This document shows positions 1 through 64,000 of a DNA stretch of 64,000 bases, piece after piece. Location of the stretch: positions 1-64,000 of the forward strand of contig NZ_MSIT01000006.1 in NCBI RefSeq assembly GCF_002094885.1. Direction: 5' to 3'. The notes under the pieces are model-generated. The model was not told where the DNA came from. It did not search any database and saw only the letters and a program-made list of their open reading frames with translations. This DNA comes from Salibaculum halophilum (lineage in GTDB: Bacteria; Pseudomonadota; Alphaproteobacteria; Rhodobacterales; Rhodobacteraceae). Positions within the stretch are counted from its first letter, which is position 1. Each line of letters starts with the position of its first letter. The position numbers and the translations under genes were made by a program.

Positions 1-2
1 GG

Positions 3-92
3 TGGCGGAGGAGGTGGGATTCGAACCCACGGTACGCTCTCACGCACGCCGGTTTTCAAGACCGGTGCAATCGACCACTCTGCCACTCCTCC
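3..92 (-). tRNA. tRNA-Ser (anticodon UGA)
   Basis: Read on the minus strand, the segment begins GGAGGAG and ends CTCCTCC-G-CCA, giving a perfect 7-bp acceptor stem with an encoded CCA (plus-strand bases 3-5). The anticodon loop reads CTTGAAA, so the anticodon is TGA (reads UCA serine codons). A long variable arm (around GCGTGAGAGC) and the T-loop GGTTCGAATCC are those of a class II serine tRNA. It points away from the following gene; bases 93-347 hold only the upstream region of that gene. Confidence 0.96.
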
Positions 93-347
93 GTCGGCGG
101 GTGGCGTAAGGGGATCCGAGCGATTCTGGAAGCACAATCAGGAATGTGGAAATCCGCCGAACGGCCGCGACAGTGCTTTCACAACGCGGCCCACCGGTCT
201 ATCTTGCTAGCTGGATGGCATGCGATAGCCGGAGGTCCCGGCACGGAGGCTACCGAAGGCCTATTTAGCGGGGCTGGCCGGCCGAGCGTGGCCGCATTAC
301 CGAACCACAAGACCGGGCAACCGGCACGGAAACGACAAGGGCACGAC

Positions 348-1241
348 ATGACAGGCACACCAGGACGACACACGCGCACGGCCCTGTTTGCGGGGGCCGC
401 GCTTCTGGCGCTGACGGGCTGCGACGGCGACGGCGGCTTCGATTTTGGCGCAGGGACGTCGCCGGGCGCGCAACCGCCGCAGGAGAACGCGGCCGACGGC
501 CAGTCGGTCCAGTTGGTCGAACGGGACGTCGAGGCGCCCGAGGTCTTCCAGGTCACTGAAGAGGGCCTGTGGGACGGACGCCCCTCGCTGGGCGGGGTCT
601 GGGTGGCGCACCCCGAGGTCGACGCCCCCGAGCGGGTCATCATCCGCAACCAGGAGAACGACAGTTTCGTCATCGGCGCCCTGTTCCGGCGCGAGCGCGA
701 AAACCCGGGGCCGCGGTTGCAGGTGTCTTCTGACGCCGCAGCCGCGCTCGAAATGCTGGCCGGCAACCCGGCCGAGCTTCAGGTCACGGCCCTGCGTCGC
801 GAGGAAGCGGCCGCGCCAGACCCCTCCCCGACCGCAGATTTCGACACCCCCGAGAACATTGCCGCGGCCCCGCTCGACGTCGACGCGCCGGGGGACGAGA
901 CAGAGACTGACCCGATCGCCGGGGCTGCAGCAGCCATAGAGGCGGCGGACGCGTCCGACGCCCCCTCTACCGCTGCCCCGGACCCGGCCCCCGACCCCGC
1001 GGGCGGTCTGGAGAAACCCTACGTCCAGATCGGGATCTTTTCGATCGAGGCGAATGCCACCCGCACCGCCGACCGCCTGCGCGGCAACGGAATCGTGCCG
1101 ACCGTGCTTGAACAAGAAAGCCAGGGGCGCACCTTCTGGCGCGTCATCGTCGGCCCGGCCACCTCGGCCGAGGACCGCGCCGCAATCCGCGAGCAGGTGC
1201 GCGGCATGGGGTTCTCGGACGCCTATTTCGTCACCAACTGA
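348..1241 (+). CDS. RlpA-like SPOR-domain lipoprotein
   Basis: A 297-aa exported lipoprotein. The ATG at 348 is chosen because it places a short basic region and hydrophobic stretch directly before a lipobox (LTGC, Cys about residue 25); the open frame reaches back to 144 but without a signal peptide. The middle part (about 70-150, with GRPSLGGVWVAHPEV and a VSSDAAAALEML segment) looks like the double-psi beta-barrel of septal RlpA proteins. A Pro/Ala/Asp-rich linker follows, then a C-terminal SPOR domain (about 220-297, from YVQIGIF) that in other bacteria binds denuded septal peptidoglycan. The downstream D-Ala-D-Ala carboxypeptidase supports a role in the cell wall at division. Whether it has lytic transglycosylase activity cannot be told from sequence. 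Confidence 0.85.
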   Translation: MTGTPGRHTRTALFAGAALLALTGCDGDGGFDFGAGTSPGAQPPQENAADGQSVQLVERDVEAPEVFQVTEEGLWDGRPSLGGVWVAHPEVDAPERVIIRNQENDSFVIGALFRRERENPGPRLQVSSDAAAALEMLAGNPAELQVTALRREEAAAPDPSPTADFDTPENIAAAPLDVDAPGDETETDPIAGAAAAIEAADASDAPSTAAPDPAPDPAGGLEKPYVQIGIFSIEANATRTADRLRGNGIVPTVLEQESQGRTFWRVIVGPATSAEDRAAIREQVRGMGFSDAYFVTN

Positions 1242-1272
1242 CCCGACCGGACACCCAAGGACGCCCCCCGCC

Positions 1273-2463
1273 ATGATCCGCCTGATCCCGACCCCGTTCC
1301 TGCTGGCCGCCGCGATAGTGCTGGCCGTGGCGCAGGCCCCGCTGGCCCAGAGCTTCGACACCCGCGCCGAAGCCGCTTTTGTCCTCGACCAGACCACGGA
1401 CACGGTGTTGCTGGAAAAGAACGCCGACAGGCCGCTGCCGCCGGCCTCGATGTCCAAGCTGATGACGCTCTACATGGCCTTCGAGGCCATTGCCGACGGC
1501 CGGCTGGGCGTGGACGACGTTCTGCCGGTCTCGCAGCACTGTTTCGAATACCGCGGCTCAACGATGTTCCTGGACCCGACCGACCGCGTCCGGGTCGAGG
1601 ATCTGCTGCGCGGGGTCGTGGTGCTCTCGGGCAACGATGCCTCCTGCGTGCTGGGCGAGGCGCTGTCGCCGGATGGCACCGAAGCCGGGTTTGCCCGGCT
1701 GATGACGGCCCGGGCCGAAACCCTCGGGATGACGAATTCGACCTTCACCAATTCCAACGGCTGGCCGGCGGCTGGGCACCGCATGTCCATGCGCGACCTC
1801 GGCATCCTCGCCGACCGGGTCATCACCGATTTTCCAACGTTCTACCCGCTCTTTGCCGAGCAGCGGTACGAATTCGACGGCCGCGCGCCGCAGAACGTCA
1901 GCAACCGCAACCCGCTGCTGGGGCTTGGGATCGGCGCCGACGGGCTGAAGACCGGCCACACCGAAGAGGCGGGCTATGGCCTGGTGGGCAGCGCCAAGCA
2001 GGGCGACCGGCGCATCATCTTCGCCATAACCGGGCTGGCCACCGCCCGCGCCCGCGCCGAGGAGGCCGAGCAGATCATCAACTGGGCGTTCCGTCAGTTC
2101 GCCGAACGCAGCGTGGCCGAGGCCGGGACGCGCCTGGCCGAGGCCGAGGTCTGGCGGGGCGAACGCCCGCTCGTGGGGCTTTCGGTGAAGGAAGATCTGT
2201 CGATGCTGGTTCCCCTGACGGCCGCCAGCGACATCGAAGCCGAGGTCGTCTACGACGGCCCCGTCCCGGCCCCGATCGCGTCGGGCGACGAGATCGCCGA
2301 GTTGGTGATCCGGCTGGACGGGTTGCCCGAGACGCGCGCGCCGCTGGTCGCGGATGCGGACGTGGCGCGCGGGGGCTTTGCAGCACGGCTGCGGGTCGCG
2401 GCCGACGTGCTGATGGGCAAGTTTCTTGACAACGCCGGGACCGACGCCGAGGACGGCGCCTGA
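1273..2463 (+). CDS. D-alanyl-D-alanine carboxypeptidase (PBP5/6 family)
   Basis: A 396-aa serine-type D-Ala-D-Ala carboxypeptidase that trims pentapeptide stems of periplasmic peptidoglycan. All three penicillin-binding signatures are visible: SxxK as SMSK (Ser59, Lys62), SGN at 119-121 and KTG at 226-228. The N-terminus is a cleavable signal peptide (hydrophobic 8-24, AQS cleavage region). The C-terminal 120 residues are the beta-rich PBP5_C domain; a short amphipathic tail suggests loose membrane attachment, as in DacA/DacC. The start at 1273 is preferred to the in-frame ATG at 1054 because that extension lies inside the upstream gene and lacks a signal. It sits 31 nt after the SPOR lipoprotein and 27 nt before tmk, so all are probably cotranscribed. 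Confidence 0.95.
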   Translation: MIRLIPTPFLLAAAIVLAVAQAPLAQSFDTRAEAAFVLDQTTDTVLLEKNADRPLPPASMSKLMTLYMAFEAIADGRLGVDDVLPVSQHCFEYRGSTMFLDPTDRVRVEDLLRGVVVLSGNDASCVLGEALSPDGTEAGFARLMTARAETLGMTNSTFTNSNGWPAAGHRMSMRDLGILADRVITDFPTFYPLFAEQRYEFDGRAPQNVSNRNPLLGLGIGADGLKTGHTEEAGYGLVGSAKQGDRRIIFAITGLATARARAEEAEQIINWAFRQFAERSVAEAGTRLAEAEVWRGERPLVGLSVKEDLSMLVPLTAASDIEAEVVYDGPVPAPIASGDEIAELVIRLDGLPETRAPLVADADVARGGFAARLRVAADVLMGKFLDNAGTDAEDGA

Positions 2464-2490
2464 GTTCAGGGCTTTTCCGGGCGGATCCGC

Positions 2491-3093
2491 ATGTTCATCA
2501 CCTTCGAAGGTATCGACGGCTCGGGCAAGTCCACCCAGGCGCGCCTGCTGGCCGACCGTCTGCCCGAGGCCCTGCTGACCCGCGAACCGGGCGGCAGTCC
2601 CGGTGCCGAGGAGATCCGCCGGCTGCTGCTGACCGGCGACCCCGGCCGCTGGTCGGCCGAAACCGAGATCCTGCTGTTCACCGCAGCTCGCCGCGACCAC
2701 CTGGAAAAGACCATCCAGCCCGCGCTGGAGGCGGGCAGGACCGTGATCTGCGACCGCTTCGCCGATTCGACCCGCATCTACCAGGGCGCCACCCGCGGCG
2801 ATCTGCGCGCACGCGTGGACAGGCTGCACGCGCTGATGATCGGGCGCGAGCCCGACCTGACCTTCGTCATCGACATGGACCCGGCCGTGGCACTGGACCG
2901 TGGCCTGGCCCGCGCCTCGGGCGAGGACCGCTTCGAGGCGTTCGGGTTGGGCTTTCAGGAAACGTTGCGCCACGGATTCCTGCAACTGGCCCGCGACACC
3001 CCCGGGCGCTGCGTGGTGATCGACGGCAACCGCGACGCGCAGGCCGTGGCCGAAGAGATCGCCGCCCAACTGGCCACACGCGAGGGGGCCTGA
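2491..3093 (+). CDS. tmk: thymidylate kinase
   Basis: A 200-aa dTMP kinase, which makes dTDP for DNA synthesis. The P-loop GIDGSGKST lies at residues 7-15, the substrate motif TREPGG about 30-35, and the catalytic DRF motif about 91-93. Length is normal for the family (about 200-215 aa). The last base of its TGA is the first base of the holB ATG (TGATG overlap), so the two are translationally coupled, which is a common alphaproteobacterial arrangement. Confidence 0.98.
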   Translation: MFITFEGIDGSGKSTQARLLADRLPEALLTREPGGSPGAEEIRRLLLTGDPGRWSAETEILLFTAARRDHLEKTIQPALEAGRTVICDRFADSTRIYQGATRGDLRARVDRLHALMIGREPDLTFVIDMDPAVALDRGLARASGEDRFEAFGLGFQETLRHGFLQLARDTPGRCVVIDGNRDAQAVAEEIAAQLATREGA

Positions 3094-4244
3094 TGGCCAC
3101 CGCCCCCGAGGACCGCCCCCTGCCCGACCAGGTCGACGGTGCGCCGCACCCGCGCGAAACGCGGCAGGTTTACGGACAGGACGCCGCCGCGGCCGAGTTC
3201 CTGGACAGTTTCAACGGCGGGCGGCTGCACTCGGGATGGCTGATCACCGGGCCGCGCGGGGTGGGCAAGGCCACGCTGGCCTGGAAAATCGCCGGGTTTC
3301 TGCTGTCGCACCCCCCCGAGGCCCCCGACGCCGGGCTGTTCGGAGATGCCCCCCCGCCCCCCGACCGGCTCGACGTGGACCCCGACCACCCCGACATGCG
3401 GCTTCTGGCCTCGGGCGCGCATCCGCGGCTGTTCGTTCTGCGCCGCGGCTGGGACGACAAGACCGACAAGCTCAAGACCGTGATCACGGTCGAGGAGGTC
3501 CGCAAGCTGCGCGGGTTCTTCGGCCTGTCGGCCGCCGACGGCGGGCGGCGGGTCGTCATCGTGGACGCCGCCGACGAGATGAACGTCAACGCTGCCAACG
3601 CGATGCTCAAGCTGCTGGAAGAGCCGCCGGAGGGTGCGACGATCCTCATGGTGGCGCATCAGCCGTCGCGGCTGCTGCCGACGATCCGCTCGCGCTGCCG
3701 GGTGCTGCGCTGCGGGCTGCTGCCCCCCGACGCCATGGCACAGGCCTTGGCCCAGGCCCACAGCCACACCGACGCGCCGGGGGCGCTGGCGGCTCTGACC
3801 GGCGGCTCGGTCGGCGAGGCGATCCGGCTGATCAACCTAGACGGGCTGGCGATCTACGCCGACCTGGTCGGCCTGTTCGACAGCGCCACCGGCTTTGACC
3901 GGCCCCGGGCCATCAAGCTGGCCGAAAGCTGCGCGGGCCGGACGGCCGAGGCGCGGTTCACGCTCACCCTCGACCTGATCGACCGTTTCCTGTCGCGTGC
4001 CGCGCGCACCGGGCTGGAGGGGCCGCCGGCCGACCAGGGGGCCCCGGGCGAGGCCCGCCTGCTCGCCCGCCTCGCGCCCGATGCCCGCGCCGCGCGGGCC
4101 TGGGCCACGCTGGCGCAAGAGGTCTCGGACCGGACCCGCCACGGCAAGGCGGTCAACCTTGACCCTGCCCTGCTCATTCTAGATACCGTCTTCAGGATCG
4201 AGCAGACGGCGCAAGGCACCGTCGCCGATGCCACCACAGCCTGA
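3093..4244 (+). CDS. holB: DNA polymerase III delta' subunit
   Basis: A 383-aa AAA+ clamp-loader subunit acting with delta, tau/gamma and the beta clamp at the replication fork. The P-loop GPRGVGKAT lies near residue 50, an SRC-type motif (SRCRVL) near residue 200, and a Leu-rich stretch MNVNAANAMLKLLEEP is typical of HolB. The insertion between the P-loop and the first DNA-pol domain is the usual longer alphaproteobacterial form. It overlaps tmk by one base and is followed 9 nt later by tatD. Confidence 0.95.
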   Translation: MATAPEDRPLPDQVDGAPHPRETRQVYGQDAAAAEFLDSFNGGRLHSGWLITGPRGVGKATLAWKIAGFLLSHPPEAPDAGLFGDAPPPPDRLDVDPDHPDMRLLASGAHPRLFVLRRGWDDKTDKLKTVITVEEVRKLRGFFGLSAADGGRRVVIVDAADEMNVNAANAMLKLLEEPPEGATILMVAHQPSRLLPTIRSRCRVLRCGLLPPDAMAQALAQAHSHTDAPGALAALTGGSVGEAIRLINLDGLAIYADLVGLFDSATGFDRPRAIKLAESCAGRTAEARFTLTLDLIDRFLSRAARTGLEGPPADQGAPGEARLLARLAPDARAARAWATLAQEVSDRTRHGKAVNLDPALLILDTVFRIEQTAQGTVADATTA

Positions 4245-4253
4245 CAGGGTGCC

Positions 4254-5057
4254 ATGACCCAAGCGCGACTCGTCGACAGCCATTGCCACCTTGATTTCCC
4301 CGATTTCGAGGGCGAATTGCCCGATGTCATCGAAAGGGCCCAGGCCGCCGGCGTCGCCCGCATGGTGACCATCTGCACCCGCCTGCGCAATGAGCCGCAG
4401 GTGCGCGCCATCGCCGAGGCGCACGACCCGGTGTTCTACGCCGCCGGCACCCACCCGATGAGCGCGGGGGACGAACCGTTGGCCCGCGTGGATGAGTTGG
4501 TCGCGCTGGCCCGCCACCCCAAGTTCGTCGGCATCGGCGAGACGGGGCTGGATTACCACTATACCGCCGAGAGCGCCGAGGCGCAGCGCCGCTCCCTGCG
4601 CGTCCACATCGACGCCGCGCGCGAGACGGGCCTGCCGCTGATCATCCATGCCCGCGACGCCGACGACGACATGGCCGCGATCCTGCGCGACGGCTATGCC
4701 GACGGCCCCTATCCTTGCGTCATGCACTGCTATTCCTCGGGACCGGAGCTGGCGCGCGCGGCGCTCGACATGGGCTTCTACCTGTCGATGTCCGGCATCG
4801 CGACCTTTCCCAAGTCGCAGCAAGTGCGAGATATCTTCGCCGCCGCGCCGGTCGATCGGGTGCTGGTCGAGACCGACAGCCCCTACCTGGCCCCGCCGCC
4901 GCATCGGGGCAAGCGCAACGAGCCAGCCTACACCGCGCATACCGCCCGTGTCGGCGCCGAGGTCTTCGGCATGGACCCCGACGATTTCGCCCGGCAGACG
5001 GCCGAGAATTTCGACCGCCTCTTTGCCAAGGCGGCGCAGTGGCAGGCGGCCGCCTGA
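4254..5057 (+). CDS. tatD: TatD-family metal-dependent deoxyribonuclease
   Basis: A 267-aa TIM-barrel hydrolase. Metal ligands appear in order: DSHCHLDF at 8-15, ETGLDYHY about 97-104, IIHARDAD about 129-136, MHCYSS about 155-160 and ETDSPYL about 206-212. TatD proteins are Mg-dependent 3'-5' exonucleases acting on single-stranded DNA and RNA in repair or quality control. The gene follows holB and overlaps the next gene by one base (TGATG), as in many relatives. Substrate in vivo is not shown by the sequence. Confidence 0.93.
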   Translation: MTQARLVDSHCHLDFPDFEGELPDVIERAQAAGVARMVTICTRLRNEPQVRAIAEAHDPVFYAAGTHPMSAGDEPLARVDELVALARHPKFVGIGETGLDYHYTAESAEAQRRSLRVHIDAARETGLPLIIHARDADDDMAAILRDGYADGPYPCVMHCYSSGPELARAALDMGFYLSMSGIATFPKSQQVRDIFAAAPVDRVLVETDSPYLAPPPHRGKRNEPAYTAHTARVGAEVFGMDPDDFARQTAENFDRLFAKAAQWQAAA

Positions 5058-5854
5058 TGAGCGAGATCACCCTGCGCATACTCGGCTGCGGCTCCTCGGG
5101 CGGCGTGCCGCGCCTTGGCGGGCTTTGGGGCGATTGCGACCCGCAGGATGCGCGCAACCGGCGCACGCGCTGTTCGCTCCTCGTCACGCGGGCAGGGCCA
5201 GAGGGCACCACGCGCGTGCTGATCGACACCTCGCCCGACCTGCGCCAGCAACTGCTGGACGCGGGCGTTGGCGAACTGGACGCCGTCCTTTATACCCATT
5301 CGCACGCCGATCACGTCCACGGGCTGGACGATCTGCGTATGATCGTCTTCAACATGCGCCGCCAGCTGGATGTCTGGGCAGACGGTGACACCGGCCAGCA
5401 GCTGTTGTCGCGCTTCGGCTATGCCTTCGTGCAGCCCGACGGCTCGCCCTATCCGCCGATCTGCAACCTGCACACCATCGACGGCGACGTCACCATCGAC
5501 GGCGCGGGCGGGCCGATCACCTTCACCCCCTTCGCGGTGGAGCACGGCACGATCGAGGCCCTGGGGTTCCGTATCGGCAACGCGGCCTATCTGCCCGATG
5601 TGGCGCATATCCCCGACGCGGCCTGGCCGCTGCTGGAGGGGCTTGACCTGTGGATCCTCGACGCGCTGCGCCGGGACCCACACCCCACCCACGCGCATCT
5701 GGCCAAGAGCCTGGAATGGATCGCCCAGGCCGCGCCTTCGCGCGCGGTGCTCACTAACATGCATATCGACCTGGACTGGGCCACGGTCGCGGCCGAGACG
5801 CCCGCCAATGTCACCCCCGCCCACGACGGGATGACCCTGACCCTGCCCGGCTGA
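5057..5854 (+). CDS. MBL-fold metallo-hydrolase (PhnP-like)
   Basis: A 265-aa metallo-beta-lactamase-fold enzyme of the RNase Z/PhnP type. It opens with ILGCGSSGGVPR, has the metal-binding THSHADHVHGLDD motif (about residues 76-88), a later Asp in LPDVAH and a C-terminal His in NMHID. The family cleaves phosphodiesters, for example cyclic phosphate in PhnP. No phn genes are nearby; the stable location after tatD in alphaproteobacteria suggests a nucleotide or repair role instead, which is inference. The start overlaps the tatD stop. Confidence 0.88.
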   Translation: MSEITLRILGCGSSGGVPRLGGLWGDCDPQDARNRRTRCSLLVTRAGPEGTTRVLIDTSPDLRQQLLDAGVGELDAVLYTHSHADHVHGLDDLRMIVFNMRRQLDVWADGDTGQQLLSRFGYAFVQPDGSPYPPICNLHTIDGDVTIDGAGGPITFTPFAVEHGTIEALGFRIGNAAYLPDVAHIPDAAWPLLEGLDLWILDALRRDPHPTHAHLAKSLEWIAQAAPSRAVLTNMHIDLDWATVAAETPANVTPAHDGMTLTLPG

Positions 5855-5860
5855 GGCCCC

Positions 5861-6790
5861 GTGGGCGCGCTGGCCTCGGTGATCGCGCCGGTCTTTCTGG
5901 TGGTGGGGGCGGGCTATCTTGCGCGCTGGCGGGGCTGGATGACCGACAGCGGCATCGACGGGTTGATGACCTTTGCCCAGGGCATCGCCATCCCGCTGCT
6001 GCTGTTCCGCGCGATCGCGACGCTGGAGCTGGGCCGGGATTTCGACGTCGCACTGCTGCTGGCCTTCTACTGCGGCGCGCTGGCCGGGTTCCTGGCGGGG
6101 CTTGCCGGGGCGCGGGCGCTGTTCCGGCGCAGCTGGGAGGACAGCATCGCCATCGGCTTTGTCGGGCTCTTCTCGAACTCGCTGCTGCTGGGCCTGCCGA
6201 TCACCGAACGGGCCTACGGCACCGGGGCGCTGACGGCCAACTACGCCATCATCGCCCTGCACGCGCCGTTCTGCTATGCTATCGGCATCACCGCGATGGA
6301 GATCGCCCGGGCGGGCGGAACACCGGCCCGCGCGCTGCCCGGCAAGGTGGTGCGGGCGATCTTTTCCAACGCGCTGGTGCTGGGGATCACCGCCGGCTTT
6401 GGGGTAAACTTGGCCGGGGTCGCCCTGCCGGCGGTGATGACGGATGCCGTTGATCTGCTGGTCCGGGCCGGTATCCCGGCGGCGCTTTTCGGGCTGGGCG
6501 GGGTGCTGCACCGCTACCGCCCCGAGGGCGACATGCGCGTGATCCTGTTCATCTGCGCCATCTCGCTGGTGCTGCACCCGGCGATCACCTTCGGGCTGGG
6601 CCGGGCGCTGGGCCTGTCCACAGACGGCTTGCGCTCGGCCGTTCTCACCGGCGCCATGGCCCCGGGCGTGAACGCCTACCTCTTTGCCAATCTCTACGGG
6701 GTTGCCCGGCGGGTCGCCGCCTCTGCCGTGTTGATCGGCACCGGGCTGACGATCCTGACGGCGACCGTCTGGCTGTCGATCCTGCCCTGA
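5861..6790 (+). CDS. AEC-family transporter
   Basis: A 309-aa polytopic inner-membrane protein of the auxin efflux carrier (Mem_trans) family, with about ten hydrophobic segments in two halves separated near residue 150-160. It starts with GTG 6 nt after the MBL gene, so it is the last gene of this operon. Substrates of bacterial AEC members include malate and other organic acids; none can be assigned here. A GC-rich hairpin follows directly. Confidence 0.88.
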   Translation: MGALASVIAPVFLVVGAGYLARWRGWMTDSGIDGLMTFAQGIAIPLLLFRAIATLELGRDFDVALLLAFYCGALAGFLAGLAGARALFRRSWEDSIAIGFVGLFSNSLLLGLPITERAYGTGALTANYAIIALHAPFCYAIGITAMEIARAGGTPARALPGKVVRAIFSNALVLGITAGFGVNLAGVALPAVMTDAVDLLVRAGIPAALFGLGGVLHRYRPEGDMRVILFICAISLVLHPAITFGLGRALGLSTDGLRSAVLTGAMAPGVNAYLFANLYGVARRVAASAVLIGTGLTILTATVWLSILP

Positions 6791-6800
6791 CATGAAAAGA

Positions 6801-6817
6801 CCGCCCCGACGGGGCGG
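6801..6817. terminator. bidirectional hairpin between convergent genes
   Basis: A perfect 7-bp stem, CCGCCCC-GAC-GGGGCGG, lies between the AEC gene (plus) and the permease gene (minus). It has an A-rich left flank (AAAAGA) and CCCTT on the right, so it could terminate both transcripts, more strongly for the minus strand. Confidence 0.6.
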
Positions 6818-6841
6818 CCCTTCGCCATTGCCGCGAGCGGC

Positions 6842-8230
6842 TCAGCCGGGGCTCATGCCGCGCAGCTTCTCGGAGCGGCGCCGCAGCACCTCGACCGTCG
6901 TCAGCAGGCAGATCGAGATGGTCACCAGGATCGTCGCCGCCGCGAGGATCGTCGGGCTGATCTGTTCGCGCAGGCCGGTAAACATCTGCCACGGCAGCGT
7001 CTGCTGCTGCGCCGAGCCGACGAAGAGCACGACCACTACCTCGTCAAACGAGGTGATGAAGGCAAAGAGCCCGCCCGAGATAACGCCCGGCAGGATCAGC
7101 GGCATCTGCACCCTGAAAAACGTCGTCACCGGGTTGGCGCCCATGTTCGCCGCCGCGCGGGTCAGCGACGGGTCAAAGCCGACAAGTGTCGCCGTCACCG
7201 TGATGATGACGAAGGGCACGCCGAGGGCGGCATGGGCCAGGATCACCTTGACGTAGCCGACGAAGGTCTGGTTCAGGCCGAGGTTCGCCTCAAGCCAGTT
7301 GCCCAGCGGCGCGTAGAAAAAGAACATGCCCGTCGCCGAGATGATCAACGGCACGATCATCGGCGAGATCAGCACCGCCATGATCGCCTGGCGCCCCGGC
7401 ACATGGGTCTGCGACAGGCCGATGGCCGCCAGCGTGCCCAGGCTGACCGAGATCAGCGTCGCGAAGGGCGCGATGATCAGCGAGTTCTTGAGCGGCGTCA
7501 TCCACTCGGCCCCCGAGACGCCCCACATCTTGCCGACCACGACACCGATCAGCGCGCCGACGACGGCAAACACGACGACCCGCGCAAGCCCGCGCTGGAC
7601 GTTGGGCAGCAGCTGCACCAGCGCGCCCAGCACGGCACCGATGACGGCCCCGTAAAGGATGCCCTGCACCGGGTGGCCGCCGCCGCTGAAGAACTCGCGG
7701 TAATGCTTGAGGCTGTAACCCTCGGCCTGAAAGGCCAGCATTTCCGGCGTGAAGGTAAAGAAGTTCTCGGCGTTGAAGCTCAGCCAGATGACCGGGAACA
7801 GTGGCGCGACCAGGAAGAAGAAGACGAAGGCACAGATGAACAGGAAGACGTTGTGCCAAAGTGTCTGCCCGGCCGTGTAGTAGATCGGCACCCCGGCGCG
7901 GTATTGCCCCGAGCCGATCCAGGTGGCGAACCACCCCATCGACAGCCCCATCACCGCGCCGCCGACAAGCCCGCCGATTCCGCCCGCGATAAGGCCCGCG
8001 AGGGCGAAGACCGCGCAGGTTCCCCAGACCTTCTGCCAGAGCCGGACTTGCACGATCTGCGCCAGGATGCCGGCCAGCCCGGCCCCGATCACGGCCCCGA
8101 TGACGAAGCCCAGCCAGGCCTGGCCGAAGATGTTGCCGGTCACGAAACCGAAGCAGGCCCCGAGCACCGCAACCACGGGCATGGTGAAGCTCAGCGGCGG
8201 GCGCTTGACGTCCACGGTCAGATTGCTCAT
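6842..8230 (-). CDS. spermidine/putrescine-type ABC transporter permease (PotC-like, enlarged)
   Basis: A 462-aa inner-membrane permease; ordinary PotC proteins have about 260-280 aa. The canonical core is clear in the C-terminal half: TPLKNSLIIAP near 240, the EAA-type loop DPSLTRAAANMGANPVTTFFRVQMPLILPG near 365, then FAFITSFDEVVVVLF. Extra sequence is of two kinds. First, about 100 residues at the N-terminus with three Gly-rich hydrophobic helices (for example GGIGGLVGGAVMG). Second, two further Gly-rich helices (about 188-235) inside the first periplasmic loop. Last gene of the ABC operon, 4 nt after the PotB-like gene. The substrate is likely a polyamine or related cation, not proven. 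Confidence 0.88.
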   Translation of the reverse strand: MSNLTVDVKRPPLSFTMPVVAVLGACFGFVTGNIFGQAWLGFVIGAVIGAGLAGILAQIVQVRLWQKVWGTCAVFALAGLIAGGIGGLVGGAVMGLSMGWFATWIGSGQYRAGVPIYYTAGQTLWHNVFLFICAFVFFFLVAPLFPVIWLSFNAENFFTFTPEMLAFQAEGYSLKHYREFFSGGGHPVQGILYGAVIGAVLGALVQLLPNVQRGLARVVVFAVVGALIGVVVGKMWGVSGAEWMTPLKNSLIIAPFATLISVSLGTLAAIGLSQTHVPGRQAIMAVLISPMIVPLIISATGMFFFYAPLGNWLEANLGLNQTFVGYVKVILAHAALGVPFVIITVTATLVGFDPSLTRAAANMGANPVTTFFRVQMPLILPGVISGGLFAFITSFDEVVVVLFVGSAQQQTLPWQMFTGLREQISPTILAAATILVTISICLLTTVEVLRRRSEKLRGMSPG

Positions 8231-8234
8231 GGCC

Positions 8235-9902
8235 TCAGCCCCCCAGTTTCACGTTGTCGATGCCCACGATCCGGTCATAGAGCCAGTAGAGTGCCAGCAC
8301 GACCACCAGCAAGATCGACCCCAGCGCGGCCGCGAGGCCCCAGTTGAGCGAACTGGAGATGTGGTAGGCGATCCGGTTCGAGATGAAGACACCATCGGTG
8401 CCGCCGACGATCTCGGGCGTGATGTAGTAACCGATCGACAGGATGAACACGAGGATCGAGCCCGCGCCGATTCCAGGCACCGACTGCGGGAAGTAGACCC
8501 GCCAGAAGGCCACGAAATTCGTCGCCCCCAGCGATTTTGCCGCCCGCAGGTAGGACGGGTCGATGGTCTTCATCACCGAGTAGAGCGGCAGGATCATGAA
8601 GGGCAGCAGAATATGCGTCATGGCAATGATCGTGCCGGTCTGGTTGTTCATCAGGATCAATCGGTTGGCATCGTCCACGAAGCCCAGCCAGACGAGGATC
8701 TCGTTGATGACCCCCTGTTGCTGGAGCAGCACCTTCCAGGCCGAGGTGCGCACCAGCAGCGAGGTCCAGAAGGGCAGGAGCACCAGGATCATCAGCACGT
8801 TGGCGGTGCGCAGCGGCAGGTTGGCCAGCAGCCAGGCCACCGGGTAACCCAGCAGGATGCAGGACCCGGTGATGACCAGCGACATGAACAGTGTGCGGTT
8901 GAACAGCTTGATGTAAAGCTGGCGGTCTTCCGGCTGGGCCTCGACCCCGTCGGCCCCGAGCTTCATGTCGATGGCCGTCAGGAAATAGCCCGGCGTGTAG
9001 TTGGGCGAGTAGACCGAGATCGTCCCCCAGACCTCGGGGTCGAGCCAATCCTCGTCGATCTCGGCAAAGGCCTCGCGGAACGAAGTCTCGGGCAACCGGT
9101 CGAGGTTGTCCACGACGGCTTGAAGTTGCGCGGCCCCGGGGCCGTCGTACTCGGCGATGGCGGCGACGGTCTCGGGGTTGCGCAGGTCCATGCCCAGCGC
9201 GCCGTAGACGGCTTCCCAGGGTTCCTCCTCGGCGACGACGTCCTCGTCCTCGATGGCCGTCCAGATGGCGAAATCGGTATAGGCGGTGGTCGTCCAAGGC
9301 AGCAGGTCGATCATGGCCTGTGACGGCACGAAGCCGACGTCACCGGCGAGGGTGTCGCCTTCCTGGGCCTCCCACATGGCGCGGCGTTCCTCGAGCAGGC
9401 CCTCGCCGCCCGCGCCGTTCATCATGTCGTACCAGAAATCCGCCTCCTCGAAGGCAGGGTCGATCTCTTCCAGCGGGTCCTGGAAGGACTCGCCGATGTC
9501 GTCGACATTGCGCCCCGAGCTGCGGAATAGCGACGACAGCCCGGATTGTTCGTAATTCAGGCGCGAGCCGAGCTTGGTGTGTTCCTTGGCCTCGTCGGCG
9601 TTGAAAAGATCGATGAACAGGTGCTGGAACACGATCTCGTCGGGGGCGTCGCCGCTGTCGGTATCCCAGTCCTGGATCGCCGCAACCGTCCCGGGCAGGG
9701 TGTCCGAGACGATCTGGTTCTCGACCGAGCGGAACAGCATCGACAGGATCGGGATGATGAAGGTCAGAACGATGAAGAACAGCAGCGGCGCGATCAGCGC
9801 CAGCGCGCGCATCTTCTCGCGCCGCAGGGCCTTGGCGAGGCTCTGCTTGAGCGGCGATCCGTCGGCGGCCAGCACCGGGCCGGTCTCTGTGCTATCACTC
9901 AT
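8235..9902 (-). CDS. spermidine/putrescine-type ABC transporter permease (PotB-like, large periplasmic insertion)
   Basis: A 555-aa permease, twice the usual PotB length. The first membrane helix is at about 33-57; then comes an insertion of about 280 residues, acidic (many Asp/Glu) and rich in Trp/Tyr, which should face the periplasm. The conserved permease core resumes at about 335 (FNRTLFMSLVITGSCILLGYPVAW), with the EAA-type loop SYLRAAKSLGATNFVAFWRVYFP near 455. It follows the binding-protein gene after a hairpin and precedes the PotC-like gene by 4 nt. The insertion shows no motif I can name; it may help dock the binding protein. Confidence 0.88.
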   Translation of the reverse strand: MSDSTETGPVLAADGSPLKQSLAKALRREKMRALALIAPLLFFIVLTFIIPILSMLFRSVENQIVSDTLPGTVAAIQDWDTDSGDAPDEIVFQHLFIDLFNADEAKEHTKLGSRLNYEQSGLSSLFRSSGRNVDDIGESFQDPLEEIDPAFEEADFWYDMMNGAGGEGLLEERRAMWEAQEGDTLAGDVGFVPSQAMIDLLPWTTTAYTDFAIWTAIEDEDVVAEEEPWEAVYGALGMDLRNPETVAAIAEYDGPGAAQLQAVVDNLDRLPETSFREAFAEIDEDWLDPEVWGTISVYSPNYTPGYFLTAIDMKLGADGVEAQPEDRQLYIKLFNRTLFMSLVITGSCILLGYPVAWLLANLPLRTANVLMILVLLPFWTSLLVRTSAWKVLLQQQGVINEILVWLGFVDDANRLILMNNQTGTIIAMTHILLPFMILPLYSVMKTIDPSYLRAAKSLGATNFVAFWRVYFPQSVPGIGAGSILVFILSIGYYITPEIVGGTDGVFISNRIAYHISSSLNWGLAAALGSILLVVVLALYWLYDRIVGIDNVKLGG

Positions 9903-9966
9903 CGCTTCCCCGTCGATCTGCCGGTTGTCCGGTCTGTCTTGTTAAAGGTCCAAACGAATTGGAAGT

Positions 9967-9992
9967 GGAGGGGCCGGATCACCGGCCCCTCC
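9967..9992 (-). terminator. intercistronic hairpin after the binding-protein gene
   Basis: A perfect 11-bp stem (GGAGGGGCCGG / CCGGCCCCTCC) with a 4-nt loop lies just past the stop codon of the substrate-binding protein and 64 nt before the PotB-like start. There is no U-run on the minus strand, so it is more likely an mRNA 3'-end stabiliser or partial attenuator than a strong terminator. That would give the usual excess of binding protein over permease. Confidence 0.6.
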
Positions 9993-10006
9993 GATCGGCC
10001 GTGCCC

Positions 10007-11119
10007 TTACTGGGCCAGCCAGGACTGGAACTTGGCGTCGATGTCGTCGCGGTAGTCGGCCCAGAAGCCGTAGTTGAACACAAAGACGTTCTCGCTGTTT
10101 TCCGGGGCCGTCGGCATGTGCGGGGCCATCTCGATGCCCAGTTCGGCATGCTCACCCACGAGCGGCGCCGAGGACTCGCGCGCCGGACCGTAGGAGATAT
10201 AGGCCGCCTGGTCGGCCAGACGCTGGGTGTCGGTGGCAAAGCGGACGAAGTCTTGCACGCGGGCCAGACGCTCGTCGGACAGGCCGGTCGGGATGATCCA
10301 GCCGTCAAGGTCGAAGACCTGCGCGTCCCACATCATCTCGATCGGCTGGTCCTGCTCCTCAATCGCCGAGAAGAGCCGCCCGTTGTAGGTCGAGCCCATG
10401 AAGACCTCGCCGTCGGCCAGAAGCTGCGGCGTATCGGCGCCGGCCGACCACCAGATCACGTCGTCCTTGATGGTGTCGAGCTTGGCGAGCGCCTGGTCCT
10501 GGCCCTCTTCGGTGGCCAGCACGTCGTAGACCTCGTCCTTGGGCACACCGTCGCAGATCAACGCCCATTCCATGTTGTTGATGGGACGTGTTTCCAGCGA
10601 GCGCTTGCCCGGATAGGTCTCCAGGTCGAAGACGTCGCAAATGTCGTCGGGGGCATCGACGCCCTCGGGCACCATGTCCGAGCGGTAGCCGAAGGTGATC
10701 GAATAGACGATCTGCGGGATGAAGCAGTCGCTGACGATCAGGTCGCCGAAGTCGTCGCTGGCATCGGTGCCGTCCGGCGCAGGGGCCAGCAGCTCGTCAT
10801 GGTCCACTTCCATGGCCAGGCCCTCGTCGCAAAGGCGCAGCGCGTCGGCGGCGACCACGTCGACCAGGTCCCAGGTGATGTTGCCGGCCTCGTTCATGGC
10901 GCGCAGCTTGGCAACGGCCTCGTTCGAGGACTCGTCCCAGGTGATCGAGACCTCCGGGTTCATCTCCATGTAGGGTTTGGCGTAGGCCTCGATCTGCGAG
11001 TTCTGGTAGGCCCCGCCCCAGCTGACGAGGGTCATGTCGTCAACCATGTCCTGGGCACCGGCCATGGAGCCGGCGGCGCAAAGCGCGGTCGTCGCGGTGA
11101 AAGTCGTGAGAAGTTTCAT
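10007..11119 (-). CDS. ABC transporter substrate-binding protein (polyamine type)
   Basis: A 370-aa periplasmic binding protein of the PotD/PotF class (SBP family 1-type fold). The start at 11119 is chosen for the good ribosome site (GGGAG 5 nt upstream) and the immediately following signal peptide (MKLLTTFTATTALCAAGSMAGAQ). The mature part opens DDMTLVSWGGAYQNSQIEAY, typical of the family, and contains the NITWDLVDVVAADALRLC segment. It lies between the ATPase and permease genes, which fits a single ATPase-SBP-permease-permease operon. Ligand not determinable; putrescine, spermidine or an opine-like compound are possible. Confidence 0.9.
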   Translation of the reverse strand: MKLLTTFTATTALCAAGSMAGAQDMVDDMTLVSWGGAYQNSQIEAYAKPYMEMNPEVSITWDESSNEAVAKLRAMNEAGNITWDLVDVVAADALRLCDEGLAMEVDHDELLAPAPDGTDASDDFGDLIVSDCFIPQIVYSITFGYRSDMVPEGVDAPDDICDVFDLETYPGKRSLETRPINNMEWALICDGVPKDEVYDVLATEEGQDQALAKLDTIKDDVIWWSAGADTPQLLADGEVFMGSTYNGRLFSAIEEQDQPIEMMWDAQVFDLDGWIIPTGLSDERLARVQDFVRFATDTQRLADQAAYISYGPARESSAPLVGEHAELGIEMAPHMPTAPENSENVFVFNYGFWADYRDDIDAKFQSWLAQ

Positions 11120-11210
11120 TTCATACTCCCGTATGTCTCCCGGTTTCATTGGTTTCGTGCGAACGGCAACCGGGTCAGGGCCGTCGCGCGTGTGCCGTGC
11201 CGCTGCGCCC

Positions 11211-12311
11211 TTACGGGTCGAGGGCACGACAATCCTCTGCCAGCCAGCCGATCTTGATCTTCTGGCCGGGTTGCAGGCGTTGTTGGTCGGGGGCGTTGCG
11301 GGTCTTGATGATGAAATCATCCTTGCCCGCCACCCGCAGCCGTGTGCGGAAAATGTCGCCCATGTAGATGAATTCCAGCACTTCGGCATCGAGGGTATGC
11401 GCGCCCTCCTGCAGGCGCGACTGGTCGATCTCGACCCGTTCCGGCCGGATCGACACGAGGGTCCGGTCGCCGACCTTGTCGACGTTGACAGGCTTGGCGT
11501 CGATGACCTCGCCGTCGTCGAGCGCGACGATGCAGGTCTCGCCCTTGAGTTCCTTGATCGTGCCCTCCAGCGTGTTGTTTTCGCCGATGAACTGCGCCAC
11601 GAAGCTGTTCTCGGGGCTTTCATAAAGCGTGTCCGGCGCTGCGAGCTGCTGGATCTTGCCGTCGTCGAAGACGGCGACGCGGTCCGACATTGTAAGCGCC
11701 TCGGTCTGGTCGTGGGTGACGTAGACCGTGGTGATCCCGAGGTTGTGCGCCAGGTGCGTGATCTCGAACTGCATCTTCTCGCGCAGTTGCTTGTCCAGCG
11801 CGCCCAGCGGCTCGTCCATCAGCACCAGCTCGGGCTCGAACACCAGCGCACGGGCCAGGGCCACCCGCTGCTGCTGGCCGCCCGACAGCTGCGCCGGCCG
11901 GCGGCCCCCGAAATCGCCCATCTCGACCATGTCGAGCGCGCGGCGGATTTTTTCCTCGCGCTCGGACTTGCCGATATTGCGCACCTCCAGCGGGAAGGAG
12001 AGGTTCTCGGCAATCGTCATGTGCGGGAACAGGGCGTAGTTCTGGAAGACCATGCCGATCCCGCGCTTGTGCGGCGGGATATCGTTGATCGACTTGCCCC
12101 CCAGCCGAATGTCGCCGTGGGTCGCAGTCTCGAACCCCGCAAGCATCATCAGGCAGGTGGTCTTGCCCGAGCCGGAGGGCCCGAGCATGGTCAGGAATTC
12201 GCCGCGCGGCATCTCGAGGTTGAGGTCTTTGACGACGAGCGTCTCGCCATCGTAACTTTTCTGCACGCGCTCAAATTCCACGAACGCGTCGTTGGATGCA
12301 CCATCGGCCAA
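11211..12311 (-). CDS. ABC transporter ATP-binding protein (PotA-like)
   Basis: A 366-aa ATPase that powers the downstream permeases. It has Walker A GPSGSGKTT (about 45-53), Q-loop VFQNYALFPHMT, signature LSGGQQQRVALARAL, Walker B LVLMDEPLGALD and the switch His in VTHDQTEAL. The C-terminal third (from about 250) is a TOBE_2 regulatory domain, as in PotA/FbpC. It is the first gene of the operon; a candidate promoter with an internal inverted repeat lies upstream at 12362-12390. Confidence 0.93.
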   Translation of the reverse strand: MADGASNDAFVEFERVQKSYDGETLVVKDLNLEMPRGEFLTMLGPSGSGKTTCLMMLAGFETATHGDIRLGGKSINDIPPHKRGIGMVFQNYALFPHMTIAENLSFPLEVRNIGKSEREEKIRRALDMVEMGDFGGRRPAQLSGGQQQRVALARALVFEPELVLMDEPLGALDKQLREKMQFEITHLAHNLGITTVYVTHDQTEALTMSDRVAVFDDGKIQQLAAPDTLYESPENSFVAQFIGENNTLEGTIKELKGETCIVALDDGEVIDAKPVNVDKVGDRTLVSIRPERVEIDQSRLQEGAHTLDAEVLEFIYMGDIFRTRLRVAGKDDFIIKTRNAPDQQRLQPGQKIKIGWLAEDCRALDP

Positions 12312-12361
12312 GCCGTGTCTCCCTGTTACCTGGCAGCTTGCCGCTGCACTTGCATTGCTAG

Positions 12362-12390
12362 ACTAAAGCAATCCGGGACGCGGATTGCAA
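12362..12390 (-). promoter_or_regulatory. candidate promoter with operator-like inverted repeat for the polyamine-type ABC operon
   Basis: On the minus strand TTGCAA (4/6 to the -35 box) is followed after exactly 17 nt by TTTAGT (4/6 to the -10 box). The 17-nt spacer with its edges contains the perfect inverted repeat GCAATCC-N7-GGATTGC (12368-12388). A repressor bound there would block the promoter. The site lies 51-79 nt upstream of the ATPase start. Both hexamers are weak matches, so this is a prediction. Confidence 0.35.
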
Positions 12391-12538
12391 CGGATTAGAT
12401 GATTGACGTCGCCGCGGTCCCTGAATCTCGGCATTTGACCTGACTTGGGCCGTTTCGAGGTGCAATTTTCCCGCGAAATTCCGCGTGGTCAGGCGTTTTT
12501 CCCGTCGAAACTTCCGTTCAACTGCGCAACCGGCAGGG

Positions 12539-13176
<638 letters not shown>

Positions 13177-13180
<4 letters not shown>

Positions 13181-13812
13181 GTGCGGCATATCCTCACGTC
13201 TTGCGTTTCATGGGTCAGCGCGGCCAGGTCCCCGGCCAGCGCGCAGCCACCCAGCGCGTCGCGCGGCGCCTCGGCCGCGCGCAGGGCTGTCGCGTGCAGG
13301 CGCGGCCCCATCCGGTGCAGCACCGCCTGCGCTTCGGTCTGGCCCAGCGGGACAAGGCGGGTGGCGATAGTCACCAGGTTGCCGGTGAAGGCCTGCAGGT
13401 AAAGCGCGATCACGTCCGGCGCGGGCAGGTCCAGCGGCGCCGCCGCCTCGCCCACCGCCACTGCCAGCGGCCGCGCCGGCAAGGGGCGCCCGGTGATCCC
13501 GGCGACAGTGCGTGCAAAGGCCGCGCCCTGATCGCGGGCCTCCTGCAGGCGTTCGGCGCAGGGCTGCACGGCGCGGGCCAGATCGTCGGCCTCGGCGGCC
13601 CCGCCGCGCAGGGCATGGGCGCAAAGCACCGCGTCCTGCCAGCCCGCGCCGAAGTCCAGCAGGTTGCCCAGCCAACGCTCCAGTGCCGGTGCATCTGCAA
13701 CGGTGCCCGCGGCGATGGCCGCCTCCAGCCCGTGGGAATAGGCGTAGCCCCCCACCGGAAAGGCGGGCGAGAGCCATTGCACCAGCGCCAGATGCGCGGG
13801 CGTCAGCATCAT
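13177..13812 (-). CDS. ureF: urease accessory protein UreF
   Basis: A 211-aa all-helical protein that acts as the fidelity or GTPase-regulating partner of UreG in the pre-activation complex. Family marks are the N-terminal [21 protein letters not shown] and the [14 protein letters not shown] region. The gene begins ATGATG, with the first ATG overlapping the ureE stop (ATGA), and its own stop overlaps ureG, so E-F-G are translationally coupled. Confidence 0.94.
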
Positions 13813-14297
13813 CCGTGCCCGTGGTCATGCATGTGGCCATGGTCATGCCCCATGGTGCGCCCCTTGCCATAGGCCCCGCCCTCGGGGCGGAAGGGGCCGG
13901 TGACGGGGGCGAGGTCCGCGCCCAGCCGGGCCAGCATCGCCTCGATCACCGGATCGCGGCGGATCGTCAGGCGATCGGCCCCGATCTGGCAGGGGGTGTG
14001 CCGGTTGCCGATGTGCCAGGCCAGCCGCGCCAGATCACCGCGCACCTCGACCAGATCCTCGGGCGCGGCTTCAATGGCCACCGCCCGCCCGTCGGCGAGC
14101 GCGAGGCCCCAGTGATCGTCCAGGTTGGTCAGTTCGGGCAGGTCCACCAGAACCGCCAGCCCGCCCTGCCCCACCAGCCGCTTGCGGCGCAGCATCCGCC
14201 CGTCGTAATCCAGCAGCACGGTATCGGCCACCTCGGCGGCCGGGTCGGACAGCACCGCGCGGGCCACGGGCAAGTCGGTTACATCAGGCTCAGACAT
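13809..14297 (-). CDS. ureE: urease nickel metallochaperone UreE
   Basis: A 162-aa cytosolic nickel carrier that hands Ni2+ to the UreG/UreF/UreD-apourease complex. It has the UreE N-terminal domain and the C-terminal domain with WHIGNRHTPCQ, whose His is the conserved dimer-interface nickel ligand. It ends in a His-rich tail ([13 protein letters not shown]) that should bind extra nickel. It lies 9 nt after ureC and overlaps ureF. Confidence 0.95.
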   Translation of the reverse strand: MSEPDVTDLPVARAVLSDPAAEVADTVLLDYDGRMLRRKRLVGQGGLAVLVDLPELTNLDDHWGLALADGRAVAIEAAPEDLVEVRGDLARLAWHIGNRHTPCQIGADRLTIRRDPVIEAMLARLGADLAPVTGPFRPEGGAYGKGRTMGHDHGHMHDHGHG

Positions 14298-14306
14298 GGG
14301 GCCTCC

Positions 14307-16013
14307 TCAGAACAGGAAATAGCGTTGCGCGAGCGGCAGGTCCTCGGCCGGCGCGCAGGTCAGCACCGCGCCATCGGCGCGCACCTCGTAGGTTTCCGGG
14401 TCGATCTCGATCTCGGGCGTCAGGCTGTTGTGGATCATGTCGCGCTTGCCGATGCTGCGGGTCCCGCGCACCGGCAGCGTGTCCTTGGCCAGCCCCAGCG
14501 CGGCGCCGACCCCGTCGTCATGGGCCGAGGCACTGACGAATGTCACCGAGGACCGCTCGCGCGCGCGGCCCAGCGCCCCGAACATGGGCTGCGCGTGCAC
14601 CGGCTCGGCCGGGATCGAGCCGTTGGAATCGCCCATCTGCGCCATGACGATGGACCCGCCCATCAGCACCATCTCGGGCTTGGCGCCGAAAAACGCCGGG
14701 TCCCAGAGGCACAGGTCGGCGCGCTTGCCCGCCTCGATGCTGCCGATATGCGCGCTCAGCCCGTGCACGATGGCCGGGTTGATCGTGTATTTCGCGATAT
14801 AGCGCTTGGCGCGGGCGTTGTCGTTCTCGCCCGTCTCCTCCGCCAATCGTCCGCGCTGGCGGCGCATCTTGTCGGCGGTCTGCCAGGTCCGCAGGATGAC
14901 CTCGCCCACCCGGCCCATGGCCTGGCTGTCCGACGAGATCACCGAAAAGGCCCCCATGTCGTGCAGGATGTCCTCGGCGGCGATGGTCTCGCGCCGGATA
15001 CGGCTTTCGGCAAAGGCAACATCCTCGGGAATGGCCTTGTCGAGGTGGTGGCACACCATCAGCATGTCGAGGTGTTCCTCGATCGTGTTGACGGTGTAGG
15101 GCATGGTCGGATTGGTCGACGAGGGCAGCACGTTCTGGGTGCCCACGACTTTCATGATGTCCGGGGCATGGCCGCCGCCCGCGCCCTCGGTGTGGTAGGC
15201 GTGGATGGCCCGGCCCTTGAAGGCGGCCAGCGTGTTCTCGACAAAGCCGCTCTCGTTGAGGGTGTCGGTGTGGATCATCACCTGCACGTCCATGTCCTCG
15301 GCCACGCCCAGGCAGCAGTCGATGGCGCCGGGGGTGGTGCCCCAGTCCTCGTGCAGCTTGAGCGCGGCCGCCCCGGCGCGCACCTGTTCGGCCAGCGCGT
15401 CGGGCAGGCTGGCGTTGCCCTTTCCCGCGAAGGCCAGGTTCATGGGCAGCGCATCGGCGGCCTGCAACATGCGCCCGATGTGCCAGGGGCCGGGCGTGCA
15501 GGTGGTCGCCAGCGTGCCGTGGGCCGGGCCGGTGCCGCCGCCCAGCATGGTCGTGATGCCCGAGTGCAGCGCGTCCTCGACCTGTTGCGGACAGATGAAG
15601 TGGATATGCGCGTCAAAGCCCCCGGCGGTGAGGATCTTGCCCTCGGCCGCGATGGCCTCGGTGCCCGGGCCGATGACGATATCGACGCCCGTCTGGGTGT
15701 CGGGGTTGCCGGCCTTGCCGATGGCTGCGATGCGGCCGTCGCGCAGCCCGACGTCGGCCTTGTAGATGCCGCTGTGGTCGAGGATCAGCGCGTTGGTGAT
15801 GACGGTATCCACCGCGCCCGCGGCGCGGGTCGCCTGGGACTGGCCCATGCCGTCGCGGATGACCTTGCCGCCGCCGAACTTGACCTCTTCGCCGTAGGTC
15901 GTGAAGTCCTGCTCGACCTCGATCACCAGCTCGGTATCGGCCAGCCGCAGCCGGTCGCCCGTGGTGGGGCCGTACATGCCGGCATAGGCGGCGCGGGAAA
16001 GGGTGCGTGCCAT
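14307..16013 (-). CDS. ureC: urease alpha subunit
   Basis: The 568-aa catalytic subunit, which hydrolyses urea to ammonia and carbamate. Active-site motifs are present: the nickel-ligand HIH in [14 protein letters not shown], the carbamylated Lys in [11 protein letters not shown], further His residues in [10 protein letters not shown] and [17 protein letters not shown], and the flap CHHLDK. Length matches UreC (566-572 aa). The start at 16013 is chosen because its ATG shares a base with the ureB stop and begins the conserved [20 protein letters not shown]; the longer open frame runs through ureB in another phase. Confidence 0.99.
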
Positions 16014-16318
16014 CAGAGCGCCCCCATGACCTGCTGGTTGAAGCCGAAGACGCGCCGCACCCCGCCGTACGGCACAAGGCGCACCTCGCGGGTCTGGCCC
16101 GGCTCGAAGCGCACCGCGGTGCCGGCGGGAATGTCCAGCCGCTGGCCACGGGCGGCGGCGCGGTCGAAGTCCAGCCCGGAATTGGCCTCGGCAAAGTGGT
16201 AGTGGCTGCCCACCTGCACGGGCCGGTCGCCGGTGTTGGCGACCTCCAGCACCGTGACCTCGGCGCCCGCGTTCAAGGTGATCTCGCCTTGGGCCGGAAA
16301 CAGCTCTCCGGGGATCAT
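16013..16318 (-). CDS. ureB: urease beta subunit
   Basis: A 101-aa structural subunit of the (alpha-beta-gamma)3 urease trimer. It carries the usual [18 protein letters not shown] start, the [16 protein letters not shown] core and [12 protein letters not shown]. Its ATG overlaps the stop of the small membrane-peptide gene upstream (ATGA) and its stop overlaps the ureC start (TGATG), so it is coupled on both sides. Confidence 0.98.
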
Positions 16319-16473
16319 TTGCGGCCCCGCCCGAGGGCATAGCCGCCCGCCAGCGCCAGAAGCCCGACCAGCACCAGCCAGAGCGCGTCGATGCCGTGCG
16401 GGTGCATGTGCGCGCCGGCGTGGGCCTGCGCCAGGCTCGGCAGGATCAGCAGAAGGGGCAGAAGAAAACGCAT
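16315..16473 (-). CDS. 52-aa exported or membrane peptide with His motif, inserted between ureA and ureB
   Basis: A small open frame of 52 codons plus stop, read from ATG at 16473 to a TGA that overlaps the ureB ATG (ATGA). The product has a signal-peptide-like start ([17 protein letters not shown]), then a short His-rich stretch ([10 protein letters not shown]), then one membrane helix (about 31-46) and a basic end (GRGRK). The position inside an operon where every gene overlaps its neighbour, the reading-frame coupling and the clean protein-like layout argue that it is real. The four His residues near the outer face of the membrane suggest metal (nickel) contact. I do not know a named family; the role is inference. 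Confidence 0.72.
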
Positions 16474-16494
16474 GGGATCGGTCCTTTTTCCAGG

Positions 16495-16797
16495 TCAGCG
16501 GATGGGGTCGTGAACGGTCACCAGCTTGGTGCCGTCGGGAAAGGTGGCCTCGACCTTGACCGAGGGGATCATCTCGGGGATGCCCGCCATGCAGTCCTCG
16601 GCCGTGACGACATGCGCGCCCGCCTCCATGAGGTCGGCCACGCTGCGGCCCTCGCGCGCGCCCTCGACCACGAAATCCGAGATCAGCGCGATGGCCTCGG
16701 GGTGGTTGAGCTTGACACCACGGGCCTTGCGCCCGCGGGCCACCATGGCGGCGACCGAGATCAGCAGCTTGTCCTTTTCGCGGTGGGTCAGGTTCAT
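16495..16797 (-). CDS. ureA: urease gamma subunit
   Basis: A 100-aa structural subunit. The sequence [20 protein letters not shown], then [20 protein letters not shown] and [24 protein letters not shown], is diagnostic. The start at 16797 is the conserved one; the open frame extends further upstream only into the ureD intergenic zone. It lies 28 nt after ureD and 21 nt before the small peptide gene. Confidence 0.98.
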
Positions 16798-16825
16798 CGC
16801 TCGGGGCTCTCCTGTCGGGTGGGGG

Positions 16826-17644
16826 TCATGTCTGCCAGACGCGCGGCAGCGGGCCGGGGCGCAGCACCGCCAGAAGCCGCGCCACCTGCCGGCGCAGCGG
16901 CAAGCCATCCTCAGCCAGCAGCCGGATCATCAGCTTGCCGTCGAAGGCCGAGGCGCCGCCGCGGGTGCCCGGTTCGTCCAGCGCGGCGCGCACCGGGGCC
17001 AGCGCATCCGCCGCGCCGGGGGCGACCAGCGCCAGCGTGGCGAAGGCGCGGGCGCCTTCAAGCACCGCCGGTCCGGCAGTCAGCGCCGCAGGCGTCAGAT
17101 GCAGCGGCTCGACCAGCACCGGCCGGCCGGCGCGCATCACGCGGCGGGTGTCGCGCAGGTGCAGCGTGGCGGGGTGTTCGCCCATGGCCGCGCGGCCCAG
17201 CACCAGCATCTCCAGCATCAGGCAGGTGGCGTCGGCGTCGAGGTCGATCCGCGTCTCGCGCATCAGGTGGCTTTGCTCGAAAAGGATCGTCTCCTGCGGC
17301 AGCCAGTCCAGATGCGCCCCCGGGCCGACCCGGTGGCGCACCGTCACAGCGGCCGCACCGCCGGGGCTGCGATAGGCGCGCTCGGCGGTCTGGGTGGTGG
17401 CCGTCGCGCGCGTGCCTGGGCCGAGGTCAAGGCCGCAGGTCAGCCGGTCGCCCCCCGTCAGCCCGCCCGAGGTGTTCAGAAACACCACCTCGGGCCCGGT
17501 TTCGCCCGGATGCACGAAGGCCTTGGCCGACCCGGACTGGTGCAACCGGTCCAGCCTGCCCCGGCCCGGCCCGGCGCGCAGCGCCACATGGGCCGTGCCC
17601 TGGCTGCGCTCGGCGGCCCGCACCGGGGCGGTCTGGATCGTCAT
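16826..17644 (-). CDS. ureD: urease accessory protein UreD
   Basis: A 272-aa accessory protein that scaffolds apourease for nickel insertion by UreF and UreG. It shows the family segments [27 protein letters not shown] and [12 protein letters not shown]. It is the first gene of the operon, with a strong ribosome site (AAGGAG 7 nt upstream). No urea transporter genes are found upstream in this window; a 374-nt gap separates it from a divergent gene. Confidence 0.94.
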
Positions 17645-18018
17645 GGCAAGCTCCTTGGGCGGTTGGTGACAAGCCTAACGCGCGGTGCCGGCATCACCAC
17701 CGCAGCCACCGCCCCACCCCGCGCTGCGGATGCACCCCAGCGATCGGATGCCCGGATTCAGGGCAAGACGCCCGGAACATGTGCAAAATGGCAACCTGCC
17801 TGCGGCGGCGGCGGGCCGGTCCCATTGCGCGGGCATCGCGGCGCACCAAGGCGGCTCAAGGCCATCACCGGTGCCGCGCGCATGCGACAGAACCGTCGCC
17901 GCGACATTGATCCCGCATCGACGCGCGCCACTTCTGGTCAGCGGGGAACTTTGATCGGCTGGTCCCTACCCGGGCCCGGGCTTTGGCATTTTCCCGTGAA
18001 TGGGTCAGGACTCGCACG
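17645..18018. other. divergent intergenic region between ureD and the EEP-family gene
   Basis: This 374-nt stretch has no convincing gene. It must carry the urease operon promoter (minus) and a promoter for the next plus-strand gene. I see no clear sigma-70 or sigma-54 boxes and no obvious NtrC-type dyad. The only marked feature is a GC-rich palindrome (ACCCGGGCCCGGG) near 17970, just upstream of the plus-strand gene. Confidence 0.5.
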
Positions 18019-18756
18019 ATGACATGCCTGTCGATCATCAGCTGGAACATACACCGCGGCCGCGGCGAGGATGGCGTGGTCGACCCGGCGCGCACGCTGG
18101 ACGTGCTGACGCGAGAGGTCGCCGCGCCGCCGCCTGACCTTGTCATTTTGCAGGAGGCGGACGCGGAGGCCCTGCCCCACCGCGGGATTCTCGATCTCGA
18201 CGCCATCGCGGCACGCACCGGCCTGCGGCATCTTCACCGCACCCCGGAGAGCCGCTGGGGCCCGGACAGCCATGGCTTTCTCGGGGTCGTCTTCCTTGCC
18301 GGTGACGGTATCGCCGTCGAGTCCATCACCGTGATCGACCTGCCCGGGCATTGCCACCGCGGGGCCGTCATTGCCGACCTGCGCAAGGACGGCGCGCCGT
18401 GTCGGGTCGTGGGCACGCATTTGTCGCTGACCCAGGTGCTGCGGATCGCCCAGTTGCGGACGCTGGGGCAGTACCTGTTCCGCAGGCCCGCCCGGCCGAC
18501 CGTCCTGTGCGGGGATCTGAACGAATGGCGCCCCTGGGGCGGCGCGGCGCTGTCGCGCGCCGTCCTCGGCGACCGATACACCGGCCCGGTCCCGGCCACG
18601 TTCCCGGTGCGCCGTCCCCTGCTGGGGCTGGATCGCGTTCTCGGCGCGGGCGGCGCGTATGTCCGGCACGCGCGGGTGCTTGACGGGCCGGGCATCCGCA
18701 TCGCCTCGGATCACCGGCCGCTCAGGGCCGAAATCGAAGTACCGCCGCCGGGCTAA
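18019..18756 (+). CDS. endonuclease/exonuclease/phosphatase-family hydrolase
   Basis: A 245-aa protein of the EEP (DNase I-like) fold. Motifs: SWNIHRGRGEDG at the N-terminus (Asn metal contact), LVILQEADAE (catalytic Glu), LCGDLNEW and the final ASDHRPL (catalytic Asp-His). No signal peptide is evident from the ATG at 18019; an in-frame ATG at 17983 would add 12 residues. Bacterial relatives act on nucleic acids, phosphoinositides or sphingomyelin. Its place beside glucan and phospholipid genes makes a phosphodiester envelope substrate possible, but this is inference. It converges with opgG, whose stop is 1 nt away. Confidence 0.85.
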   Translation: MTCLSIISWNIHRGRGEDGVVDPARTLDVLTREVAAPPPDLVILQEADAEALPHRGILDLDAIAARTGLRHLHRTPESRWGPDSHGFLGVVFLAGDGIAVESITVIDLPGHCHRGAVIADLRKDGAPCRVVGTHLSLTQVLRIAQLRTLGQYLFRRPARPTVLCGDLNEWRPWGGAALSRAVLGDRYTGPVPATFPVRRPLLGLDRVLGAGGAYVRHARVLDGPGIRIASDHRPLRAEIEVPPPG

Positions 18757-18757
18757 G

Positions 18758-20257
18758 CTAGACGCCGCCGTCGCGCGCGCGTGTCCAACGATGAACCCAG
18801 ACCGACGGCGCAGAGCTTTGGCCGTCGTGCAGGGCGACACGGATATCGGCCGCGTCGATCCCCTCGCCCGGCAAGAGCACGAAGGTCAGCCGCGTGCCGC
18901 GCCCGTCCGGCAAGGCGAAGACGCTGACGCCCTCGATGGCGACCGTCGCCGGGGCGGTGATCTCCGGCCGCAGGCCGTCGGGGCCGCCCGTGACATCGAC
19001 GACGTACCGGCGGGCGCCGGGGCGGTGGTGGGCAAGCCCGCTGCGGCTCTGGAGGACGGCGCGCGCGGCACCGTCTTGCGGTGCCGCCCGCGTCCAGGTG
19101 ATGGAATAGGTGAAGCGATGCTCGGTGCCGGCCAGCAACGGCACCTCGGGCCGCCAGAAGGCAACGACGTTGTCCATGAACTCGTCACCGGTGGGAATCT
19201 CGACCAGCATCACCGCCCCGCGCCCCCAGTCGCCCGCCGGTCGCACGATGGCCGAGGGGCGGGCGTGATATCGCGCCTCGGTGTCCTGGTAATCCTCGAA
19301 GCGGCGCGGGGTCTGGAACAGCCCGAAACTGGCCGGGCCGTCATCGACGAAGGCCGAGGTCTCGACCCGGGCCGGATTGGCGATCGGCCGCCAGAGGCGT
19401 TCGCCCGCGCCGTTCTCGATCTGCAGAAGATCGCTGTCGTGCACCCGCGGCCGGAAATCGTCGCTGACGGCGCTGCGCAGCGGCCCCTTGAGGTACATCG
19501 ACGTCAGCGGCGCGACACCGATGTCGTCGATGTCACGGCGCGGCAGCAGCGTGACCGCGATATCGGTGACGGTGTCGCGCCCCGGCCGCAGGGTCATGTC
19601 GAGATGCCCGGCCAGCGATGGGCTGTCGATGACCCCCTCGATCCGGACTGTGCCCCCGCGCGCCGGGTGCAGCCGCAGGTGGGTGAAGCGCGGAAACTCC
19701 TCGGGCGCGGGGCCGCCGGTTCCCAGGGCGACACCGCGCGCGGACAGGCCGTAGACCATGTCCTGCCCGATGGCGCGGAAGTAGCTGGCCCCCTGCAGCA
19801 CCAGCACCTCGTCCAGGCGGTCGGGCGCGTTCAGCGGATGGCGCAGCCGCAGCCCCGAAAAGCCGGCCTCCGGCACGGTGTCGGGCACATCCGCGAAAAA
19901 GCGATCGTCGAAGGCGAAGAGATCTGGCGAGAAATCGACGGGCGTGGGGCCGCTGCCATCGTCCACGTCGATGCGCACCGGGTCGGGAAAGAACAGGCCC
20001 GGTGGCAGCAGGTCGAAGGCGAACTTTGGGCCGTGGTCCAGCAGGGCCGCGCGGCCCGGCAGGGGCCGAATGCCGCGGTAGGCCTCGTAGCTCAGATCGG
20101 CGAAAGGCTCCGGCAAGGGCGGGGCATGGGCGGCGAAGGGGCGCGCGGCGAGGCGGCGGGCCTTGGCCAGCAGCGTCTCGGCGGGCCGGGCCGCTGACCG
20201 AAGGCCGGGCATCAGCCCCGACGCGGCAACCCCGGCGATAAAGCTGCGCCGCCGCAT
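18758..20257 (-). CDS. opgG: osmoregulated periplasmic glucan biosynthesis protein (OpgG/OpgD family)
   Basis: A 499-aa exported protein of the MdoG family, which shapes or branches periplasmic glucan chains. The N-terminus MRRRSFIAGVAASGLMPG is a Tat-type signal (RRRSF), as in E. coli OpgD rather than OpgG. Family segments include LSYEAYRGIRPLP, the FRAIGQDMVYGLSARGVALGTG region and DFRPRVHDSDLL. The length fits (500-530 aa). Its ATG shares one base with the opgH stop, so it is translated from the same transcript after opgH, the reverse of the E. coli gene order. Assignment to OpgG or OpgD is uncertain; the symbol marks the family. Confidence 0.9.
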   Translation of the reverse strand: MRRRSFIAGVAASGLMPGLRSAARPAETLLAKARRLAARPFAAHAPPLPEPFADLSYEAYRGIRPLPGRAALLDHGPKFAFDLLPPGLFFPDPVRIDVDDGSGPTPVDFSPDLFAFDDRFFADVPDTVPEAGFSGLRLRHPLNAPDRLDEVLVLQGASYFRAIGQDMVYGLSARGVALGTGGPAPEEFPRFTHLRLHPARGGTVRIEGVIDSPSLAGHLDMTLRPGRDTVTDIAVTLLPRRDIDDIGVAPLTSMYLKGPLRSAVSDDFRPRVHDSDLLQIENGAGERLWRPIANPARVETSAFVDDGPASFGLFQTPRRFEDYQDTEARYHARPSAIVRPAGDWGRGAVMLVEIPTGDEFMDNVVAFWRPEVPLLAGTEHRFTYSITWTRAAPQDGAARAVLQSRSGLAHHRPGARRYVVDVTGGPDGLRPEITAPATVAIEGVSVFALPDGRGTRLTFVLLPGEGIDAADIRVALHDGQSSAPSVWVHRWTRARDGGV

Positions 20258-21870
20258 CAGACCGGCGCCTCCAGCACGCGCATGACCAGCGGCGCGCAAC
20301 ACAGCGGCAGGGCGACGGGGGCAAGCCATAGCGCGGCCGGCCCCGCCAGCGGCACGGCGAGCGCCACGAGCGCCCAACCGGCGAACGCCTCGCCTAGCCC
20401 CGGCGGCAGCATGCGCTGTGCCCCTTTGCCCGACTTCCAGCCGCAGTCGCGGCCAAGGCACACCGATAGGACAGATCGCGTCTGGCGCAGCATCACCAGC
20501 GGCGCGATGAGCGACGACACCGCAAGCTCGCCGAGCGCGGCCCGCAGCATGACCACGCGCCGTCGCAGGGTCCGGGCGGCCTGCCAGCGCTCCAGCAGCG
20601 CACAGAGCTTGGGCGTGAGCAAGACGCCCGCCACGACGATCAGGGGCAGTTCCCCCGATACCGGAACCCCGCCGAACGCGACCAGCACGACGAGGATCAG
20701 CCAGATCGGCGCCACGAGATAGCTGAGAACCCCCATGGCCAGGTGGACACGACTGGTCGGCGTCAGCCCGGGTTCGGCCAACAGCCGCAGGTGCTGCAGA
20801 TTGCCCTGGCACCAGCGTCGGTCGCGCGCGTGGAATGCGTCGATGGTCTGCGGGGCCTCTTCGGCACTGCCGCCAATGTCGGGGTCGAGCGCGACGGCCC
20901 ACCCCGCGCGCCGGATCCAGGCGGCCTCGACGAAATCGTGGCTCAGGATCATGCCGCCCCAGGGCGCAGCCCCCGAAAGGTGCGGCAGGCTGCGGGCGCT
21001 GCGGAACGCCGCCACGCGCATGATCGCATTGTGGCCCCAGTAGTTGCCGCTGCGCCCGCTCCAGGCGGCTAGGCCACGGCCGAACCCCGGCGCCAGCAAG
21101 CACGAGGCGACACGCTGATGGCGGCCGAAGCGGGTCCGCCCCCTGAGAATGCCGATTCCGGCCTGCAAGAGGCCGAGGTCCGGCTCCTGCTCCATGCGCC
21201 GGATCATGCGCGCGACGCGATGCGCCGAGACGCGGCTGTCGGCGTCCAGCACCAGCATGTGATCGAAATGCGCGCCGTGGCTGTCGACCCAGTCGCCGAT
21301 ATTGCCGGGCTTGCGCCCGGTGTTTTCGGCACGGCGCCGATACGTCAGCACGCCAGCAGCATGCGCTGTCAGAAGCGCCGCCTCCTCACGGGCGACATTC
21401 TCGCGCCCCGAGGTGTCCGACAGGACGAAAATCTGCACGGTCTCGCCCAGCCCGATCCGCGCCAGGCTGGCGCGCAGGGCGGCGAGGTGCGCGGCGAGCG
21501 GCCGCGGGTCCTCGTTGCAAACGGTAATCAGGAGCGCCGTCCGCGTACTCGGGCGCCAATGGGCGGGCAGTCGCGTGCTGCGCGCGTCCGGCACGACCAA
21601 CCCCAGAAGCGCCGTGGCCGCGCCGCCGGAAATCCAGATCGCGGTCACGGTGACAAGAGGCAGCGCGATCATGGCCGCCGGCGTCCAGGCTGTCAGGCTG
21701 GTCACGAAGGCGGCAACAATGGCAATCGTCATGGACAGCGCGAGTGCCAAGACGGTGACCGTTGGACCGTGCCACGGCGTCTCGACGATGCTGGCCCGCG
21801 GCCACGGGTCCTGCGGCGATGCCGGGTCGGCAGAGCCTGCCTGTTGGATCAAGCGTGGTTCAACGCGCAT
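20257..21870 (-). CDS. opgH: glucans biosynthesis glucosyltransferase
   Basis: A 537-aa inner-membrane GT2 enzyme that polymerises glucose from UDP-glucose into the periplasmic glucan backbone. Two N-terminal helices (about 40-90) precede the catalytic domain with ITVCNEDP, LVLDADSRVS (DxD-type), SHDFVEAAWI (base Asp) and RDRRWCQGN (the Q/RxxRW motif). Several helices follow from about 380. It is much shorter than E. coli OpgH (847 aa), lacking most of the N-terminal extension. The start at 21870 (MRVEPRLIQ) is chosen because upstream codons run into the cytochrome gene. Confidence 0.92.
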   Translation of the reverse strand: MRVEPRLIQQAGSADPASPQDPWPRASIVETPWHGPTVTVLALALSMTIAIVAAFVTSLTAWTPAAMIALPLVTVTAIWISGGAATALLGLVVPDARSTRLPAHWRPSTRTALLITVCNEDPRPLAAHLAALRASLARIGLGETVQIFVLSDTSGRENVAREEAALLTAHAAGVLTYRRRAENTGRKPGNIGDWVDSHGAHFDHMLVLDADSRVSAHRVARMIRRMEQEPDLGLLQAGIGILRGRTRFGRHQRVASCLLAPGFGRGLAAWSGRSGNYWGHNAIMRVAAFRSARSLPHLSGAAPWGGMILSHDFVEAAWIRRAGWAVALDPDIGGSAEEAPQTIDAFHARDRRWCQGNLQHLRLLAEPGLTPTSRVHLAMGVLSYLVAPIWLILVVLVAFGGVPVSGELPLIVVAGVLLTPKLCALLERWQAARTLRRRVVMLRAALGELAVSSLIAPLVMLRQTRSVLSVCLGRDCGWKSGKGAQRMLPPGLGEAFAGWALVALAVPLAGPAALWLAPVALPLCCAPLVMRVLEAPV

Positions 21871-21910
21871 GCGCTCCGACTTAATCCGACAGTCGATCCG
21901 GGCAACAGCC

Positions 21911-22468
21911 CTATCCCCCGCGCCCGGCAAAGGGTGGCCACATGCGCGATACCACGCCATCCCGGCGAACGAGGCCGTGATAGGCCGCCGCGGCGATATG
22001 AACGGCGATGACAGCGCCCAGCGCGATCCCAGCGAAGTAGTGGACAGTCTTGGCCGTCTCGGCCAGCGCCTCGGAGCGCGGCACGAGCGACGGCGCGCCC
22101 AGCGCATCCAGCGACTCGATCGGGAACCCCCCCGCCTTGACCCGGATGTAGCCCGCCACGGGCATGATCAGAAGCAGCGCGTAGAGAGACCCGTGCGACA
22201 GCCCAGCGGCCCGTCTCTGCCAGCCGGGCAGATCGTCGGGCAGGCCCGCGGGCGGATGCCGCCACCGGTACAGAGCTCGCAGGATCAGCAGTAAGAAGAC
22301 CGCGATCCCGACGTTCTTGTGAAACAGGAAAAGCGCGTTGGACAGGCTGCGGTTCAGGTCGGGGCGGATCATCAGGACCCCGGCTGCGATCATGGCGATG
22401 ACCAGAACGGCCATCGCCCAATGAAGCAGTCGCGCGGGGCGTCTGTATTGAAAGTCGACTTTGGCCAC
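21911..22468 (-). CDS. cytochrome b561-family protein
   Basis: A 185-aa four-helix membrane protein with His ligands in RLLHWAMAVLV, LFHKNVG, LSHGSLYALL and KTVHYFAG, the pattern of prokaryotic cytochrome b561. These proteins move electrons between the quinone pool and periplasmic acceptors such as superoxide. The start is GTG with a strong ribosome site (GGAGGGG). It is the first gene of the minus-strand group, 40 nt before opgH, so a shared transcript with the glucan genes is likely. Confidence 0.9.
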   Translation of the reverse strand: MAKVDFQYRRPARLLHWAMAVLVIAMIAAGVLMIRPDLNRSLSNALFLFHKNVGIAVFLLLILRALYRWRHPPAGLPDDLPGWQRRAAGLSHGSLYALLLIMPVAGYIRVKAGGFPIESLDALGAPSLVPRSEALAETAKTVHYFAGIALGAVIAVHIAAAAYHGLVRRDGVVSRMWPPFAGRGG

Positions 22469-22571
22469 GCACCCCTCCGTCTTTCGCTCCGCGCCGCAAA
22501 ATCGAGCATAGCGCGCGCAGGCGGCGCTTCAAGAACCCGCGCCCGGGCTTGACTGTTCCCGGACGCGCCCA

Positions 22572-22589
22572 ATGTCATCCCCATGTCAT
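22572..22589 (+). promoter_or_regulatory. PHO-box-like direct repeat at the CDP-alcohol transferase operon
   Basis: Two identical heptamers, ATGTCAT-CCCC-ATGTCAT, with the 7+4+7 spacing of a PhoB site (consensus CTGTCAT repeated every 11 nt; each copy 6/7). The second copy overlaps the first possible ATG (22583) of the gene. If the site is used, translation would more likely start at the in-frame ATG at 22616, which leaves 26 nt between box and start, like the spacing seen at ppk. Confidence 0.5.
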
Positions 22590-23332
22590 TCGTCCGGACG
22601 GAAACCCCCAAGCCAATGACGCCCGGGCATCGGCCCGCAATCGGGGCGCCGGTCGGCGTTTTCGCCATTGCTTCCGCTGCGCTGATGCCGGCTGTCGTCG
22701 CGCTGACAAGCGTTCTGCCCGCGTCGGGCATCGCTTCGGCGGGCCTTGTGCTGGTCTGCTTCACCATCGGCGTGGCCGCGGCGGCGCGGGCGCTGCATGG
22801 CGGCTATCCGCATGCGCGACTAGGGGCCTGCAATGTCATCACCTTGACGCGGCTCGCCCTGACCATGGCGCTGCTGGGGCCGCTTGTTGCGGGCGCCGGG
22901 CCGTCCTGGCCGATCCTTGCCGTGGCGCTTGTCACGCTGCTGCTCGACGGGGCCGACGGCTGGGTCGCGCGGCGTCAGGGCACGACCTCGGCCTTCGGGG
23001 CGCGCTTCGACCTCGAGGTCGACTCCGCCCTCGCGCTTGTCTTGGCCATCGGCGCGGCAACCGCCGGTACCGTGGGGCCGGCCGCGCTCCTCCTCGGGCT
23101 GCCGAGATACCTGTTCGCCGGCGGGATGTGGTTTTTCCCCTGGATGCGGCGGGACCTTCCGCCGCGGTTCAGCCGCAAGACCGTTTGCGTGGTGCAACTG
23201 GGCACGCTGATCGCGCTGCAGGCGCCGGTCCTGCCCGCGGTCGCGACCCCGGTCCTCATGGCCGTGGCGCTGGCGCTGCTGGCCTGGTCGTTCATGTTGG
23301 ATCTGGTCTGGCTCTGGCGGCACCGGGCATGA
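22583..23332 (+). CDS. CDP-alcohol phosphatidyltransferase family protein
   Basis: A 249-aa membrane enzyme (238 aa if the ATG at 22616 is used) of the class that joins a CDP-diacylglycerol or similar donor to an alcohol. The signature D-x2-DG-x2-AR-x8-G-x3-D-x3-D is complete in LLDGADGWVARRQG and GARFDLEVDS. About six hydrophobic helices. Product could be phosphatidylglycerol-phosphate, phosphatidylinositol or another head group; not decidable. Its stop overlaps the sulfatase-fold gene (ATGA). There is no good Shine-Dalgarno site before the 22583 start. Confidence 0.88.
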   Translation: MSFVRTETPKPMTPGHRPAIGAPVGVFAIASAALMPAVVALTSVLPASGIASAGLVLVCFTIGVAAAARALHGGYPHARLGACNVITLTRLALTMALLGPLVAGAGPSWPILAVALVTLLLDGADGWVARRQGTTSAFGARFDLEVDSALALVLAIGAATAGTVGPAALLLGLPRYLFAGGMWFFPWMRRDLPPRFSRKTVCVVQLGTLIALQAPVLPAVATPVLMAVALALLAWSFMLDLVWLWRHRA

Positions 23333-24966
23333 CGCGGCCGTGCATGGCCGACCTGTCCCGGCTGGGCCTCGCCGCGCTGATCCTGCATGTGTTGCTGATC
23401 CAGCCCAACCACCCGGACTCGATAACATGGGCGGCGCTTTTCGTGTTTCCGCTGGAACTACCGGCCGTCCTGCTCGGGCTGGCGGCCCTGCCGGCAGCGC
23501 GCTGGGGCGTCGTCGCGCGGGGCGTGCTGGTGGCGGTCCTGACGGTGATCGCGGTCCTGAAGGCGGCTGACCTCGCGATGTTCACGGCGCTGGGGCGCGG
23601 GTTCAATCCGGTCGCCGATCTGCCGCTGATCCCGGCCGGATTGCGCCTGGCGACGGGGGCCATGGGCCCGGCGCTCACTCTCGGGGCCGTGCTCGCGGCT
23701 TTGCTGACATCGGCCCTCGTCGCCTGGGCCCTGTGGTGGGCCACGTCCGTCTGGGCGCGGATCGCCGCGCCGCGCCCCGTTGCAGGCGGTCTTGCCACGG
23801 CGTCGATCCTGTCTGCCGGGGTCGCGACCGCGCAGGTCGGCGCGGCCATGGGGCACTGGAGCCTGCCGGTCTCGCCCCCCGGGGCGGCCTTCACGGCGCG
23901 AGTCGGGGTGGAGCGGTTCGGCATGGCGCGCAAGACCCTGGCCGATCTGCGCGCGTTCAAGGCCGCCGCGGCCGAGGACCCCTTTGCCGGCCGCGCTGAC
24001 CTGTTGGCGGGGATCGACCGGGATGTCCTGGTCGTCTTCGTCGAAAGCTATGGACGCACGAGCCTTGACACGCCGCTCTATGCCGACACGCACCGCGCCA
24101 CGCTGGAACAGGGGCAAGCCCGGCTGGAGGCCGCGGGGCTGTCGATGCGCTCGGGCCTTTTGCGGGCGCCGACGCGCGGCGGCCAGAGCTGGCTGAGCCA
24201 TGCCACCTTCGCCAACGGGCTTTGGATCGCCGATCAGACGCGTTACGGTGCCGCGCTGGCCAGCACGCGGCAATCGCTTTTCCACCTTGCCGCGGAGGCG
24301 GGCTTTCATACCGCCGCGGTGATGCCGCAGATCACCCTGGAATGGCCGGAAGCCACCCGCATGGGGTTCGAGACCGTCCTGGCGGCCGAGGACCTCGGCT
24401 ATGCGGGGCCGGCCTTCAACTGGGTGACAATGCCCGATCAGTTCACCCTGGCCGCACTTGACAGGCTGTTGCGCGAACAGACGGCCGACAGGCCGCTTTT
24501 CGCGCAGATCGCGCTGGGGTCGTCGCATGCGCCCTGGGTGCCGGTGCCCGACCTCGTCGCCTGGGAGGCGATCGAGGACGGCACCATCTTCGCGCGCATG
24601 GCCCGGGCGGGCGACCCGCCGGACGTGGTCTGGCGCGATCATGACCGGGTGCGCGACCAGTATCGCCGGGCTGTGGATTACGCGCTTCGCGTCGTGCTCG
24701 ACTACGCGGCCCGTCATGCCGAAAATCCGCCGTTGATCTTCGTGGTCGGGGATCACCAGGCCGCGAGCTTCGTGGCGCAGGACGAGCGGCCCGATGTGCC
24801 CGTCCACCTGATCGGCCCCGAGGCGCTGGTCGCGGCGGCCGAAAACTGGGGCTGGACCCGCGGACTGATCCCACGCGACACGGCCGAGGTGCGGTCGATG
24901 GCGCGAATGCGCGACATGATCCTCGAGGCCTATTCGCGCCCTGTCAACAAAGGGGCGGACACGTGA
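23329..24966 (+). CDS. membrane-anchored sulfatase-fold enzyme (LtaS/OpgB-like phosphoglycerol transferase candidate)
   Basis: A 545-aa protein with four N-terminal membrane helices (about 8-25, 40-60, 65-90, 110-140), one more near 155-175, then a periplasmic alkaline-phosphatase/sulfatase domain from about 220. Metal-site pieces are VVFVESYGRTS, a nucleophile-like Ser/Thr in RGGQSWLSHATF, SSHAPWVPVP and FVVGDHQAASF. This layout is shared by lipoteichoic acid synthase, phosphoethanolamine transferases and OpgB, which moves glycerophosphate from phosphatidylglycerol to periplasmic glucan. The divergent opgH/opgG genes and the upstream CDP-alcohol transferase favour the OpgB-like role; this is inference. 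Confidence 0.8.
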   Translation: MTRPCMADLSRLGLAALILHVLLIQPNHPDSITWAALFVFPLELPAVLLGLAALPAARWGVVARGVLVAVLTVIAVLKAADLAMFTALGRGFNPVADLPLIPAGLRLATGAMGPALTLGAVLAALLTSALVAWALWWATSVWARIAAPRPVAGGLATASILSAGVATAQVGAAMGHWSLPVSPPGAAFTARVGVERFGMARKTLADLRAFKAAAAEDPFAGRADLLAGIDRDVLVVFVESYGRTSLDTPLYADTHRATLEQGQARLEAAGLSMRSGLLRAPTRGGQSWLSHATFANGLWIADQTRYGAALASTRQSLFHLAAEAGFHTAAVMPQITLEWPEATRMGFETVLAAEDLGYAGPAFNWVTMPDQFTLAALDRLLREQTADRPLFAQIALGSSHAPWVPVPDLVAWEAIEDGTIFARMARAGDPPDVVWRDHDRVRDQYRRAVDYALRVVLDYAARHAENPPLIFVVGDHQAASFVAQDERPDVPVHLIGPEALVAAAENWGWTRGLIPRDTAEVRSMARMRDMILEAYSRPVNKGADT

Positions 24967-25931
24967 CCCTGGGCGGGCGGCAAATCCCGGCCTGGCTGGT
25001 CAGGCTCGGACAGGCGGGGCTCAGCCTCGGCCTTCTGGTGCTGATCTGGCGGGCGGTCGACGGCGCCGCGGCGGCGCGCAGCCTAAAGTCGGCGCAGTGG
25101 GGCTGGTTGACGCTCGGCCTCGTCCTGCTGAGCCTGCAGACCCTGCTGTCGGCGCTGCGCTGGCAGCTGACCGCACGGCACCTGGGGATCGCCCTGGGCA
25201 CCCGGCAGGCGCTGGGGGAATACTACCTGTCGCAAGTGGTGAACCAGTCGCTTCCCGGCGGGATGATCGGGGATGCCGGACGCGCCGTCCGGTCCAGGGG
25301 CGGCGCGGGGCTGATGGCGGCCGGCCAGGCGGTTGTCTTCGAGCGGCTGGCCGGCCAAATCGCCATGTTCGCGACTCTGGGCACGGCGTTCGTCGCGACG
25401 CTGGCCGTTCCGGGCGGGCTGGACTGGCCGGGGTGGGTTGCCGCGCCCGTCGCCGGGGTCCTCGCGGTCGGCCTTTGCCTGCCTGTCTTGGCGCAAGGGG
25501 CGACCCACCTTCCCGGCCGTGCCGGCGCGACGGCGCGGCAGATGCGCGCGGACTTCCTGCGGTCGGTTGCCGCGCGCCCCGTGCTGGCGGGGCAGATCGT
25601 GCTGAGCCTGGGCACGACCCTGTGCAATCTCGCGGCCTTCGCCGCCTGCGCACGCGCTGTCGGCGTCGATCTCGGCCTGTCGGCCACCGCGGCGCTGGTG
25701 CCGGTGATCCTGTTCACCATGCTCATCCCCGTCTCGATCTCGGGCTGGGGTCTGCGAGAGGGCGCCGCGGCCGGCCTGCTGCCGATCGCCGGCGTGAGCG
25801 CGAGCGGCGGACTGGCTGCGAGCATCGCGTTCGGGCTGGTCCTCATCGCGGCGGTCTCGCCGGGCCTTGTGCTGGTCTGGATCACGCCGCGGCAAGAGGC
25901 GCGGGGCACGGGGCAGTTGACGCCGCCCTGA
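24963..25931 (+). CDS. lysylphosphatidylglycerol synthetase-type transmembrane (flippase-like) protein
   Basis: A 322-aa polytopic protein of the UPF0104/LPG_synthase_TM family. It shows eight or so helices and the family segments LGEYYLSQVVNQSLPGGMIGDAGR and IPVSISGWGLREGAA. It corresponds to the membrane (flippase) half of MprF without the aminoacyl-transferase domain. GTG start, overlapping the previous stop as GTGA. As the third gene of the operon it may move a lipid or lipid-linked product made by the first two enzymes. Confidence 0.85.
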   Translation: MTLGGRQIPAWLVRLGQAGLSLGLLVLIWRAVDGAAAARSLKSAQWGWLTLGLVLLSLQTLLSALRWQLTARHLGIALGTRQALGEYYLSQVVNQSLPGGMIGDAGRAVRSRGGAGLMAAGQAVVFERLAGQIAMFATLGTAFVATLAVPGGLDWPGWVAAPVAGVLAVGLCLPVLAQGATHLPGRAGATARQMRADFLRSVAARPVLAGQIVLSLGTTLCNLAAFAACARAVGVDLGLSATAALVPVILFTMLIPVSISGWGLREGAAAGLLPIAGVSASGGLAASIAFGLVLIAAVSPGLVLVWITPRQEARGTGQLTPP

Positions 25932-26020
25932 CAGGGCCGGGACGATCCGGCGCGGGCCGTCGCCTTGTTTCCGGGCGGCTGGAAGCTAACTTCCTAGATC
26001 GCGTGAGAATGGAGTGGATC

Positions 26021-27019
26021 ATGACCAAAGACTTGAACCGTCGCACTTTCCTCGGCACTGGCGCCGCGGCCCTCGGTGCGGGCACGCTGGGCCTGGGATC
26101 GGCCCGCCCGGCCATGGCGCAGACCGCTGTCAGCCTGCAGCTTTCGTGGCTGCATTCCGCGCAGTTCGCCGGCAGCTACATCGCGCTCGACCGCGGCTGG
26201 TGGGCCGAGAGCGGGCTGGCGGTGTCGCTGCTGCCCGGCGGGCCCAACGCCCCGGTCGAACCGCCGGTGGTGTCGGGCACGGCGCTGGTGGGCATCTCGG
26301 CGGCCGACTACACCGCGGCCGCCGTCGCGGAAGGGGCACCGTTCAAGATCATCGGGGTCGCGATGCAGAAAAACCCCTTCGTTATCGCCTCGCTTCCGGC
26401 CAATCCCGTCAATGAGCCGGCCGACCTGGTGGGCAAGCGCATCGGCATGGCCCTTGCGAACACGCCGGTGCTCGAGGCGCTGTGCACCCTGAACGGGGTG
26501 GACATCGACGGCATCGACATCGTGCCCACGCAGTATTCGGCGCAGCCGCTGCTGGCCGGCGAGGTGGACTGCCTGCTGTGCTGGGAAACCGACCTGCCCG
26601 TCGCCATGGACATGCAGGGGGTCGAGAACCAGACCATGCTGATGGCCGATCACGGCTACGCGGTGCATTCGCAGACCTACATCGCCACCGAGGACAGCCT
26701 TGCCAACCGGCGCGGCGATCTGGTCCGGCTGATGTCGGGCGAGGTGCGCGGCTGGGAGGCCTATCGCGCCGACACCGACGCCGCCGCGCGCCTGACGCTC
26801 GAGATGCACCCCGACGCGGGGCTGGACCTTGAAACGCAGAAACTCCAGGCCGCGCGGCAGGTGCCGCTGATGTTTTCCGAGCTGACCGACGCCAACGGGT
26901 TCGGCTGGTGGACCGACGACACGGTCGCGGCGAATGTCGAGACCCTGGGCCTTCTGGGGCGGACCGTTTCGCCCGACCTCTGGGATAGATCCATTCTTGA
27001 AGAGGTTCATGGAACGTGA
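26021..27019 (+). CDS. ABC transporter substrate-binding protein, NMT1/THI5-like
   Basis: A 332-aa periplasmic binding protein with a Tat signal (NRRTFLGTG followed by a hydrophobic stretch and AMAQ). The mature region LQLSWLHSAQFAGSYIALDRGWW is typical of SBPs for thiamine-precursor pyrimidines, nitrate/taurine-type or riboflavin ligands. The start at 26021 has GGAG 6 nt upstream; an in-frame ATG at 26009 is less likely. No TPP riboswitch is seen in the 89-nt leader, only a short dyad GGAAG-CTAA-CTTCC at 25981-25994. The gene overlaps the ATPase start by 11 nt. Confidence 0.88.
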   Translation: MTKDLNRRTFLGTGAAALGAGTLGLGSARPAMAQTAVSLQLSWLHSAQFAGSYIALDRGWWAESGLAVSLLPGGPNAPVEPPVVSGTALVGISAADYTAAAVAEGAPFKIIGVAMQKNPFVIASLPANPVNEPADLVGKRIGMALANTPVLEALCTLNGVDIDGIDIVPTQYSAQPLLAGEVDCLLCWETDLPVAMDMQGVENQTMLMADHGYAVHSQTYIATEDSLANRRGDLVRLMSGEVRGWEAYRADTDAAARLTLEMHPDAGLDLETQKLQAARQVPLMFSELTDANGFGWWTDDTVAANVETLGLLGRTVSPDLWDRSILEEVHGT

Positions 27020-27809
27020 CGTGACACCACCGCCGGACGTCTCGTGCACGGCGCTAGCCAAGACCTTCGAGGGCGGCACGCGGGCAGTCGACCCCATCGA
27101 CCTGACCTTCGAGGAGGGCCAAACGACGGCGCTAGTCGGGCCGTCGGGGTGCGGGAAGTCAACGCTGCTGCGGATGGTGGCCGGACTGGACACGCCGACC
27201 TCCGGCACGGTCGAGATCGGCGGCGCACCGCCCGTGTCCACGCTGCGGCAGGCCGGCCTGTCGATGGCCTTTCAGGACCCGTCGCTTCTGCCGTGGCGAA
27301 CCGTGCGCGGCAATATCGAGCTGGCGCTGAAACTGGCGCGGCACCGGGCCGACCCGGCCGAGATCGACCAGCTGATCGCCCTCGTCGGCCTTGACGGCTT
27401 TGCCGAGACGCGCCCGGCGGAGCTGTCGGGCGGCATGCGGCAACGCGCGGCCATTGCGCGTGCGCTGGCCACGCGCCCGGGCCTGCTGCTGCTGGATGAA
27501 CCCTTCGGGGCGGTGGACGAACTCACCCGGCGGCAACTGTCGCAGGACCTGCCGCGCATCTGGGAGGCCCGCGGAACCACCGCGATCCTCGTGACCCATT
27601 CGGTCAGCGAGGCGGTGCAACTTTCGGACCGGGTCATCGTCCTGTCGCCGCGGCCCGCCACGATCATGGACGACATCACGATCGACCTGCCCCGTCCGCG
27701 TGCCGGGCCTGCCGCCCGCAGCGACGCGGCCACCGCCCTGACCGACCGTGTCTTTGCCGCGCTGTCCAAGGGGATGGCCGAGCGCAGCGCGCCGATGGCG
27801 GCGCAATGA
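27009..27809 (+). CDS. ABC transporter ATP-binding protein (SsuB/ThiZ type)
   Basis: A 266-aa ATPase with Walker A GPSGCGKST (about 45-53), Q-loop FQDPSLLPWRTV, signature LSGGMRQRAAIARAL, Walker B LLLLDEPFGAVD and VTHSVSEAV. This is the nitrate/sulfonate/pyrimidine importer class. The ATG at 27009 lies inside the end of the binding-protein gene; a further upstream start at 26934 would overlap by more than 80 nt and is unlikely. Its stop overlaps the permease start (ATGA). Confidence 0.92.
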   Translation: MERDVTPPPDVSCTALAKTFEGGTRAVDPIDLTFEEGQTTALVGPSGCGKSTLLRMVAGLDTPTSGTVEIGGAPPVSTLRQAGLSMAFQDPSLLPWRTVRGNIELALKLARHRADPAEIDQLIALVGLDGFAETRPAELSGGMRQRAAIARALATRPGLLLLDEPFGAVDELTRRQLSQDLPRIWEARGTTAILVTHSVSEAVQLSDRVIVLSPRPATIMDDITIDLPRPRAGPAARSDAATALTDRVFAALSKGMAERSAPMAAQ

Positions 27810-29404
27810 CCAGCCTGACGATCCACCGCCCGATTGGTCCGGCGATCGAGCGCCGCAGCCGCGCGGCCCTCGGCCCCGTTGTCGGCCTTCTGGTGCTGCT
27901 TGCGGGATGGGAGGCGGCCGGGCGCCTATTGACCGAAGCCTTCGTTCTGGCCGCGCCCAGCGAGGTCGCGCGCTACCTTGCCGCCGAGTGGGCGCTGATG
28001 GGCCGCGCGCTGGGCGTGACGCTCACCAATGCCGCCGCCGGTTTCGTGATCGGCAACCTGGCCGCGGTCCTGCTCGCCGCGGTGGCGCTGGTCTGGCCGC
28101 GCAGCGAGGGTGTGATAACCGGGCTGGCGCTGCTCGTGTTCTGCCTGCCGCTGGTGGCGACGGGCCCTATCCTGCGCGTCCTTTTCGGGCCGGGACCGGG
28201 GCCGCAGATCACGCTGGCCGCGCTCGCCGTCTATTACACCACGCTGATCCCGCTGCTGATCGGCCTGCGCGCCGCGCCGCAAAGCTGGTTCGACCTGGTG
28301 CGAAGCTACGGGCGCGGCCGCCTCTCGACGCTGGTCCACGTGCGGGCCATGGCGTCGCTGCCCTATCTGTTCGCCGGGCTTCAGATCGCGGCGCCGGCGG
28401 CCTTTCTGGGGGCGATGGTGGGCGAGTTTACCGGGGCGCAACGCGGCATGGGCGTTCTGACCGTGCGGGCCATCCGCGCCCTGGATGTCGAGATGACATG
28501 GGCCATCGCCACCCTGGCCACACTGGTGTCGGTGGCGGTCTACCTCGCCATCGGCGCGGTGGCGCGCCGGGTGCTGCTGGACGAGCCGCCGGTGATCCTG
28601 TCTGCACCGGCGGTGACCGGGCGGCGACGGCGGCGCGACGGGTGGATCGACGCCAGCCTCGTGCTGGCCCTCGCGCTGGGCGGCTGGGCCGGGGCGCTGT
28701 GGCTTTTCGATCTGAACCCGTTCTTCGCCAAGGGGCCGCATGACGTCGTCGAAGCCCTTTTTCTGGCCCCGGATGCCGCGGCGACCCGGGCCACCATCGG
28801 CGCGGCCCTGGCCGAAACCGCGATCTTCCTGATCCCAGGCTATCTGGCCGGCCTCCTGGCCGGGGCGGCGCTGGCGATGCTGCTGATCCTGGTGCCGGTG
28901 CTGGCCGGCACGGCCATGCCGGTGGCCATAGCCCTGCGCTCGGTGCCCATCGTGACGACGGCGCCCCTGGTGGTGCTGCTGATCGGACGCGGGGCGCTGG
29001 GGACGATCGTGCTGGTGGCGGTGATGGTCTTCTTCCCAACATTCGTCGCCTGCCTGCAGGGGCTGAGGCAGGCGCCAGGGCAGGTCATGTCCGTGCTCGA
29101 CAGTTACGCGGCCGGGCCGCTGACGCGGCTGGTCCGGGTGCGCATCCCGGCCATGCTGCCGGCCTTCTTTGCCGCGGCGCGCATGGCCGTGCCGGCCTCG
29201 GTGCTGGCGGTTACGGTGGTGGAATGGCTGGCCACCGGCGCGGGCATCGGCAGCCTCATGGCGCTTTCGGCCTCGCTGTCGGACTACGATGTCCTCTGGG
29301 CCTCGGTCGTGCTGGTCGCGGCGCTGTCCGCCCTGGGCTATGTCCTCGTGGGCCGGGTCGAGCGGCGGGTGCTGGCCATCTACGCCCCCGAGCAGCTTGC
29401 ATGA
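27806..29404 (+). CDS. ABC transporter permease, fusion of two permease domains
   Basis: A 532-aa protein in which two BPD_transp_1 domains are joined head to tail. The first (about 25-265) has the coupling segment SWFDLVRSYGRGRLSTLVHVRAMASLPY; an Arg-rich linker (GRRRRRDG, about 271-278) follows; the second (about 285-525) has the equivalent QVMSVLDSYAAGPLTRLVRVRIPAMLPAF. In most relatives two copies of one short permease form a homodimer, so this is a built-in heterodimer. It completes the importer with the two previous genes. Confidence 0.9.
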   Translation: MTSLTIHRPIGPAIERRSRAALGPVVGLLVLLAGWEAAGRLLTEAFVLAAPSEVARYLAAEWALMGRALGVTLTNAAAGFVIGNLAAVLLAAVALVWPRSEGVITGLALLVFCLPLVATGPILRVLFGPGPGPQITLAALAVYYTTLIPLLIGLRAAPQSWFDLVRSYGRGRLSTLVHVRAMASLPYLFAGLQIAAPAAFLGAMVGEFTGAQRGMGVLTVRAIRALDVEMTWAIATLATLVSVAVYLAIGAVARRVLLDEPPVILSAPAVTGRRRRRDGWIDASLVLALALGGWAGALWLFDLNPFFAKGPHDVVEALFLAPDAAATRATIGAALAETAIFLIPGYLAGLLAGAALAMLLILVPVLAGTAMPVAIALRSVPIVTTAPLVVLLIGRGALGTIVLVAVMVFFPTFVACLQGLRQAPGQVMSVLDSYAAGPLTRLVRVRIPAMLPAFFAAARMAVPASVLAVTVVEWLATGAGIGSLMALSASLSDYDVLWASVVLVAALSALGYVLVGRVERRVLAIYAPEQLA

Positions 29405-30444
29405 CCCGGCGCCGCGCCGCCTTCGCGATCCCCGGGGACATCACCACCGCCACGGGCGGGTTCATCTACGAACGCCGCCTGCTGGAGGCGCTGCGCCACG
29501 AGGGCCACGACGTCACGCATCTTCGCCTCGGGACGTCTTTTCCGGACCCGGACGCAGAGGACACCGCCGACGCCGTCGAGCAACTGCAGGACCTGGCGCC
29601 CGACCGCGTGGTCATCCTCGACGGCTTCGTCTCGGCGACGCTGGACACCGAGGCGCTGGCCGCCCTGCATGTGCCCAGCGTGGCGATGGTTCATCACCCG
29701 CTGGCCCTGGAGGTCGGTCTGGAGTCGGAGCGCCGCGACCACCTGTTCCGGCACGAGCGCGCGAACCTCGCCCGCATCGACCATGTCTTCGTGCCAAGCC
29801 CGGCCACCGCCGAGGTCCTGACCCGATCCTACGACGTGGCGGCCGACCGGATCACCGTCCTGCGGCCGGGGGCGCATCGGCCGACCGGCCCGCGCGCCCC
29901 GGTCGCGCCGCCGTTGATCCTGTCCGTCGGGATTCTGCATCCGCGCAAGGGCCATGACGTCCTCTTGACCGCGCTGGCGCGGATCACCCATCTGGACTGG
30001 ACCGCGGTGATCGCCGGGAAATCCCATGACGCCGACCACGCCGCCGCGCTGGACCGGCTGCACGCTGACCTCGGCCTCGGGGGTCGCGTCCGGATCGCCG
30101 GATATTTGTCCGATGCCGACCTGTCTGCGCTTTACTGGCAGGCGGCGGTCTTCGCGCTGGCCACGCGCTACGAGGGCTACGGCCTCGTCTTCGACGAGGC
30201 GCTGGCGCACGGCCTGCCCATCGTCAGTTGCCGCGCCGGCGCCGTGCCCGATACAGTGCCCACCGCGGCCGGACACCTGGTGGCACCAGAGGATGACGCG
30301 GCCTTTGCCGATGCGCTCGCCGGGCTGTTAACCGACACCGCAGCCTATCGACGATGCGCCGAGGCCGCAGAGGCGGCCGGACGGGCGCTGCCGACCTGGG
30401 CCGATACCGCGCGCACGGCCGGGGCTGTGCTGGACCGGTTGTAG
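29401..30444 (+). CDS. glycosyltransferase family 4 protein
   Basis: A 347-aa GT-B enzyme. It has the N-terminal acceptor domain (GDITTATGGFIYERRLLEALR), the interdomain SVGILHPRKGHDVLLTAL and the donor-site region ATRYEGYGLVFDEALAHGLPIVSCRAGAVPDTV, with the E-x7-E motif. It is cytosolic and has no membrane helix. Its ATG overlaps the permease stop (ATGA), so it is coupled to an ABC importer, an odd pairing. The donor sugar and acceptor are unknown. Confidence 0.88.
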   Translation: MTRRRAAFAIPGDITTATGGFIYERRLLEALRHEGHDVTHLRLGTSFPDPDAEDTADAVEQLQDLAPDRVVILDGFVSATLDTEALAALHVPSVAMVHHPLALEVGLESERRDHLFRHERANLARIDHVFVPSPATAEVLTRSYDVAADRITVLRPGAHRPTGPRAPVAPPLILSVGILHPRKGHDVLLTALARITHLDWTAVIAGKSHDADHAAALDRLHADLGLGGRVRIAGYLSDADLSALYWQAAVFALATRYEGYGLVFDEALAHGLPIVSCRAGAVPDTVPTAAGHLVAPEDDAAFADALAGLLTDTAAYRRCAEAAEAAGRALPTWADTARTAGAVLDRL

Positions 30445-30631
30445 CCACTCGCGCCCCTGCGGACCCGGCCCAGTCGGTGGCGGCGACGAGGCGCACGGTC
30501 CGGACGCGACGCATCCTCGGCCAACACCGTCCGTTCGCAGCGGTGCGCCGGCGGCATGACGGTTTGACCCGTCGCCGAGGCTCGCAAGCATATCATTCGC
30601 TTGAAACACGTGAGGGGCAGAAGACAGCGCC

Positions 30632-30649
30632 GATTTCCCGGGGGAAATC
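30632..30649. repeat. short perfect inverted repeat beside tRNA-Leu
   Basis: GATTTCCC-GG-GGGAAATC, an 8-bp stem, lies 9 nt beyond the 3' end of the tRNA-Leu gene on the minus strand. It could act in 3'-end termination or processing, but no U-run follows. The rest of 30445-30658 shows no gene. Confidence 0.4.
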
Positions 30650-30658
30650 AACGCCGGT

Positions 30659-30745
30659 TGGTGCGGTCGAGAAGACTCGAACTTCCACGGGTGTTACCCC
30701 ACAGCGACCTCAACGCTGCGCGTCTACCAATTCCGCCACGACCGC
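30659..30745 (-). tRNA. tRNA-Leu (anticodon GAG)
   Basis: On the minus strand the gene starts GCGGTCG and ends CGACCGC-A-CCA, a perfect 7-bp acceptor stem with encoded CCA (plus bases 30659-30661). The D-arm region TGGCGGAATTGGTAGACGC is typical of leucine tRNAs. The anticodon loop TTGAGGT gives GAG (reads CUC/CUU), and a long variable arm and GTTCGAGTC T-loop follow. Confidence 0.96.
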
Positions 30746-30794
30746 ACTGTCATCGGCTTGGTGAGCGGGTCTTTAGACAAAGCCCCGCCGCATC

Positions 30795-31298
30795 TCAAGG
30801 GGTAATTTGCCGGTCGCGCGGCGCGCGCGGGCGCCGCCGCCATAGCCATGCCAGCGCCACCAGTCCGAGGCCGATCACTGCAAAGGCCACCTTCGGCGTC
30901 TCGCCGAAGAACACGTGGTTCAGCCCCCGCCCGGGCAAGAGCGTCAGCAGGCCCGTGACGCCCACCGCGCCGAACCAGACCGATTGCATGGCGATGCGGT
31001 GCCCCCGCACGTCGCCGCGGCGGATCAGCCGCACACCATCGAGCACGCCCCATATCGCCAACGGGCAAAGCAGGTGAATCGGGCCGAAGGGGCCGACAAG
31101 CGCGAAGCGGGCGGGAATGAAGAACCCGCTGATTGCCAGCACCAGCATCGAGACCACCCAGGCATAGCCCAGCCGCCTGTGCCAGCGGTCGCGGCGGCTG
31201 CGAAAGAGCGCGACGGGCCCCAGCAGCAGGGCCGGCAGGGCAGCGGCGACGTGCAACTGGATGACAAGCGGGGCGTATAGGATCGGATCGAGGGTCAT
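30795..31298 (-). CDS. DUF2306-type membrane protein
   Basis: A 167-aa inner-membrane protein with four or five helices. The pattern IQLHVAAALPALLLGPVALF, RRLGYAWVVSML and GHRIAMQSVWFGA is that of the DUF2306 family; the conserved His residues (LH, RWHRR, IHLL, GHR) resemble a heme- or metal-binding four-helix protein, but function is unknown. Good ribosome site (GGAGG 5 nt upstream of the start). Transcribed on its own between a tRNA and a divergent regulator. Confidence 0.8.
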   Translation of the reverse strand: MTLDPILYAPLVIQLHVAAALPALLLGPVALFRSRRDRWHRRLGYAWVVSMLVLAISGFFIPARFALVGPFGPIHLLCPLAIWGVLDGVRLIRRGDVRGHRIAMQSVWFGAVGVTGLLTLLPGRGLNHVFFGETPKVAFAVIGLGLVALAWLWRRRPRAPRDRQITP

Positions 31299-31413
31299 TT
31301 GGCCTCCTGACTGTGGACGGGGTTGTATTGTCGCCGGATCGGCTTGGCCCTACCCTTGAGCCAGCCCCGGTCCGGGGCTCAACATCGATTCCGCGAAAGG
31401 ACGGGGCCGCTTC

Positions 31414-32178
31414 GTGAGTGACACGCGCCAGTCATCCGCGCTTCGTGAATGGCGGGGCCACATGGGGCACCCGGTCACGCTGGCCGGGCTGGCTGCGGCG
31501 GGCCTTGTCCTGGCCCTGGCCGGGCCGTTCGGCACGGATGGCGTTGCGCTGACCACCCGGCTGGCCTACTGGCCCCTACTGGTCGTCGCGACCTACGGCG
31601 CCGCGGCGCTGGTGAACACGACGCTTGCGCCCGTGACCCGGGCACGGCCCTTCTGGCAGGACGTGGTGCTGACCGGGCTGGTGGCGGGCGCAGTGGTGGC
31701 TATCATCGTGCTGGCGGTGAACCGGGCCGCCTTCGGCATCTGGCCCGACCGGGATGACCTGCCGGGCTTTCTCGGCACGCTCGTCGCGATCACGTTGGTG
31801 GTCAACGCGGTTGTCGCGCTCGGCTCGCGCCATGGGCCGACCGCGCGGGACGCAACCGGGCCACCGCCGATCCTGCAGCGCCTGCCACTGGACAAGCGCG
31901 CCCCGCTGGTGGCGCTTTCGGTCGAGGACCACTATGTCCGCATACGGACATTGAAGGGCGAGGAGATGGTGCTGATGCGACTGGCCGATGCCATGCGCGA
32001 GGTGGGCGACACCCCTGGCGCGCAGGTGCATCGCTCGCACTGGGTGGGCTTCGGGCAGGTGCGCGCGGCCCGGCGCGACGGCGACCGCGCCCTCCTGACC
32101 ATGGCCAAGGGGCCGGAGATCCCGGTCAGCCGCGCCAACCTGCCCAAGATAAAGGAGGCGGGGCTGCTGCCCCGGTAG
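31414..32178 (+). CDS. membrane-anchored LytTR-domain DNA-binding regulator
   Basis: A 254-aa protein: four predicted membrane helices (about 20-38, 48-66, 84-102, 117-135), then a cytosolic C-terminal LytTR domain (about 160-250) with LSVEDHYVRIRT, MRLADAM, VHRSHWV and IPVSRANL. LytTR domains bind DNA direct repeats; the membrane part may sense a signal, so this looks like a one-component membrane regulator. GTG start at 31414; an ATG at 31462 is possible. It lies 3 nt before lipB. Target genes unknown. Confidence 0.88.
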   Translation: MSDTRQSSALREWRGHMGHPVTLAGLAAAGLVLALAGPFGTDGVALTTRLAYWPLLVVATYGAAALVNTTLAPVTRARPFWQDVVLTGLVAGAVVAIIVLAVNRAAFGIWPDRDDLPGFLGTLVAITLVVNAVVALGSRHGPTARDATGPPPILQRLPLDKRAPLVALSVEDHYVRIRTLKGEEMVLMRLADAMREVGDTPGAQVHRSHWVGFGQVRAARRDGDRALLTMAKGPEIPVSRANLPKIKEAGLLPR

Positions 32179-32181
32179 GCC

Positions 32182-32856
32182 ATGGTCGAGTGGATCACCT
32201 CGGACGGGCTGACGGACTACGAGGCCGCCGTCACCTTCATGGAGGAAAGGGCCGTCGCCATCGCCGCGGGCCGGTCCGTGGAGTGTATATGGCTGGTGGA
32301 ACATCCGCCGCTTTACACCGCCGGCACCAGTGCCCGGCCAGCCGACCTGGTCGATCCGGGGCGGTTTCCCGTGCACATGAGCCGGCGCGGCGGGCAGTAT
32401 ACCTATCACGGGCCCGGCCAGCGGGTGGCCTATGTCATGCTCGACGTGGGCCGGCGCGGGCGCGACGTGCGCTGTTTCGTGCGCGACCTGGAACGCTGGG
32501 TCATCGCCACGCTGGACAGTTTCAACATCACCGGCGAGGTGCGACCGGGCCGCGTCGGCGTCTGGGTGGAGCGCCCCGAAAAGCCCCCCCTGCCCGACGG
32601 CAGCCCGCGCGAGGACAAGATCGCCGCCATCGGCATCCGCCTGCGCAAATGGGTCAGCTTTCACGGCATCAGCATCAACGTCGAGCCGGACCTGGACCAT
32701 TTCAGCGGCATCGTGCCCTGCGGCATCGCGGACCACGGGGTGACCTCGCTGGTCGACCTCGGCCGGCCCGTCACCATGGCGGACCTGGACGTCGCCCTGC
32801 GCCGGAACTTCGACGCGGTATTTGGCCCGGCGGCGGGCGCGGCCGCGGATACCTGA
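32182..32856 (+). CDS. lipB: lipoyl(octanoyl) transferase
   Basis: A 224-aa enzyme that moves the octanoyl group from acyl carrier protein to the E2/GcvH lipoyl domains. Hallmarks: the [13 protein letters not shown] motif (about 68-80), the catalytic Lys in [13 protein letters not shown] and catalytic Cys in GIVPCGI near 178. No lipA is adjacent. It follows the LytTR gene by 3 nt and is followed by the phosphate-type control region of phoX. Confidence 0.97.
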
Positions 32857-32865
32857 GTCTTTCTG

Positions 32866-32894
32866 ATGTCATCAATCTCTCACGTCTCTGACAT
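32866..32894 (+). promoter_or_regulatory. tandem PHO box upstream of phoX
   Basis: Three heptamers spaced exactly 11 nt apart: ATGTCAT (32866), CTCTCAC (32877), CTGACAT (32888), with 4-nt spacers CAAT and GTCT. Against the PhoB consensus CTGTCAT they match 6, 5 and 6 of 7. The array ends 55 nt before the phoX ATG, in an AT-rich island that also holds a -10-like GATAAC (32910-32915). PhoX phosphatases are typical PhoB targets, so function is likely. A mirror feature, GATGTCA/TGACATC (32865-32895), is a by-product of the repeats. Confidence 0.7.
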
Positions 32895-32949
32895 CGGCTT
32901 GGACTACGTGATAACGTATCCATTTAACCCGTTCCGAGAGGAGAGACCG

Positions 32950-34857
32950 ATGAAAGATATCGACACCGTGAACATGTCCGCCGACGACTGGGACGAGCAG
33001 AACTTTCCCCGCCCCGACACCAACGAGTTCGACCGGGTGGTCGAGCGCGCCATCTCGCGCCGCGGCTTTCTGGGCGGCGTGCTGGCCTTCGGGTCGGGGG
33101 CCGCGGCCATGGGCACCGGCCTGCTGAGCGGCACCTCGGCCGAGGCGCAGGCGGCCACCAACCGCTTCCCCTTCACCCCCATCGACATCCAGACCGATTT
33201 CGACGTGCATCTGCCCGAGGGCTATTCCTGGCACACGATGATGCGCTGGGGCGATCCGCTGTTCTCGGATGCCACGGGCTATGACGTGAACGCCGGTGGC
33301 GGCCCGGTCGAGGGCTCGGACCGAGTCTTCGGCGAGAACACCGACGGGATGGAGACCTTCTCGCTGAACGGCCGCACGATCCTCGCCATCAACAGCGAAT
33401 ACACCAACCGCGGCACCAACCTGCCGGCCGATCAGGAGGGCGTGCCCGCCAACGCCGGCGACGTGCGCAAGCTGCAGAACCTGCAGGGCGTGACCGTGGT
33501 GGAAGTGGCCGAGGGCGAGACCGGCTGGTCCATCGTTACCGACAGCCCCTACAACCGCCGCATCCATCACAACACGCCCATGCAGATCACGGGCCCCGCT
33601 GCCGGGCACGACCTTCTCAAGACCGCGGCCGATCCGACCGGCACGCAGAGCCTGGGCACCATGAACAACTGCGGCTCGGGCCGCACGCCCTGGGGCACCT
33701 ACCTGACCTGCGAGGAAAACTTCAACGGCTACTTCGGCTCAACCGCCGAGGCGCAGGACCAGAAGCCCAACGCGCTGGTCGACGGCTATGCCCGCTACGG
33801 CATCGGCACCGATGGCTGGGGCTACGATTACCACAAGTGGGACGCGCGCTTCGACACCGCGCAGAACCCCAACGAACCGCACCGCGCCGGCTGGGTCGTC
33901 GAGATCGACCCGACCGATCCCGAGAGCACGCCGGTCAAGCACACCGGGCTGGGCCGCTTCAAGCACGAGAACGCCGAGGTCGTGCTGGCCGCCGACGGGC
34001 GCGTGGTCGTCTACATGGGCGACGACGAGCGCGGCGAGTTCATGTACAAGTTCGTCTCCAATGGCGCTTATGCGCCCGGCGGGCCGACCGAGGGCCTGCT
34101 GGACGACGGCACGCTCTACGTGGCCAAGTTCAACGACGACCAGACCGGCGAATGGCTGCCCCTGACCCCCGAAACCACGGGGATGGACAGCGAGGCCGAG
34201 ATCCGCATCTTCGCGCGCAAGGCCGGCTCGGCCGTGGGCGCGACCACCATGGACCGCCCCGAGTGGATTTCGGTGAACCCGCACGCGGTCGAGGGCTACT
34301 GCTGCCTGACCAACAATCGCAACCGCGGCGTCAAGCCCAACGCCGGCGGCGACGCGACCCCCGTGGGCGGCCCCAACCCGCGCGAGGTCAACCACTACGG
34401 CCAGATCGTGCGCTGGCAGCCGCATGGCGACGATCACGCCGCCGAGACCTTCGACTGGGACCTCTACGTGATGGCCGGCAACCCGACGGTGCATGACGAC
34501 GCCTACGCCGGCTCGTCCAACATCACCCCGGGCAACATGTTCAACTCGCCCGACGGGATGGCCTTCGACAGCAGCGGCCTGGTCTGGATCCAGACCGACG
34601 GCGATTACGACAACGAAGGCGATTTCGAAGGCATGGGCAACAACCAGATGCTGGTGGGCGACCCGGTCACGGGCGAGATCGCGCGCTTCATGACCGGCCC
34701 CTACGGCTGCGAGGTAACGGGGCTGTGCTGGTCGAACGACCGCCGCACCATGTTCGTGGGCATCCAGCACCCGGGCGGCAGCTGGCCCGACGGTGAGGGG
34801 CTGCCCCGCTCCTCGGTGATCGCGGTCAAGCGCGACGACAACGCGGTTCTCGGCTGA
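32950..34857 (+). CDS. phoX: PhoX-family alkaline phosphatase
   Basis: A 635-aa periplasmic phosphatase (DUF839). The N-terminus has a Tat signal (SRRGFLGG plus a hydrophobic run and AEAQA, about 35-68). Conserved parts include FGENTDGMETF, HHNTPMQITGPAAGHDLL, NNCGSGRTPWGTYLTCEENFNGYF, LGRFKHENAEVVL, YMGDDERGEFMYKFVS and MFNSPDGMAFDSSG, which carry Ca/Fe ligands in the family. It releases phosphate from organic esters. The start at 32950 has GAGGAG upstream; codons before it lie in the PHO-box region. Confidence 0.93.
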   Translation: MKDIDTVNMSADDWDEQNFPRPDTNEFDRVVERAISRRGFLGGVLAFGSGAAAMGTGLLSGTSAEAQAATNRFPFTPIDIQTDFDVHLPEGYSWHTMMRWGDPLFSDATGYDVNAGGGPVEGSDRVFGENTDGMETFSLNGRTILAINSEYTNRGTNLPADQEGVPANAGDVRKLQNLQGVTVVEVAEGETGWSIVTDSPYNRRIHHNTPMQITGPAAGHDLLKTAADPTGTQSLGTMNNCGSGRTPWGTYLTCEENFNGYFGSTAEAQDQKPNALVDGYARYGIGTDGWGYDYHKWDARFDTAQNPNEPHRAGWVVEIDPTDPESTPVKHTGLGRFKHENAEVVLAADGRVVVYMGDDERGEFMYKFVSNGAYAPGGPTEGLLDDGTLYVAKFNDDQTGEWLPLTPETTGMDSEAEIRIFARKAGSAVGATTMDRPEWISVNPHAVEGYCCLTNNRNRGVKPNAGGDATPVGGPNPREVNHYGQIVRWQPHGDDHAAETFDWDLYVMAGNPTVHDDAYAGSSNITPGNMFNSPDGMAFDSSGLVWIQTDGDYDNEGDFEGMGNNQMLVGDPVTGEIARFMTGPYGCEVTGLCWSNDRRTMFVGIQHPGGSWPDGEGLPRSSVIAVKRDDNAVLG

Positions 34858-34905
34858 ACAACCGGCCGGACACCGCGACCGGAAAGCCTTTGCCGATGGC
34901 ACGGC

Positions 34906-34928
34906 GGGCCGCCCCCTCGGGGCGGCCC
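34906..34928 (+). terminator. hairpin terminator after phoX
   Basis: A perfect 10-bp stem GGGCCGCCCC-CTC-GGGGCGGCCC followed by GTTCGCGTTT, 48 nt after the phoX stop. The stem is strong but the T-run is weak, so termination efficiency is uncertain. Confidence 0.65.
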
Positions 34929-34991
34929 GTTCGCGTTTGCCCGTGGTCGTGCTCCGGGGTGACCGCGAATGGCGTCATAAATCCCGGCAAC

Positions 34992-35005
34992 TTGATCTGC
35001 GTCAA
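34992..35005. promoter_or_regulatory. FNR/FnrL-type box upstream of ctaD
   Basis: TTGATCTGCGTCAA fits the FNR/Crp-family anaerobox TTGAT-N4-ATCAA with one change (GTCAA, common in alphaproteobacterial FnrL sites). It lies about 180 nt before the ctaD start. Since ctaD encodes the high-oxygen aa3-type oxidase, oxygen control by FnrL, perhaps repression under low oxygen, is plausible. Confidence 0.65.
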
Positions 35006-35064
35006 CGCGATCGCCGCCGGACCCTGTCATCCGCATGACCGGAAAAGCGACACTGCGCCATTTT

Positions 35065-35090
35065 AACCCATGCGTTTCCCGGCATGGGTT
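35065..35090. promoter_or_regulatory. 9-bp inverted repeat in the ctaD upstream region
   Basis: AACCCATGC-N8-GCATGGGTT is a perfect dyad between the FNR box and ctaD. A smaller hairpin CCCCC-ACTAAC-GGGGG lies at 35120-35135 and a dyad GTCAT-CCGC-ATGAC at 35026-35039. Together the 326-nt gap 34858-35183 is unusually rich in symmetric sites, suggesting complex control or leader structure; no gene is seen in it. Confidence 0.45.
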
Positions 35091-35183
35091 GTTGCCTCGT
35101 TCTCTGCGCCGCTCTACAACCCCCACTAACGGGGGAGTCTGCGCTGACTCGTCCGAGCAAGAGGTTTTGCAGAGGAGCGCCAC

Positions 35184-36857
35184 ATGGCAGACGCCGCCAT
35201 CCACGGCCACGAACACGAGGACAACCGGGGGTTTTTCACCCGCTGGTTCATGTCCACCAATCACAAGGATATCGGCATCCTGTACCTCTGGGTGTCGGGG
35301 ATCGTCGGGTTCATATCGGTGGCCTTCACCGTCTACATGCGCCTCGAGCTCATGGAGCCCGGCGTGCAGTACATGTGCCTCGAAGGCGCCCGTTTCACAG
35401 CGGCCGCGGCGGCGGAATGCACGCCCAACGGGCACCTCTGGAACGTCATGATCACCTACCACGGGGTGCTGATGATGTTCTTCGTGGTCATCCCGGCGCT
35501 CTTCGGGGGCTTCGGTAACTACCTGATGCCGCTTCAGATCGGCGCGCCGGACATGGCCTTTCCGCGCATGAACAACCTGTCGTTCTGGATGTTCGTGGCC
35601 GGCGTCGCGCTCGGCGTTGCCTCGATGCTGGCCCCCGGCGGGAACGGCCAAGCGGGCGCCGGCGTCGGCTGGGTTATGTATCCGCCGCTGTCGACCTCCT
35701 CGGCGGGCATCTCGATGGACCTGGCCATTTTCGCGGTGCACGTCTCTGGCGCCTCGTCCATCCTGGGTGCGATCAACATCATCACCACCTTCCTGAACAT
35801 GCGCGCCCCGGGCATGACCCTGCACAAGGTGCCGCTGTTCGCCTGGTCGATCTTCGTGACCGGGTGGCTGATCCTGCTGGCTCTGCCGGTGCTGGCCGGC
35901 GCCATCACCATGCTGCTGATGGACCGCAACTTCGGCACGACCTTCTTCGACCCCGCGGGCGGTGGCGACCCGGTGCTCTACCAGCACATTCTGTGGTTTT
36001 TCGGTCACCCAGAGGTTTACATCATCATCATTCCCGCCTTCGGGATCATCAGCCACGTCATCGCCACCTTCAGCCGCAAGCCGATCTTCGGTTACCTGCC
36101 CATGGTCTACGCCATGGTCGCCATCGGCGTGCTGGGCTTCGTCGTCTGGGCGCACCACATGTACACCGTGGGCATGTCGCTGACCCAGCAAAGCTACTTC
36201 ATGCTGGCGACGATGGTGATCGCGGTGCCGACCGGGGTGAAGATCTTCAGCTGGATCGCGACGATGTGGGGTGGCTCGATCGACTTCAAGACGCCGATGT
36301 ACTGGGCCTTCGGCTTCCTCTTCCTGTTCACTGTGGGCGGTGTCACCGGCATCGTGCTGTCGCAGGCAGGCGTAGACAGGGCCTATCACGACACCTACTA
36401 CGTCGTGGCCCACTTTCACTACGTGATGAGCCTCGGGGCCGTCTACGGCATCTTCGCCGGCATCTACTTCTACATGCCCAAGTTCTCGGGCAAGAAGTTC
36501 CCAGAGTGGGTCGGCAAGACGCACTTCTGGACGATGTTCATCGGCTCGAACCTGACGTTCTTCCCGCAGCACTTCCTCGGGCGTCAGGGCATGCCGCGCC
36601 GCTACATCGACTACCCGGAGGCTTTCGCCACCTGGAATTACGTCAGCTCTATCGGCGCTTTCATCGCCTTCGCGTCGTTCCTGTTCTTCATCGTGATGCT
36701 GTTCAAGCTGCTGCTGAGCCCGAAGAACTCCACCGAGAACAATCCGTGGAACGAATGGGCCGACACGCTGGAATGGACCCTGCCCTCGCCGCCGCCCGAA
36801 CACACTTTCGAGCAGCTGCCCCGGCAAGAGGACTGGGACAAGGAACACGCCCACTAG
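35184..36857 (+). CDS. ctaD: cytochrome c oxidase subunit I (aa3 type)
   Basis: A 557-aa, twelve-helix catalytic subunit reducing oxygen to water while pumping protons. Ligands are visible: heme a His in [10 protein letters not shown], the CuB His-Tyr segment [17 protein letters not shown], the CuB His pair in [10 protein letters not shown] and the heme a/a3 His in [11 protein letters not shown]. Ribosome site GAGGAG upstream. As in Rhodobacter and Paracoccus it stands alone, away from ctaC-B-G-E. It ends in a strong terminator. Confidence 0.99.
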
Positions 36858-36879
36858 CGGGGCCACATCCGAACCTCTC

Positions 36880-36912
36880 GGGGCCCCGGACTTCCGGGGC
36901 CCCTTTTAATTT
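36880..36912 (+). terminator. rho-independent terminator of ctaD
   Basis: A perfect 10-bp GC stem (GGGGCCCCGG / CCGGGGCCCC) with loop ACTT is followed directly by TTTTAATTT, 22 nt after the ctaD stop. Confidence 0.92.
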
Positions 36913-36945
36913 GCGACCGCCGTGTCATCCGACCGGCGGTGCGCC

Positions 36946-36967
36946 ACCAAAATTCTGGAATTTTGGT
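36946..36967. repeat. AT-rich palindrome abutting the DUF2244 start codon
   Basis: ACCAAAATTC-TG-GAATTTTGGT, a perfect 10-bp inverted repeat, ends one base before the ATG at 36969. Its AT-rich core stands out in this genome. The only purine-rich ribosome-site candidate (GGAA, 36957-36960) is inside the stem, so folding could limit translation. It might equally be an operator or a dispersed palindrome. Confidence 0.6.
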
Positions 36968-36968
36968 C

Positions 36969-37484
36969 ATGCCCTACGAATGGACAACCCCCGATGCGCC
37001 CGACGGGCCGCGCGCCGAATTACACCTGTGGCCCTACCGGTCGCTGCTGCGCCGGGATTTCGTGATCTTCATATCGCTGACCGGGGCGCTGGTGCTGGTG
37101 CCGCTTCTGGCGGTGATCGGCTCGCCCGTGCTCTGGGGGATCCTGCCATTCATCCTGCTGATGCTGACCGGGGTCTGGTGGGGACTGTCCCGCTCCTACC
37201 GCGATGGCGAGATCGTCGAGGAACTGCGCCTGTGGTCCGACCGGATGGAACTGGACCGCCACGACCGCAAGACCGGCCACCGCAACTGGGCGGCCAACCC
37301 ATACTGGGTCCAAGTCAGGATGCACCAGGACGGGCCCGTCCCGAATTACGTCACCCTCAAGGGCGCGGGCCGCGAGGTCGAACTGGGGGCCTTCCTGTCA
37401 GAGGAGGAACGTGCAACGCTCTTCGATGACCTGCAAATCCGCCTCGCGCAGCTGTCAGCCATGACAATGCGGCCCGATCCCTGA
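36969..37484 (+). CDS. DUF2244-type membrane protein
   Basis: A 171-aa protein with two central membrane helices (about 34-54 and 56-76) and a C-terminal cytosolic beta-rich domain (LWSDRMELDRHDRK, WVQVRMHQDG, VTLKGAGREVELGAFLSEEER). This is the DUF2244 family, often found near cytochrome oxidase genes; function unknown. The start at 36969 (MPYEWTTP) fits relatives; an ATG at 36939 would place the palindrome inside the gene. Convergent with yqeY, 25 nt away. Confidence 0.8.
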   Translation: MPYEWTTPDAPDGPRAELHLWPYRSLLRRDFVIFISLTGALVLVPLLAVIGSPVLWGILPFILLMLTGVWWGLSRSYRDGEIVEELRLWSDRMELDRHDRKTGHRNWAANPYWVQVRMHQDGPVPNYVTLKGAGREVELGAFLSEEERATLFDDLQIRLAQLSAMTMRPDP

Positions 37485-37509
37485 AAGTGGTGCCCGGCCG
37501 GTCGCCGTG

Positions 37510-37968
37510 CTAGCCCAGCCGGTCCTTGACCATGGGGCCGACCTTGCCGAAATCCATTCGGCCCGCGTACTGCGTCTTCAGCTTGCTCATGACCTTGCCC
37601 ATGTCGCGCAGGGTCTCGGCGCCGACCTCGGCGATGGCCTTGTCGACGGCCCTAGTGATCGCGCCCTCGTCCATCTGCCGGGGCAGGAACTCCTCGATCA
37701 CGGCAATCTCGGCGCGTTCCTTCTCGGCCAATTCCAGCCGGCCGCCCTCTTCGTAGGCGTGGGCGCTTTCCTGGCGCTGCTTGACCATCTTGCCCAGGAT
37801 CGCCAGCACTTCGGCGTCGCTGACACCCTCTTCGGCGCCGTCCCCACGCAGGGCGATATCGCGGTCCTTAATCGCCGCGTTGATCAGGCGCAACGTCGCC
37901 AGCCGCTCGCTGTCCTTGGCCCGCATCGCCGCCTTGAGGGCGGTGTTCAGGCGTTTGCGCAAATCCAT
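37510..37968 (-). CDS. GatB/YqeY domain protein
   Basis: A 152-aa helical protein with the YqeY pattern: MDLRKRLNTALKAAMRAKD, LRLINAAIKDRDI, MVKQRQESA, EIAVIEEFLP and the C-terminal MGKVMSKLKTQYAGRMDFGKV. It resembles the tail domain of GatB that contacts tRNA, and may assist tRNA-dependent amidation; the exact role is unknown. Divergent from carA, as in many alphaproteobacteria. Confidence 0.92.
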   Translation of the reverse strand: MDLRKRLNTALKAAMRAKDSERLATLRLINAAIKDRDIALRGDGAEEGVSDAEVLAILGKMVKQRQESAHAYEEGGRLELAEKERAEIAVIEEFLPRQMDEGAITRAVDKAIAEVGAETLRDMGKVMSKLKTQYAGRMDFGKVGPMVKDRLG

Positions 37969-38134
37969 TCTGTCAGTCCCCGGTTGCGGCCATCGTCCTC
38001 GGCACGAGACCGCAGCCTAGCGCATTTCCCGACAGCCTCACAAGCGCCGGATTGGCCGGTTGACGCGGCGGCCTTGACCCTATCCGGCCCCGCTCGTAAA
38101 CCCCGTTCAGTCCGCCACAGGGGAGTCGCGCAGC

Positions 38135-39295
<1,161 letters not shown>

Positions 39296-39348
39296 AGCCG
39301 GCGCTGCCTGCACATCGCGACCCGTCGCGCCGCACAACCCAAAGTTTA

Positions 39349-39363
39349 TTAACCAGCCGTTAA
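39349..39363. promoter_or_regulatory. CtrA-type box upstream of the GT2 gene
   Basis: TTAA-CCAGCCG-TTAA is a perfect match to the alphaproteobacterial CtrA site TTAA-N7-TTAA, 51 nt before the GT2 start. A lone half-site GTTAAC follows at 39400-39405. Between them TTATCCACG (39381-39389) matches the DnaA box TTATCCACA at 8 of 9. CtrA control of the downstream gene is therefore likely; DnaA binding is speculative. Confidence 0.6.
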
Positions 39364-39414
39364 CCAAAGTTATCCCACGGTTATCCACGGGACGAACTGG
39401 TTAACGGGGCGGGA

Positions 39415-41274
39415 ATGACCCTCACACTCAGGCACAGGTCGACCGCGCGCGGCCGGCCTGCGCAGGGCGACGCGGACGCAGTGCCGGGCCTGACAGGTCT
39501 GGACCACGCGGCGCGGGCGGCGGCCCTGGCGCGGCGGACCCGCGCGCAGGCAGGCCCGGCACAGACTCTGCAAACGGTCGACACCACGCATCTGAGAGCC
39601 GACCCCCGGCTCGTGCGCACCCTGGGCGAGCATCTTTGCCTGGCGCGGCGGATGCTGCCCCTGCGTTACCTCGCCGGCACGCTGGTGCTTCTGGTCGACC
39701 CGGCGGGGGCCGAAACCCCGCCCGATGTATCCGATCTGCCCGGGTTCAAGGCGTGCACAATCCGCCTGGTGCCCTGCCCGCCCGACCAGATGGACGCGCA
39801 GCTCGCCCTGGCCTGCCCTACCGCCCTTCAGGACATGGCCGAACGCCGGACACCGCTGCACGAGAGTTGCCGCGGCTGGCGCGTGTGCCGGGCGCGCGGG
39901 ATCGGGGCCATTGGCCTGCTGGCCGCGCTGGGCGGCCTGATGACCTGGCCCGCCACGAGCTTCGCGCTGCTGCTCGGATGGGGTGTCCTGACCCTTGTCA
40001 TCATGATTGCGCTCAAGCTTGTCGCCACGGTCCTGTTCCTGCGGCGTCCACCCGAGACACCCCCGCCCCGTCCGCTTGCCATGCGCGACCTGCCGACGGT
40101 CTCGGTTCTTGTGCCGCTTTTCAAGGAACGCGACATCGCCACGGCACTGATCGCGCGGCTGCGGCGCCTCGACTACCCGGACCAGAAACTCGACATCTGC
40201 CTGGTCGTCGAACGCGACGACAGGCTGACCCGCGCGACCGTGGCGCATGCTGACCTGCCGCGCCACATGCGGGTGATCGAGGTGCCGCCGGGCACGCTCC
40301 AGACCAAGCCGCGGGCGCTGAATTACGCCCTGAATTTCGCCCGTGGCACCATCGTCGGCGTCCTCGATGCCGAGGATGCCCCCGACCCGGCCCAGATCCG
40401 CATGGTGGTCAACCGCTTTGCCGCGCGCGATGGACGCGTGGCCTGCCTGCAGGGGCGGCTGGACTATTACAACAGCCGCGCCAACTGGCTGGCGCGCTGC
40501 TTCACGATCGAATACGCGACCTGGTTCCGCATCGTTCTGCCCGGGATCCAGAAACTGGGGCTGGCCGTGCCGCTGGGCGGTACGACGCTGTTCTTTCGAC
40601 GCGAGATCCTCGAATCCCTGGGCGGATGGGACGCCCACAACGTAACCGAGGACGCGGACCTCGGCATCCGCCTCGCCCGTCACGGCTATCGCACCGAGAT
40701 CCTGGAAACGGTGACCGAGGAAGAGGCCAACGCCCGCGCCTGGCCCTGGGTCAAGCAACGCTCGCGCTGGCTCAAGGGCTACGCGCTGACCTGGGCGGTG
40801 CACATGCGCCGGCCCCGGCAGCTCTGGCGCGACCTCGGCCCGCGCGCCTTCCTGGGGGTGCAGTTGCTGTTTCTGGGCACGCTCAGTCAATTCGTGCTGA
40901 TGCCGGCGCTCTGGTCGCTCTGGCTGATCGCGCTGGGTCTGCCGCATCCCCTCTCGGGGGTCGTGGCCGGCCCGGTCGCACTGGCACTGGCACTCCTCTT
41001 CATCGGCGCGGAGGTCATCGGCGCCGGCATTTCCGCGCTGGCGGTACGGGACGCGGGAAAGCCCGATCTGATGAAATGGGCACCGACACTGCATGTCTAT
41101 TTCCCGCTGGCCGCGCTGGCCGCCTACAAGGGGTTGCTGGAACTGGCCAGCCGCCCCTTTTACTGGGACAAGACCGCCCATGGCATCTTCGCCCCGGGCC
41201 CGCGGCGGCCCACGGCACAGCGGACCCTCATGGCATCGCGTCTCCGGCCTCGGCATCCAGCCGCAGCCGAATGA
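39415..41274 (+). CDS. family 2 glycosyltransferase with N-terminal MshEN-like region
   Basis: A 619-aa membrane glycosyltransferase. The first ~140 residues, before the first helix pair (about 160-205), have no transmembrane segment and resemble the GSPII_E/MshEN N-domain seen in similar alphaproteobacterial enzymes, a fold that can bind c-di-GMP; this part is tentative. The catalytic domain has SVLVPLFKERD, DAEDAPDP, NVTEDADLGIRL and the processive-type QRSRW motif. Helices follow at about 480-570. It likely makes or exports a beta-linked polysaccharide. It converges with the GntR gene and overlaps its 3' end by 47 nt. Confidence 0.87.
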   Translation: MTLTLRHRSTARGRPAQGDADAVPGLTGLDHAARAAALARRTRAQAGPAQTLQTVDTTHLRADPRLVRTLGEHLCLARRMLPLRYLAGTLVLLVDPAGAETPPDVSDLPGFKACTIRLVPCPPDQMDAQLALACPTALQDMAERRTPLHESCRGWRVCRARGIGAIGLLAALGGLMTWPATSFALLLGWGVLTLVIMIALKLVATVLFLRRPPETPPPRPLAMRDLPTVSVLVPLFKERDIATALIARLRRLDYPDQKLDICLVVERDDRLTRATVAHADLPRHMRVIEVPPGTLQTKPRALNYALNFARGTIVGVLDAEDAPDPAQIRMVVNRFAARDGRVACLQGRLDYYNSRANWLARCFTIEYATWFRIVLPGIQKLGLAVPLGGTTLFFRREILESLGGWDAHNVTEDADLGIRLARHGYRTEILETVTEEEANARAWPWVKQRSRWLKGYALTWAVHMRRPRQLWRDLGPRAFLGVQLLFLGTLSQFVLMPALWSLWLIALGLPHPLSGVVAGPVALALALLFIGAEVIGAGISALAVRDAGKPDLMKWAPTLHVYFPLAALAAYKGLLELASRPFYWDKTAHGIFAPGPRRPTAQRTLMASRLRPRHPAAAE

Positions 41275-41881
41275 CGAAGGCCTGGCTGATGTGCTCGCGC
41301 AGCGCGGCATCGGCGGCGTCGCCATCGCCCGCCTCGATGGCGCGCACGATGCGCTCGTGTTCTTCCAGCGTGTCCACCGTGCGCCCCTCGGCCGCGATCG
41401 AGGTCGAGGCCAGCAGCGCCATCGACCGGTGCACGAGATCGAGCTGCTGCACCAGGTAGCGGTTGTGGCTGGCCAGGTGGATCTGCTTGTGAAAGCGGCG
41501 GTTGGCCCGTGCCATGGCCTCGGGGTCGTCCTGCAGCTTGCGGTCGGCCTCCAGCATATCGCGCAGCACGTGCTTTTCCTCGGGCGTGGCGTGACGCGCG
41601 GCCAGCCGCGCGGCCAGCCCCTCCAGTTCGCCGCGCACGACGTAAAGCTCGCTGAGTTGCGAATGATCCAATGACGCCACGATCAGCGACCGGCCGTCTC
41701 GTGTCAGCAGGCTCTGGGTTTCCAGCCGCTGCAGGGCTTCGCGGATCGGCGTGCGCGACACGCCGAACCGGTCGGCCAGCTCGCTTTCCACCAGGCGGCT
41801 GCCCGGCTTGTAGACTCCGGTGTCGATCGCCTCGAGGATCAGTTGATAGGCGTCCTTCTGAGGCGTTTTCAGCTCGACCAT
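41228..41881 (-). CDS. GntR-family transcriptional regulator (FadR/FCD subfamily)
   Basis: A 217-aa repressor-type protein. The N-terminal winged helix-turn-helix (about 10-75) contains SRLVESELADRFGVSRTPIREALQRLE; the C-terminal all-helical FCD domain (about 85-205) has the metal/ligand Asp/His pattern (RANRRFHKQIHLASHN, EHERIVRAIEAGD). Such regulators respond to organic acids or sugar acids. No obvious metabolic target is adjacent; it is divergent from the HAD gene and may control itself. Confidence 0.92.
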   Translation of the reverse strand: MVELKTPQKDAYQLILEAIDTGVYKPGSRLVESELADRFGVSRTPIREALQRLETQSLLTRDGRSLIVASLDHSQLSELYVVRGELEGLAARLAARHATPEEKHVLRDMLEADRKLQDDPEAMARANRRFHKQIHLASHNRYLVQQLDLVHRSMALLASTSIAAEGRTVDTLEEHERIVRAIEAGDGDAADAALREHISQAFVIRLRLDAEAGDAMP

Positions 41882-41983
41882 GGTGCATTCCCTTCACGTC
41901 TCGACAAACCGTATCCCGTTGCACCCGATTGTATCAAGTCGGACGGATTGCCGCTCCCGCGACTCCGCATTAAGTAGCGCGGC

Positions 41984-42628
41984 ATGGTCAAAGCTGCATT
42001 TTCCCACGTCCGCGCCTGGGTCTTCGACCTGGACAACACCCTCTACCCGCCCGAGACGGGCCTGTTCGCCCAGATCGAGCCGCGCATGACCGCCTATGTC
42101 GCCCACGCCGCCGGGGTCGACCTTGACGAGGCCGACCGCCTGCGCGACCTCTACTGGCGGCAGTACGGGACCACGCTGGCCGGGCTGATGGCCGAACACG
42201 ATGTGGACCCGGGCCCCTATCTCGACGAGGTCCACGAGATCGATTTTTCCGTGCTGGACCCCGCCCCCGACCTGGCCCGCGCCATCGCCGCCCTGCCAGG
42301 ACGCAGGATCGTCTATACCAACGGCTGCGAACCCTACGCCCGCAACGTGCTGGCCGCGCGCGGGCTTACGGACGTCTTCGACGCGGTCTACGGCGTCGAA
42401 CATGCCGGCTTCCGCCCCAAGCCGGAACAGGCGGCGTTCGAGGCGGTCTTCGCCCTGGACGACCTGCCGGCAGAGCGCGGGGCCATGTTCGAGGATGACA
42501 CCCGCAACCTGGCGGCGCCGCATGCCATGGGAATGCGCACCGTCCATGTCGCGCCGCAGCCGGCGCATCACGACCATATCCACCACCACACCGACAACCT
42601 GGCGGCCTTCTTGTCGCAGCTTGTCTGA
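41984..42628 (+). CDS. HAD-family pyrimidine 5'-nucleotidase
   Basis: A 214-aa HAD phosphatase: motif I VFDLDNTLYP (nucleophile Asp), motif II VYTNGCEPYA, motif III Lys in FRPKPEQAAF and motif IV FEDDTRNL. Similarity is to Sdt1/YjjG-like pyrimidine nucleotidases, which dephosphorylate UMP/CMP or non-canonical nucleotides. A His-rich stretch (HHDHIHHHTD) near the C-terminus is unusual. Divergent from the GntR gene. Confidence 0.9.
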   Translation: MVKAAFSHVRAWVFDLDNTLYPPETGLFAQIEPRMTAYVAHAAGVDLDEADRLRDLYWRQYGTTLAGLMAEHDVDPGPYLDEVHEIDFSVLDPAPDLARAIAALPGRRIVYTNGCEPYARNVLAARGLTDVFDAVYGVEHAGFRPKPEQAAFEAVFALDDLPAERGAMFEDDTRNLAAPHAMGMRTVHVAPQPAHHDHIHHHTDNLAAFLSQLV

Positions 42629-42669
42629 GTTTGCTTCCCACGGCCCGCGCGCGCGCCTATGTCTGGCCC

Positions 42670-43866
42670 ATGGAACAGGCTGACATCTTCATCTCGGGCG
42701 GCGGAGTGGCCGGGCTGACGGCCGCCGCCGCCTTCGGCAGCGCGGGCTTCTCTGTGATCCTGGCCGATCCGGTCCCACCGGTCACGGATGCCGGCTCGGA
42801 GGGCGCCGATCTGCGCACGACGGCCCTGATGCAGCCCGCGCGCGCCCTGCTGGCGCGGGCCGATGTCTGGGACCGGCTTTCTCCCCATGCCGCGCCCCTG
42901 CAGGTCATGCGCATCGTCGACGCGGGCGGCCCGACGCCCGAACCCCGCGTGACCCGCGATTTCGACGCCGCAGACATTTCCGACGCACCGTTCGGCTGGA
43001 ACTTTTCCAATCTTGTGCTGCGCGACCACCTGGTCGGTCGCCTGTCCGAGTTGCACAATGTCGACTTCCGCCCCGGCACCGGCTTCAAGTCCATGGTCAC
43101 GCGCGAGGCCGAGGCGCTGGTCACGCTGTCCGATGACAGCCGCCTGCGCGCCCGGCTGGTGATCGGCGCGGATGGCCGCGACTCGCCCGTTCGGCGGGCG
43201 GCCGGGATCGGCGCAACGACCACGCGCTACGGGCAGAAAGCGATCGTCTTCGCTGTCACCCACCCGCAACCCCACGACAACATCTCGACAGAGGTGCACC
43301 GCGCGGGCGGGCCCTTCACCCTGGTCCCGCTGCCCGACCTGGATGGCACGCCCAGTTCGGCCGTTGTCTGGATGGACAGCGGCCCGGAATGCCAACGCCG
43401 GATGGCCCTGTACGACACCGCCTTCGAGGCCGAGGCGACGGAGCGCTCGGCCGGGGTCAGCGGGCCGTTGACACTGGCCGGCCGGCGCATCGTGTGGCCC
43501 ATCATCAGCCAGCTGGCCGACCGGATGCAGGGTGAGCGCACTGCGCTACTGGCCGAGGCCGCGCATGTCGTCCCGCCCATCGGGGCGCAAGGGCTGAACA
43601 TGTCGCTGGCCGATCTGACCTGCCTGCTGGACCTGGCCGAGCAGCACCCCGACCACCTTGGCGACGCGCGAATGCTGGCCGACTATCACCGCCGGCGCCA
43701 CGCGGAGGTAGCGCTGCGGGTGCGCGGGGTGGACGCGCTCAACCGCGCCTCCATGGCCGGGACGCCCATCCTGCGCGACCTGCGCGCCCGGGGGCTTTCG
43801 GCGCTCTACGGCATCGCGCCGCTTCGCCGCACACTCATGCAGGTGGGGTTGGGCGCACGCGGCTGA
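42670..43866 (+). CDS. UbiH/UbiF-type FAD-dependent hydroxylase
   Basis: A 398-aa flavoprotein monooxygenase of the ubiquinone-hydroxylase family. The dinucleotide-binding ISGGGVAGLTAAAAFGSAGF is at the N-terminus, LVIGADGRDSPVRRAAGI at mid-protein (DG motif) and HVVPPIGAQGLNMSLAD (GD-like FAD motif) near 300. It would hydroxylate the quinone ring during ubiquinone synthesis; which ring position is not clear. The start at 42670 is preferred over one 39 nt earlier. Confidence 0.9.
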   Translation: MEQADIFISGGGVAGLTAAAAFGSAGFSVILADPVPPVTDAGSEGADLRTTALMQPARALLARADVWDRLSPHAAPLQVMRIVDAGGPTPEPRVTRDFDAADISDAPFGWNFSNLVLRDHLVGRLSELHNVDFRPGTGFKSMVTREAEALVTLSDDSRLRARLVIGADGRDSPVRRAAGIGATTTRYGQKAIVFAVTHPQPHDNISTEVHRAGGPFTLVPLPDLDGTPSSAVVWMDSGPECQRRMALYDTAFEAEATERSAGVSGPLTLAGRRIVWPIISQLADRMQGERTALLAEAAHVVPPIGAQGLNMSLADLTCLLDLAEQHPDHLGDARMLADYHRRRHAEVALRVRGVDALNRASMAGTPILRDLRARGLSALYGIAPLRRTLMQVGLGARG

Positions 43867-43902
43867 CCACCGCCCCCGGGTGGCCCTTTCGGACGCGCCC
43901 GC

Positions 43903-44784
43903 TTACCCGATGCGGTCGCGCCAGCCATGTTGCGGCTTGAATCCGACCATCCGTTTCGCCTTGGCGTTGGAATAGAAGGTGTCGAAGCGCCCAATCTCGC
44001 CCTTGACCGGAACGCCCTTGTAGAATTCGTCGATCACCTGCGCGCTGGGTATCCCGACCGAGGTGTCGTCATTGGCCACGTTGAAGACCTCGTATCCCAG
44101 CCCGTCGGTCCGCAGGCAGCAATCCACCATGTGGCCCAGGTCGCGCGCGTCGATATAAGCGAAGATGTTGCGCCGCCGCAGCGCAGGGTCTTCGACGAAA
44201 TCGGGAAACATCGCGGCGTATTCGTGCGGTTCGATCACGTTGTTGATCCGGAGCCCGTAAATGTCCGAGCCCGACCGCGCCTGAAAGGAGCGCGCCGTCG
44301 CTTCGTTGCAGACCTTGGACATGGCATAGCTGTCATGGGGCACCGTGGGGTGGTCCTCGTCCACGGGCACGTAGTCGGGCTTGAGCTCTCCGGCAGCAAA
44401 GCAGACGCCGTAGGTGGTCTCGGAACTGGCGAAGATCACCTTGGGGATGCCCAGCTTCACCGCTGCCTCGATCACGTTGTAGGTGGCCAGCGTGTTCTGC
44501 CGGAAACACTCGCCGTCCGAGCCGATGAGGATGCGCGGAACGGCGGCGAAATGCACCACAGCGTCGTAGGGCTGCGGCGGGCGATCAAGCTCGTCGAGGC
44601 CCGCCCATTGCGTCATCGCGCCCAGGACCTGGCCGCTGTCGCACAGGTCGATCAGCAACTCGTTGGTGTCGGGCAGGCCGCTGGGCACCCGGTCGATATT
44701 GACCACGTCATGCCCCGCCTTTTGCAGGACCGGGATCGCGTGGCGCCCCGCCTTGCCGCTGCCGCCGGTGAAGAAAACACGCAT
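43903..44784 (-). CDS. NAD-dependent epimerase/dehydratase
   Basis: A 293-aa extended SDR enzyme. It has the Rossmann motif FTGGSGKAGRHAIPVL, a VHFAAVPRI segment and the catalytic YxxxK as SYAMSK, with Ser/Thr in ASSETTYG. Likely acts on a nucleotide sugar or related sugar; relatives are often labelled NAD(P)-dependent oxidoreductase. The start at 44784 (MRVFFTGG) is where the Rossmann fold begins; upstream codons lack similarity. Convergent with the hydroxylase gene. Confidence 0.88.
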   Translation of the reverse strand: MRVFFTGGSGKAGRHAIPVLQKAGHDVVNIDRVPSGLPDTNELLIDLCDSGQVLGAMTQWAGLDELDRPPQPYDAVVHFAAVPRILIGSDGECFRQNTLATYNVIEAAVKLGIPKVIFASSETTYGVCFAAGELKPDYVPVDEDHPTVPHDSYAMSKVCNEATARSFQARSGSDIYGLRINNVIEPHEYAAMFPDFVEDPALRRRNIFAYIDARDLGHMVDCCLRTDGLGYEVFNVANDDTSVGIPSAQVIDEFYKGVPVKGEIGRFDTFYSNAKAKRMVGFKPQHGWRDRIG

Positions 44785-44921
44785 GTCGGACCCCCTTCTG
44801 TTGCCGATCTGGACCCTACGCCCCTCGCACCCCGTGACAAGGGGCGGGTCGGCATGAACCGATTGCCCCGCCGGGGGGATTGCGCCACACTGCGCGCCAA
44901 TCAACACGCAGAGCAGCCCCC

Positions 44922-46880
44922 ATGTCAGATGACCTTCTCGACCCCTCCGGCTCCGGGGATTACGACGCCGCCTCCATCGAAGTGCTTGAGGGACTGGACC
45001 CGGTCCGCAAGCGCCCCGGCATGTATATCGGCGGCACCGACGATCGCGCGCTGCACCACCTGGTGGCCGAAGTGCTCGACAACGCCATGGACGAGGCCGT
45101 GGCCGGCCACGCCACCCGCATCGAGGTCGAGCTTCACGCGGACAATTCCATCACCATCCGGGACAACGGCCGCGGCATTCCCATCGACCCGCATCCGAAG
45201 TTTCCCGACAAATCCGCGCTCGAGGTGATCCTGTGCACCCTGCACGCGGGCGGCAAGTTCGGCGGCAAGGCCTACCAGACATCGGGCGGGCTGCACGGTG
45301 TCGGCGCCTCGGTGGTCAATGCGCTGTCGGAGTCCATGGTCGTGCAGGTGGCGCGCAACAAGACGCTGCACGAACAGCGGTTTGCCCGCGGCAAGCCGCT
45401 GGGGCCGATCGAACAGGTCGGGCAGGCCCCGAACCGGCGCGGCACAACGGTCACCTTTCACCCCGACCCCGAGATCTTCGGCAGCCACCGGTTCAAGCCC
45501 GCGCGGCTCTTCGGGTCGATCCGGTCCAAGGCCTATCTCTTCTCGGGCGTCGAAATTCGCTGGAAATCGGCACTCGATGACGGCGAAACCCCGACCGAGG
45601 CGACCTTTCACTTCCCCGGCGGGCTGGCCGACTACCTGCGCGAGACGCTGGGCGCGTCGGCGACCTACTCGGACAAGCCATTTTCCGGCACCGTGGATTT
45701 CCAGGAGAAATTCAACACCCCCGGCAAGGTCGAATGGGCCATCCACTGGACGCCCAGCCGCGACGGGTTCCTGCAGAGCTACTGCAACACGGTGCCCACA
45801 CCCGAAGGCGGCACCCATGTCACCGGGTTCTGGGCGGCGATCCTCAAGGGGATCAAGGCCTACGGCGAGTTGGTCAACAACAAAAAGGCCGCCCAGATCA
45901 CCCGCGAGGACCTGATCACCGGGGGCTGCGCGCTGGTGTCGTGCTTCATCCGCGAGCCCGAGTTCGTCGGCCAGACCAAGGACAGGCTGGCCACCGCCGA
46001 GGCGCAGCGGCTGGTCGAGAACGCCGTGCGCGACCATTTCGACAACTGGCTGGCCGCCGACACCAAGGCGGCCGGGGCCATCCTCGATTTCCTGGTCCTG
46101 CGGGCCGAGGAACGCCAGCGCCGCAAGCAGGAAAAGGAGACCGCCCGCAAGTCGGCCACGAAACGCCTGCGCCTGCCCGGCAAGCTGGTCGATTGCACGG
46201 CCACCAACCGTGGCGGCACGGAACTCTTCATCGTCGAGGGCGACAGCGCCGGCGGCTCGGCCAAGATGGCGCGCGACCGCAAGACCCAGGCCCTGCTGCC
46301 CCTGCGCGGCAAGATCCTCAACGTGCTGGGGGCGGCCAGCTCGAAGCTGGGCAGCAACGCCGAGATCAACGACTTGACGCAGGCGCTGGGCGTGGGGCTG
46401 GGCACGAAGTTCAACATCGACGACCTGCGCTACGACCGGATCATCATCATGTGCGACGCCGATGTCGACGGCGCGCATATCGCGTCATTGCTGATGACCT
46501 TCTTTTTCAGCCAGATGCGGCCCCTGATCGACGCCGGGCACCTCTACATCGCCTGTCCGCCGCTGTTCCGCGTCACGCAGGGCGCGAAGCGGCGCTACTG
46601 CCTGTCCGAGGCGGAAAAGGACGCGGCCCTTGAGGCCGGGCTGGGCGGCAAGGGCAAACTCGAGGTCAGCCGCTTCAAGGGCCTCGGCGAGATGGACGCG
46701 AAGGACCTGAAAGAGACGACGATGGACCCGGCCTCGCGCAAGCTGATCCGCGTGACCATCGACGAGGACGAGCCGGGCGAGACCGGCGACCTGGTCGAGC
46801 GGCTGATGGGCAAGAAGCCGGAACTGCGGTTTCAGTATATTTCCGAGAATGCCAGATTTGTGGAGGAGTTGGATGTTTGA
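44922..46880 (+). CDS. parE: DNA topoisomerase IV subunit B
   Basis: A 652-aa ATPase subunit that decatenates chromosomes with ParC. GHKL motifs EVLDNAMDEA, IRDNGRGIPID and GGLHGVGASVVNAL are followed by the TOPRIM elements EGDSAGGSAKMARDR and MCDADVDGAHI. Length fits ParE, not the longer GyrB. The last ~16 codons (from QYIS to the stop) use TAT, ATT, AGA, TTT, TTG and GTT, unlike the rest of the gene; this coincides with the start of an AT-rich segment. Not to be confused with ParE toxins. Confidence 0.97.
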   Translation: MSDDLLDPSGSGDYDAASIEVLEGLDPVRKRPGMYIGGTDDRALHHLVAEVLDNAMDEAVAGHATRIEVELHADNSITIRDNGRGIPIDPHPKFPDKSALEVILCTLHAGGKFGGKAYQTSGGLHGVGASVVNALSESMVVQVARNKTLHEQRFARGKPLGPIEQVGQAPNRRGTTVTFHPDPEIFGSHRFKPARLFGSIRSKAYLFSGVEIRWKSALDDGETPTEATFHFPGGLADYLRETLGASATYSDKPFSGTVDFQEKFNTPGKVEWAIHWTPSRDGFLQSYCNTVPTPEGGTHVTGFWAAILKGIKAYGELVNNKKAAQITREDLITGGCALVSCFIREPEFVGQTKDRLATAEAQRLVENAVRDHFDNWLAADTKAAGAILDFLVLRAEERQRRKQEKETARKSATKRLRLPGKLVDCTATNRGGTELFIVEGDSAGGSAKMARDRKTQALLPLRGKILNVLGAASSKLGSNAEINDLTQALGVGLGTKFNIDDLRYDRIIIMCDADVDGAHIASLLMTFFFSQMRPLIDAGHLYIACPPLFRVTQGAKRRYCLSEAEKDAALEAGLGGKGKLEVSRFKGLGEMDAKDLKETTMDPASRKLIRVTIDEDEPGETGDLVERLMGKKPELRFQYISENARFVEELDV

Positions 46881-46906
46881 GAACTATTCAGCAAGGTGAG
46901 GCAATT

Positions 46907-47611
46907 ATGCATGTCTTATTAGACAGTTCAGTACGTCATCACGCTGTTGCCTTAAAAGGGGAGTGGGTTGAGACTGGCGAACAACTTTGGGGAGGCAAAA
47001 TACCCATTCAAACCGGCTACCTACAGACTATTGAAGATGGGATACCAGTCCGAGAAACCAGAGGCGGCGACCAAACGCGATATATTGCTTCGATTGCGAG
47101 CAAGAAAGAGGAACTAGGACTTAAGTTTCACACAACTGACGCGTTGATATTCGAAACAATCAACAAACCGATTGGACAGCAATTTGGATTTACCTATGGT
47201 GACGCTTCACTCTTTGCGGGGGTCACCATTGTGAAACACGTAACGTTACCCGAGCTGCAAATTGAAATTCCCGGCGGATCGCCAATAGATGAACTGCGCC
47301 AACAGATCGAAAAACAATATTCACCAGTTTTTTCCGAGATCTGGTCGGCACTTCGTAAAATAAAAGAAACTGATAAATCTTCACAGGATGCATGGCACCT
47401 TACCTGCGCCATAGAGCTTGATATGGATGCGCTTCTCACAACTGACTCTAAGCTTCATGGCCAAATCTGTAGCATTGAAGATACGCACTTGCGAGATAGA
47501 CTATTGCGACTAGTGAAACGCCCGTTCGAACTTTGCAAGCTTCTGGATATCGAGCCACTGACAGACGACGAGTTTGAACACTTCAAAGGTTCCCTCCAGC
47601 AGATATTTTAG
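46907..47611 (+). CDS. orphan protein with PIN-domain-like signature, AT-rich
   Basis: A 234-aa protein of markedly lower G+C than its neighbours. PIN-like pattern: N-terminal LLDSS (Asp6), a central acidic region, and DAWHLTCAIELDMDALLTTDSKL (Asp161, His164, Asp180) near the C-terminus, which is the usual fourth-strand signature of PIN ribonucleases. The N-terminal third is longer than in VapC toxins. A ribosome site (GGTGAG) precedes the ATG at 46907. It lies 26 nt behind parE, with no visible antitoxin gene. Nuclease function is inferred from the motif only; it looks horizontally acquired. Confidence 0.72.
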   Translation: MHVLLDSSVRHHAVALKGEWVETGEQLWGGKIPIQTGYLQTIEDGIPVRETRGGDQTRYIASIASKKEELGLKFHTTDALIFETINKPIGQQFGFTYGDASLFAGVTIVKHVTLPELQIEIPGGSPIDELRQQIEKQYSPVFSEIWSALRKIKETDKSSQDAWHLTCAIELDMDALLTTDSKLHGQICSIEDTHLRDRLLRLVKRPFELCKLLDIEPLTDDEFEHFKGSLQQIF

Positions 47612-47928
47612 AAAACGAACGCTCGTGTCGAGGCAATCGGGCCTAGATATAGCAAGGCATCTGGCCAGTGCGTCAGCAAACTACGAGGCCTTGACCGGAT
47701 GACTTCAGATCGGGTGACGTGGGGCTTTGACTCGCGCGGAATCAAGGGCCGCAGGCCCGCCGCGCGATCGCCAGACCGCCCCCCGGGCTGGCGATTGGCT
47801 TCCGCCAGCGTTTCGATGCCCGGTCGCTCGGATATTGCGGCCATAAAGTGCCCTGAACATCCCGAGGGTCGCCATCCCGCGGTCTGGCGCCCGCGCGGCT
47901 TGCGCGCGGTGCCGGGCGCAGCGCCCCC
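47612..47928. other. gene-free segment, possible dispersed repeat
   Basis: 317 nt between the PIN-like gene and a convergent cytochrome gene. The first ~80 nt are AT-richer, belonging to the foreign segment; from about 47715 composition returns to GC-rich with short inverted repeats (for example GGGCGC-A-GCGCCC at 47914-47926). A 77-codon frame at 47699 on plus has no start context and low-complexity Arg/Pro content; I do not call it a gene. Confidence 0.5.
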
Positions 47929-48330
47929 CTAATCCTGGATCGTCTCCAGGTAATTGGCCAGTGCCAGCAGCGTGGCGGGCACCGGGGTGCCGATCCCGTC
48001 GTCCTCGACGATCACCGCGGGGCCGAGGTCGAGCGCGCCGAACTCGGGCATGGCCGCGGAAAAGGCGTGGCTGCGGTCGTAGCCGTCGATCACCGACATG
48101 ACCGCGTCGCGCGGGAAGGTGCCGCCGTTGCGGGCGCTCAGGGTGGTCAGGTCGGGCGGTATGGTGAAGAGCTGCCGGCCGAACTCCCCCGCGCCGCGCC
48201 CATCGGGCCCGTGGCAGGCGGCGCACTGCTTTTGATAGGCCGCGCGCCCGGCCTCGACGCTGGTGTCGGGCTGCGCGTCAACGCAGGCGCCCAGCAGCGC
48301 CATTGGCATGACATACAAGGCGTTCCTCAT
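47929..48330 (-). CDS. c-type cytochrome, lipoprotein
   Basis: A 133-aa class I cytochrome c. The N-terminus has a lipoprotein signal with lipobox LGAC (Cys about 17), the heme site CAACH is at about 38-42 and a likely Met ligand lies in AAMPEFG. Thus a membrane-anchored periplasmic electron carrier. The start at 48330 gives the signal; the open frame runs 21 codons further without one. Partners are not evident in the neighbourhood. Confidence 0.88.
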   Translation of the reverse strand: MRNALYVMPMALLGACVDAQPDTSVEAGRAAYQKQCAACHGPDGRGAGEFGRQLFTIPPDLTTLSARNGGTFPRDAVMSVIDGYDRSHAFSAAMPEFGALDLGPAVIVEDDGIGTPVPATLLALANYLETIQD

Positions 48331-48418
48331 GGTGTGTCCCTCCTGCTCGCCCCGCCAGACTGGCCGGCCCGCGCCGCCCGCGCCTTGATCCATGTCAGGA
48401 ATTGCCTAGGCTTGCGCC

Positions 48419-49099
48419 ATGCGGCTCGCCCTTCTCTGTCTGCTCTGCCTCGCCGCGTGCGGCCGCCCGCTGAGCGAGGGCGAGACACGCCTGATGGACG
48501 AGGTCATGGGCCCCAGCCTGGACGACTCTCAGGTGCGATTCCTCGAGGCCGGTTTTATCGGCCTGACCACGCGGACCTACCCGGTGCGCCCGCGTACCAC
48601 CTGCCGCGAGAAGATCGCCCCGCCACTCGATGGCCCCACGTTCGAGGCGCGCACGGCCGGGGCGGTCCTGTTCACGCATGTGCTGACCAACCCCGACTGG
48701 ACGCTGCCCGATTACCTGCCCGACTACCCCGAGGCGATGCACCTGCCCGCGGCGATGTTCCTCGCGCACGAGATGACGCATGTCTGGCAATGGCAGAACC
48801 GCGCGATCACCGGCTATCACCCCCTGCGCGGCGCGGCCGAGCACGTCGGCGGGGCCGATCCCTATCTCTTCGATCCCGCGGACCGGACGCCGTTTCTGGC
48901 GCTGGGCTATGAACAGCAGGCCTCGCTGGTCGAGGAATACGTCTGCTGCCGCACGCTGGACCCGACGGGCGACCGCACCCGGCGCATCTGGAACCGGCTG
49001 CGCGCCGTCATGCCCGTGCAACCGCCAGACCAGGCCCCGCGACCCATCACCGTTTCGGGCGTGCACCCCGACACGGCGATCGCGGGCATCTGCGATTAG
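48419..49099 (+). CDS. lipoprotein with HExxH zinc-protease motif
   Basis: A 226-aa protein with a lipoprotein signal (MRLALLCLLCLAAC, Cys about 14). Around residue 117 it has LAHEMTHVWQWQ, an HExxH motif in a hydrophobic helix, and downstream EQQASLVEEYV could give the third (Glu) ligand, as in gluzincin-type peptidases. No full known family recognised. It could be an envelope peptidase or a catalytically modest binding protein. Its TAG overlaps the stop of the convergent DUF3047 gene by 4 nt. Confidence 0.8.
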   Translation: MRLALLCLLCLAACGRPLSEGETRLMDEVMGPSLDDSQVRFLEAGFIGLTTRTYPVRPRTTCREKIAPPLDGPTFEARTAGAVLFTHVLTNPDWTLPDYLPDYPEAMHLPAAMFLAHEMTHVWQWQNRAITGYHPLRGAAEHVGGADPYLFDPADRTPFLALGYEQQASLVEEYVCCRTLDPTGDRTRRIWNRLRAVMPVQPPDQAPRPITVSGVHPDTAIAGICD

Positions 49100-49734
49100 C
49101 GCAGGGTCAGGTCGGAAATGCGGGCGCGGACGGCGGTGTCGGTGTCGTCGCTGTCGGCCGAGACGGCCAGCCCCACCAGCGCGCCGGGCTGCCCGCCAAA
49201 GGCCGCGGCGTAATCGCGGGCGAGGTCCACGCTTTCGGTGTGCTGCCCGGTGCCCGCCTGCCGCAGGGCCACCGTGACCTGCTGGCCGGGCGCATAGGGC
49301 GAGGCCAGGATCTTGCCCCGGTCGTGGGCGCCGCCCCAGGCGTATTGCAGGATGCGCACCGCGTCGTTGCGTTGCAGGCGCAAGAGACCCGCGCCCTGCA
49401 GCCGCTCGGCCTCGTCGCGGGGCAGGAACACGAAATAGAGCGAGATGTTGCGGTCATCCCCGCCCTTTTGCGCCAGGTCCGTGGCGGGCACCGACCGATC
49501 CACCGCCCAGGACCAGCTGGCCGCCCGCGCGCCCCAGTCCGACCGGCCCAGCGGTTTCCAGGTCAGCGAGACCGCGCCGTCCGAGGCGATGCCGAGGGTC
49601 TGCCCGTAGCTGTAATCATTGGAACTGAACAGCGACAGCCGCTGGTGGTTCCAGCCCTCGGCCAGCGAGACCGGGCCGGCGGCGGCGGCGCTGGCGGCAA
49701 GGGCGAGGGGCAGGGCAAGCAGGAACGAACGCAT
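49096..49734 (-). CDS. DUF3047-type periplasmic protein
   Basis: A 212-aa exported protein with a clear signal peptide (MRSFLLALPLALAASAAAA). The body (LSLTWKPLGRSDWGARAASWSWAVD-type strands, LYFVFLPRDEAERL, ILQYAWGG) matches the DUF3047 beta-sandwich family of unknown function. AAAGG 7 nt upstream supports the start at 49734 rather than the ATG 15 nt earlier. Tail-to-tail overlap with the HExxH lipoprotein gene. Confidence 0.82.
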   Translation of the reverse strand: MRSFLLALPLALAASAAAAGPVSLAEGWNHQRLSLFSSNDYSYGQTLGIASDGAVSLTWKPLGRSDWGARAASWSWAVDRSVPATDLAQKGGDDRNISLYFVFLPRDEAERLQGAGLLRLQRNDAVRILQYAWGGAHDRGKILASPYAPGQQVTVALRQAGTGQHTESVDLARDYAAAFGGQPGALVGLAVSADSDDTDTAVRARISDLTLR

Positions 49735-49816
49735 GAGGGCACCTTTCATCTGTTTGACGCGATCCTAGGCAGGCACGGCGCGCCCTCAACCGGCGTTGCA
49801 CCCTTTCACGCCATTG

Positions 49817-50492
<676 letters not shown>

Positions 50493-50500
<8 letters not shown>

Positions 50501-51779
50501 AGCGCAGCGCCTCCACCGGGTTCATCCGCGCCGCACGGCGGGCCGGAAAGATCGTCACGATCCACGACAGCGCCAGCGACAGGGCGCTGGCCTTGACGAC
50601 ATCGACCAGCCGCAACTCGGCCGGCAGGTCGTAGATGCCGCGGATCGAGGGGTCCCAGACGCCGCCGCCCGCAACGTAATTCACCGCCGAGAAGATCGGG
50701 TCGATGTAGATCGCGAAGAGACAGCCCAGCAGGATGCCCAGCGCCGTGCCGAGGGTGCCGATCCCGGCCCCACAGATGAAGAAGACACGCAGCACCGACC
50801 CTTCGGTCAGGCCCATGGTGCGCAGGATGCCGATGTCGCGGCCCTTGTTCTTGACCAGCATGATCAGCCCCGAGATGATGTTCATCGAGGCGATCAGCAC
50901 GAGGATCGACAGGATCACGAACATCACGTTGTCCTCGACCGTCAGCGCCCGCAGGAAACTGCCCGCGCTGTCGCGCCAGGTCCAGACAAGGTATCCCTCG
51001 CCCGCAGCATCGCGGATGGCGGGCAGGAAGGTCTCGACGCGGTCGGGGTCGGTGACCATGACCTCGATCTCGTCGGCCACGCCGTCCTTGTTGAAAAAGG
51101 TCTGCGCCTCGCCCAGCGGCAGGTAGACGCGGGTGCGGTCGATGTCCCAGCGCCCGGCGGTAAAAATGTAGGTGACCTCGTAGGCATTGACGCGCGGGCT
51201 GGTGCCAAAGGCCGTCTTCTGCCCGTCGGGGCTGATGATGCGGATGCGGTCGCCAACGGCCGCGCCAAGCTCCCGCGCGACGCCCGAGCCGATGGCGATG
51301 CCCTGCCCGAACCGGGCGATATCGCCCCGCGAGTCGACCGGGTCGGCGATGCGCGGGATGGTGGCAAGGTCATCGGGCGCGATGCCGTAGACCTGCACCC
51401 CGGTGTTGTTGCCGCTATTGCTGGCCATGACCTGCCCGCGCACCAGCGGTGCGGCCCGGGTCACGCCGGGCACAGAACGCAGCCGCTCGGACAGGGCCGC
51501 GTGGTCGGTGATGCTGCGGTCGACGGTGCCGTTCTGGCGCACCTCGCCCTGTTCGTAGACGGTCACATGGGCATTGGCCCCGACGATGGTGTTAACGAAT
51601 TCCGTGCGGAACCCCGACCGCACCGCCAGCGTGGCGATCAGGGCGAAAACGGCCAGCGTGATCCCCACCAGGCTGATCCAGGTCATGGTCGAGACACCGC
51701 CCTCGGCGCGCCGCGCACGGATATAGCGCCAGGCGATCATCCACTCGAAACGGGAAAACGGGGCGGTCGCGCCTGCCAT
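50493..51779 (-). CDS. lipoprotein-releasing ABC transporter permease (LolC/E)
   Basis: A 428-aa permease of the MacB/FtsX fold: one N-terminal helix after [20 protein letters not shown] (the LolC/E start), a large periplasmic domain (about 60-280) and three C-terminal helices with [18 protein letters not shown] and [17 protein letters not shown]. Alphaproteobacteria often have a single LolC/E-type permease that forms a homodimer with LolD, so C or E cannot be chosen. The start at 51779 fits the family. Confidence 0.94.
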
Positions 51780-51833
51780 GTGCCGGGGCCTTCTGCTGGG
51801 GTCGCCGCAACCTGCGGGCAACGCGGGGCAGGG

Positions 51834-52334
51834 TCAAGCGGGACGGCCGAAAAGCCGCCGAACCGGCAGGGTCAGTCCGGACAGGATCACCGGCAGGCCC
51901 ACCGCGCCCGCCAGGAACCCGGCCAGCGCCGACAGCACCCCGGCCAGCGTCAGCGGCAGGCCCGGCTCGAAGATCGCCCAGGTCCCGCGCAGCGTGGCCG
52001 CGTCGCCGAGGCGATGCGGCATGGCAAGCCGCTGCACCGGGGTCGCGCCCTGCAGGGCGTCGTAATGCGCGCTCAGCCGGTCAAGACGGGCAAAGGCCCG
52101 GGTCATGTCGGCGCGACGATCCGTCAGGAACTCCGTGCCGGCCAGCTGCGCCAGGGCCTGGTCCCGCGTCAGGCCGGCGCGCGCCGCCGAGGCGTCGAAA
52201 TCCGCCGTCACGACCGCCAGCGCCTCGATCCGGCCCGCCAGGTGCTGGGTGTATTGCTGCGTGAAGGCGGGATACTGGGACAGGCCCGCCGCCCCGGCCA
52301 GCCCGCCGGCCAAGGTGAGAACGCGTAGGGTCAC
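51834..52334 (-). CDS. DUF2937-type membrane protein
   Basis: A 166-aa protein with an N-terminal hydrophobic segment (about 3-18), a helical middle (FTQQYTQHLAGRIEALAVVTADFDASAARAGL) and a C-terminal membrane hairpin (about 125-155). This is the DUF2937 pattern; function unknown. It lies 54 nt upstream of the Lol permease gene in the same direction, and may share its transcript. Confidence 0.8.
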   Translation of the reverse strand: MTLRVLTLAGGLAGAAGLSQYPAFTQQYTQHLAGRIEALAVVTADFDASAARAGLTRDQALAQLAGTEFLTDRRADMTRAFARLDRLSAHYDALQGATPVQRLAMPHRLGDAATLRGTWAIFEPGLPLTLAGVLSALAGFLAGAVGLPVILSGLTLPVRRLFGRPA

Positions 52335-52595
52335 TGCCGCCTCCAGCGCTGACTGTTTAGGCGCACTATACAGGATGAGCGGGGCGCGGGACAGAGGGGA
52401 GGGTGGGCCTGGGCGTCGGGCGACGGTTCGCGGCGCCGCGCGTCGAGGGCTGCTCTGCGGGACGAAGCCGTAGCTCCCCGCATAGAACCTAATAACAGCT
52501 CACTGCGCTAAGAAGACAATGACATGACATGACATTGCGCGACGCTATCCTCCTTGATACCAATACTCTCTCAAGCAGTCTCTGCGGTGTGGCAA

Positions 52596-53609
52596 ATGAT
52601 ATTCCACTTTTCCGAGCCTCAGACCGATTTTGAGCGGCTATTCGGTGGATTTTATTGCATAAACGCGATTGGAAGGATTGAGGCGGGCGACGACGCCAAG
52701 TTTCGCAAGTTTCTAGCCACGACAAAGCCCCCGCCCCGCTTGACAGTGTATATAGACTCTGGCGGCGGCGATGTTGAGGCGGCAATTGGTATCGGTCACC
52801 TCATTCGCGATCATTGGTTTTCAACGTCGGTAGGTTCGTGTGTCTTGGAGCACTACCACGACCCGTCCCCTATCCTGCCACGCAAGTACATCACCGGCAT
52901 CTGTGCTAGCGCAGCTACGCTTGTCTACCTCGGCGGGCGACTGCGCTGCCTACTAGATGGATCGACATTTGGAGTGCATCAATTCTCTTTCCGAAACCCA
53001 TCGCCTGATGACTTGGAGCGATCTCAAGTGCTCTCGGCTCGCATCGCGAGTTATGTGCACGATATGGGGGTGTCGACAGGCTTCCTTGAACTTTCATCCG
53101 CTACAGCTGGTACGAAAATTGACGCGGTAGACGAGGAAAAGCTGCGCGCTCTAGGGGTCATCACCGACGGTGTGACCGAGGCGGAATGGAGCGTTCAGTC
53201 CCGCAATCACATTATGTATGTCCGCGGCGAGCGCGATTCTTTTTATGGACACCATAAAGTCATGCTCTGCTATACGAAAGGGGCGGGTTTTATGTTCTGG
53301 GCCGTTATCGAGTCTCAGGGACGAGAGTATGAACTAACCACCTTTGGGTTAGTTGAGATTGTTGTAAATGGCGAGAACATTAAAATTGACATTTCTCAAC
53401 GATGCACGCGGCAAGTGAGTGGCATTTATACGAATGTGCTTGCACGAATTACTGAGGAAGAGGCCCGGACAATCGCCTTTTCCGAAAGCTTCGGTGTGCA
53501 GATCAGATATTTGAACGAGTCACCGGTTTTCCTAGGAATCTCGGCTGTTTCGACTGAGGGCGGTAAAGAAAAGTTGCAGACTTTCTTCAACACGCTTTGC
53601 ATGAGTTGA
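52596..53609 (+). CDS. orphan ClpP/crotonase-fold protein (COG3904-like), AT-richer than neighbours
   Basis: A 337-aa protein whose first ~140 residues carry a ClpP-like serine-peptidase layout: LTVYIDSGGGDVEAAIGIGHLI (oxyanion Gly loop), GICASAATLVYLGG (candidate nucleophile Ser) and STFGVHQFSF (candidate His). This resembles the COG3904 group of predicted hydrolases. The remaining ~190 residues match nothing I know. No signal peptide. The start is uncertain: ATG at 52596 is used here, TTG at 52554 would add 14 residues, and no strong ribosome site supports either. Lower G+C and isolation between core genes suggest horizontal transfer. Confidence 0.7.
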   Translation: MIFHFSEPQTDFERLFGGFYCINAIGRIEAGDDAKFRKFLATTKPPPRLTVYIDSGGGDVEAAIGIGHLIRDHWFSTSVGSCVLEHYHDPSPILPRKYITGICASAATLVYLGGRLRCLLDGSTFGVHQFSFRNPSPDDLERSQVLSARIASYVHDMGVSTGFLELSSATAGTKIDAVDEEKLRALGVITDGVTEAEWSVQSRNHIMYVRGERDSFYGHHKVMLCYTKGAGFMFWAVIESQGREYELTTFGLVEIVVNGENIKIDISQRCTRQVSGIYTNVLARITEEEARTIAFSESFGVQIRYLNESPVFLGISAVSTEGGKEKLQTFFNTLCMS

Positions 53610-53908
53610 ACAAACCTGCACCACTTAACATGCCCTTCGAAACTACGGTTCAATGTCAGGTTTGCGCGCCTAAACGATCTCCGCGCATCATACAAAAACG
53701 ATCAAATTTGGCTCGGACCGCACTTTCGCCGCAGTCATCACCAAGGTCCGCCAGCGCCGAAAGACATCGCTGCATTCATCGCCACTGCATCCTCCGCTCC
53801 GCTGCCGCGCGGCCGTGACGCGCTGACCCCGACCCAAAGCACAAGGCGACCACGGCGACCCGAGGGTCAGCCGCAGGGTGGGGCATCCTCCACCCTGCGC
53901 CCGACGCC
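53610..53908. other. gene-free region before proS, with a proS-end hairpin
   Basis: About 300 nt with no convincing gene. The first ~160 nt share the lower G+C of the ClpP-fold gene, marking the right side of the foreign segment; composition becomes GC-rich from about 53770. At 53873-53898 a perfect 9-bp hairpin (GCAGGGTGG / CCACCCTGC) lies 11 nt past the proS stop on the minus strand and may serve as its terminator, though without a U-run. Confidence 0.5.
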
Positions 53909-55249
53909 TCAGTGCCCCGCGTATATCTGCGCGATCCGATCCACCGCCTGTTCGGGCGGTAGCTCCTCGCTCTCGCCGGTCCGACGGCTGGTCAGTTCGA
54001 CCACCCCGTTCTTGAGCCCGCGCGGCCCTACCGTGATCCGCCAGGGCAGGCCGATCAGGTCCATCGTGGCGAACTTGCCGCCGGCGCGTTCGTCGCGATC
54101 GTCGTAGAGCGGCTCCAGCCCCAGCGCGGCGATCTGGTCGTGCAGGGCCGTGCAGGCGGCGTCGGCCTCCGCGTCGCCCTGCTTGAGGTTGACGATGCCG
54201 ACGTGAAACGGCGTGACCGCTTCGGGCCAGATGATGCCGTTGTCGTCGTGGCTGGCCTCGATGATGGCGCCGAGCAGGCGCGACACGCCGATGCCGTGCG
54301 ACCCCATGTGCACCGGCACCGGCTTGCCGTCGTGGCCCTGCACGGTGGCGCCCATGGGCTCGGAATACTTGGTTCCGAAATAGAAGATCTGGCCCACCTC
54401 GATGCCGCGGGCGACGCGGCGGCGGTCTTCGGGCACGCGCTCGTGGAACAGCACCTCGTCGTGGGTGTCGTCGGTGCGGGCGTAGCGGGCGGTGAACTCG
54501 TCCAGAACGGCTTGGCAGGCGCCCGCGTCGTCGTAGTCGATCTCGCGGTTGCCGAAGCGCAGGTCGGTGATCTCGGCATCGTAGAACACCTCGGACTCGC
54601 CGGTCTCGGCCAGCACCAGGAATTCGTGGGTGTAATCGCCGCCGATCGGCCCGCCCTCGGCCTTCATCGGGATCGCCTGCAGGCCCATCCGCTCGTAGGT
54701 GCGCAGGTAGCTGACCAGGTGGCGGTTGTAGGCGTGTTTCGCGTCGGCCTCGGTCAGATCAAAAGTGTAGCCGTCCTTCATGTAGAACTCGCGCCCGCGC
54801 ATCACGCCGAAGCGGGGGCGGACCTCGTCGCGGAACTTCCACTGGATCTGGTAGAGCGTCAGCGGCAGATCCTTGTAGCTGCTGACATGCGCGCGGAAGA
54901 TGTCTGTGACCATCTCCTCGGCGGTGGGGGTATAAAGCAGGTCGCGCTCGTGCCGGTCCTGCATACGCAGCATCTCGCGGCCGTAGTCATCGTAGCGGCC
55001 GCTTTCGCGCCACAGGTCGGCCGGTTGCAGGATCGGCATCTGGATGGGGATGTGCCCGGCGCGGGCCTGTTCTTCGTGGACAATGTCCTCGATCTTGCGC
55101 AGCACCTTGAAGCCCAGCGGCAGCCAGGAATAGATGCCCGCCGCCTGCTGCCGGATCATGCCCGCGCGCAGCATCAGGCGGTGGCTGACGATCTGGGCCT
55201 CGGACGGGGTCTCTTTCAGGACGGGCAGGAAATAGCGGGTCAGGCGCAT
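53909..55249 (-). CDS. proS: proline-tRNA ligase (short alphaproteobacterial type)
   Basis: A 446-aa class II synthetase. Motif 1 region [20 protein letters not shown], motif 2 [25 protein letters not shown] and motif 3 [14 protein letters not shown] are complete, and the anticodon-binding domain follows from about 345 ([15 protein letters not shown]). The roughly 180-residue editing (INS) domain found in E. coli ProRS between motifs 2 and 3 is absent, as is usual in alphaproteobacteria. Confidence 0.97.
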
Positions 55250-55378
55250 CGGTCTCTCCGGGTCTTGGTCCCTCGCGCATACGCCAAGCGCCAGACCCGG
55301 ACAAGGGCGGCGGCTTTATCCGGGGCGGGGTTTGGCCCATAGTCGCCGCACAGGGGACACGACCACTCGGGGAGACGG

Positions 55379-56836
55379 ATGCCAGACATGCCGGTGACAC
55401 TGACCCTGCCGCTGACGCAGGCGGGCGCGCAGGTTCTGCTCGCCGCCCTCGGGATCGCGCTGGCGACTGGGCTGGTCTACCTGATGCTGGACGCGCAGGG
55501 CGGCAAACAGCGCAGCGATCCGGCGATGGACTGGCTCAAGGCGCTGGGCGTGGCGCTGGTGCCGGTCTGGCTGATCCTACTGGGCGGCACGCTCTGGCAC
55601 CTCTGGCTGTTGTTCGACGGGCAGGCGTCGGTCCTCGGCGATGCCGGCTTCGGCATGGGCGCGGTGATCGCCGCCTTCCTGGGCGGCCCCTTCGTGATCT
55701 GGGGCACCGTCATCAAGCAGGAAACGGTGAAATACCAGAAAGAGGGCCACATCACCGAGCGCATCTCGAAGGCGGTGGAGCAGCTGGGCGCGGAAAAGAC
55801 CGTCAAGCGCGACGGCGGCGACGTCACCGTCCCCAATATCGAGGTGCGCATCGGCGGGCTGCTGTCGCTCGAACGCATCGCGCAGGACAGCACGCAGAAC
55901 GACAACGGGCGCGACCACGTGCGGGTGATGGAAATCCTCTGCGCCTATGTGCGGGAAAATGCCCCGGCCAGCGAAGCGCGCGACTTTCCCCTGTTGGAGT
56001 GGGAGCCGCTGCCGGAAAACGCCAGCAAGAAAGCGCGTGCGGCGCATGACGAGTGGGGCAAAGAGCGCTTTGAATCATGGCAATACGAGAGCCATGGTGT
56101 GTCAAACGGACCCGGGCCACGTGCCAATGCCCGGGAATGGGCGCGCAGCCTACCCAAGCCTCGTGCCGACATCGCCCTCGCCCTGCAGATCATCGGCCGC
56201 CGCAGCCACGAGCAACTGCAGGTCGAGGCGCAGTGGGGGCCGACGGCAGCGCCCGATGCTGCCTGGGTCTTCGACACACCCTGCCCGTCCCTTCCCGAGC
56301 GTTATGTCGACAACACCCCCATCGACAAATCCGTTAGGGAACAGTTCAAAACCGACTTGGAGAAATGGAAAACTGACCTGCGCGTTTATGAGGGATATCG
56401 CCTCGACCTGCGCCGAACCAACCTGCAAGGCGCTGACTTGCGACACGCGAACCTGTCAGGTGCCCTGCTCTTTCATTCGCGTCTGGATGGCGCAGACTTA
56501 TACGGAGCGAAACTACCGGGAGCATACCTCGGGCAGGTCAGCGGCTTGGGTTCCCGACTCGACTTTGCCCAACTCGATGGCGCAACACTGATAGGTGCAC
56601 AATTGGAGGCGGCCAGTTTACGTTGCGCCAAGATGAAAGGAGCGGACTTGAGCCAAACCTCCATGCCAGCAGCGGATTTACACTCGGCGCAGATGTGCGG
56701 GGCAAACTTTGTGTCGGTCGTGGCGGAATACGCAGATCTTCGGGCAAGTCAGCTGCAAGCCGCGGATGTAATCATGGCTCGGTGTTTTGGCGCGCATACC
56801 GCGGGCTACACCCCGCCGTCACCGCCCGGGGACTGA
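55379..56836 (+). CDS. membrane-anchored pentapeptide-repeat protein
   Basis: A 485-aa protein in three parts: three N-terminal helices (about 17-37, 54-78, 91-109), a cytosolic linker domain with KQETVKYQKEGHITERISKAVEQLG, EVRIGGLLSLERIAQDS and VMEILCAYVRENAP, then pentapeptide repeats (A[DN]LxG-like, about 375-470, for example LQGADLRHANLSGALL). The middle block is shared by a widespread group of pentapeptide membrane proteins of unknown role. From about 56330 onward the codons become less GC-rich. The quadrilateral repeat helix could mimic DNA or bind proteins; no function can be assigned. Confidence 0.85.
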   Translation: MPDMPVTLTLPLTQAGAQVLLAALGIALATGLVYLMLDAQGGKQRSDPAMDWLKALGVALVPVWLILLGGTLWHLWLLFDGQASVLGDAGFGMGAVIAAFLGGPFVIWGTVIKQETVKYQKEGHITERISKAVEQLGAEKTVKRDGGDVTVPNIEVRIGGLLSLERIAQDSTQNDNGRDHVRVMEILCAYVRENAPASEARDFPLLEWEPLPENASKKARAAHDEWGKERFESWQYESHGVSNGPGPRANAREWARSLPKPRADIALALQIIGRRSHEQLQVEAQWGPTAAPDAAWVFDTPCPSLPERYVDNTPIDKSVREQFKTDLEKWKTDLRVYEGYRLDLRRTNLQGADLRHANLSGALLFHSRLDGADLYGAKLPGAYLGQVSGLGSRLDFAQLDGATLIGAQLEAASLRCAKMKGADLSQTSMPAADLHSAQMCGANFVSVVAEYADLRASQLQAADVIMARCFGAHTAGYTPPSPPGD

Positions 56837-56949
56837 CCCGCGCGATCACGCGGTCTGACGGCTGCGCGAGCGGGGTGAGCCGGAACGCCGCACCCCGCGT
56901 ATCCGGGGCGTTGTCACCAAGGCAGCGACCAACCAAAGGGACCGATACC

Positions 56950-57465
56950 ATGACATTTCTCAAGACAACCGCCCTGAGCGCCGTGGCCGCCCTCGGCCTC
57001 GCCGCCACTGCCAGCGCCCAGTCCATCGTCGATATCGCCGCCGGCGACGACCGCTTTTCCACGCTCGTCGCCGCCGTGCAGGCCGCCGACCTGGCCGAGA
57101 CGCTGTCGGGCCCCGGCCCCTTCACCGTCTACGCCCCGACCAACACCGCCTTCGAGGCACTGCCCGAGGGCACCGTCGAGACCCTGCTGGAGCCCGAGAA
57201 CAAGGACCGGCTGACCAACGTCCTGCTCTATCACGTCGACGACCGCGACCTGCGGTCCTCGGGCTTCGCGCCCGGGCCGAACTACTACAAGCCGCTGCTG
57301 ACCTCCGAGCGGCTGTGCATCACGCCCGGCGCCGACGGGGTGACCATCGCCGACGGCACCGGTGAGGCGGCCAACGTCGTCACCGCCGACATCGCCGCCG
57401 ACAACGGCGTGATCCACGTCATCGACAAGGTGCTGCTGCCGGGCGAGCGCCCCGCCTGCCACTGA
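56950..57465 (+). CDS. fasciclin-domain secreted protein
   Basis: A 171-aa protein: signal peptide (MTFLKTTALSAVAALGLAATASAQ) then one FAS1 domain with FSTLVAAVQAADLAETLSGPGPFTVYAPTNTAF (the H1 motif), NVLLYHVDD and the final GVIHVIDKVLLP (H2 motif). FAS1 domains mediate adhesion or surface interactions. AAAGGGA 8 nt upstream fixes the start. It is monocistronic with a strong terminator. Confidence 0.93.
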   Translation: MTFLKTTALSAVAALGLAATASAQSIVDIAAGDDRFSTLVAAVQAADLAETLSGPGPFTVYAPTNTAFEALPEGTVETLLEPENKDRLTNVLLYHVDDRDLRSSGFAPGPNYYKPLLTSERLCITPGADGVTIADGTGEAANVVTADIAADNGVIHVIDKVLLPGERPACH

Positions 57466-57474
57466 CGCCTGATC

Positions 57475-57507
57475 GGCCCCGGCGCGCCGCCCGCGCCGGG
57501 GCCTTTT
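57475..57507 (+). terminator. rho-independent terminator after the fasciclin gene
   Basis: A perfect 12-bp stem (GGCCCCGGCGCG / CGCGCCGGGGCC) with a 5-nt loop is followed by TTTTCCTT, 9 nt after the stop codon. Confidence 0.92.
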
Positions 57508-57574
57508 CCTTGCAACGCCGCGCATGAACCGCCAAGTATCCCGATATCCTTGCGGATCATGAACGGACATTGCA

Positions 57575-58702
57575 ATGGCGCTCGCCCCCCGCGAACAGGT
57601 CAAATACTGGAGCATCGCCGCCGCGGTCTTCATCGCCATCCTGTGGTTTCTCGGCGATGTGCTGCTGCCCTTCGTGCTGGGCGGCGCGGTGGCCTATTGC
57701 CTCGATCCCATCGCCGACCGGCTGCAGCGCGCGGGGCTGAGCAGGATCGCCGCGACCATCCTCATCACGCTTGTCGGCGTACTGATCTTCGTGGTGGGGC
57801 TGCTTCTGATCCTGCCCTCGCTGGTCAACCAGGCCGGCCAGCTGATTCAGCAGATCGGCCAGCTGATCCAGAGCGCGCCGCAGATGTTCGACCGCTTCGA
57901 GGGCTGGCTGACCACGCAGTTCCCTGCCATCGACCTGGATTCCGAGGCCCTGCGCCAGCAGTTGGGCAACCTCGGCGACGCGGTGCAGGCCTCGGGCGGG
58001 GTGGTGCTCAACTCGATCCTGTCCTCGGCGCTCAACCTCATCAACCTGGCGGTGCTGGTGGTCATCGTGCCCGTGGTGACCTTCTACCTGCTGATGGACT
58101 GGGACCACATGGTCGCGCGGATCGACGAGTTGCTGCCGCGCGACCACGCGCCGGTCGTGCGCCGGCTGGCCGGCGAGATCGACAGCACGCTGGCCTCGTT
58201 CATCCGCGGGCAGGGCACGGTCTGCCTGGTGCTGGGCACTTATTACGCCGTGGCGCTGATGCTGGCAGGGTTGAACTACGGGCTGATCATCGGCTTCGTG
58301 GCCGGGCTGATTTCCTTCATCCCCTACGTCGGCGCGCTGGTGGGCGGGGTTCTGGCCATCGGCGTGGCGATGATCCAGTGGTGGTCGGGCACCGAGGTGG
58401 TGGACGGTGAGACCGTCAAGACCGGGATCGACTGGCTGCGCATCGCCATTGTTGCCGCGATCTTCATGTTCGGCCAGTTCTTCGAGGGCAACATCCTGAC
58501 ACCGAACCTGGTGGGCCAGTCGGTGGGGCTGCACCCGGTCTGGCTGATCCTGGCGCTGTCGATCTTCGGCTCGCTCTTCGGCTTCGTCGGCATGCTCGTG
58601 GCCGTGCCGCTGGCGGCCATGCTGGGCGTGGTGGCGCGCTTCCTGATCGCGGAATACAAGGACGGCCGGCTCTACCGGGGGCTGTCGGGCAAGGGCGAGT
58701 GA
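57575..58702 (+). CDS. AI-2E family transporter (PerM-like)
   Basis: A 375-aa polytopic protein of the AI-2E transporter family: N-terminal helix pair and hairpin, a soluble segment about 95-150, then helices with VVPVVTFYLLMDWD, SFIRGQGTVCLVLGTYYAVAL, ISFIPYVGALVGG and NLVGQSVGLHPVWLILAL. Members include autoinducer exporters and Na+/H+ antiporters, so the substrate is open. The stop shares a base with the hdaA start (TGATG). Confidence 0.9.
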   Translation: MALAPREQVKYWSIAAAVFIAILWFLGDVLLPFVLGGAVAYCLDPIADRLQRAGLSRIAATILITLVGVLIFVVGLLLILPSLVNQAGQLIQQIGQLIQSAPQMFDRFEGWLTTQFPAIDLDSEALRQQLGNLGDAVQASGGVVLNSILSSALNLINLAVLVVIVPVVTFYLLMDWDHMVARIDELLPRDHAPVVRRLAGEIDSTLASFIRGQGTVCLVLGTYYAVALMLAGLNYGLIIGFVAGLISFIPYVGALVGGVLAIGVAMIQWWSGTEVVDGETVKTGIDWLRIAIVAAIFMFGQFFEGNILTPNLVGQSVGLHPVWLILALSIFGSLFGFVGMLVAVPLAAMLGVVARFLIAEYKDGRLYRGLSGKGE

Positions 58703-59370
58703 TGGCCGAACAGCTCGCCTTCGACTGGCCCCGCCATGACCGCATGGGCGAAGAGACCTTCTTCGTCTCCGCAGCCAATGCCGAGGCCCATGCGCTGGTC
58801 ATGGCCCCCGCCGCCTGGCCCGAGGCCAAACTGGCCCTGACCGGCCCGCGCGGGGCGGGCAAGACGCACCTCGCGCGGCTCTTTGCCGACCGCACCGGAG
58901 CGCGGGTGCTGAACGCCGCCGGGATCGCCCCGGCCGCCCCCCTGCCCGACGGCCCGCTGGTGATCGAGGATGGCGAGCGCCTGCCAGAAGCGGCCCAGGA
59001 ATGGCTGTTTCACGCCCACAACCACATGCGGACGCGCGCGCTGCCGCTGCTGCTGACGGGGCAGACACCGCCCAACCGATGGCCGCTCGCCCTGCCCGAC
59101 CTGGCCTCGCGCCTGGCGGCCTCAACCTGCGTGGCGATCGCCGACCCTGACGATCGGCTGCTGGACGCGGTGCTGATGAAGCAGTTCCAGGATCGCCAGA
59201 TCGCGCCCACGCCCGAGGCGCTGACCCTGCTGCGCAGGCACATCGACCGGTCCTTCGAGGGCGCCATCGAAGCGGTGGCGGCGCTCGACCGGGCGGCCAT
59301 GGCGGAAGGGCGCGCGGTCAACCGCGCGCTGGTCCGGCGGGTTCTGGACATCGCCCCCCGGCCGGGGTGA
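58702..59370 (+). CDS. hdaA: DnaA regulatory inactivator homologue
   Basis: A 222-aa DnaA-like AAA+ protein without the DNA-binding C-terminal domain. It has the clamp-binding start MAEQLAFDWP (QLxF type), Walker A GPRGAGKTHLARLFA, LVIEDGERLP and RLAASTCVAIADPDDRLLDAVLMKQFQDR. With the sliding clamp it promotes ATP hydrolysis by DnaA and so limits re-initiation. The ATG at 58702 is preferred to the GTG directly before it. It is coupled to the AI-2E gene and followed by ppk. Confidence 0.93.
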   Translation: MAEQLAFDWPRHDRMGEETFFVSAANAEAHALVMAPAAWPEAKLALTGPRGAGKTHLARLFADRTGARVLNAAGIAPAAPLPDGPLVIEDGERLPEAAQEWLFHAHNHMRTRALPLLLTGQTPPNRWPLALPDLASRLAASTCVAIADPDDRLLDAVLMKQFQDRQIAPTPEALTLLRRHIDRSFEGAIEAVAALDRAAMAEGRAVNRALVRRVLDIAPRPG

Positions 59371-59372
59371 GA

Positions 59373-59390
59373 GTGTCACTCTTCTGTAAC
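59373..59390 (+). promoter_or_regulatory. PHO-box-like repeat upstream of ppk
   Basis: GTGTCAC-TCTT-CTGTAAC has the 7+4+7 spacing of a PhoB site; each half matches CTGTCAT at 5 of 7, and terminal C is common in natural sites. A further CCGTCAC at 59397-59403 is off the 11-nt register. The box lies 22 nt before the ppk ATG in an AT-richer patch right after the hdaA stop. ppk is a known Pho-regulon gene in other bacteria. Confidence 0.55.
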
Positions 59391-59412
59391 CCCGACCCGT
59401 CACAAGGCGCGC

Positions 59413-61581
59413 ATGACACAGGCAGATTTCCTTCGCTCCGACTTTCCCGCCCCCGTCACCCCCGAAGGCGCGGTGACCGGCCCCGACCGGTTCTTCAACC
59501 GCGAGCTCAGCTGGCTGGGCTTCAACTGGCGCGTGCTGGAAGAGGCCGAGAACCTGCGCGTGCCGCTGCTGGAACGGCTGCGGTTCCTGTCGATCTCGGC
59601 CACCAACCTTGACGAATTCTACACCGTGCGCGTGGCCGGCCTGCGCGAACTGGTGCGCAACGGCCATCAGACCCCGTCGGTGGACGGGCTGAGCCCGACC
59701 GAACAACTGGCCCTGATCGACATGGACGCCCGCCGCCTTCTGGCCCGTCAGCAGGAGGTGCTCGATGGCCTGCGCGCCGAGATGGAGGCCGAGAAGATCG
59801 CCATCCTGTCGCGCACCGACCTGACCAAGGCCGACCGCACCTACCTGCGCGACGTGTTCCTAAACAAGGTGTTTCCGGTGCTGTCGCCGCTGGCCATCGA
59901 CCCCGCGCATCCCTTCCCCTTTCTGCCCAACGAGGGCTTTGCCCTCGCGCTGGAGCTGGAACGCGACGCCGACAAGCGCCCCTTGCGCGCGCTGTTGCCG
60001 GTGCCGCACCAGATCGACCGGTTCGTGGCCCTGCCGGCCGAGGACGGCCACCGGTTCCTGCCGCTCGAAGAGGTGCTGCTGGAAAACCTGGCCAGCCTGT
60101 TTCCCGGCTACAGCTTCAAGGGGTCCTGCGCGTTCCGTGTTCTGCGCGACAGCGACCTGGAGGTCGAGGACGAAGCCGAGGACCTCGTGCGCGAATTCGA
60201 GGTCGCGCTGAAACGCCGCCGCCGCGGCGAGGTGGTGCGCATGAAGATGTCGGCCGGCGCGCCGGCGACGCTGAAATCGCTCATCATGCGCGAGCTGCAC
60301 GTCACCGAGGGCGAGGTCGTCGAGGTCGACGGCGTCATCGGCATCGGCGACCTGAGCGAACTTGTGCTGGACGACCGCCCCGACCTTCTGTGGAAACCCT
60401 TTTCGCCGCGCGTGCCCGAACGGGTGACGGATTTCGACGGCGACATGTTCGCCGCGATCCGGCAGAAGGATATGCTGCTGCACCACCCCTACGAGACCTT
60501 CGACATGGTGGTGCGCTTTCTGACGCAGGCCGCGCGCGACCCGGACGTCGTCGCGATCAAGCAGACGCTGTACCGCACCTCCAAACGCTCGCCCATCGTC
60601 GAGGCGCTCTGCGAGGCGGCCGAGGACGGCAAGTCGGTCACCGCCCTGGTCGAGCTCAAGGCGCGCTTCGACGAAGCGGCGAACATCCGCCAGTCGCGCC
60701 GGCTGGAACGCGCCGGTGCGCATGTCGTTTACGGCTTTCTCGACCTCAAGACCCACGCCAAGATTTCCACCGTGGTCCGGCGCGAGGGGGACCAGCTGGT
60801 CACCTACACCCATTACGGCACCGGCAATTACCACCCCATCACCGCCAAGATCTACACCGACCTGAGCCTGTTCACCTGCGACGCCGCGCTGGGGCGCGAC
60901 GCGACCAAGGTGTTCAATTACCTGTCGGGCTACGTCCAGCCGGAAAACCTGGAAAACCTCGCCATCTCGCCCACTACGCTCAAGCCGCGCCTGATCGAGA
61001 TGATCCGCGCCGAGGCCGAGCACGCCCGGCAGGGCAAACCGGCTGCGATCTGGGCCAAGATGAACTCGCTCATCGAGGAGGACGTGATCGACGCGCTTTA
61101 CGAGGCCAGCCAGGCCGGCGTGAAGATCAGCCTTGTCGTGCGCGGCATCTGCGGCCTGCGCCCCGGCATCGAGGGGCTGTCGGACAACATCCGCATCAAG
61201 TCCATCGTGGGGCGCTTTCTGGAACATTCGCGCATCGTCTGCTTTGCCAACGGCGCGGGGCTGCCGCACGACCGCGCGCGGGTCTTCATCTCCTCGGCCG
61301 ACTGGATGGGGCGCAACCTCAACCGCCGGGTCGAGACGCTGGTCGAGATCACCAACCCGACCGTCAAATCGCAGATCGTCGGCCAGATCATGGCCGCCAA
61401 CCTGGCCGACATCGCGCAAAGCTGGGTGATGAAGCCCGATGGCCATTTCGTGCGCGCCGAAAAGACCGAGGGCGCCTTTGCCTTTAACTGCCACCGTTTC
61501 TTCATGGAAAACCCCTCGCTTTCGGGGCGCGGCTCGGCCGGGGCTTCGGACGTGCCCAAGCTGACCCACGCCGAGGACTGA
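59413..61581 (+). CDS. ppk: polyphosphate kinase 1
   Basis: A 722-aa enzyme that reversibly polymerises the ATP gamma-phosphate into polyphosphate. The N-domain start FFNRELSWLGFNWRVLEEA, the catalytic-domain segments KQTLYRTSKRSPIVEAL and LDLKTHAKISTVVRREG (autophosphorylated His in THAK), and THYGTGNYHP are diagnostic. Length is normal (about 690-740 aa). It is paired with ppx 78 nt downstream and preceded by a PHO-like box. Confidence 0.98.
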   Translation: MTQADFLRSDFPAPVTPEGAVTGPDRFFNRELSWLGFNWRVLEEAENLRVPLLERLRFLSISATNLDEFYTVRVAGLRELVRNGHQTPSVDGLSPTEQLALIDMDARRLLARQQEVLDGLRAEMEAEKIAILSRTDLTKADRTYLRDVFLNKVFPVLSPLAIDPAHPFPFLPNEGFALALELERDADKRPLRALLPVPHQIDRFVALPAEDGHRFLPLEEVLLENLASLFPGYSFKGSCAFRVLRDSDLEVEDEAEDLVREFEVALKRRRRGEVVRMKMSAGAPATLKSLIMRELHVTEGEVVEVDGVIGIGDLSELVLDDRPDLLWKPFSPRVPERVTDFDGDMFAAIRQKDMLLHHPYETFDMVVRFLTQAARDPDVVAIKQTLYRTSKRSPIVEALCEAAEDGKSVTALVELKARFDEAANIRQSRRLERAGAHVVYGFLDLKTHAKISTVVRREGDQLVTYTHYGTGNYHPITAKIYTDLSLFTCDAALGRDATKVFNYLSGYVQPENLENLAISPTTLKPRLIEMIRAEAEHARQGKPAAIWAKMNSLIEEDVIDALYEASQAGVKISLVVRGICGLRPGIEGLSDNIRIKSIVGRFLEHSRIVCFANGAGLPHDRARVFISSADWMGRNLNRRVETLVEITNPTVKSQIVGQIMAANLADIAQSWVMKPDGHFVRAEKTEGAFAFNCHRFFMENPSLSGRGSAGASDVPKLTHAED

Positions 61582-61659
61582 CCGCCCCGCGGGACGCGCG
61601 ATTGACCCCGCCCCGCGCCGGGGCCATAAACGCGCGGGGACGATCCGGCAGGGGGGCCA

Positions 61660-63234
61660 ATGGACGGCACATCGGACACCGCGCCCGGCGCAGCGGGGGG
61701 CGATCATGGCCCCTTCGGCCGGCCGCTTTTCGACGACCCCAAGGCGCGCGCCCTGTCGCGCGTGGGGGTCATCGACGTTGGCTCGAACTCGGTTCGCTTG
61801 GTGGTCTTCGACGGGGCGGCGCGCAGCCCCGCCTATTTCTATAACGAGAAGATCATGGCCGGGCTCGGCGCCGGCATGTCCCGCACCGGCCACCTGAACC
61901 CCGAGGGGCGCGAACGCGCCAAGGCCGCGATCCGCCGCTTCGTGGCGCTGGCCGACGGGCTGGGCATCTCGCCGCTGACGGCCGTCGCCACCGCTGCAGT
62001 GCGCGACGCCACTGACGGCCCCGCCTTCCAGGCCGAGATCGAGCACGAAACCGGCCTCAAGCTCTGGGTGATCGACGGCCAGGAAGAGGCGCGCCTGTCG
62101 GCGCAGGGCGTGCTGCTGGGCTGGCCCGGCTCCTACGGGCTGGTCTGCGACATCGGCGGGTCCTCCATGGAACTGGCCGATCTGCAGGACGGCCGGGTCG
62201 GCAAGCGCGTGACCTCGCCGCTGGGGCCGCTCAAGCTGCAAGAGGTCAAGGGCGGCAAGAAAGGTCGCAGGGCCTTCATCAAGGACACCGTCAGGGCGCT
62301 GTTCGAGGACATGGGCGAACAGACCGGCCAGCGCCTTTTCCTTGTCGGCGGGTCCTGGCGGGCCATCGCCCGGATCGACATGGAACGCCGCGGCTATCCG
62401 CTGTTCGTGCTGCACGAATACCGCATGACCCCGCGCCGGGTGTCCAAGACCCTGCAATACATAGAGAAAAGCGACCTCGACAAGTTGCGCGCACGCTGCG
62501 GCATCTCCGCCCGCCGGATGGAGCTTGTCCCGTTGGCAGTCCATGTCCTGCGCGAGGTCGTGGCCCGGTTCAGGCCCAAGGACATCGCCCTGTCGGCCTA
62601 CGGCATCCGCGAAGGGATGCTCTACGAGCAGATGCCGCAGGACCTGCGCGAGCGTGACCCGCTGATCGAGGCCTGCCGCTTTGCCGAGGCCAAGGACGCC
62701 CGCCTGCCCGGCTACGGCAAGACGCTTTTCGACTTCGTCATGCCGCTGTTCCCGCGCTGCGGCTGGCAAAGGAAACGCCTCATCAAGGCCGCCACGCTAC
62801 TGCACGATGTCAGCTGGCGCGCGCATCCCGATTACCGCCACGAAGTCGTCTTCGACAATGCCACGCGCGCCAACCTGGGCGGGCTGAAGCATTCCGAGCG
62901 TGTGTTTCTGGGGCTGGCGCTGCTGCACCGCTATTCCAACAAGCGCGAGGGCACGCGGTTCGAACCGCTCTACGATCTGCTGGACGACCGCGACCGGCGC
63001 GATGCCGAGGTGCTGGGCAAGGCCATGCGGCTGGGCGCTATGCTCTGGCTCGAGGATGCCAGCGCGCCGCCGGGCACGCTGCGCCTGTCTCCGCGGGACA
63101 AGACGCTGGAACTGGTGCTGCACGCGCAGGCCGGGCCGCTGTTCGGCGAGGTTGCCGCGGCGCGCCTGAAATCGCTGGCCCAATCGCTGGGCGTGGCCCA
63201 TTCCGTGCGGATCAAGGGCGCGCGGCGCGGCTAG
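61660..63234 (+). CDS. ppx: exopolyphosphatase (Ppx/GppA family)
   Basis: A 524-aa ASKHA-fold phosphatase that removes terminal phosphate from polyphosphate, or hydrolyses pppGpp. N-terminal VGVIDVGSNSVRLVVFDG, then AVATAAVRDATDG, the GQEEARLSAQGV catalytic Glu and VCDIGGSSMELAD. A C-terminal HD-like domain (about 310-480, LLHDVSWRAHPDYRHE) is typical of the alphaproteobacterial form. Likely cotranscribed with ppk, giving a synthesis/degradation pair. Confidence 0.95.
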   Translation: MDGTSDTAPGAAGGDHGPFGRPLFDDPKARALSRVGVIDVGSNSVRLVVFDGAARSPAYFYNEKIMAGLGAGMSRTGHLNPEGRERAKAAIRRFVALADGLGISPLTAVATAAVRDATDGPAFQAEIEHETGLKLWVIDGQEEARLSAQGVLLGWPGSYGLVCDIGGSSMELADLQDGRVGKRVTSPLGPLKLQEVKGGKKGRRAFIKDTVRALFEDMGEQTGQRLFLVGGSWRAIARIDMERRGYPLFVLHEYRMTPRRVSKTLQYIEKSDLDKLRARCGISARRMELVPLAVHVLREVVARFRPKDIALSAYGIREGMLYEQMPQDLRERDPLIEACRFAEAKDARLPGYGKTLFDFVMPLFPRCGWQRKRLIKAATLLHDVSWRAHPDYRHEVVFDNATRANLGGLKHSERVFLGLALLHRYSNKREGTRFEPLYDLLDDRDRRDAEVLGKAMRLGAMLWLEDASAPPGTLRLSPRDKTLELVLHAQAGPLFGEVAAARLKSLAQSLGVAHSVRIKGARRG

Positions 63235-63333
63235 AGTGTGTCGCGTTCATTCGCATTCACCCGCCACACTCTCGCTTTTTGATGACGCATGTCCGAGCAG
63301 GGCAAAACCGGTTCCCACTTTCGCGCGACGCAG
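63233..63333. repeat. two-part intergenic repeat resembling the widespread alphaproteobacterial AAAACCGGTTCCCACTTT element
   Basis: The whole space between the convergent ppx and hypothetical genes is filled by a two-part element. Part one is an inverted repeat AGAGTGTG (63233-63240) / CACACTCT (63265-63272) with a 24-nt loop, followed by CGCTTTTT, able to terminate ppx. Part two (about 63281-63331) contains GCATGTCCGAG and AAAACCGGTTCCCACTTT. From memory this order matches dispersed repeats common in Rhizobiales. Copy number here cannot be tested in one window. Confidence 0.55.
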
Positions 63334-63741
63334 CTAAAGCTCGATCTCGTCGCCCGGTTCATACATCGGGCTGTCGGGGTCATAGGGCGGGGCATCCTCG
63401 CGGCGGCGGATGATAATATCGCCGTTGGGCAGCACCTCGGGGGCAGTATAGTGGCGCGCGGCGTCCAGCTTGCCCATCAGGTCGATCAAGGCCGGGCCCA
63501 TCTCGCTGGCCAACATGTCGAGCGCCGGGCCGATCCTGCGCGCCATGCCCGCGACATCCTCCATCGCCGGGTCCATCTCGCGCAGAAGGCCACGCATCAT
63601 CATCTGCGCGCCCTCCTCCATGAGCGAGAACCCCTCTCCGATCTCGTCCGACCCGGCGCCTTCGGACGGGTCGGTGTCGGGTTGCGCGGTGGCGCTCAGC
63701 GGGGCCAGGGCGATGAAGCCGGCAAGGACAAACTGTCTCAT
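63334..63741 (-). CDS. hypothetical exported protein
   Basis: A 135-aa protein with a signal peptide (MRQFVLAGFIALAPLSATAQ) and an acidic mature part: Met-rich helix (FSLMEEGAQMMMRGLLREMDPAMEDVAGMA), ALDMLASEMGPALIDLMGKL, then a Pro/Asp-rich tail (APPYDPDSPMYEPGDEIEL) preceded by GDIIIRRRED. I recognise no named family. It lies 55 nt downstream of a DnaJ-domain gene on the same strand. The start at 63741 gives the signal peptide; the frame is open further upstream without one. Confidence 0.75.
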   Translation of the reverse strand: MRQFVLAGFIALAPLSATAQPDTDPSEGAGSDEIGEGFSLMEEGAQMMMRGLLREMDPAMEDVAGMARRIGPALDMLASEMGPALIDLMGKLDAARHYTAPEVLPNGDIIIRRREDAPPYDPDSPMYEPGDEIEL

Positions 63742-63796
63742 GCGGCCAATATAGGCCCGCCGGGCCGGGTCCCAAAGGCCCGCCCGCGCCCGCGGC

Positions 63797-64000
63797 TCAG
63801 CTTTGCCGCGAAATTTCATCCCAGGCCTCGTTAATGGCGATCATGCGCTTCTCGGCCAGCTTGACGGCCTCTTCGGGCACGCCGCGCGCCATCATGGCGT
63901 CGGGGTGGGTCTCGCGCACCAGCCGCCGCCACTGCTTGCGGATTTCATCGAGCGGCATCTCCGGGTCGACGCCCAGGACATCATAGGGGTCCCGGTCCGC
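63797..64000 (-). CDS. DnaJ-domain protein (DjlA-like), 3' end only
   Basis: The last 67 codons of a gene that continues past the right edge of the window. They encode a complete J-domain: DPYDVLGVDPEMPLDEIRKQWRRL-type helices I and II, the HPD motif in ETHPDAMMA, and the helix LAEKRMIAINEAWDEIS. A J-domain at the extreme C-terminus is the layout of DjlA-type proteins, which usually carry an N-terminal TerB-like region. It would stimulate the ATPase of DnaK-type Hsp70. Confidence 0.88.
   Translation of the reverse strand, partial: ADRDPYDVLGVDPEMPLDEIRKQWRRLVRETHPDAMMARGVPEEAVKLAEKRMIAINEAWDEISRQS

Follow-up and report, generated by a model that had tools for sequence, protein, structure and literature searches.

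A PHO-box-like repeat at the start of a glucan-linked operon of Salibaculum halophilum is probably part of a leaderless promoter

OpgB has a sulfatase fold, and its classical partner is DgkA, which removes the diacylglycerol that OpgB leaves behind. The part of PMC3818809 used here describes that the PG and PE head groups are transferred to glucans in E. coli by OpgB and OpgE, the OpgB reaction being a phosphoglycerol transfer from PG, and that a dgk strain supplied with arbutin as an acceptor builds up diacylglycerol to a toxic level. With regard to PhoB, it is reported in the part of PMC3616915 used here that the box of S. meliloti lay over the -35 element, 22–25 nt upstream of the transcription start site, in 16 of 33 genes having both a predicted box and a mapped start, and that other predicted boxes lay farther upstream and may repress. 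The same source reports 171 mapped leaderless mRNAs in this species and a poorly conserved sigma-70 -10 element. In E. coli, the PhoB sites were mostly intragenic, unconserved and without detectable regulation, according to the portion of PMC10294691 used here.

In the window, which is the whole 64,000-nucleotide stretch of S. halophilum DNA analysed in this study, the exact repeat ATGTCAT-CCCC-ATGTCAT (ATGTCATCCCCATGTCAT) lies at 22572-22589 of the plus strand, as stated by the first-pass annotation. That annotation had regarded the repeat as a PHO box that places the operon behind it under phosphate control, with the true start codon at 22616. Our analysis suggested instead that the repeat is most likely the core promoter (the -10 region) and the start codons of a leaderless gene, which together mimic a PHO box. 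A leaderless promoter and a glucan-linked cassette, taken together, form the explanation that we consider likely.

The three-gene cassette and its neighbours

The first gene of the operon (22583-23332, plus strand) encodes a CDP-alcohol phosphatidyltransferase of 249 amino acids (PF01066, E=7.7e-13). The product carries the DxxDGxxAR...G...D...D motif of this family, and D122, D125, G126, A129, R130, G139, D143 and D147 were invariant in 37 aligned sequences chosen for spread. The best Foldseek match of its structural model was the PGP synthase 7drj, at a weak E=8.7e-3, and several synthases gave weak matches, so that an assignment to one synthase class would be tentative.

The second gene (23329-24966, plus strand) encodes a membrane-anchored, LtaS/OpgB-like enzyme of 545 amino acids (PF00884, E=2.3e-10). 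Its structural model (pLDDT 91.3) has a sulfatase-type catalytic fold behind membrane helices and matched LtaS with a Z score of 20.6 (267 residues, 3.7 Å), GacH with 19.8, EptC with 19.2 and BcsG with 19.1, in addition to LtaP, MCR-type enzymes and sulfatases. Hydrolytic sulfatases came close behind, with Z scores of up to 18.7, so a transferase activity cannot be read from the fold by itself. In 45 aligned proteins, also chosen for spread, E239, S287, H400 and H476 were found in all, D475 in 44 and T282 in 37. We tentatively take the columns of E239, S287, T282, H400, D475 and H476 to match metal and nucleophile residues of LtaS, and the candidate nucleophile would be S287 or T282. The Pfam matches and the structural model agreed with the gene identities of the first-pass annotation, including that of the LtaS/OpgB-like enzyme.

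Compared with the phosphoglycerol transferases LtaS/LtaP and GacH, the modelled catalytic domain has the same fold (Z 19.8–20.6), whereas the identity is 12–15% in the aligned part and the context here is a gram-negative, glucan-related one. Like OpgB of E. coli, the protein is a sulfatase-fold membrane enzyme tied genetically to opgG/opgH, but it gave no match in NCBIfam, its operon includes a CDP-alcohol transferase of its own as well as a flippase-like protein, and its genome has no DgkA match. With a limit of E = 1, a PDB sequence search with this protein returned nothing. The genome has one other PF00884 match, which was rejected as a second OpgB, as it looks like an arylsulfatase or choline sulfatase, although below the curated cut-offs for these. 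The absence of any second OpgB candidate among the PF00884 proteins of the genome agreed with the earlier remark that the classical opgB is lacking.

The third gene (24963-25931, plus strand) encodes an LPG_synthase_TM/flippase-like membrane protein of 322 amino acids (PF03706, E=6.2e-33). For comparison, the LtaS-fold gene was found in 398 stretches of a named collection, and the best 80 of these were used; they are mostly from Rhodobacteraceae-type genera, with some from other alphaproteobacteria, and the relatives with the cassette include Tropicimonas sp. IMCC6043, Marivita lacus and Roseicyclus mahoneyensis. In 74 named loci the downstream sequence reached 2.5 kb or more, and the flippase gene was adjacent in 65 of them. 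After the cassette, the region 26021-27809 holds a gene for an NMT1-type substrate-binding protein (PF09084) and an ORF in which ABC-ATPase motifs were read by eye; an NMT1 gene was seen in 34 of the same 74 loci.

On the minus strand, divergent from the cassette, are a cytochrome b561 gene (21911-22468, PF01292, E=4.6e-32), an opgH-like glucan glucosyltransferase gene (20257-22107 as the longest ORF, whose real start may be further in; NF003962, E=2.1e-164) and a gene for an opgG-like periplasmic glucan protein (18758-20266, PF04349, E=8.7e-146), so the description of divergent opgH/opgG beside the operon held. In 70 named loci the upstream sequence reached 4.5 kb or more, and 63 of them had the divergent cytochrome b561 gene there, also where neither opgG nor opgH is nearby. 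In the upstream 5 kb of these 70 loci, opgG or opgH was present in 31 and absent in 39. A gene of the endonuclease/exonuclease/phosphatase family (17983-18753, PF03372) is convergent to opgG and was a neighbour in 37/70 loci.

The literature search found nothing joining CDP-alcohol phosphatidyltransferase, sulfatase and Rhodobacteraceae. Among the titles and abstract openings listed on PhoB in Rhodobacteraceae, Pcs together with PhoB, PhoB repression over start codons, leaderless mRNAs, OpgC, CgmB/OpgB and Roseobacter glucans, none dealt with the control of these genes.

The repeat compared with PHO boxes

The repeat has the geometry of a PHO box, with two 7-base half-sites 4 bases apart. Its exact form (ATGTCATN4ATGTCAT) is single-copy in the 2.9-Mb genome. 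In the 64-kb window there were 7 matches with up to three mismatches, two of them being the same site on both strands, while shuffled sequences gave a mean of 1.30 and none of 100 shuffles reached 7, which indicates that the likeness to the consensus exceeds chance. The shape itself is not rare, as 12 exact 7-mer repeats with an 11-base period occur in the window; the notable feature of this repeat is its resemblance to the PhoB consensus. The looser pattern MTGTCAYN4MTGTCAY was over-represented in the genome at up to two mismatches (136 matches against 29 for the reversed pattern). It had two exact matches, 22572-22589 and a site over the start codon of a phosphatidylcholine synthase-like (pcs-like) gene. 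The pstS box of this genome has two mismatches to the pattern and is neither of them.

The genome contains phoB, and the pst genes adjoin it. The pstS promoter of the same genome carries CTGTTAC-AAAA-CCGTCAT-ATAA-CTGTTGC, the first base of which lies 117 bases upstream of the start. A PHO profile (consensus CTGTCATAAAACTGTTAC) was trained on 29 pstS promoters of the family, leaving out the pstS of this genome, from 30 pstS loci that were the best-scoring matches of 57 of 61 genomes; the score background was the window alone, or also included stretches picked for PHO-like sites. The repeat scored 3.8 with this profile, while the own pstS boxes scored 22–24. In the leave-one-out scoring, 28 of the 29 family boxes reached about 13 or more and the remaining one had -1.3. 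On both strands of the window, 38 of 127,966 positions scored at least as high as the repeat.

Taken together with the geometry and the presence of PhoB, the repeat shares with a pstS-type box two TGTCA-type half-sites 11 bases apart. It differs in its CCCC linker, which is not A-rich, in its poor score with the family profile, in being unconserved in homologues, and in lying over the -10 element and the start codon rather than over the -35 element. Among 62 of the 63 distinct homologous promoters (the window being left out), none had a PHO score of at least 10 at the same register on either strand. The best, in locus L089, was 9.1 and that of L048 was 7.1; both exceed the 3.8 of the window without reaching the threshold of 10. 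The conserved CTTGA (22548-22552) stands upstream of the repeat, which thus does not replace the -35 element, and its position fits neither of the two S. meliloti groups of boxes. Our results suggest that 22572-22589 is probably not a PhoB box and that phosphate control of the operon, as previously proposed, is unlikely.

A parallel case is the second exact match to the looser pattern, at 10341-10358 of contig C5 of the same genome (L164:2842-2859). The top NCBIfam matches of the gene that starts there were five phosphatidylcholine synthase models, all below their cut-offs. We compared the starts of pcs-like genes in 70 family genomes, made up of 30 loci (L208-L237) that were the best-scoring matches of 102 of 120 genomes and 40 further ones (L238-L277) taken down the list regardless of the site, with G140 skipped at a contig end and 32 matching genomes outside the sample. 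TTGC was present at -36 to -34 of the start in 50/70, and CATGA at -12 in 34/70, followed by C in 26, G in 6 and A in 2. A PHO-like repeat in the reverse orientation (PWM score of at least 10, offset -11, minus strand) overlay the start in 9/30 and 8/40 genomes (17/70), and at the other scanned offsets such a score was reached at most once per set. This site may be one more leaderless promoter that looks like a PHO box, or it may be a genuine site of repression by PhoB. The part of PMC3972451 used here describes the A. tumefaciens pcs gene as constitutively expressed. Both exact matches in the genome lie at the starts of CDP-alcohol phosphatidyltransferase-like genes, and this coincidence might point to a common regulation.

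Promoter and start codon of the first gene

The -35 element CTTGACT (22548-22554, with TTGACT at 22549-22554, plus strand) and the ATG at 22583 are conserved: in 20 homologous upstream regions aligned after hand-choosing for spread, all 20 had CTTGA and all 20 had ATG in the column of 22583. In a survey of 110 loci with a match to the first gene, TTGA[CT] was found at -40 to -31 of an in-frame ATG in 76, the ATG nearest to an offset of -34 being chosen, and no ATG with TTGA[CT] at the expected place was found in 34. Of the 63 distinct loci among the 76, 60 had it at -33, -34 or -35. The 110 loci include repeated species in places and 93 are distinct; in an unselected count over 221 in-frame ATGs of these 93, TTGA[CT] occurred 60 times at -33 to -35, compared with a mean of 0.81 per other offset. 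The earlier choice of 22616 as the start codon is contradicted by this shared column, and translation most likely starts at 22583 rather than at 22616.

A second conserved block of the homologues, with the consensus GCTAANYT at -15 to -8, is an alphaproteobacterial-type -10 element. Relatives have GCTAGACT, GCTATGTC or CTAATGTC at this place, and in the window the same columns hold the weak -10-like element CCCAATGT (22568-22575, plus strand), which overlaps the first ATGTCAT. Two relatives show the -10 element turning into ATGTC (GGCTATGTCATGGAAATG in L089 and GTGCTAATGTCACGCAAATG in L048). The window agreed with the homologue consensus at 4 of 7 scored positions, and the homologues at 2 to 7, most of them at 5 or 6. 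A conserved -35 element and -10 element are found at a fixed distance from the start codon, with 34 of 110 loci as exceptions and a weak -10 in the window. An inverted-repeat operator (ATGTC...ATGACAT), which was considered from L017/L122 and L048, was not seen in most other aligned regions and was rejected.

A promoter model over the homologue columns -16 to +6, built from 36 promoters with an offset of -34, gave the window a score of 11.4 bits, and the leave-one-out scores of the homologues ranged from 0.3 to 24.4. Only 4 of 63,978 plus-strand positions of the window scored at least 11.4 bits. The ATG contributed 6.5 of these bits and the -10 columns 3.7; as the -10 element is weak by this measure, the case rests mainly on the -35 element, the spacing and the ATG. 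A simple sigma-70 scan found no promoter here.

The operon would be driven by a promoter of the alphaproteobacterial housekeeping type with its -35 element at 22548-22554 and a degenerate -10 element at 22568-22575. The -10 element ends 7 bases before the ATG at 22583, which leaves no room for a leader with a ribosome-binding site; the mRNA is thus probably leaderless and would start at or beside this ATG. That the weak -10 element works, the transcription start and the leaderless translation are inferred. The first ATGTCAT would be the -10 region and the second the start codon with codon 2 (ATG TCA T), and as both halves fall 11 bases apart by chance, they would mimic a PHO box. The arrangement resembles the alphaproteobacterial leaderless sigma-70 promoters in the CTTGAC of the -35 element, the poorly conserved -10 element a few bases before the AUG and the missing leader. 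The difference is that the 5' ends were mapped for the leaderless mRNAs of S. meliloti, while the leaderless start is deduced here from the sequence.

Two roles of PhoB have to be weighed against this leaderless promoter. PhoB might bind the repeat and, when phosphate is low, repress the operon by sitting over the -10 element and the start codon, which would spare phosphate from lipids and glucans. PhoB is encoded in the genome, and when the linker is ignored the half-sites score 13.5, close to the 13.8 of the first own pstS box, so weak binding by PhoB is conceivable; the pcs-like parallel with its reverse-oriented boxes over the start in relatives (9/30 and 8/40) also keeps this explanation alive. 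However, the full profile gave only 3.8 with the CCCC linker, none of the 62 homologues reached 10 at the same register (9.1 at best), and the promoter columns explain both halves better, the 18-base repeat having 9.6 bits under them against 3.8 under the PHO model. We consider such repression unlikely. Activation by PhoB at low phosphate from a box upstream of a true start at 22616 could draw on the same encoded PhoB and on the consensus-like 7-4-7 half-sites, but the repeat lies over the -10 element and start behind the conserved CTTGA, unlike the S. meliloti boxes over the -35 element, and it is unconserved. Moreover, no TATAAT-like hexamer was seen by eye or by scan between the repeat and 22616, and the alignment contradicts that start. 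A PHO box acting as an activator was thus rejected on profile score, position and conservation, and we regard it as highly improbable.

Link to periplasmic glucans

The suggestion of an envelope or periplasmic glucan function is the part of the earlier interpretation that is worth keeping, as it agrees with the synteny (31/70 loci) and with the co-occurrence of opgG. The LtaS-fold gene was carried by 53 of 394 family genomes, which span 393 genera and are in some cases incomplete. The opgG gene was present in 51 of the 53 carriers and in 129 of the 341 non-carriers (Fisher p=2.8e-17, uncorrected for phylogeny), which supports a role in glucan metabolism. The distribution of dgkA was different: it was found in 12/53 carriers and 132/341 others (p=0.03, toward depletion, uncorrected for phylogeny), and no match was found in this genome. 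With no dgkA match in this genome and no enrichment of the gene among carriers, the data argue against a simple copy of OpgB or a plain OpgB/DgkA cycle. Recycling of diacylglycerol via DgkA as in the OpgB system was accordingly considered unsupported by co-occurrence, DgkA being the one diacylglycerol kinase covered. Two carriers have dgkA about 5–6 kb from the LtaS-fold gene (G029 on its contig C6, G101 on its contig C1), and 41 of the 53 carriers had no dgkA match.

Based on the gene families, the fold, the synteny and the co-occurrence with opgG, the CDP-alcohol transferase may synthesise PG or a related phosphatidyl lipid as donor, the LtaS-fold enzyme may transfer the phospho-head group of this donor in the periplasm, most likely to the glucans made by opgGH, and the flippase-like protein may move the donor or the spent lipid. 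We judge the chances to be about even that the operon combines donor-lipid synthesis, head-group transfer to periplasmic glucans and flipping. In this reading, transfer rather than hydrolysis, the substrate, the acceptor and the flipping are all inferred. A further, tentative step, which we consider rather doubtful, is that the cassette might be a self-contained glucan-decorating system with its own donor lipid and a flippase-like protein replacing the diacylglycerol cycle of OpgB/DgkA.

On the other hand, it is quite conceivable, if short of probable, that the target of the cassette, for modification or hydrolysis, is a different molecule of the envelope (lipid, lipid A or capsule-like polymer), and that the link to opgG reflects only shared ancestry or envelope ecology. 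The model matched sulfatase-fold relatives acting on many substrates (MCR-type enzymes, EptC, BcsG, GacH, LtaS and sulfatases), 39 of 70 loci had no opg genes in the upstream 5 kb, and dgkA was not enriched in carriers, all of which would agree with another target. Against it, opgG accompanied 51 of the 53 carriers even though it was found in only 180 of the 394 genomes, and these carriers include some with opgG on another contig (e.g., G132, G156 and G397).

Our finding argues against a phosphate switch for this operon that seemed plausible but is probably wrong. It also gives a general warning that, where genes are leaderless, a -10 element 11 bases ahead of the ATG can imitate a PHO box; in this genome, both exact matches to the consensus appear to be such mimics, and the real pstS box differs from the consensus at two positions. 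The analysis also points to an uncharacterised three-gene cassette tied to glucan synthesis, which might account for the charging of periplasmic glucans in some Rhodobacteraceae-type bacteria.
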